25,310 bases of DNA from a bacterium (GTDB lineage: Bacteria; Spirochaetota; UBA4802; UBA5550). Shown here piece after piece: positions 1 through 25,310 of this stretch (its first letter is position 1; each line of letters begins with the position of its first letter). The DNA lies in the NCBI GenBank assembly GCA_024224995.1, contig JAAENB010000697.1, positions 1 to 25,310 of the forward strand, in the 5' to 3' direction. The notes beneath the pieces are model-generated. The model had not been told where the DNA came from. It worked only from the letters and a program-made list of their open reading frames with translations, and searched no databases. The translations under genes and the position numbers were made by a program.

Positions 1-4
1 GTTG

Positions 5-97
5 ACCCCCGGGCAATATCTTCGGAAACAGGCCCGTAGAGGCGTTGCACTGCAACGTCTCTGAAACCACCCCGGGTAAGATCCCCCGAAAAAGGCT
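5..97. repeat. Palindrome flanked by two imperfect direct repeats
   Basis: Positions 37-63 form an inverted repeat around a single central base (C50): TAGAGGCGTTGCA pairs with TGCAACGTCTCTG, with G-T pairs only at 42/58 and 37/63. On each side lies an imperfect copy of a roughly 27-base unit that begins CCCCGGG and ends with GAAA and AGGC (about 7-33 and 70-97). The core closely resembles a GTAGAGACGTTGCA-type palindrome that I recall as a dispersed intergenic repeat in several environmental bacterial genomes. I cannot confirm that here, and no second copy occurs in this window. No ORF covers it. Confidence 0.55.
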
Positions 98-207
98 CTA
101 TTGAAAAAGAGTTTCTTGAGAGTTCTTTATTGATTACGCCGCTGGTTTTTGTTACTATATAAATAGTTTAATTGGAATTCTTTAAAAAAACAGCGCGGTA
201 TAAGTTA

Positions 208-235
208 TTGACAACACCCTGTGTGGGATTATAAT
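208..235 (+). promoter_or_regulatory. Consensus sigma-70 promoter of the Cys-hairpin gene
   Basis: TTGACA at 208-213 and TATAAT at 230-235 are both exact consensus hexamers, separated by 16 bases. Transcription would start near 242, giving a leader of about 30 bases before the ATG at 272. This is the best-matching promoter seen in the window and suggests strong, simple expression. Confidence 0.8.
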
Positions 236-271
236 ACAATAAAAATATAAACAAAAACAGGATAACAAATA

Positions 272-757
272 ATGAAAATAAAAATAGCTCGTATTGTATT
301 GTGTCCTCTTTTACTGTTAATATCAACATTTAATTTTCAAACCGGCCCCGGTACTGTTCTGGCCACGGACGTGGATCCCGGTCATACCGAATGCCTTGAC
401 CGCTGTAAGGGGTTTGCGGGGCAGGCGAAATACAAGTGTCTGAAAACATGTTTAAGCACTAAAAAAAGATCGGGAATGGGAAAGAAAAAAAAGCCAAATA
501 CCAGCTACAAAGAATGCAGTGAGATATGCAAAATATACAAAGGAGCCGATGGGGTTAAATGCATCAGGATTTGTCTTGATAAAAATAAAAATATGAGTGA
601 TACTACAAAGAAGAAAGTAGACAGGAAACACCGGGTTTGTGGTGAACGATGCAAAGAACTGGTGGGATATAATAAATATAAATGCCTTGAGATGTGTGAA
701 CGGAACCAGAAGCTCCGTAATAAAAGACGCCCGAGATCTTCGCAGAGCGTGTGGTGA
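272..757 (+). CDS. Secreted basic protein with three tandem CX3C-X10-CX3C hairpin modules
   Basis: Function unknown. The N-terminus is a signal peptide (basic start, hydrophobic residues 9-20, likely cleavage near VLA at 29-31). The remainder has twelve cysteines in three identical frames: C41, C45, C56, C60; C82, C86, C97, C101; and C123, C127, C138, C142. The period is exactly 41 residues and each module is C-X3-C-X10-C-X3-C. The 20-residue linkers and the tail are rich in Lys and Arg. Twin CX3C helical hairpins are known from plant alpha-hairpinins, which are antimicrobial or trypsin-inhibitor peptides often cut from multi-module precursors, and from mitochondrial small Tim proteins. That likeness rests on cysteine spacing only. 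An AGGA lies about ten bases before the ATG. A papain-like lipoprotein protease follows 173 bases downstream on the same strand. A role as precursor, inhibitor or toxin is inference. Confidence 0.85.
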   Translation: MKIKIARIVLCPLLLLISTFNFQTGPGTVLATDVDPGHTECLDRCKGFAGQAKYKCLKTCLSTKKRSGMGKKKKPNTSYKECSEICKIYKGADGVKCIRICLDKNKNMSDTTKKKVDRKHRVCGERCKELVGYNKYKCLEMCERNQKLRNKRRPRSSQSVW

Positions 758-787
758 GGGGGAGGTTATCGGTGGCCCTGGGGGCCG

Positions 788-903
788 GGTGATCGGTGAT
801 CGGAGGGGAAAAATAGGTCAGAAACTGATTAGAAAGAGGATTGGGAATAAAAAGAAACTGGTTGCCTGAACTCTGTCAACTGTCAACTGCTAACCGTCAA
901 CTG
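788..903 (+). repeat. Two short heptamer tandem repeats between genes
   Basis: GGTGATC occurs twice in tandem at 788-801. GTCAACT occurs at 875-881, 882-888 and 896-902, with a degenerate unit GCTAACC at 889-895. Both tracts have a 7-base period and lie in the 173-base gap between the Cys-hairpin gene and the protease gene. Heptamer tracts of this kind are known as intergenic STRR repeats in some cyanobacteria. Membership in any named family is not shown here. Confidence 0.7.
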
Positions 904-930
904 ATCTTAGTTTCTTGAGAGAGGATCTCT

Positions 931-2091
931 ATGATAAGAAATATAGTTTGTTTAATAACAATAATCTTTCTAACCCTGATTATTTCATCGTGTGATGATA
1001 AAAATATAAGAAAGGGCACTGATGTACCAGGCAAAACCGAAAAAAAAGATAGAGAAACTCCATCGCGGCGAGGGTCTGGCGCGGACCGGCAGGAGGCAAA
1101 AACAGGGCAAATAGAAAAAATAAAAAAAGAGATCCGGAAGCGGGGATTAAAATTTAAAGTAAAAAAAACAGAAGCTTTGAAATATCAGATAATTGAAATA
1201 ACCGGGTTAACAATTCCCGAAGGACTTGAAAAAGAAGCAGCAGCGCAGAACTCCAGGGCGGAAAAAGACTGGGCACTATACAAAAGAAAATATCACAAAC
1301 ACGTAAAAAGGAACCGGAGAGATAAAGAAAAAAGCAAGTTCGGGACCGATGATTTTGAACAATTCAGCGCAAGTGACAGGGATAACATCGCGACCGATAT
1401 CCACCTGAGCCCCTCACCCGCGCTCAAAGCCTTTTCCTGGGAAGACAGGAAAGTAATAACCGGGATAAAAAACCAGGGAACCTGTGGAAGCTGCTGGGCA
1501 TTTGCCGCAATGGCAGCTTTTGAAGCGAATTATATCATCAGGAATAACAAGGAGGCAGACCTTTCCGAACAGCATGTGCTTGATTGCGCGGTTGACCGGA
1601 ATGGGAGAAAGGCCGGAAGCTGTAATGGGGGATGGTATAAGGGAGTCTTTGATTATTTAAAAAAGAGAAATGCCGTATTAGAAGAAAATTTTCCCTACAG
1701 GGGAAAAGACAGCAGGTGTTTACCAACCAGGGCAGCCAGGTACCGCCTCGCGTTCTGGGGCTTTGTAAAAAATAACGCGGGAATACCTTTGGAAAGGGAG
1801 ATGAAAGAAGCCCTGTGTACCTATGGGCCCCTGACGGCGGCAGTAAAAGTAACCCCGGCATTCCAGGCTTACTCAGGAGGAGTGTTCGATGAGCATGCCC
1901 GGGTAAGAGCGGAAAGGGATGTTAATCATGCCATTGTAATCACAGGATGGGATGATTCCAAAAAGGCATATCGCATAAAAAATTCCTGGGGAAAAGGATG
2001 GGGAGAAAAAGGATACGCCTGGGTTGAATACGGATGTAATAATATCGGTTACGGAGCCGTGTGGATCGTAGCGAACAGGGAACGCCTTTAG
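931..2091 (+). CDS. Lipoprotein papain-family (C1A) cysteine protease
   Basis: Predicted cell-envelope cysteine endopeptidase. Residues 1-21 are a lipoprotein signal peptide ending in IISSC, so C21 is the likely lipidated residue. Residues 22-150 are charged and low in complexity and may act as a tether and propeptide; I see no clear ERFNIN signature. The papain fold starts near F168. It carries Q182 of the oxyanion hole, nucleophile C188 in GTCGSCWAF, the EQHVLDC and GSCNGGW motifs, H333 in VNHAIVITGW and N351 in IKNSWG, so the catalytic triad is complete. At 386 aa it is an ordinary length for a C1A precursor with an extended prosegment. Bacterial C1A enzymes are uncommon compared with eukaryotic ones. 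It follows the Cys-rich secreted protein, which makes that protein a candidate substrate or inhibitor (inference). Confidence 0.93.
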   Translation: MIRNIVCLITIIFLTLIISSCDDKNIRKGTDVPGKTEKKDRETPSRRGSGADRQEAKTGQIEKIKKEIRKRGLKFKVKKTEALKYQIIEITGLTIPEGLEKEAAAQNSRAEKDWALYKRKYHKHVKRNRRDKEKSKFGTDDFEQFSASDRDNIATDIHLSPSPALKAFSWEDRKVITGIKNQGTCGSCWAFAAMAAFEANYIIRNNKEADLSEQHVLDCAVDRNGRKAGSCNGGWYKGVFDYLKKRNAVLEENFPYRGKDSRCLPTRAARYRLAFWGFVKNNAGIPLEREMKEALCTYGPLTAAVKVTPAFQAYSGGVFDEHARVRAERDVNHAIVITGWDDSKKAYRIKNSWGKGWGEKGYAWVEYGCNNIGYGAVWIVANRERL

Positions 2092-2174
2092 GCAATTTTC
2101 TTATTGACTGAATTCTCCTGTACAATACTTTAGCTGAATTAGCTGAGTTGAAAAACCCATTTAAGGAGAAGATC

Positions 2175-2831
2175 ATGAAAAAGAAATATATCAAACAATT
2201 AATTTTTACGGCAGTCCTCATCGCGCTGGCTGTTTCCGTACCGGGATGCAGTGAAACTGAAAAAGCCGCGTCAACGGATATTGAAACTGCTCCCGCGGCC
2301 CCGGTTGTACTAATCAATTCGAATAGCCCAATAATCAAAGCGGATGAAAAGAGCAAGGCAGTAACCTTCCTGGCTGAAGTAAACGGGACATATTTTCACG
2401 CGGCAACACAGTATTGCGCGGTTTTTAAAGACGCTTCAAACGGAAATAAATCTATTTTCCGAAGCCTTGCGGATCATATTTCTTTTTACAAAGCCCTTAA
2501 AAAAATAGGAGCGCAAGCCGGAGCAAAAGGAGATTTACTGGATGTAACAGTCACCTGGAATGGAGCCGGCAAAGAATATACCCTTGACGAAGTAATAAAA
2601 AACAAGAGTGGAAAATCGATTGCCATGCGTTTTTCCGGGAATCCGGAAAAAGCAAAGAAAAAGAAAAACGCCTGCCTTCTCAGCCTTAACAACTCCCCGG
2701 TGAGTGTTGCCGCTAATGAATCCCTGGGTGCGCTGAAAAAGGGAAAAAAAAGCAGCTTCAGGGGAAACCGGGATATTCTGCCTCCTGATATGACCGTTGT
2801 TGCAATCACGGTAAAAGTCAAGAAGTCGTGA
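2175..2831 (+). CDS. YdjY-like lipoprotein
   Basis: Predicted lipoprotein of unknown role. The ATG at 2175 is preferred over an in-frame TTG at 2148 because AAGGAG lies at 2163-2168 and the protein then begins with a normal lipoprotein signal peptide, lipobox VPGC, C25. The body (about residues 40-200) resembles the YdjY domain: a strand-rich start (AVTFLAEVNGTYFH), a helix before KKIGAQAGAKGD, then VTVTWNGAGKEYTLDEVI and a later NACLLSLN segment. YdjY domains occur in exported proteins of uncertain function, some near iron-sulfur electron-transfer genes. No enzyme motif is visible. It lies 83 bases after the protease gene on the same strand and could share its transcript. The domain call is from pattern memory and is moderate. 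Confidence 0.7.
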   Translation: MKKKYIKQLIFTAVLIALAVSVPGCSETEKAASTDIETAPAAPVVLINSNSPIIKADEKSKAVTFLAEVNGTYFHAATQYCAVFKDASNGNKSIFRSLADHISFYKALKKIGAQAGAKGDLLDVTVTWNGAGKEYTLDEVIKNKSGKSIAMRFSGNPEKAKKKKNACLLSLNNSPVSVAANESLGALKKGKKSSFRGNRDILPPDMTVVAITVKVKKS

Positions 2832-2850
2832 CATTAAATGAGACCTTAAA

Positions 2851-2876
2851 AGATATCTCAGATCTGAGAGTTTTTG
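2851..2876. terminator. Candidate terminator between convergent genes
   Basis: TCTCAGATCTGAGA at 2856-2869 is a perfect 14-base palindrome (5-bp stem, GATC loop). On the plus strand it is followed by GTTTTTG, as for a short intrinsic terminator ending the YdjY-like gene. On the minus strand it overlaps the last codons and stop of the glycine C-acetyltransferase gene and is followed a few bases later by CTTTT. The stem is short, so efficiency is doubtful. Confidence 0.45.
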
Positions 2877-4093
2877 AACTTTTTTAATACGCCCAGAACA
2901 TAATTTATGTCATACTCCGTATGATCAGCCGTAACCTGGAAGCGGATCTCTTCATCACCTTTGGGAACAACAGGAAACTTAACCCCTGTAGCTAAAATCC
3001 CGTTTTCAAGCAGGAAATTGACCAGCTTTGTGGTTTTTTCAGTATCCCGCAGCATGAGGGGAACAACAGGGTGCTCGCTTTTTATGATCTCATATTCAAG
3101 ATTGATCACACCCTGTTCGAACAGGGTAATGAGTCTTCTCATTTTTTCCAATAATTCTTTCCCCCTGGTACTGTCCAGAATATCCAGGGCTTTCATTGCG
3201 GCACTCGCTTCGGGAGGAGTAATTGAATTGGAATAGATGTACAGAGGAGCGCTTTCCCGGAGGTATTCAATTATTTTTGAACTTGCCGTAATATACCCGC
3301 CATTTACTCCCAGGGCTTTTCCCAGGGTCGCAATAATGATATCGACTCCTCTGGCTTTTGTGTGTTCTTCGGTACCTCTCCCGGTTTTACCAAAACCGCC
3401 AACACCATGAGAATCATCAACAACAAGAATGACCCCGTCTTCGAACTCATCATTATATTTTTCAGCCATAGGCGCGATCAGGTTAAGAGGGGCGCAATCA
3501 CCTCTCATGCTGAAGACTCCATCGGTAGCTATTATTATACGGTTTGCCTTACCAATGGATTGTTTTATCTTATTTTCCAGGTCTTCCATATCGAGATGCT
3601 TGTATATCTCTTTCCCTTTGGGGCGGGCAAGCCTGGCAGCGTTAATTATGCAATTATGGTTTAATTCGTCGTTAATTATAATCGTTTCATTATCTATCAA
3701 AGCAAATAATGTACCCATTACAGCAGCATAAGCCGAACTGAAAAGCATGGCAGCCTCTCTTTTATGAAAAATAGCCAGTTTCCTTTCTAATTCAACATGG
3801 GGAAAATAAGTACCGCTGATAAATCGGACGGCAGCAGGTCCCGCGCCAAAGCGTTTCGCGCTTTTTTCTTCCGCGTCAATGACTTCTCTTTGTAAAGAAA
3901 GACCCAGGTAAGAATTGGAATTCATTCGAATGAATTCTTTTTCACCATATCTTTCGAGCAGGTAGCGGGGGCCTCTGGGCCCTTGAGCCGGTTTTACCCT
4001 GGTAATAACCGTCTCTTTTCCTTTTAGAGTTCCTTTTTCATTTAACTCACTTAATTTTTTAGTAAGTGCTTTTTCTAATTTGTTAAGCGGCAT
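2858..4093 (-). CDS. kbl: Glycine C-acetyltransferase (2-amino-3-ketobutyrate CoA ligase)
   Basis: PLP-dependent alpha-oxoamine synthase, predicted to split 2-amino-3-ketobutyrate with CoA into glycine and acetyl-CoA in the cytoplasm. At 411 aa it is close to E. coli Kbl. Visible motifs are RFISGTYFPHVELE (substrate-binding loop), DGVFSMRGDCAPL, VVDDSHGVGGFG with D226 and H229 for the cofactor, and ATLGKALG with K259 as the Schiff-base lysine. GGGAG sits about eight bases before the ATG. It lies 62 bases downstream of an SDR-type threonine dehydrogenase on the same strand. That pairing is what separates Kbl from related synthases such as BioF, HemA or Spt, since the fold alone does not. Confidence 0.9.
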   Translation of the reverse strand: MPLNKLEKALTKKLSELNEKGTLKGKETVITRVKPAQGPRGPRYLLERYGEKEFIRMNSNSYLGLSLQREVIDAEEKSAKRFGAGPAAVRFISGTYFPHVELERKLAIFHKREAAMLFSSAYAAVMGTLFALIDNETIIINDELNHNCIINAARLARPKGKEIYKHLDMEDLENKIKQSIGKANRIIIATDGVFSMRGDCAPLNLIAPMAEKYNDEFEDGVILVVDDSHGVGGFGKTGRGTEEHTKARGVDIIIATLGKALGVNGGYITASSKIIEYLRESAPLYIYSNSITPPEASAAMKALDILDSTRGKELLEKMRRLITLFEQGVINLEYEIIKSEHPVVPLMLRDTEKTTKLVNFLLENGILATGVKFPVVPKGDEEIRFQVTADHTEYDINYVLGVLKKFKNSQI

Positions 4094-4155
4094 TTTTGGC
4101 TCCCTATTTTCAGGTTTATGAAGGCTCTTTTAAGCAGAGAAATCCATACTGAATT

Positions 4156-5115
4156 TTATGTACAGCTTTTTTTGGGGGTACTGAGTTTTTCTATCATATC
4201 TTTTGTCATTGATTCAAGGTTGTACTCCGGTTTCCAGCCCCACTCCTTTTGGGCGGCTGAGTCATCCATGTCATCGGGCCATGAGTCGGCTATTTTTTGG
4301 CGAAGAAGATCAATTTCGTAACTTATGGTAAATTCCGGAATTATTTTTTTTATGGCATTGGCGATATTTACCGGCGTAATGCTCATTGCCGCGACATTGA
4401 AAGCGTTCCGGTGCTTGAGTTTTCCGGGATCGGCTTCCATTAAGTCAATGGCTGCTTTTATGGCATCGGGCATATACATCATGTCCAGGTGCGTGTTTCC
4501 TTTAAGATAACAGGTGTATTTTTTTCCTTTAACAGCTTCATAATATATTTCTACCGCGTAATCGGTAGTTCCTCCGCCGGGAGGGGTTTTGTATGAAATA
4601 AGACCGGGATAGCGAACTCCCCTGGTGTCCACGCCAAACCTGGTAAAATAATAATCGCATAGAAGTTCTCCCGCGACTTTGGTTATACCATACATCGTGC
4701 CGGGACGTTGAATGGTATCCTGGGGGGTGTGCTGCAGCGGGGTTGTTGCCCCAAAAGCTCCGATTGAACTGGGGACAAAAATGGAACAGGAAAATTCCCT
4801 GGCTATTTCCAGAATACTATACAAGCCATTCATGTTAACATCCCAGGCAAGCTGCGGCTTTGCTTCAGCAGTTGCCGACAAAATCGCGGCCAGGTGATAG
4901 ATCGTATTGATGGAATATTTTTTTACTATTTTCGTAATACTTTTTTTGTCATTGGTATCGATATAATGAAATGGGCCAGACTCCAGCAGGGATTTGTCCG
5001 GTTCTTTTTTATGCCCCCCTGCGATAACATTTGAGTCACCAAATTTTTTTCGAAGAGCCAGGGTCAGTTCCGAACCGATTTGCCCGGTGGCTCCCGTTAC
5101 CAATACTCTTTGCAT
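4156..5115 (-). CDS. L-threonine 3-dehydrogenase, SDR (GalE-like) type
   Basis: NAD-dependent oxidation of L-threonine to 2-amino-3-ketobutyrate, the substrate of the next gene. The Rossmann motif GATGQIG is at residues 8-14. The catalytic set is S116/S117 in VPSSIGAFG with Y142 and K146 in MYGITK. Family-typical stretches include HLAAILSATAE, RGVRYPGLIS and the C-terminal SWPDDMDDSAAQKEWGW. The 319-aa length fits the short-chain threonine dehydrogenases of Flavobacterium and trypanosomatids rather than the zinc-dependent MDR-type Tdh of E. coli, so the symbol tdh is withheld to avoid confusion. GGAAG lies seven bases before the ATG. The gene is first in a two-gene operon. Confidence 0.92.
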   Translation of the reverse strand: MQRVLVTGATGQIGSELTLALRKKFGDSNVIAGGHKKEPDKSLLESGPFHYIDTNDKKSITKIVKKYSINTIYHLAAILSATAEAKPQLAWDVNMNGLYSILEIAREFSCSIFVPSSIGAFGATTPLQHTPQDTIQRPGTMYGITKVAGELLCDYYFTRFGVDTRGVRYPGLISYKTPPGGGTTDYAVEIYYEAVKGKKYTCYLKGNTHLDMMYMPDAIKAAIDLMEADPGKLKHRNAFNVAAMSITPVNIANAIKKIIPEFTISYEIDLLRQKIADSWPDDMDDSAAQKEWGWKPEYNLESMTKDMIEKLSTPKKSCT

Positions 5116-5155
5116 TTTACTTCCTTTATATTTCTAATATACATGGAAAACTAAT

Positions 5156-5203
5156 GAAAATATATGCCTCCCCCCGCTGAAGGCGGGGGAGGCATATATT
5201 TTC
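5156..5203 (-). promoter_or_regulatory. Long hairpin in the threonine operon leader
   Basis: Positions 5156-5174 pair perfectly with 5185-5203: 19 bp with core GCCTCCCCC/GGGGGAGGC flanked by ATATAT/ATATAT and GAAAA/TTTTC. Bulging one C extends the stem by CCGC/GCGG, leaving a five-base loop. It lies 40 bases upstream of the threonine dehydrogenase start and downstream of that gene's likely promoter, so it would be in the mRNA leader. The run after the stem on the minus strand (ATTAGTTTT) is only weakly U-rich. An attenuator, an mRNA-stabilising stem or a dispersed palindromic repeat are all possible. Confidence 0.6.
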
Positions 5204-5226
5204 GCTGACTTTACATTAATACATTA

Positions 5227-5255
5227 AAGATAACCGGAAATTATCAGAATGTCAA
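5227..5255 (-). promoter_or_regulatory. Candidate promoter of the threonine operon
   Basis: On the minus strand TTGACA (5255-5250) is followed after 17 bases by TATCTT (5232-5227). The start would be near 5220, leaving a leader of about 105 bases that contains the long hairpin at 5156-5203. The rest of the 5116-5467 divergent intergenic region is AT-rich, with a plus-strand promoter candidate at 5380-5408. Confidence 0.5.
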
Positions 5256-5379
5256 AATAAAAATTAGAATATTAATTCTTTAAGTACAAATTTTTATATG
5301 TATGTTTCGGGGAAATTTTCACACTTTTTCTTGTTTTTGTTCAGATAATGTATTATACTATACTCTGTTAATAAAAGAG

Positions 5380-5408
5380 TTGACAATTGCTAAATTTGCC
5401 TGTTTTAT
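5380..5408 (+). promoter_or_regulatory. Candidate promoter of the CsgG-like/pentapeptide gene
   Basis: TTGACA at 5380-5385 is followed after 17 bases by TTTTAT at 5403-5408, a four-of-six match to the -10 consensus. TATTAT overlaps at 5406-5411 with a longer spacer. The start codon at 5468 would be about 50 bases downstream of the transcription start. Confidence 0.5.
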
Positions 5409-5467
5409 TATGCTAGAGTAGTATGTGCATGACACAATTTAACGGGCACCATTACGGGAGTAGTTTT

Positions 5468-6496
5468 ATGAGATCTATTAAACCGGTTTTTACAATTTTA
5501 ATTATACTATTAGCTGTTGGACCGTCTCTATACGCAAAGGGCGGAAAAACGGTCAAGAGCAGGATAGCCGTAATGGAATTTAAGGCAACAGGAGTTTCGG
5601 CAGGAACAGCCAGTAAGGTTTCGGAATTGGTTCGAATTGAAGTCGTAAATACAGGCAAATATATACTCCTCGAAAGAAGCCAGATGGATAAGATATTAAA
5701 AGAGCAGGGCCTGCAGCAGGCTCTGTGTACGGATGAGGACTGCGCTGTTGAGGTTGGAAGGCTTCTTTCCACAAAAAAGATCCTTATTGGGACTGCTATG
5801 CAATTAGGAAGCGTAATGATTTTAACGGCCCGTATTGTTGATATTGAACAGGCCAGCGTGGAACGGGCGGCTAAGGTATCAGTTAAAGATGAAAGTGGAA
5901 TAAGCAGAGCTGTTGGCCGTCTTGTTGAAGAGCTCACCGGGTTAAAGCCCAAAAAGAAGACCATCAAAAAGATAACTAAAGTGGTCGATAAGAAGAATCC
6001 CCCCATGGATATGGATACCGGCGGCGGGCTTGACATGAGTGATATGAATCTTGAAAGAGCAAACCTGAGTGAGCAGGATTTAACCAGGGCCAACCTGGCC
6101 GGGGTAAACCTGGCAAAAGCGAAACTCCGAAACTCAATACTTATAAAGGCAAACATGAAAGAGGCTAATCTTAAAAAAGCCGTACTCATAGGAGCGAATC
6201 TTGAGGGGGCTAATATGGCCCGGACAAACCTTGACAGAGCGGTATTAAAAGAGGCTGTTCTTGAGGGAGCGTACCTGCAAGGAGCCAATATGTACAGAAC
6301 CAACCTTAAAAACGCCGACCTTAAAAACGCCGACCTGCGAGGCGCTAATCTTGAAGGGGCTATTTTAGTTGGCGCAGATCTTGAGGGAGCGAATTTTGAG
6401 AAAGCAGATCTTAAAAAAGCAAGAGTCAATAAAAAATGGAGAATGTTTCTCTTGAAACAAAAACCGCTAAATTATAATAGAATCATATGGAGATAG
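5468..6496 (+). CDS. Exported CsgG-like domain fused to pentapeptide repeats
   Basis: Specific function unknown. The ATG at 5468 is chosen over an in-frame one at 5423 because GGGAG lies just before it and it opens directly with a signal peptide (cleavage near LYA, residue 23). Residues 31-140 resemble the CsgG/curli-assembly-like periplasmic domain: RIAVMEFKATG, VSELVRIEVVNTGKY, LLERSQMDKILKEQGLQ, then CTDEDCAVEVGRLL and TARIVDIEQ. A Lys-rich linker follows (160-180). Residues 193 to about 318 form some 25 consecutive pentapeptide repeats of the A(N/D)LXX type, which fold as a right-handed quadrilateral beta-helix. The C-terminus is basic. CsgG-like domains often sit in outer-membrane or periplasmic complexes. 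The pairing of the two modules is unusual. An envelope scaffold is a guess. Confidence 0.85.
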   Translation: MRSIKPVFTILIILLAVGPSLYAKGGKTVKSRIAVMEFKATGVSAGTASKVSELVRIEVVNTGKYILLERSQMDKILKEQGLQQALCTDEDCAVEVGRLLSTKKILIGTAMQLGSVMILTARIVDIEQASVERAAKVSVKDESGISRAVGRLVEELTGLKPKKKTIKKITKVVDKKNPPMDMDTGGGLDMSDMNLERANLSEQDLTRANLAGVNLAKAKLRNSILIKANMKEANLKKAVLIGANLEGANMARTNLDRAVLKEAVLEGAYLQGANMYRTNLKNADLKNADLRGANLEGAILVGADLEGANFEKADLKKARVNKKWRMFLLKQKPLNYNRIIWR

Positions 6497-6513
6497 GAGG
6501 CTAGTAGGTAATT

Positions 6514-7149
6514 ATGTCAGGTTATGAAGGTCATATGAAGGGGGGGCTTGTCTCCTTTGGTATTCTGTTTTTTTTCCTGTTAATTTTTCAACTAATATTC
6601 GGCTCATTTGCGCTGGTGGAATTTCCCTTATTTTTTGGTTTATGCCTGTTTGGGGCAATGTGGCCCGATTCGGATATTGGAAGTAAAAGCCGGATTGTTG
6701 TTTATATAATTTTTCTCATCATTGACTGCTTTCTTATATTTTTTCTTCAGTATTACAGAGAAGCAGCTATTTTTGGTCTTTTTGCCATGCTTCCGGCAAT
6801 AAGCAAGCACCGGGGCTGGACTCATTCCATACCGTGGATACTCGTTGTTGGACTACCGCTGCTGGCCCCGTCATTTATATTCAAAAACAATGACTTTCTT
6901 GTTGATGTTAAGATCCATACCTACCGGAACCTTATATATGCCGGTGTACCTTATTATCTTTCTTTTTTAGTTGGGGCGGCAAGTCACCTTGTACTGGATA
7001 GAGCGGATTATTTTAAAAAGAAACGGAGTAAAGCGAAAAAAGTACCAAAAGCCGCAAATGAAGGTACTGCTAAAACCGAAAAAGAGTATAAAGCGGCAAG
7101 TAAAAAAACAGTCGTGAAAAAAGCGTCAAAAAAGGGAGCAAAGAAATAA
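6514..7149 (+). CDS. YdjM-family membrane protein, predicted metal-dependent hydrolase
   Basis: Inner-membrane protein of the YdjM/DUF457-like family, annotated as metal-dependent hydrolases on the basis of conserved His and Asp residues; the substrate is unknown. Visible conserved residues are H7 near the start, WPDSD at 50-54, HRGWTH at 99-104 and the pair H158/D162 in SHLVLD. Hydrophobic segments lie at about 11-30, 36-50, 59-78, 85-95, 106-123 and 139-157. The last 45 residues are a Lys/Ala-rich cytoplasmic-type tail (KKTVVKKASKKGAKK), which is atypical for the family. AGGAGG lies at 6495-6500. The next gene starts on the base after this stop codon. Confidence 0.82.
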   Translation: MSGYEGHMKGGLVSFGILFFFLLIFQLIFGSFALVEFPLFFGLCLFGAMWPDSDIGSKSRIVVYIIFLIIDCFLIFFLQYYREAAIFGLFAMLPAISKHRGWTHSIPWILVVGLPLLAPSFIFKNNDFLVDVKIHTYRNLIYAGVPYYLSFLVGAASHLVLDRADYFKKKRSKAKKVPKAANEGTAKTEKEYKAASKKTVVKKASKKGAKK

Positions 7150-7518
7150 GTGAATACTTTAAGAAGATTACCGGTTCTTTGTGTGGTATTAATCTTTTTT
7201 TCCCTGACAGCCTGTTTTACCCGGACAGTGGCCATCAAGGACGTAAAAAAGGATGAGCTTAAATACAGGGATAAGCCAATTTTTGTAGAAGGTGAAGTAA
7301 CGGATACCCAAACATTTCCTTTTAGAGATGACGGAGTATACCGGATATTTAATGATGATAATACCGAGTCAATCTGGATCTATTCAAAAAATAAACCTTT
7401 TCCGGAACGCGGTAGCAAAATAAGAGTAAAAGGAACTTTGAGGAAAAAGGATGATATCCGGAAAAAAATAATGGGGCCTGTTCTCATTGAAGAAAACCGT
7501 GAGTTAAAAGACTCCTGA
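7150..7518 (+). CDS. Small OB-fold-like lipoprotein
   Basis: Predicted lipoprotein of 122 aa with a GTG start abutting the previous stop codon (TAA at 7147-7149), so translation is probably coupled. GGGAG lies ten bases upstream. The signal peptide ends in SLTAC with C22 as the lipidated residue. The body (KPIFVEGEVTDTQTFP, YRIFNDDNTESIWIYS, GSKIRVKGTLRK) shows the alternating strands and the VxGxV / VKGxL pattern of small OB-fold proteins. No catalytic residues are seen. Ligand and role are unknown. Confidence 0.75.
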   Translation: MNTLRRLPVLCVVLIFFSLTACFTRTVAIKDVKKDELKYRDKPIFVEGEVTDTQTFPFRDDGVYRIFNDDNTESIWIYSKNKPFPERGSKIRVKGTLRKKDDIRKKIMGPVLIEENRELKDS

Positions 7519-7581
7519 TTCAGCATTTAACTTTTTTCCATTATTCCTCTACCTGATTTTTTTATATGGCAATCAGTCACT

Positions 7582-9816
7582 ATGCTTGAAAAGATATCAA
7601 TATATATAGTCCCTCCTTTTTTAACATTTCTGATAGGAATTTACTTATCGGTTATATCGGTGTTGAGAGGAAAGTGTAAAGCGGAAAATGTTCTTTTTTC
7701 GCTGATCTGCATATGGTGGGTTCTTCTCGGATATGTTTTTATATCGCAGCAAATTACCAACGGTGCTTCCGAAGAAATATTAATCGACCAGTATATTGTT
7801 CAGTTTATTTTCGCGTATGTGCCGGTGCTCTACCTTTTGTTTTTTCATACGGTTCTTGATATTAAAAGAAACGGCATCGTTGCCATTGCCGTAGTTACCA
7901 GTTTTATTTTTTCTCTTGTAGTAGCATTTGATTATTTTTATTCTACCGGGCACTATATCGCGGGGGCGTATCAATACGGCTGGGGATGTATAATAAAAGG
8001 CGGAATTGCCTTTAATATTTTCGGAGCGTATGGAGCTCTTGTTATCGCGTACCTTGTTGTTGTTTCTTTCAGGAGACAGCAAGTTGAAACAAACAGGGAA
8101 TTCCGGCTTAAGATCCGGTACATACTTTTCTCGATTTTATGTGTTGGAGTACTGGGTCTTCTTAATATGCTGTCAATAGCAGGTATTAATTTTTATCCCG
8201 CAGGGAATTTTAATTTCATTCCTCTTTCCATCCTGGGTTATGGTCTTCTTAAACACCGGTTAATGGACGTAAGGAGTATGCTTCATATGTCTTTAACCTG
8301 GGTGATATTATCATCACTAATTATTATTCCCAATATCGCAATTTATTATTTTTTTAGAGATTACATATCGGTCCTGAGTTCTTTCTCCCTGTTCCTGTTT
8401 CTTATGCTCTGGTTTCTTTTGAATCATCTGTATTTTTTGAAAATTCAACCGGTTATTAATCGTTTTTTTAATAAAACAAAACATAATCTAAGAGAAATAG
8501 AGACGAAATTTATTGAAGATAGCGCGTTTCTAAAAAATCTTGATGAGCTTATTGATGAATTTAAAGGGGTTCTCAAAAAAACACTTTCTCTAAAGTATGT
8601 TAGCTTGTATATCCGGTCAGGTGATTCCAATACCTATATTAATAGAGGGGAAATCGCGTTTATTATTGATCCGGGATTGCGGGACTGGTTCCTGGACCAC
8701 GATGATTTTCTTGAAAAGAATGCTGTTGAAACAAACCCTTATTACGACACTATTAGAGAAAGGCTGCAGGAAATATTTTATAAGTTTAGTTGTACGTATA
8801 TTGTTCCTTTAGTCAGGAATAATGAATTGATTGGGTTGCTGTTTTTGCCGGGAAAATCAAATTATGAACATTTTACCACCGATGAGATCAGATTTGTAAG
8901 CAGAATAAGGAACGCGGCCTCAATAGCCCTGGCAAACTCCAGTATGTATCAGAATATATCAAACCTTAAAGATAATCTTGAAAAAATTGTTGAAGAAAGA
9001 ACACAAGCTTTGCAAACAAAAAACAAAATGATGCTATACGATCTGAGAATCGCTAAAAATGTTCAAACAGCACTGCTTCCGCCAAAATCCATCAACAGCA
9101 AACATTTTAAAATATTCGCGGAAACCGAGCCGCTGCAGGAAGTAAGCGGCGATTTTTACGATATAATTAAACTTCCCAATAATAAAGTCGCTGTTGTGAT
9201 TGTTGATGTATCGGGGCATGGTGTTCCTTCCGGCCTGCTGACGACTATCATACAAGCGGAAATCGAGAAGCAATTGATCCAGGCACTGCATCCTTCAACC
9301 ACCTGTACGATAATTAATTCCCGTCTTGATCCCATACTCACGGCAACAGGTTTTTATTTTACCATGTTGATGGCAGTATTTGATCTTACTACAATGACAA
9401 TGGAATTTACCAATTGCGGCCATTTACGGCCAATCTTTTTATCCCCGGAAGGGGAGTGTAAAGAATTGGCTGTAGATGGATTGTTAATTGGGGCGGAGCC
9501 TTATTTTGATTTTACCTATGAAGAGTTAGCTTTTAACCGTTTCGACAGGATCATACTCTGTACCGATGGTATTACTGAAGCGAAAAACTATCGTGGTTCC
9601 TTTTACGGAACAAGCTCATTATTGGACCTGGTGAAATCAACCGGTCATCTTTCTCCTGAGGGTCAGCTCCGGGAGATGCTAAAAAGAGTTAATGAATTCC
9701 AGAGTAATACTGTCAAAACCGATGATAAAACAATAATAGTTATTGAAATAGGTGAAACCCTCAGTTCCGGTGACGGAAATGTTGAAATAGAGGTCCGGGG
9801 AGTTGAGCTAATATAA
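7582..9816 (+). CDS. 7TM-GAF-PP2C (SpoIIE-type) signalling phosphatase
   Basis: Membrane-anchored serine/threonine phosphatase regulator. Residues 1 to about 255 hold seven or eight hydrophobic helices, ending in LGYGLLKHRLMDVRSM, a signature of the N-terminal 7TM region found on many sensor kinases; another hydrophobic pair lies at 235-285. Residues 315-455 resemble a GAF domain (FSCTYIVPLVRNNELIGLLFL). A coiled coil covers 455-490. The PP2C/SpoIIE domain covers 490-735, with metal-site acidic residues D524 and D527 in GDFYD, D542 in DVSGHG, D662 in CTDGITE and D715 near the end. Relatives dephosphorylate anti-anti-sigma factors to switch on stress or developmental regulons. No partner STAS or anti-sigma gene lies in this window. 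The start has no convincing ribosome site. The 3' end overlaps the convergent phospholipase D-like gene by nine bases. Confidence 0.9.
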   Translation: MLEKISIYIVPPFLTFLIGIYLSVISVLRGKCKAENVLFSLICIWWVLLGYVFISQQITNGASEEILIDQYIVQFIFAYVPVLYLLFFHTVLDIKRNGIVAIAVVTSFIFSLVVAFDYFYSTGHYIAGAYQYGWGCIIKGGIAFNIFGAYGALVIAYLVVVSFRRQQVETNREFRLKIRYILFSILCVGVLGLLNMLSIAGINFYPAGNFNFIPLSILGYGLLKHRLMDVRSMLHMSLTWVILSSLIIIPNIAIYYFFRDYISVLSSFSLFLFLMLWFLLNHLYFLKIQPVINRFFNKTKHNLREIETKFIEDSAFLKNLDELIDEFKGVLKKTLSLKYVSLYIRSGDSNTYINRGEIAFIIDPGLRDWFLDHDDFLEKNAVETNPYYDTIRERLQEIFYKFSCTYIVPLVRNNELIGLLFLPGKSNYEHFTTDEIRFVSRIRNAASIALANSSMYQNISNLKDNLEKIVEERTQALQTKNKMMLYDLRIAKNVQTALLPPKSINSKHFKIFAETEPLQEVSGDFYDIIKLPNNKVAVVIVDVSGHGVPSGLLTTIIQAEIEKQLIQALHPSTTCTIINSRLDPILTATGFYFTMLMAVFDLTTMTMEFTNCGHLRPIFLSPEGECKELAVDGLLIGAEPYFDFTYEELAFNRFDRIILCTDGITEAKNYRGSFYGTSSLLDLVKSTGHLSPEGQLREMLKRVNEFQSNTVKTDDKTIIVIEIGETLSSGDGNVEIEVRGVELI

Positions 9817-10788
9817 GCGGTTAAATTCCTGAACATATTTTTCAGCAATACTCCTGTTTTTTATAATAATCGTGTTTTCATCATTTTTCAGGTTCGCGTT
9901 TTTTGAGAAATTAAAAGACCCGGTAATTACCTGTTCATCGTCGATTATAATCACTTTGTGGTGCATGGTATACCTGTTTTTGTCGAGCTTTACCGGCAAT
10001 CCTTCAATGAGCATTTTAACATATTCCGCGTACTTGCTTTTTGCCCCTCGTGTTTCAAAGATACCGTAAACAGGTATTCCTTGTTTATGCTTTTTGATAA
10101 TTGTCTCACTGATCTTTTTACTGGTAAAAGAGAAAGCCATAAAACGGATACTTTTTCGCGCTTTTTCTATTCTTGATATGATAACATCCTCCACCATATC
10201 CTCAGGAGAAAAATAAGCGTCAATAGCCAGGCCGGGGGCAGCAAAGGAATTATTTTTCCTGAATGCTGCAAACGGCCCGTAATCTTTTTTGTTCCCAAAG
10301 ATCTTGTAGCGGTACATTTCCAGAAATTCTTTGTAGAACAGGTCCGCGAGAGCAGGTGAGTCTATTTTTATAGCGTTGTTATTATTTTTGTTTGAGCCGT
10401 TTGGGGTAAGATTATATGAACCTGTCCATACGGTAGTCCTGTCTATAACGGCAAATTTGTTGTGCATTAAACTTTTTTTATTATCGGGAACAATACTTAT
10501 CCCGGCTTTGATTAAGCGGTCTACATGCGAACTGTTGTAATAATCCATATCCGTTACCAGCTGAACTATTATCCCCCTTTTTTTTGCCTGTATAAATGCC
10601 TCAATCACTCCCGGAGAAGATATTTCAAAAAAAGCGCCGTATATGCTTTTTTTGGACCCGGCAATTACTTTTACAAAAGATCCTTCAATAGATTCATCCG
10701 CTCCCGTAAAATAGGTTTTCCAGATGGACCCCGCATCCGCTCCCATACTGATAAATAGCAGTATGAGTATTAAATAAATTTTTTTCAT
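9808..10788 (-). CDS. Secreted phospholipase D-like protein with two HKD motifs
   Basis: Predicted exported PLD-superfamily phosphodiesterase. The signal peptide spans residues 1-19 (cleavage after ADA). Two PLDc domains follow. The first has H109, K111 and D116 in MHNKFAVID, preceded by the AKKRGIIVQLVTD strand. The second has H276, K278 and D283 in MHHKVIIID and ends with TGSFNFSKNA. Both HKD half-sites are intact, so an active two-domain monomer is expected. The substrate could be phospholipid or nucleic acid; single-domain relatives such as Nuc are nucleases, and the sequence does not decide. GGAGGA lies six bases before the ATG. It stands alone on this strand. Confidence 0.9.
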   Translation of the reverse strand: MKKIYLILILLFISMGADAGSIWKTYFTGADESIEGSFVKVIAGSKKSIYGAFFEISSPGVIEAFIQAKKRGIIVQLVTDMDYYNSSHVDRLIKAGISIVPDNKKSLMHNKFAVIDRTTVWTGSYNLTPNGSNKNNNNAIKIDSPALADLFYKEFLEMYRYKIFGNKKDYGPFAAFRKNNSFAAPGLAIDAYFSPEDMVEDVIISRIEKARKSIRFMAFSFTSKKISETIIKKHKQGIPVYGIFETRGAKSKYAEYVKMLIEGLPVKLDKNRYTMHHKVIIIDDEQVITGSFNFSKNANLKNDENTIIIKNRSIAEKYVQEFNRLY

Positions 10789-11182
10789 TTGTGTCCTCCA
10801 ATATGTTTTTTGATAGAGGTTGTTTAACCCCTTATATACAGGACGAATGGGGAAGGCTGAATATGAAAAAAAAACTTGAAAAAACAGGAAAAAAGGAAAT
10901 TTTTTTCATTTTTGGATGAAACGGGAGCTTTTATGTCTATGTTGACGCTATAATAGTGAGGCCGTCATCCGGCATGTCTGAGCCGGTTCTTGATTCAATA
11001 AGACAATCTCTTCCCAGGCTCCCCCGCTTTCCCCGGTGTTTGTTAATAATAATATCTGTAACCGGAATACGCACATAAACTGCTTATTGTTATATGCTAA
11101 AATTGGAAAATGTCAATACTAATATATGAACGCACTTTACTCACTGCTTGTGATTTTTTTGGAATTTGACACTTTTTTCTTT

Positions 11183-11212
11183 TTGACAAAATAGAGTAAA
11201 TACTCGTAAATA
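11183..11212 (+). promoter_or_regulatory. Promoter candidate with operator-like dyad
   Basis: TTGACA at 11183-11188 is followed after 18 bases by TAAATA at 11207-11212. Between them lies the dyad GAGTA-AA-TACTC (11194-11205), placed where a repressor would block polymerase. A second TTGACA sits at 11166-11171 without a convincing partner. The gene served would be the outer-membrane protein at 11542, with a leader of about 320 bases. Confidence 0.5.
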
Positions 11213-11318
11213 GCGTATTATGTACTCATGGTACATAGTTTGTAGGGCATATATGCTCGTGCTTTATCAAAAAATAAAAAGACGATAAAGCTTATAGTAA
11301 GGAGGAGAATCGGAATCA

Positions 11319-11357
11319 ATGGTGAATAAATTTACGCACAAACACTCACATACCTGA
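11319..11357 (+). CDS. Possible 12-codon leader ORF
   Basis: ATG at 11319 opens a frame encoding MVNKFTHKHSHT and ends with TGA at 11355. AAGGAGGAG lies 11-13 bases upstream, a strong Shine-Dalgarno at a slightly long distance. The stop codon sits inside the 10-bp hairpin at 11354-11379. The arrangement recalls leader peptides that couple ribosome position to downstream structure. Three His in twelve residues is notable, but the downstream genes are envelope proteins, not His biosynthesis. It could equally be chance. Confidence 0.3.
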   Translation: MVNKFTHKHSHT

Positions 11358-11379
11358 TTAATTAACAATAATTAATCAG
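11354..11379 (+). promoter_or_regulatory. Leader hairpin overlapping the short ORF stop
   Basis: CTGATTAATT (11354-11363) pairs perfectly with AATTAATCAG (11370-11379) around the loop AACAAT. The stem is AT-rich and of moderate strength. It follows directly from the 12-codon ORF and is not followed by a U tract. Confidence 0.45.
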
Positions 11380-11434
11380 ATTAAAATTAATTAAAAAAAC
11401 TAAATAAATCTGTTTAAAACAAAATGAAAATCTT

Positions 11435-11475
11435 CCTGCGAGCTTTTTGGGTGAAGCCGTCTGGACGGTTGCGGG
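11435..11475 (+). promoter_or_regulatory. Second leader hairpin before the outer-membrane protein
   Basis: AGCCGT (11455-11460) pairs with ACGGTT (11465-11470) around CTGG. An outer helix CCTGC (11435-11439) with GCGGG (11471-11475) may enclose it. It lies about 70 bases upstream of the ATG at 11542. I could not match it to a known riboswitch. Confidence 0.4.
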
Positions 11476-11541
11476 TTGGTTGTATATGAAAATTTGTATG
11501 CAATGTATAATAAATATAAAAATAGTGACTGGAGTACGATA

Positions 11542-12603
11542 ATGAAAAAAGTTTTGTTTTTGATGAGTCTTTTATTTCTATCATATACCGTGCAGGCGCA
11601 GGATCTTCTTAAATTGAAGGGGGAAGAAAAAGAAAAGTCATCTTCGTCTGCGTTAAAAAACCTTTCCATTGGGTTTGCTATTGGCCTCGCGCCAAACCTG
11701 GCTAACCTGGGGGAAAGTATTATGGATGATGGTGTTCTTGAGCTTGATTCCGGCACCCTTGCGTCAAATACTAACACCGGGTACTTAATTATGAGTGACA
11801 AGGACAATGCCATTGGCCTTGACAGCACCGACGGTACCAATACATCAACCCTGCAATTTATTACATCTTTTCAGGAAGGAGGAGCTCTTATTGGCGCAAA
11901 CCTGAATCTTAATGCCCAATATGACTTTAACGAGCTGCTGGGGCTTCCCCTGTTTGCCCGGATCGGGTTTGAGTATGTTTTTCAGTTCATGGGAGGTTCC
12001 ATGTCCCGGACCCTGGGAAGCGGCGTTGATAATTATGTTACTGCCCAGATCTCAAAAGGGGTAGTTTTCCCGTCTCCTGCCGGGGGATATGCCGGGGGTA
12101 CACTTGAAACAAATTTTTCCTGCAGCTGGCTTGAAATTCCGGTGACCGTTGGTTTTATGACTACAATCCATAATAGGGCCAAGATATACGGCGGAGTTGG
12201 TATTGGTTATATTCGCGGCGGATGGTCACTTAATATGAAGGGGGATGATAAATATGTTCGATATCTTACCGCCTTTGATGGAGAAGCGGATTCTCTTGCT
12301 TCGGGAGCTATTGATGAAACCGTTAATTTTGTTCTGGCCACCTATGCTTTTAACTTTGTTCTTGGGTTTGAATTCTTCTTTACCGACAAAATCGTCTCAT
12401 ATTTTGAATGGGCGGCATCGGGAAATGCCGGTACCGTATACGCTGAAGCGCGATTCTCCGAAAGGGGGTCAAATATTATGACTGCCGCTCTTGGGGGTAG
12501 TGCCGCGTATAGTATGGATTCGCAATATATAAAAAAGTTCGCGTATCCTGTATCCCTGGGAGGAAGCAGGTTTAAATTTGGCGCCAGGTATTATATATTT
12601 TAA
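11542..12603 (+). CDS. Outer-membrane beta-barrel protein, uncharacterised
   Basis: The ATG at 11542 has GGAG seven bases upstream and gives an immediate signal peptide, cleavage likely after VQA before QD (about residue 19). An in-frame ATG at 11476 would add 22 residues with no signal-like start. The 353-aa protein has alternating amphipathic strands rich in Gly and aromatics (IGFAIGLAPNLANLG, PLFARIGFEYVFQFMGG, AKIYGGVGIGYIRGGW, FNFVLGFEFFF) and ends in FGARYYIF, with the C-terminal Phe expected for BAM-inserted barrels. About 10-12 strands look plausible. The family is not recognised. It is followed after 72 bases by a lipoprotein gene, probably in one operon. Confidence 0.8.
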   Translation: MKKVLFLMSLLFLSYTVQAQDLLKLKGEEKEKSSSSALKNLSIGFAIGLAPNLANLGESIMDDGVLELDSGTLASNTNTGYLIMSDKDNAIGLDSTDGTNTSTLQFITSFQEGGALIGANLNLNAQYDFNELLGLPLFARIGFEYVFQFMGGSMSRTLGSGVDNYVTAQISKGVVFPSPAGGYAGGTLETNFSCSWLEIPVTVGFMTTIHNRAKIYGGVGIGYIRGGWSLNMKGDDKYVRYLTAFDGEADSLASGAIDETVNFVLATYAFNFVLGFEFFFTDKIVSYFEWAASGNAGTVYAEARFSERGSNIMTAALGGSAAYSMDSQYIKKFAYPVSLGGSRFKFGARYYIF

Positions 12604-12675
12604 GCTGTTTAATAAAAAATTATTGAATTTAGAAATTATTTGATATAAAAAAGAGTTTTCAGGAGGATTTTGTTT

Positions 12676-13782
12676 ATGAAAAAAATAACAGGGTTTGCTA
12701 TTTTAACCGCATTGTATATGTTCACCTTGATCGGGTGTACCCCTTCCCTTGCCGGCAGGGACGCCTACAGCAAAGATGATAAAACCGGGGCTGAAGATCT
12801 TATGGATCTTATTGCCGGAGTTGAGGGCGGAGATTTTTCTGTTCCCATAACAAACTTTGGTGCTACCGGCTTTTCCGGGTCGGAAAACAGTGTTGTTGGA
12901 GATACCTATACCGATGGCCTGGGCACGGAGTTCCATGTCGCGGATGGAAAGATTGAAGCTCCAATAGATAGCAGTACTGGTAATTATATAAGCCCCCTGG
13001 TATATAATGAAAAATGGGACTGTGACCAGGTCGATGGAAACCAGTTGGTATGGTTCCAGATTAACAACAAGAATTTCGGGAAAAGTGGAACTGATGTGCT
13101 GGATTATACATTTCCAATTACTTATTCCGGAACTTTTATTGTTACCGGTACCGGCTTTAATTTTGCTAATCATGATAATGAAGATTCGGAAGATCTTTTT
13201 AACCCGGTTAATTGTAATTCTTCATATGAGGGACAGTTTGTTGGTATAACCGTAGGTTTTGTCGATGTTAACCTTGAAAAGAAAGCAGGTATTATCGTCA
13301 GGGCATTTGATGCCGGCAGCACGGATTATGTGATTTTGCAGGTTCCTGATCTTTCTCAGGGTGGAGAGTTGATGAATGTTCCTTATGTGGGCGGTGGAAA
13401 TTTTATAACTCAGGGAACCCCGTTTGAGTTAACACTGGCTCTTGAAGGCGGGTCAAGTGGTCATGGAGCTACTGTCCGGATTTATGTGGACGGGAATGAA
13501 TTGTTTCCTCAAGGGGCTTCCAGTGCTTTTGGTAATGATTTATATCAGGATTATGTAAACAGTGCTTTTGTGTTGAGTATTTTAGAGGTTTCACGTGATT
13601 CATGGGACATGCTCTGGAACGGAGCAAATATTATAGGAAAAGACGTTGGTAGTATTGCTCCTATTGTGGAAAGAGCGGTTTTCATCGTAAACCTGGGAGC
13701 AAATGTTGCCGGAACAAACGCCTACAAAAAATCCCCTCAGCTGGTGAAAGTTTCAAATGAAACTGACTGGCCTGATGAATAA
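12676..13782 (+). CDS. Large lipoprotein of unknown function
   Basis: Strong AGGAGG at 12661-12666 points to the ATG at 12676. The signal peptide ends in TLIGC, so C21 is the lipidated residue. The 368-aa protein is acidic, strand-rich and Gly/Asn/Asp-rich (GATGFSGSENSVVGDTYTDG, TFIVTGTGFNFANHD, FELTLALEGGSSGHGATVRI, YVDGNELFP). The middle part reads like a beta-sandwich or concanavalin-like exported domain, with no catalytic motif that I can name. It lies directly after the beta-barrel gene and may be its surface or periplasmic partner (inference from position). The 3' end overlaps the convergent QueG-like remnant by 46 bases. Confidence 0.78.
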   Translation: MKKITGFAILTALYMFTLIGCTPSLAGRDAYSKDDKTGAEDLMDLIAGVEGGDFSVPITNFGATGFSGSENSVVGDTYTDGLGTEFHVADGKIEAPIDSSTGNYISPLVYNEKWDCDQVDGNQLVWFQINNKNFGKSGTDVLDYTFPITYSGTFIVTGTGFNFANHDNEDSEDLFNPVNCNSSYEGQFVGITVGFVDVNLEKKAGIIVRAFDAGSTDYVILQVPDLSQGGELMNVPYVGGGNFITQGTPFELTLALEGGSSGHGATVRIYVDGNELFPQGASSAFGNDLYQDYVNSAFVLSILEVSRDSWDMLWNGANIIGKDVGSIAPIVERAVFIVNLGANVAGTNAYKKSPQLVKVSNETDWPDE

Positions 13783-13793
13783 TTCTGTTTAAG

Positions 13794-13822
13794 AGCCCGT
13801 TCCTCTGAGACCGGAACGGGTT
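13794..13822 (+). terminator. Hairpin downstream of the lipoprotein gene
   Basis: AGCCCGTTCC (13794-13803) pairs with GGAACGGGTT (13813-13822), eight GC-rich Watson-Crick pairs plus flanking A-T and G-T pairs, with a nine-base loop. It lies 11 bases after the stop at 13782. There is no clean T run after it, so it may be a 3' stabilising stem rather than an efficient terminator. Confidence 0.5.
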
Positions 13823-13844
13823 CACACCGCCGAAGGAGCGGGCA

Positions 13845-13867
13845 GGTCACTGAGCGGAGCCGAAGTG
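13845..13867. repeat. Dispersed-repeat-like sequence at the gene break
   Basis: GGTCACTGAGCGGAGCCGAAGTG has CACT/AGTG ends and closely resembles the widespread intergenic repeat of the form GGTCACTGAGC-N-GAGTCGAAGTG that I recall from many environmental genomes. It begins within six bases of the CDGCG codons of the truncated Fe-S gene. There is no second copy in the window. Confidence 0.45.
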
Positions 13868-14428
13868 TACTTCCGCATCCGTCGCAGTAGTTCTCTTCTT
13901 CCGGAATAGGATCGGTGGGAACCAGTTCCGCTGCGGTGACCACTGAGCAGAGGAGAACCGCTGCCCCGGCTTCCTGTGTAATAATATTCCCGGACAATCC
14001 AAAAGAACCAACCCCGGACCGGGCAGCCAAATAGCGATGAGACAGGGTCGGCATCATGTCGAGCCCATCAAGCGGTGTATCTTTTCGATAATTAAGATTC
14101 GCGGCCACAGCAACAGAAGGGATCTTTTTCAACTCCAGGTAAGACGCGATAAACATCGCGATTCCGCTTGAAAGGAATTCTACCTGAAAAATATTCCGTT
14201 CAAGTGAGCCATGATCCTTTTTACTGAGATAGGGATCAATGAGACCGGCATCCAGGGGCATGGCAAAGGTGAGAGCCGATTTGGCACCGGGCAGTATATA
14301 CGTAAGGTCTGTAGATTCCGGCCCGTCTTTGAGCGTATCAACCGTAGAAATTCCTGCTGCAGCAGCCCCATGTGCCATTGCCATTTCGATTAGTAAATTA
14401 CTTAATTCTTTCATAGTTCAAAACCTCT

Positions 14429-15445
14429 TTATAACAATATTTTTCTTTGAGAAACATCTATACCAAGTAACCGCGCCAGGTTGCCGCCGAACATTTTAGC
14501 CTTATCTTCTTCAGTGATGGCAGGGTATCCATATTGTTCCTGCATATCTTCAGGAATTTGAAAATCAACCAGTCCTTTTACTGCTCCCAAAATCTGGGCG
14601 CCAAACCCGGCGTAATCCGTTCCCCAGGTAATTTTATCGGGCCTAACGAATCTCATTGCCTCACCAAGGAGCCGGGCGAATTTTCGCGGAGCAGTTACGG
14701 CCCAGGGAACAAGAAGGCTCATGCAGATATAAACATTGGGATGACCCATTGCCACCATATTCAGCACATCCCCATAGGGATAGCCCATATGAAACGCGTT
14801 GATTATTAGTCCGGGAAAATCACGAGCGACATCGTCCAGTTGTGCGGGATGACAATATTTGCTCTTCCCGGGCGGCACCCAGGACATGCCGGTGTGAACA
14901 TCCAGAACTATGCCAAGCTCTTCCGCTTTTTCATAAAAAGGCCACAGTTCCGGATCATTAATATACGTATCTTCCGGTGAATAATATTTAAATATCTTAG
15001 CTCCTTTTTCTTTTACCCAATACTCAAGCTCCCAGACGGCATTTTTTACTCCACGGTTTTTTATGGGAGATAAATTAGGCTGATATATAAACCGGTTGGG
15101 GTTTGACTCTACGATTTTAGCCATATCTCCATTGGTATGCCACCTGCTTGTGTACCCGGTTGTGTCCATCATTGATTCGGGAAGAAGGCAGGCCATATCC
15201 ACCCCGTATTTATCCATTGTACGGATAATATTTTCAGGGTCCGGATTTTTTTGCAGTTCCCACTCTTCTATGCCTTCAAGAACAGGGGTAAGCATATGAG
15301 GCGGAGCTCCGGTCATAAGAGGCCTGCGTATATTATCAATAGCCCGCCACCACATCTGTACCCCGGGAAAGTGATTCACCGCTTCAATATTGCCGATGAG
15401 GTGGCACTCGGGGTCTATTTTAAAATAATTATCCAATTTATTCAT
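14429..15445 (-). CDS. Amidohydrolase family 2 (ACMSD-like) protein
   Basis: Predicted TIM-barrel metal-dependent hydrolase or decarboxylase of the Amidohydro_2 family; the substrate is unknown. Candidate metal or catalytic residues are H15 in DPECH, H184 in LDVHTG, H219 in NAFHMGYPYGD and D277 in TWGTDY. The first motif reads D-P-E-C-H rather than the usual DxHxH, so the metal site may be altered. ENIIRTMDKYGVDMACLLPE, PNRFIYQPNLSP and the C-terminal MFGGNLARLLGID (nucleation motif GGNxARLL) are typical. The 338-aa length is normal. AAGGAG lies eight bases before the ATG. It sits between the damaged oxidoreductase gene (44-base gap) and the truncated Fe-S gene (14-base gap) on the same strand, which marks a former operon. 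This is the one gene of the four that looks intact. Confidence 0.85.
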   Translation of the reverse strand: MNKLDNYFKIDPECHLIGNIEAVNHFPGVQMWWRAIDNIRRPLMTGAPPHMLTPVLEGIEEWELQKNPDPENIIRTMDKYGVDMACLLPESMMDTTGYTSRWHTNGDMAKIVESNPNRFIYQPNLSPIKNRGVKNAVWELEYWVKEKGAKIFKYYSPEDTYINDPELWPFYEKAEELGIVLDVHTGMSWVPPGKSKYCHPAQLDDVARDFPGLIINAFHMGYPYGDVLNMVAMGHPNVYICMSLLVPWAVTAPRKFARLLGEAMRFVRPDKITWGTDYAGFGAQILGAVKGLVDFQIPEDMQEQYGYPAITEEDKAKMFGGNLARLLGIDVSQRKILL

Positions 15446-15489
15446 TGCTGCTTCTCCTTAAAATATCATTACAATAGTATTAAAAAATA

Positions 15490-16774
15490 TTAAATTTGAG
15501 GAAGGCCCTCAAGTTTCGCTTTAAACCTGTCTACCTTCTTTGCCAGTTTAGGAGTGTTAAGCCACAGTTCAGGGTAGAGCTTTTCTTTTCCCACAACAGG
15601 ATTAACAGAACAGCGGGCCCAGTTCGCTGTCATAAGATCCATGTAGCATCGCTGGCACCGGGAACATTTTACAATATCACCAACACGGCCTTCGTTTACT
15701 TTGGCCGGCCAATAGGGGTCCGCAATAGACTGGCGGCCTAAGGAGATGATGTCGGTATCGCCCGATGATATTGCTCCGGCGGCAGTTTCAGGATTGATAA
15801 AACCAGGGGTAATTACGGGCAGCCCGCCCGATGCCTTTTTAAAACCGGGTGCCCACCGGGTAAAGTTATCTTCACCATCAGGGGCGAACGCGGCTCCCGG
15901 ATTTTCATATGAGCCCTGGGAAACATTGAAAAAGTTCGCGCCGGCGTTTTTACACCATTCCACAACTTTGATTATTTCTTCATGAGTAATCCCGCCCGGC
16001 ATAAGCTCATCTCCGGAAAGACGCACGCCAAAGGCTTTACCCGGTCCAATTTTCTTCCTGGTTTTTTCAATGATATTCAGTAAAAAACGCGCCCTGTTCT
16101 CAAGGCTGCCGCCATAGTTATCATGACGCCTGTTGGACCTGGGTGAGAGAAATGAATGAAGAAGATACCCGTGGGGTATCTCCTTCTATAACATGGAGCA
16201 GGTCCGGAGCCCGCTGCGCAAGCAGTTCTTTTATTTTTGGCAGCAGAGTATAATACTCTTCATCATCCATATTGCGCAGCACATCAAAATCGGAAAACAT
16301 CTCCGCTATTTCAGGAGCCAGGCGGCGAACCTGTTTTTCCCAGCCTTTGTTTAATGTTCTCAGGTCAACTTCAAGCGGTATTGCCGACGCGCCGCCTGCG
16401 GGACAATCGGATGATTCAGCATGAGGATGTCCCTGCCATCCCCACCCGGGACTCAATTGCATAAAAATTTTACATTTATTATATTCGTGAATGAGATCGG
16501 TCAATTCACTGTGATAGCGATAGTGCCGGTTGTCGGTAAAGAGTGAGGGGTTTAATGATTCCGATCCCTGCCAGCGGTGGGGATTCATAACAGTACATTC
16601 TGTTATAAGAAGTCCAAACCCTCCCCGCGCCCGCATCGCGTACCACGCGGTATTTTGATCACTATGATATCCATTAGGGCCGGTATACCCCATATTCATC
16701 GGAGCCATTGCGATCCTGTTTTTTAAAGTGATCTCACCAATTTCGATTGTTTCAAATAATGTTTCGTAATTCAT
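15490..16774 (-). pseudogene. Old Yellow Enzyme / 2,4-dienoyl-CoA reductase-type oxidoreductase with frameshift
   Basis: FMN-dependent OYE-family reductase split into two frames. The 5' part (16774 to about 16175) starts MNYETLFETIEIGEITLKN, with KNRIAMAPMNMGY and a good ribosome site (AAAGGAG). The 3' part holds HGYLLHSFLSPRSNRRHDNY, GGSLENRARFLLNIIE, FGVRLSGDEL, ISLGRQSIADP and an Fe-S type CSRCQRC with a later C. The HGYLLH codons lie in a different frame from the upstream ORF. Removing one G from the GGGG at 16173-16176 would join the frames. The total length (1285 bases) is one more than a multiple of three, as expected for a single inserted base. The segment before the shift, from EIAEMFSDF to LLHVIEGD, does not match the usual family sequence. 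There is no C-terminal FAD domain. Confidence 0.8.
16163..16181. repeat. Perfect dyad at the frameshift point
   Basis: AGATACCC (16163-16170) and GGGTATCT (16174-16181) are exact inverse complements around GTG. Outside them GAAG and CTTC also pair across one mismatch. The dyad covers the GGGG run where the oxidoreductase frame is broken. Quasi-palindromes are known sites of templated replication errors. Confidence 0.6.
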
Positions 16775-16801
16775 TGTTGTCTCCTTTAATTAATATGCCG
16801 A

Positions 16802-17509
16802 TTATGTTCGAGCCAGACGGATCAATTCACCAATAGATTTAATCTTCTGTTCCTTCGTATTAAAAGGAAACCCGCTTTTATATTTTCGAAAATTAGTTTT
16901 AAAAGAAAAATCCGCCCGGGATAATTTTTTTTCCCCCTTAACCATTTTACAATACAGCTTGCCTGCTGATTCCTGGTTGTTGATTCCCGCTGCTGATGCA
17001 GCCGCAGCGATTTTTCCGGTAGCAAGTCCACCGGAAATCCCTTCACCAAGAAATTTAGTAAAACCGCCCGCGTCTCCGGCAAGGAGAACCCGGCCTGTTC
17101 CAAGATGGAACATGTTTTTCCGCGCGGGCATGGACCACATGCATCCGTCTTTACGAACCATGTTTTCTATTTTGAGATTATGCTTTTGTTTTAACAAATC
17201 GAGAAAATTATCCCGCTCCTCCGAATGGTTCATGCCCCGGGCGGCATTGGTATCGACAATAACATTTCCATTTTTCCAATACGCGGCAGCACCTAACATA
17301 ATGCATGAACCTATTTGGTATGTATCGGCGCATTCACGGGTTCCAAGCTTTTCTGTCCTGGTACGGCAGGGACAGGGAACCAGGGCCAGGTGTTCACTGG
17401 TGTGATTAAGGATATAATCATGCGCTTCTTCAGATGCCAGCACTTCCTGGTTCGCTTCTATAGCTGTTTCTACGGGAATTACCCGCGCCCCTGATTCTAA
17501 GCACTTACT
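16802..17509 (-). pseudogene. Truncated 4Fe-4S protein fused to C-terminal half of a FAD reductase
   Basis: The open frame runs from an upstream stop at 17510-17512. The only start codon is GTG at 17443, which has no properly spaced ribosome site, yet protein-like sequence (GARVIPVETAIEANQ) continues upstream of it to about 17500. The N-terminus is therefore missing. The first part carries HLALVPCPCRTRTEKLG and further Cys (C-X1-C, then ECADTYQIGSC), as in the C-terminal part of a family of 4Fe-4S ferredoxin-like proteins. At about GAAAYWKNG (near 17286) it changes to the C-terminal half of a geranylgeranyl-reductase-type flavoprotein: VRKDGCMWSMPA, GRVLLAGDAGGFTKFLGEGISGG. The FAD-binding Rossmann N-terminus is absent. 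A large deletion joining two genes is the simplest reading. A real mini-fusion is possible but would lack the FAD dinucleotide site. Confidence 0.65.
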
Positions 17510-17530
17510 TTATTTTATTTATTAAAACTC

Positions 17531-17576
17531 TTTACATTTTTCTTACATTCAACGATTAATACATAGACTTTTGTAT
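17531..17576 (+). promoter_or_regulatory. Candidate promoter and operator of the triple regulator
   Basis: TTTACA (17531-17536) is followed after 18 bases by ATTAAT (17555-17560). ATACA (17559-17563) and TGTAT (17572-17576) form an 18-base dyad with a poorly symmetric centre, overlapping the -10 region, about the size of a TetR-type operator. It sits in the 89-base gap between the decayed minus-strand operon and the regulator, a place suited to autoregulation. Confidence 0.35.
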
Positions 17577-17598
17577 AAAACAGACAGGGACATCAACA

Positions 17599-19116
17599 AT
17601 GACCAGCAGTGCCAAACATTTAAAAATCTCCGAACTTTCGGCTCTCACCGGTATATCGATACCCACAATACGGTTCTATATTAAAGAAGGACTTATGCCG
17701 GAACCAATCAAAACAAGCAAAACAATGGCATATTACACCCAGGATCATGTGGACCTGCTTGAAGAAATCAAAACATTAAAAGAGCAGGAATCCCTGTCGA
17801 TTAAAGATATCAAAAGCAGGCTTAAAAACCGTATTAAACCGGCAAAAAAGGCCAAACCGGAAACACTGCACACGAACCAGCGGGAAGATATTCTCAATTC
17901 AGCTACGCACCTTTTTAGAGAGCACGGGTATGAAACCACGAGTATTACGGATATCGTTGAGCATTCCGGAATTGGCAGAGGGACCTTTTATACGTACTTT
18001 AAAAATAAAGAAGAACTTTTTCTTGAATGTTCCGACAGAGTGTTCCTGGAAATCGATAAAGGATTTAGTAAAATAACAGAAGAGAAAAATATTGAGTTAA
18101 AATTAATTAAAAGAGGACTCTTTTTCTTTCAGCGGTTTCGCCGGATAATAGACATGATGAACCAGGTTCGAGGTTCTTCATGGGGCTCTAAAAAGGTCTA
18201 CAATAAAAAATTTAAACAGATACTCAACAATCTTTTGGATCCAATCATAAAAGATATTTCAGAGGGTATTGACAATGGAATATTTCGAGATATTGACCCT
18301 TCACTGGGTGCCCATATTATGGTTGGCCTTGCAGACTATTGTTCGTTTTTATATCGATATGGAGACCTGCTTAAAAGTTCAATATCTCAGGATGAAACTG
18401 AAACCTTTGTTCAATATCTCTTAAGCTTTGTTTTCAACGGCATCAATAATAGTATTACCTTAGAAAAAGAACTGAGCTCAAAGATAAGAGATTTTCATAA
18501 GGAAACCAGATTTTCTTCAATAATTATTGAAGAGAAAAGTGAAGAGGATAAGAGGTTAAGGCAGATAAAAGTCGCGGCAATCAATCTTTTTAAACACAAT
18601 GGATACAACAATACCTCGGTTTCCGATATTGTGGAAAAAGCGAAAGTTGGAAAAGGTACATTCTACGAATATTTTCCCAACAAAGAAGAGCTGTTCATCC
18701 AATGTGTTGATATGATCTTCTATTCAATTTATACCGATGTCCATGAACCCATTAGAAATGAAACCGATATAATCAAACGTTTGCGAAAACGCGTGTTTTA
18801 TTTTATTGAATCCTACCCCAAATGGATCGATATTATGAACATCATCAGGGGCGGCTTTGTGGGCGCAAACTCTAACTTAACTGAAAAATTATCGGACGTA
18901 TTAAAAAAGATTACCAATAATATTGCCGAAGATATTAGCACAGCCATTGACAATGGAATTATGCCGCCTGTTAATATTACTATAGCCTCGTATATAATTA
19001 TGGGCGCGGCTGAGTATAGCGCGTATCTCTATCATACCGGCAGTTATGACCCGGAATTGTTTATAGATTCTTTAATGGATATATTGATCAATGGTCTTAA
19101 AGGAGCAGAAATATGA
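17599..19116 (+). CDS. MerR-TetR-TetR three-headed transcriptional regulator
   Basis: A 505-aa protein with three DNA-binding modules in one chain. Residues 8-75 form a MerR-type winged helix (KISELSALTGISIPTIRFYI, then YYTQDHVDLLEEIKTLKEQ with helix to 78). Residues 96-285 form one complete TetR unit with HTH TTSITDIVEHSGIGRGTFYT and YFKNKEELF. Residues 320-500 form a second with NTSVSDIVEKAKVGKGTFYE and YFPNKEELF. Each TetR unit carries its own ligand-binding-type helical domain (paired motifs: DMMNQVRG and DIMNIIRGG; SEGIDNGIF and STAIDNGIM), so the second arose by tandem duplication. Lys-rich and charged linkers separate the modules. TetR proteins normally dimerise, so a single chain could act as a pseudo-dimer. 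It diverges from the damaged redox operon and overlaps the next start by four bases. Likely target genes are these neighbours (inference). Confidence 0.9.
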   Translation: MTSSAKHLKISELSALTGISIPTIRFYIKEGLMPEPIKTSKTMAYYTQDHVDLLEEIKTLKEQESLSIKDIKSRLKNRIKPAKKAKPETLHTNQREDILNSATHLFREHGYETTSITDIVEHSGIGRGTFYTYFKNKEELFLECSDRVFLEIDKGFSKITEEKNIELKLIKRGLFFFQRFRRIIDMMNQVRGSSWGSKKVYNKKFKQILNNLLDPIIKDISEGIDNGIFRDIDPSLGAHIMVGLADYCSFLYRYGDLLKSSISQDETETFVQYLLSFVFNGINNSITLEKELSSKIRDFHKETRFSSIIIEEKSEEDKRLRQIKVAAINLFKHNGYNNTSVSDIVEKAKVGKGTFYEYFPNKEELFIQCVDMIFYSIYTDVHEPIRNETDIIKRLRKRVFYFIESYPKWIDIMNIIRGGFVGANSNLTEKLSDVLKKITNNIAEDISTAIDNGIMPPVNITIASYIIMGAAEYSAYLYHTGSYDPELFIDSLMDILINGLKGAEI

Positions 19117-19625
19117 TTATATATTGCTTGCGAGTAATTATCGGTTTAATAGAAGTGTTGATAAAACCGGGACGGTTGGAGCCCTTAGAGACTTCTATTA
19201 TTAAACGATGGGTTTTATTAAGTGACTGTGACTTTAACCTGCACTTAAATAATGGGAAGGTGCAAACCAGTATGGATTATGGCCGCAATGACCTGCTAAT
19301 ACGCGCGGGGCTGGTCAAGCATGTCATCAAGGAAAAATGGAGACCCATGGTGGGATCTTCTATCATCACCTATAAAAAATCTCTGGCTCTTTATAGTTTA
19401 TATGAACTTCATACAAAAATCAAATGCTGGGATGAAAAATGGGTCTATTTGGAACAATCAATTTATCATAAAGGTGCACTGGCTGCACAGGCCTATATTA
19501 AGGCTCTGCTGCGAGGCCCTAACGGGAATGTCCCTCCTGCGGAATTAATAAAAAAGCTTGGCATTGAAATTGACTCTCCTCCGATTCCGGAAGCTATTAT
19601 ACAATGGAATAAAGTGGTACAATGA
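19113..19625 (+). CDS. Hotdog-fold thioesterase-like protein (Them6/4HBT type)
   Basis: Predicted acyl-CoA thioesterase of the hotdog fold, 170 aa. The N-terminus is a hydrophobic segment (residues 2-17), possibly a membrane anchor. The core has SDCDFNLHLNNGKVQTSMDYGR (residues 37-58), the D-x-N-x-H-x-N-N motif of the 4HBT group with D40 and H44, then KWRPMVGSSIITYKKSL, KCWDEKWVYLEQSI and LLRGPNGNVPPAE. This pattern fits Them6-like proteins, whose substrates are poorly defined. The ATG overlaps the stop of the triple regulator (ATGA), so the two are translationally coupled. A regulator joined to an acyl-CoA hydrolase suggests control by an acyl-CoA or lipid-like ligand, which is inference. 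Confidence 0.82.
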   Translation: MIIYCLRVIIGLIEVLIKPGRLEPLETSIIKRWVLLSDCDFNLHLNNGKVQTSMDYGRNDLLIRAGLVKHVIKEKWRPMVGSSIITYKKSLALYSLYELHTKIKCWDEKWVYLEQSIYHKGALAAQAYIKALLRGPNGNVPPAELIKKLGIEIDSPPIPEAIIQWNKVVQ

Positions 19626-19638
19626 AGAAAACAGCAAT

Positions 19639-20340
19639 TTATTGATATCTCCGAAACGTGATATCCACATCCGAATCATTTGATTTTAAATTGATTAATA
19701 AAAATTTTACATCATTATTTAAAAAATAGATCTCTTTTTTTGTGCTTATTACCGCATGGACAGGCCGTTGATTTAATCTCGCGGCATTCTTTGAATTAAC
19801 ACTTTTCTTCTTACGAATATCAATATATGAAGGCTCTCCCGGTTTATAAAAAGATACTTTTTCCCGCGCTTTCGTCTTTTTGTTAATAAGATAAGCAACT
19901 TTAACATTTCCTTTCAAATCAGTGATATATTCATGGTAATACTTCTCATATTCATTCCACATGATTCTCCTGATTTCAGACTCCTTATTTGTTACCTGTG
20001 TCACATTTGGACTTATTTGCCTTTTAACAAAAAAATCACGTATTCTATGCTTAATAACAACAGTATCCTGTTTAACCGACATAATTTTATATTGATGATC
20101 AAAAGTAAGAACAATGTCTTTATACTGGTATTTCACCATAAAATCCATAAAATCATCCGGCTGAGGATTCTTATGCAAAAAAATAATATTCTTATTTTCA
20201 TATTTGAGATTGTCTAGAGCGTTTTTCTCAAATTCACAGGATGAAATAAAGAATTTGCAGCATACAGAAGAACAACCGGCATTGAATAACAGGCTAACGC
20301 AAACACAAACTTGAAGGATGATCATTTTTTTATTTATCAT
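19639..20340 (-). CDS. Lipoprotein of unknown function
   Basis: The 233-aa frame from ATG 20340 opens with a lipoprotein-type signal ending FNAGC, C23. C27, C28 and a further Cys follow closely, so the exact processing site is not certain. A longer in-frame start at 20406 would overlap the kinase gene and spoil the signal peptide; ATG 20325 is an alternative. The body is basic and strand-rich (DFMVKYQYKDIVLTFDHQYK, KVAYLINKKTKAREKVSFYK, RPVHAVISTKKEIYFLNND), with no motif I recognise. It starts 44 bases after the histidine kinase stop on the same strand and may share its transcript. The ribosome site is weak (GGA 12 bases upstream). It converges with the thioesterase gene, with a gap of 13 bases. 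Confidence 0.7.
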   Translation of the reverse strand: MINKKMIILQVCVCVSLLFNAGCSSVCCKFFISSCEFEKNALDNLKYENKNIIFLHKNPQPDDFMDFMVKYQYKDIVLTFDHQYKIMSVKQDTVVIKHRIRDFFVKRQISPNVTQVTNKESEIRRIMWNEYEKYYHEYITDLKGNVKVAYLINKKTKAREKVSFYKPGEPSYIDIRKKKSVNSKNAARLNQRPVHAVISTKKEIYFLNNDVKFLLINLKSNDSDVDITFRRYQ

Positions 20341-20383
20341 ATATTCAGATTCCATTGTACGATTAGATTTGTTAATTTCTTTA

Positions 20384-23134
20384 TTATAATAAATCCAGTA
20401 TATCAAAAACCGCTTTCGCGAGTTTTTCTATTGTATAGGGTTTCTGCACAAACCCCCGGAGACCCAGCTTTAAAACTTTTTCAACCCGTTCATCCTGTTT
20501 AAATCCCGATGTCATCAATACTTTTACTCCGGGTTTAATCTTCTTCATTTCAAGATAAGTCTCTTCGCCGGACATTTTAGGCATGACCATATCAAGAATC
20601 ACCAGCTTAATAGCATTTTGATACTGCTTAAATAACTCTATCCCGGTAATGCCGTCTTCAACCTGGATAACGTCAAAGCCGCATTCCTCCAGAATAGTCC
20701 GTGCTGTTTCACGGATAATCTCATCATCTTCCACCACCATGACCAGGCCTTCACCTTTTTTTATCTCAACTTCTTTTTCCCCGATCTCTTCAATTTCATC
20801 ACTGCCCAGTACAGGAAGATATATATTAAATGTTGAACCATGCCCAATTGCCGAATAGAGGTCTATAAACCCGTTATGCTGCTCAATAATATTATATACC
20901 ATGGCAAGGCCCAGTCCGGTTCCCTTGCCCGGGGGTTTTGTTGTATAAAAAGGATCAAAGATCTTTGCTTCGGTTTTTTTATCCATACCCACACCGGTAT
21001 CCCTGACAGATAAGACCCAGTATTCTCCATCAGAGGCCCTGGGATGAGAGGCGCGAAATATTTTATCGGAAACAATTTTTTCAATTGCAACACTCAGCTT
21101 CCCTCCCTGCTTTTCCCCCTCTTCCCTCATAATTGTCATGGCGTGAGAGGCATTAACGCACAGGTTAAGCAGCACCTGTTCAATCTGTGTAAGATCGGCT
21201 CTAACCATTGCTTTTTCATCATACTGTTCAGGCAGCAGCTCAATGCTTTTGTCAAAGGCATTGGCGCATATTTTCATTACATGTTTGATTGTCTCCCGCA
21301 AATCAACAGGGACCAGCGAGGTTTCCTGTTTTCGGGAAACAGCCAGAAGCTGCTGTACCATATCAGCAGCACGCTGTACCGATTCATTCATGGCATTAAG
21401 CAATCTTTGTATGTAATCTTTGCCTACAGGTTTCGAATTTTTAAACTTATGGATCAAGACCGAAAGGGGAGCGGAAATTCCTCCCAAAATATTATTAAAA
21501 TCATGGGCCAGGCCGCCGGAAAGAGTTCCAATGGTATCCATCTTTTGAGTCTGCCGCAGCTGCTGTTCTTTCTTCTCCAATTCACTAATATCATCAAGCC
21601 GGATAACAAGCCCCTGTACCCCTATGGAAGTCAGGGGAAACAGGGATATATTATAATATACAGTTTCTTCTTCAGGTCTTACAAGCCCCTCTGCTTCTTC
21701 AAATATTTCCCGGTGAAACTCCTTTGGAAATTTTGAGCGAATAACCTTCTTATATTCCGATTTAAATTTTTCAAGCTGGGGAACCACTTCCCAGAATTTT
21801 CTGTCTATTGCCTGCTGCGACCGGACCCCGGTAATGCTTGCGGCCGCGTTATTCCACTCAGTAATACGGCCCTCATCATCCACGGCAATAAGCATGGAAG
21901 GCATTGAATCAATTATATTCCTGAGATATATCCGAATATTCTCTTTTTCCTGTTGGGCCTTTATCCGCTCCGAAATATCACGGGATATACCCACAATACC
22001 AATAGCCTTCATATTAGAATCCCGGATAAAGGAAACTTTTGATTCTACCATGAACGTTGAGCCATCCTTCCGAACCTGCTCAAGCTCAAGTACAATATTC
22101 CTCTCCGGGTCTGCCGTCCCCTTCTCTTCCAGGGCAATCTGCTCCAGGTACGTCTCTCTCAACCGTACATATGAGTCCGGCGTATTCAACCTGTCAAGAG
22201 GAGACTTCATTGCCTCCTCAACGGTATACCCATACATGGTCTTGACAGAAGGACTGATATACATAAAAGCAAGATTCATATCCGTTGACCAGATCAGGTC
22301 TGTAACAGTATCGGCAAGAAGCCGATAGCGATTTTCACTCATTGCCAGTTCTTCTTTTGAAACGGTCAGTTCATAGTTGGTCTCTTCCAATTCCCGCATG
22401 GTAGACTGGAGAACAATATTTTTTTCCTCTATTTCCGCAGTCCGTTCCCCCACCAGCTCCTCCAGGTGGTCCCGGTGATCCTTTAAAGCTTCCTGTGCCT
22501 CTGCCAGCAGATTCCGCTCGTGTACCAGCCTCCCCTGTTCGGTCTCCATTCCTTCTTTATACTGTTCCCGTACCGATTCATAATGATACGTAATAAAAAC
22601 AACCACCAGCAGTGTTGCGATATGGCGTGAAATAAAGTTATACGCATAGGGATAAGAATCAAAAAAGGAACCGGGATTAAGAAAGAACAAAAGCGTAAAA
22701 ATAAAGTAACTCATAACCCATAAAAACCCTTCTTTTCTTCCCATAAGAAAAAAGATAAACGGAGGTGTGGTGATTATCCAGATGCTGGCGTATCCCTCAA
22801 CGGCCCCGGTTTTAACCCAGTAGAGCAGCAGCAGTTCCAGAAAAAAGAGTGTTATTCTGAATATATTTTTTCCGTTTTTGAGTCTTCGCAGGATAAGAAT
22901 AAAACCGGTTAAAAGACCAACCATAATAAGATCGGAGATGCCGTAGATGTACATCCCTTTCCTCATCTGTTCCATTCCAAAAAAAATCAATGGTATAATA
23001 ATCAGGATTTGGAATATTACAAATAATTTCCGCCGTCCTCTTTCCTCTATGCTGAGCTCTTTTCTTATATCTTCTCTGGCAAGAAAAGCACTAAAAAAGG
23101 AACGTAATGAATATTTTGATTTTTCCGGTTCCAT
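20384..23134 (-). CDS. Hybrid sensor histidine kinase (6TM-PAS-PAS-HisKA-HATPase-REC)
   Basis: Membrane sensor kinase of 916 aa. Six hydrophobic helices lie at about 36-54, 63-83, 92-108, 115-131, 135-152 and 168-183. A coiled coil (185-265) leads to a PAS domain (about 266-390, with PAC-like end IGIVGISRDISER) and a second PAS (about 400-520). The HisKA box is SGGLAHDFNNILGG with H544. HATPase motifs are NLCVNASHAM (N661), RDTGVGMDKK (D712) and KGTGLGLAMVYN. The receiver (795-912) has acidic pocket E802/D803/D804, phospho-Asp D848 in LDMVMP, T875 and K898, all intact. The C-terminal receiver suggests an internal phosphorelay whose output partner lies elsewhere. The signal sensed is unknown. 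A promoter sits so close to the ATG that the mRNA may be leaderless. Confidence 0.93.
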   Translation of the reverse strand: MEPEKSKYSLRSFFSAFLAREDIRKELSIEERGRRKLFVIFQILIIIPLIFFGMEQMRKGMYIYGISDLIMVGLLTGFILILRRLKNGKNIFRITLFFLELLLLYWVKTGAVEGYASIWIITTPPFIFFLMGRKEGFLWVMSYFIFTLLFFLNPGSFFDSYPYAYNFISRHIATLLVVVFITYHYESVREQYKEGMETEQGRLVHERNLLAEAQEALKDHRDHLEELVGERTAEIEEKNIVLQSTMRELEETNYELTVSKEELAMSENRYRLLADTVTDLIWSTDMNLAFMYISPSVKTMYGYTVEEAMKSPLDRLNTPDSYVRLRETYLEQIALEEKGTADPERNIVLELEQVRKDGSTFMVESKVSFIRDSNMKAIGIVGISRDISERIKAQQEKENIRIYLRNIIDSMPSMLIAVDDEGRITEWNNAAASITGVRSQQAIDRKFWEVVPQLEKFKSEYKKVIRSKFPKEFHREIFEEAEGLVRPEEETVYYNISLFPLTSIGVQGLVIRLDDISELEKKEQQLRQTQKMDTIGTLSGGLAHDFNNILGGISAPLSVLIHKFKNSKPVGKDYIQRLLNAMNESVQRAADMVQQLLAVSRKQETSLVPVDLRETIKHVMKICANAFDKSIELLPEQYDEKAMVRADLTQIEQVLLNLCVNASHAMTIMREEGEKQGGKLSVAIEKIVSDKIFRASHPRASDGEYWVLSVRDTGVGMDKKTEAKIFDPFYTTKPPGKGTGLGLAMVYNIIEQHNGFIDLYSAIGHGSTFNIYLPVLGSDEIEEIGEKEVEIKKGEGLVMVVEDDEIIRETARTILEECGFDVIQVEDGITGIELFKQYQNAIKLVILDMVMPKMSGEETYLEMKKIKPGVKVLMTSGFKQDERVEKVLKLGLRGFVQKPYTIEKLAKAVFDILDLL

Positions 23135-23142
23135 ATTCCTGA

Positions 23143-23171
23143 ATTATAAGGGAAAAAACATACGGCGTCAA
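23143..23171 (-). promoter_or_regulatory. Promoter abutting the histidine kinase start
   Basis: On the minus strand TTGACG (23171-23166) and an exact TATAAT (23148-23143) are separated by 17 bases. Transcription would start near 23136, about two bases before the ATG at 23134. The AGGA at 23139-23136 upstream of the ATG would then fall mostly outside the mRNA. Confidence 0.6.
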
Positions 23172-23241
23172 GGTTATTTACCTGCCGGGAATAAACAAAA
23201 AAATAAGTACGATATAAAAATTTCATTCAAAGGTCAATACT

Positions 23242-24219
23242 CTAAAATGTACCTTTTAACCATTGAGTAACTTCTGCAAAATATTTATCCCGTATTGATT
23301 TTGGAGAAAGAGCAAGATCGTGCAGGCCGTCATTAATAACAACCTGTTTTACATTTGCCCCAATACCCCCAATATATTTTGCCATATGTTCCGGGTTAAG
23401 AACACAGTCCGAAACAAAATAATGCGATTCCATATTTTTTACCCGGGCGCCTCTTTTGTCCGAGCGAAGCAAAAAAACAGGACACTTAATATCCAATCCT
23501 TTTTGCACTTTTTTTTGCCCAATTCTAACAGCACGCAAAAAGCTGTTATATACGGGAAACTCTCCAACACTTTTCCAATCAGTGTCAAAATCCCAGAGCC
23601 CGTCTTCATAAATATCCCGTTCCTTTTTATCTTCAATATTGTAGTCCTTATGAAGCGAACGGGCGTAATTCGGGTCAAGCCCCTTGGGGGATTGAGAGCC
23701 GGGGAACAGTTTTCCCATGAGATATAACAATTTAATCGCGATATTTTTAGTAAACCAGTCTTCATTTATATCGTACCAGGGCGAGTTTAAGAGTAAGCCG
23801 TCAATGAGATTATCGTTTCTTCGTTCGTGGGTATATAGAGAAGAGATTAACCCTCCGGTAGAATGGCCATTCAGAACAAGCAGAGAGTGTCCGTCTCTCT
23901 CCCGAATAATTGAGACTGCTTTATCGATCTCTTCAAAGTATTCAGACAGGTCTTTACAGTGATTTGGCTGCTGGTGATCCATAAGGGATCTGCCGTATTT
24001 TCTTAAATCAAGAGAATAAAAATCATAGCCTGCTTTAATAAAAACTTCTGCTAATTTATCATTGAAAAAATAATCCGCGAATCCATGAATATATAATACT
24101 GCTTTTTTGGTTTTCGATTTTGCTTTTTTTGAAACAAGGACAGCATGAGTTTTGCCTTCATAATCATCATTTAGTTCTATGGTTTCTTGCATAAAGCCGT
24201 CTAAAACGTCATTTTTCAT
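23242..24219 (-). CDS. Alpha/beta hydrolase (monoglyceride-lipase-like, S33 type)
   Basis: Predicted serine hydrolase of 325 aa, no signal peptide, probably cytoplasmic. The family resembles serine aminopeptidase S33 / lysophospholipase-type proteins. Motifs are the oxyanion HGF at 45-47 (VLYIHGFADYF), SLDLRKYGRS at 69-78, nucleophile S120 in NGHSTGG, an acidic candidate D254 or D271, and catalytic H300 in GLHDLALS. An insertion of about 80 residues between 150 and 230 forms the cap. The natural substrate (acylglycerol, lysophospholipid or ester) cannot be told. AAGGTG lies before the ATG. It has its own promoter downstream of the TonB receptor gene and lies 107 bases upstream of the kinase. 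Confidence 0.87.
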   Translation of the reverse strand: MKNDVLDGFMQETIELNDDYEGKTHAVLVSKKAKSKTKKAVLYIHGFADYFFNDKLAEVFIKAGYDFYSLDLRKYGRSLMDHQQPNHCKDLSEYFEEIDKAVSIIRERDGHSLLVLNGHSTGGLISSLYTHERRNDNLIDGLLLNSPWYDINEDWFTKNIAIKLLYLMGKLFPGSQSPKGLDPNYARSLHKDYNIEDKKERDIYEDGLWDFDTDWKSVGEFPVYNSFLRAVRIGQKKVQKGLDIKCPVFLLRSDKRGARVKNMESHYFVSDCVLNPEHMAKYIGGIGANVKQVVINDGLHDLALSPKSIRDKYFAEVTQWLKGTF

Positions 24220-24255
24220 GTTGTTTCACCTTTAGCTATTAGTATTTTATTTTTG

Positions 24256-24284
24256 AAGATACTCCGGTATTATTATCGTGTCAA
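24256..24284 (-). promoter_or_regulatory. Promoter of the alpha/beta hydrolase gene
   Basis: On the minus strand TTGACA (24284-24279) and TATCTT (24261-24256) are separated by 17 bases. Transcription would start near 24249, leaving a leader of about 30 bases. The same hexamer pair and spacing occur upstream of the threonine dehydrogenase gene. Confidence 0.6.
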
Positions 24285-24296
24285 GAGTAATTATTA

Positions 24297-25310
24297 TTAA
24301 AACTTTCCATGAATCCCTATGTTGAAGGTTCTGCCCGGCATGGGAGTAAGCCCATCAGGAGCGGTATTTTTTGTTCCTATTATGTTAAGGGCCTGGAACT
24401 GAAGGTTTAAGCCATAAGGCAGCGGCAAAAGGACGTTCATGTCCAGGAAGACTCCCCCGCCGTGATACGTGCTGGTGGAGCTATTGGTATTGTAATCTTT
24501 TACCCATTTTACAATGACCGCAGCAGTAAGGTTAGCCAGCGATTCCGCTGTATAGCTTGTAATAACGTTCGTTTTCATGGAGGGTGTATTTTCAATCTTT
24601 TTATCATCCTGGTCCCGCACCCTGGCGTAGGAATAGTTCCCAATTAATCGCAGGTTTTTTATTGGGATTGCCTGTATTTCAAATTCACCTCCCAACGCGG
24701 TTACAGTACCGGACTTATTAAAATAGATATCGGTTGTAGCAGCGTCAACTCTTTTCTCTTTCACGAGCATGTCTTTTGTGATGTTATAAAACCCGCTCAC
24801 TGAAATAGATATCTTTTCGGCATCAAAGGTAACAGCCAATTCATTGGTGTGAATTACTTCGGGATTGAGGTTTTCATCCAGGGAATAGATAATTCCATTT
24901 CCGTTATCTGTCGCTACCAGGGCTGCCTTTTCTTCATTATGGCTGTACGCGTCCTGTCCCGGAGCTTTTAAAGCGGAGCCGTACATGGCTTTTATATTTA
25001 TCTCTTTGGTGAGTTTTTGAACCAGGGCAAAGCGGGGCGACAGGTTGTAGTATGTTTTCCCGGCATGATAGCCGTTGTCGGAGCGGACACCTGCCGTAAG
25101 GATCATCCCTTCAAGAAAGTTTTTTATCATATAGCGGCCCTGGAGGTATGCTGAATAGATATGAGCTTTTTTGCTGTAGAGCTGCGTATAATCCGTATTG
25201 GTCTGTGACTCTATTGTCCATGCCTTAGACTTCTGCTGCCACCTGATGTCGTAATTAATACCAACGATAAAACCCAGGGAATCAAAAATATCCCATGAAA
25301 CTTCAGCTAA
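24297..25310 (-). CDS. TonB-dependent outer-membrane receptor, C-terminal part
   Basis: The frame stays open to the right edge of the window, so the gene is partial at its 5' end; 337 residues are visible, counted beyond the first in-window ATG (25130). The text is a succession of amphipathic barrel strands (ISISVSGFYNITKDMLV, LGGEFEIQAIPIKNLRLIGN, GVFLDMNVLLPLPYGLNLQF). Diagnostic pieces are YNLSPRFALVQKL, then MYGSALKAP followed by NPEVIHTNELAV, and the end RTFNIGIHGKF with a terminal Phe. These match the C-terminal half of TonB-dependent receptors for siderophores, cobalamin or similar ligands. The plug domain and TonB box lie outside, so the substrate cannot be inferred. Confidence 0.88.
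   Translation of the reverse strand, partial: LAEVSWDIFDSLGFIVGINYDIRWQQKSKAWTIESQTNTDYTQLYSKKAHIYSAYLQGRYMIKNFLEGMILTAGVRSDNGYHAGKTYYNLSPRFALVQKLTKEINIKAMYGSALKAPGQDAYSHNEEKAALVATDNGNGIIYSLDENLNPEVIHTNELAVTFDAEKISISVSGFYNITKDMLVKEKRVDAATTDIYFNKSGTVTALGGEFEIQAIPIKNLRLIGNYSYARVRDQDDKKIENTPSMKTNVITSYTAESLANLTAAVIVKWVKDYNTNSSTSTYHGGGVFLDMNVLLPLPYGLNLQFQALNIIGTKNTAPDGLTPMPGRTFNIGIHGKF

What the first reader, a model, noticed from the sequence alone, without database searches (positions are those of the whole stretch)
17599..19116. Three DNA-binding heads in one chain: MerR-TetR-TetR
A MerR helix-turn-helix precedes two complete TetR units that share paired motifs across their whole length. TetR dimers need two heads, so this chain could bind as a built-in dimer with an extra MerR head, possibly bridging distinct operators and sensing two ligands. 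I do not know a characterised example of this exact architecture. Two-domain MerR-TetR fusions exist in annotations as far as I recall.
Basis: partly seen in the sequence, partly recalled or inferred. Interest (0 to 1): 0.78.

Follow-up and report, generated by a model that had tools for sequence, protein, structure and literature searches.

The report
Fused MerR-TetR-TetR three-headed gene regulator
An intact bacterial gene joins one MerR and two TetR DNA-binding units in one chain; it belongs to a wider family in which two neighbouring MerR-TetR regulators became fused and one MerR head was lost more than once, probably making a built-in, lopsided repressor.

Summary
ORF 17599-19116 (+, 505 aa) is intact and carries one MerR head and two full TetR modules (35% identical to each other). 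It is not a one-off: of 220 sequences classified, 139 are single MerR-TetR, 61 four-headed MerR-TetR-MerR-TetR, 13 three-headed and 7 partial. In three genomes of a Spirochaetota sample the same modules are two adjacent, separate MerR-TetR genes, divergent from acyl-CoA genes, with a conserved 72-bp promoter element between. A tree of 80 TetR modules supports one old A/B duplication; three-headed forms sit in at least three places, and one keeps a remnant of the lost MerR. Best reading: two partner regulators fused into a single-chain heterodimer that lost its internal MerR head. AlphaFold gives pTM 0.72, and the best structural match over both TetR modules is Mce3R, a solved natural double-TetR repressor. 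So the 'built-in dimer' has a precedent; I found no description of the MerR-bearing fusions in the papers I could search. DNA binding, ligand and operator in the window are untested; the window lacks the 72-bp element.

The parts
17599..19116 (+). MerR-TetR-TetR regulator, 505 aa, intact
17623..17826 (+). MerR winged-HTH head (residues 9-76); no separate MerR dimerisation helix after it
17872..18453 (+). TetR module 1, copy A (residues 92-285)
   Evidence: TetR_N, module HMM 92-271, copy-A side of the careful tree, 98/92, on a long branch; outside the A clade as defined in the quick tree
18454..18549 (+). Linker (residues 286-317), low confidence in the model, no detectable MerR remnant
   Evidence: pLDDT below 50 at 289-313; 103 of 200 shuffles as similar to MerR
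18550..19104 (+). TetR module 2, copy B side (residues 318-502)
   Evidence: TetR_N best stretch 326-368, module HMM 321-501; second copies plus PB genes split from first copies plus PA genes with 98/92 support; not resolved inside the B clade
17444..17598 (.). Divergent intergenic region, presumed place of the operator; no significant palindrome found
   Evidence: best palindrome TTAATACA-n8-TGTATAAA equalled by 59 of 100 shuffles; 72-bp element of the relatives not found in the window
19113..19625 (+). 4HBT_2 thioesterase-like gene, start overlaps the regulator's stop (ATGA), probably co-transcribed
   Evidence: Pfam 4HBT_2 E 2.5e-15
15490..17443 (-). Divergent genes, the presumed target operon, here in pieces: reductase-like fragment 16802-17443, N-terminal piece of an old-yellow-enzyme gene 16121-16774, C-terminal piece 15490-16026

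Best explanation
The protein is a single-chain version of a two-subunit regulator. The ancestor was a pair of neighbouring genes, each coding for a MerR-TetR protein (A and B). Fusion of A and B, with removal of the MerR head of B, gave MerR-TetR(A)-TetR(B). The two TetR modules most likely pack against each other inside one chain through the usual TetR four-helix bundle, as in Mce3R, so that one chain is already a 'dimer' with two unlike TetR heads and one MerR head on one side only. It probably sits as an autoregulated local repressor on the divergent promoter at 17444-17598, contacting a lopsided site, and lets go when an acyl-CoA-type or related metabolite enters the TetR pocket. Shown by computation: the domains, the family series, the A/B split, the adjacent gene pairs and their conserved promoter element in relatives. 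Inferred: the order of events, intrachain packing (models only), DNA binding, repression, the ligand and the target operon in the window.
Against: The window's modules sit on long branches (0.93 and 0.72) and in a FastTree run of all 287 modules fell outside both the A and B clades as I defined them, so the exact route by which this lineage got its three heads is unsure. The rmsd to Mce3R is large (7.4), so the packing angle may differ or be wrong. No two-chain prediction was possible, so an interchain arrangement is not excluded. With 67 A, 40 B and 26 unplaced singles, 4 of 4 A+B pairs is only modest evidence. The window does not carry the 72-bp element of its relatives, and its neighbouring genes are broken, so its target is unknown.
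Confidence: 0.6

Rival explanations
1. Symmetric two-chain assembly: two copies of the protein pair TetR1 with TetR1 and TetR2 with TetR2, giving two separate DNA-binding units and two ligand pockets, with two MerR heads, able to bridge two operators.
For: This was the alternative considered for Mce3R (PMC11667970). The linker is poorly ordered in the model (289-313) and could allow it. The relatives' promoter element has two outer blocks in inverted order, TTGAC and GTCAA starting 67 nt apart (G150 and G078), compatible with bridging.
Against: A one-chain model gives pTM 0.72 and an arrangement that matches Mce3R over both modules; Mce3R was shown to use the asymmetric fold. Relatives occur as A/B gene pairs, which points to A-B contacts.
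Confidence: 0.2
2. Asymmetric single-chain unit as in the best explanation, which then also dimerises through another surface and loops DNA between two operator copies, as proposed for Mce3R.
For: Mce3R forms a homodimer of single-chain units on two DNA duplexes and looping was suggested by its authors. The footprint of relatives spans 72 bp with two outer blocks.
Against: Nothing here tests a second interface; the window itself lacks the element.
Confidence: 0.35
3. The chain is an assembly or sequencing artefact, or a decaying gene in a decaying cluster.
For: The divergent neighbouring genes are in pieces; TetR1 scores below the 5th percentile of singles.
Against: The regulator frame is continuous, all three heads are found, and 12 other proteins share the architecture.
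Confidence: 0.04
4. The MerR part is not a DNA-binding head but a leftover or protein-contact domain; only the TetR pair binds DNA.
For: The internal MerR was lost in several lineages, so it is dispensable there; MerR proteins normally have their own dimerisation helix (recalled), absent here.
Against: The first MerR is kept in the 13 three-headed and 61 four-headed proteins (true by construction of the classes, and in P0148 only a part of it was found) and scores normally in the window (105.8 bits).
Confidence: 0.25

Closest known systems
Mce3R, double-TetR repressor (PDB 9b7y; PMC11667970: abstract, find passages and sections 2, 15, 25 seen)
   Same: Two unlike TetR modules in one chain; intrachain four-helix bundle there, and a matching arrangement predicted here; lipid-metabolism context; the paper cites 204 predicted double-TetR proteins in Actinomycetes.
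   Different: No MerR head is described; the paper says its orthologues are confined to a subset of pathogenic mycobacteria; identity in the structural alignment only 11%.
FadR/TetR-type fatty acid regulators of Bacillus (PDB 3whb, 5gp9; NCBIfam NF053878)
   Same: The TetR modules resemble them.
   Different: One TetR module per chain; the window protein scores below the family cut-off.
Engineered single-chain Tet transregulators (PMC1797012, passages seen)
   Same: Two TetR units joined by a linker fold within one chain.
   Different: Synthetic, made of two Tet repressor units, no MerR.
MerR family regulators (CadR, PbrR691, CueR)
   Different: No MerR dimerisation helix or effector domain follows; the TetR modules take that place.

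Membership tests
TetR family | N-terminal TetR_N HTH | tested here: met
   two stretches, 120.9 bits for the whole protein against a cut-off of 24
TetR family | all-helical C-terminal ligand/dimerisation domain in each module | tested here: met
TetR family | works as a homodimer of single-module chains | not testable with these tools
   oligomeric state not measured; chain holds two modules
Double-TetR (Mce3R-like) proteins | two TetR modules in one chain | tested here: met
Double-TetR (Mce3R-like) proteins | four-helix bundle formed within one chain | tested here: inconclusive
Double-TetR (Mce3R-like) proteins | TetR modules only, no further DNA-binding head | tested here: not met
   MerR head 9-76
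Double-TetR (Mce3R-like) proteins | binds a nonpalindromic operator | not testable with these tools
   no binding data; no significant palindrome in the intergenic region
MerR family | N-terminal winged HTH of MerR type | tested here: met
   MerR_1 65.9 bits, cut-off 21.6
MerR family | long dimerisation helix after the HTH and effector-binding C-terminus (recalled) | tested here: not met
   the next helix (87-109) belongs to TetR module 1
MerR family | acts in a promoter with a 19-20 bp spacer (recalled) | tested here: inconclusive
   relatives' element has spacers I read by eye as 16-17 between TTGACG and a -10-like box (sequences); window not resolved

The most novel reading that the evidence does not exclude
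An undescribed family of MerR-TetR regulators in syntrophic and related anaerobes in which gene pairs A and B act as an obligate heterodimer, were fused into four-headed single chains, and repeatedly shed exactly the second MerR head, giving natural three-headed repressors with built-in asymmetry that read a composite (MerR half-site plus two unlike TetR half-sites) operator and tie both divergent promoters together.
Probability: 0.35. Interest if true: 0.7.

Novelty: new variant of a known kind. Interest (0 to 1): 0.52.

Why it matters
It offers, within one protein family, forms that look like the steps from two separate partner genes, through a fused four-headed chain, to a three-headed chain with one head removed. 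That makes it possible to test directly how a symmetric repressor becomes an asymmetric one, whether loss of one head changes the operator from mirror-like to lopsided, and whether a MerR head can work without its own dimerisation helix. It may also supply natural single-chain, asymmetric repressors for gene-circuit design.

Tried and rejected
Window genome: none held, so copy number and regulon in the host could not be checked. Genome-contig scan with P0001: 23 loci, 22-53% identity in the best segment; I did not analyse them one by one and used 8 of the 23 as handles, of which 7 genomes were held. Phylum search: 392 genomes drawn evenly from a larger group, and only 3 candidates per genome were scored in the rows listed, so weaker or further copies may be missed; the class search scored up to 33 per genome in 46 genomes and found the same 3. 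Palindromes upstream of the regulator: best one equalled by 59 of 100 shuffles, rejected. Window search for the relatives' element: 10 matches at up to 3 mismatches against 7.23 expected, none in 17444-17598, and 0 for the right-hand block. Regulon search with the left block in three genomes: exactly one perfect site per genome, at the divergent promoter, none at 1-2 mismatches; all matches against the reversed-pattern control are 5 vs 10 (G150), 10 vs 2 (G049), 5 vs 2 (G078); the surplus in G049 and G078 was not followed. MerR remnant in linkers: by alignment only P0175 of 13 is beyond shuffles (0 of 200); next P0167 16 of 200, P0173 39 of 200 (profile E 0.0033), the window 103 of 200. A private duplication in the window lineage: disfavoured, p-AU 0.018, but the group was named after the tree was seen and the rows are long. 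Equal contig lengths: my first check took 4 pairs of singles picked by eye; a full pass over the lists by eye gives 7, of which 6 are A+B and one (P0030/P0205, no source in common) is A+A. Taxon of the window: a histidine kinase gene matched at most 52% identity in the class of G150 and the KBL-like gene matched 1 of 149 genomes at E <= 1e-80, 57%; host not named. That G150, G049 and G078 are Spirochaetota is inferred: they were drawn from the phylum of G001, the genome of L003 (titled Spirochaetaceae), and the G049 contig has the length (310666) of P0041's, named Spirochaetes. Literature: full-text searches gave listings with no title or abstract start on a MerR-TetR or MerR-TetR-TetR protein; the library holds only CC0/CC BY/CC BY-SA papers, searches returned mostly unrelated word matches and one search returned none, so this is weak evidence of absence. 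Searches (Syntrophus and TetR; Mce3R) were seen as listings; two papers were opened. Counts of architectures are not prevalences: one search listed 120 of 201 hits, both protein searches scored only about 8000 candidates, and one search took only proteins of at least 0.55 times the query's length. The tree used 13 of 61 four-headed and 22 of 133 single proteins after dereplication.

Full report
What is there. The frame 17599-19116 (+) is open over 505 residues. Pfam finds one MerR head (65.9 bits, cut-off 21.6) and TetR_N in two stretches (120.9 bits together, cut-off 24). The two TetR modules align along their length, 35% identity over 186 residues, E 3e-42. HMMs built here from single-module relatives score the three heads 105.8, 196.8 and 212.9 bits; against single-module proteins the MerR head is ordinary, TetR1 is below the 5th percentile and TetR2 at it.

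It is a family, not a one-off. A search of 5.8 billion clustered proteins with the window protein gave 106 hits including itself; a second search with a profile of eight long members gave 201 hits, of which 120 were listed. All 214 proteins so obtained (window included), plus six genes from three genomes (below), were classified by HMM: 139 MerR-TetR (133 database proteins and the 6 genes), 61 MerR-TetR-MerR-TetR of 526-617 aa, 13 MerR-TetR-TetR of 456-517 aa including the window, 6 TetR-MerR-TetR and 1 MerR-TetR-MerR, the last seven possibly cut by contig ends. Names given by sources include Smithella sp., Syntrophales, Desulfomonilia, Deltaproteobacteria, Bacteroidales and Spirochaetes. These are counts in word-based, capped searches, not prevalences.

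Where the chain comes from. In 392 genomes sampled from the phylum of a Spirochaetaceae genome, 3 had matches at E <= 1e-20, and in each the two halves of the query hit two neighbouring genes (which scored only 3 candidates per genome in the rows listed; the class holding them, 46 genomes with up to 33 candidates each, has the same 3). ORF lists show two MerR-TetR genes in tandem, overlapping or nearly touching: 6363-7217 and 7217-8074 in L039, 7004-7921 and 6159-7001 on the minus strand of L038, 6343-7380 and 7293-8213 in L040. A tree of 80 TetR modules (from all 13 three-headed, 13 of 61 four-headed and 22 of 133 single proteins after dereplication, and 6 pair genes) puts first copies with upstream genes and second copies with downstream genes on opposite sides of a branch with 98/92 support. 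This fits one old A/B duplication. In a quick tree of all 287 modules, single-module proteins are 67 A, 40 B and 26 neither; 7 pairs of them have equal contig lengths, 6 of these are one A and one B, and of the 4 pairs whose sources also overlap all 4 are one A and one B (same contig inferred only). A private duplication in the window lineage is disfavoured (p-AU 0.018; the group was named after the tree was seen). Against this: the window and its nearest relative P0002 have long branches, their second copies are not resolved inside the B clade, and in the quick tree all four of their modules fall outside the A and B clades as defined there.

Loss of the second MerR. Three-headed proteins sit in at least three places: the window and P0002 (42% identity over 87% of the query), a group of nine including P0012 and P0170, and P0173 with P0175 nested among four-headed proteins; starred branches force at least 3 (copy 1) and 4 (copy 2) label changes. 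The linker of P0175 still resembles the start of the MerR head (profile E 5e-7 in a search space of one; 0 of 200 shuffles), which I take as a trace of the loss; none of the other 12 linkers is as clear (P0173 has profile E 0.0033 but 39 of 200 shuffles), and the window's shows none (103 of 200). In the window lineage the fusion and the MerR loss could have been a single deletion from the end of gene A into gene B; this is inference.

What it does. The best NCBIfam model is the fatty acid regulator FadR, 99.7 bits, below its cut-off of 200. In the three pair loci the regulators are divergent from genes for a thiolase-like protein, an OB-fold partner, an enoyl-CoA hydratase and an acyl-CoA dehydrogenase, with an acyl-CoA ligase in L039 and L040 (the L038 stretch ends there) (named by Pfam on the L039 copies, the others by likeness to them by eye). 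Between regulator and operon lies an ungapped 72-bp element with 44 of 72 columns identical in all three genomes against 39 of 116 in the rest of the aligned intergenic region (Fisher p 2.8e-4; the borders were chosen after looking, so this is indicative). Its outer blocks face each other: TTGAC and GTCAA start 67 nt apart in G150 and G078, and G150 has a 16-bp perfect inverted repeat found in 0 of 500 shuffles. A pattern for the element hits only these loci (9 of 43 loci, all overlapping copies of the three), and the left block has exactly one perfect site per genome; matches at up to 3 mismatches are above the reversed control in G049 (10 vs 2) and G078 (5 vs 2) and below it in G150 (5 vs 10). 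This suggests a local, autoregulated repressor with a long composite site. The element includes promoter-like boxes, so part of its conservation may be promoter, not operator.

In the window. The element is absent and no palindrome upstream of the regulator beats chance. The start of a 4HBT thioesterase gene overlaps the stop of the regulator. The divergent genes are in pieces: a geranylgeranyl-reductase-like fragment, and N- and C-terminal pieces of an old-yellow-enzyme gene. Either the target cluster is decaying or the assembly is faulty there; the regulator frame itself is whole.

Compared with what is known. [quoted passage not shown]). Engineered single-chain Tet regulators also fold within one chain (PMC1797012, passages). 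What differs here is the MerR head, the different lineages, and the series from gene pair to four heads to three. My paper searches showed no description of MerR-TetR or MerR-TetR-TetR proteins in their listings, with the limits given under Tried and rejected.

Verdict. The built-in dimer idea is probable and has a solved precedent; the several-operator and two-ligand ideas are open. I rate it a new variant of a known kind, of moderate interest.

Noticed in passing
window 15490-17443 (-): Genes divergent from the regulator are in pieces: a reductase-like fragment without Pfam hit and an old-yellow-enzyme gene split into N- and C-terminal parts with the middle not found.
   Followed up: partly
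P0003-P0007 and most of P0107-P0171 (database proteins): Four-headed MerR-TetR-MerR-TetR chains of 526-617 aa, 61 in the set, with source names including Smithella and Desulfomonilia.
   Followed up: partly
L038 8082-8132, L039 6020-6070, L040 6188-6238 (51-bp pattern matches inside it): Conserved 72-bp divergent promoter element of the MerR-TetR gene pairs, candidate composite operator.
   Followed up: partly
G049, several places: Ten sites at up to 3 mismatches to the left operator block against 2 for the reversed control; possible further targets.
   Followed up: no
window 931-2091 (+): By eye, a papain-like cysteine protease motif (QGTCGSCWAFAA) in a lipoprotein-like secreted protein (sequence; not searched).
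   Followed up: no
window 5423-6496 (+): By eye, a CsgG-like N-terminus followed by pentapeptide repeats (sequence; not searched).
   Followed up: no
4776945-base contig of P0163 and P0099: One long contig appears to hold both a four-headed protein and a single A-type MerR-TetR protein (contig identity inferred from equal length and sources; clade).
   Followed up: no
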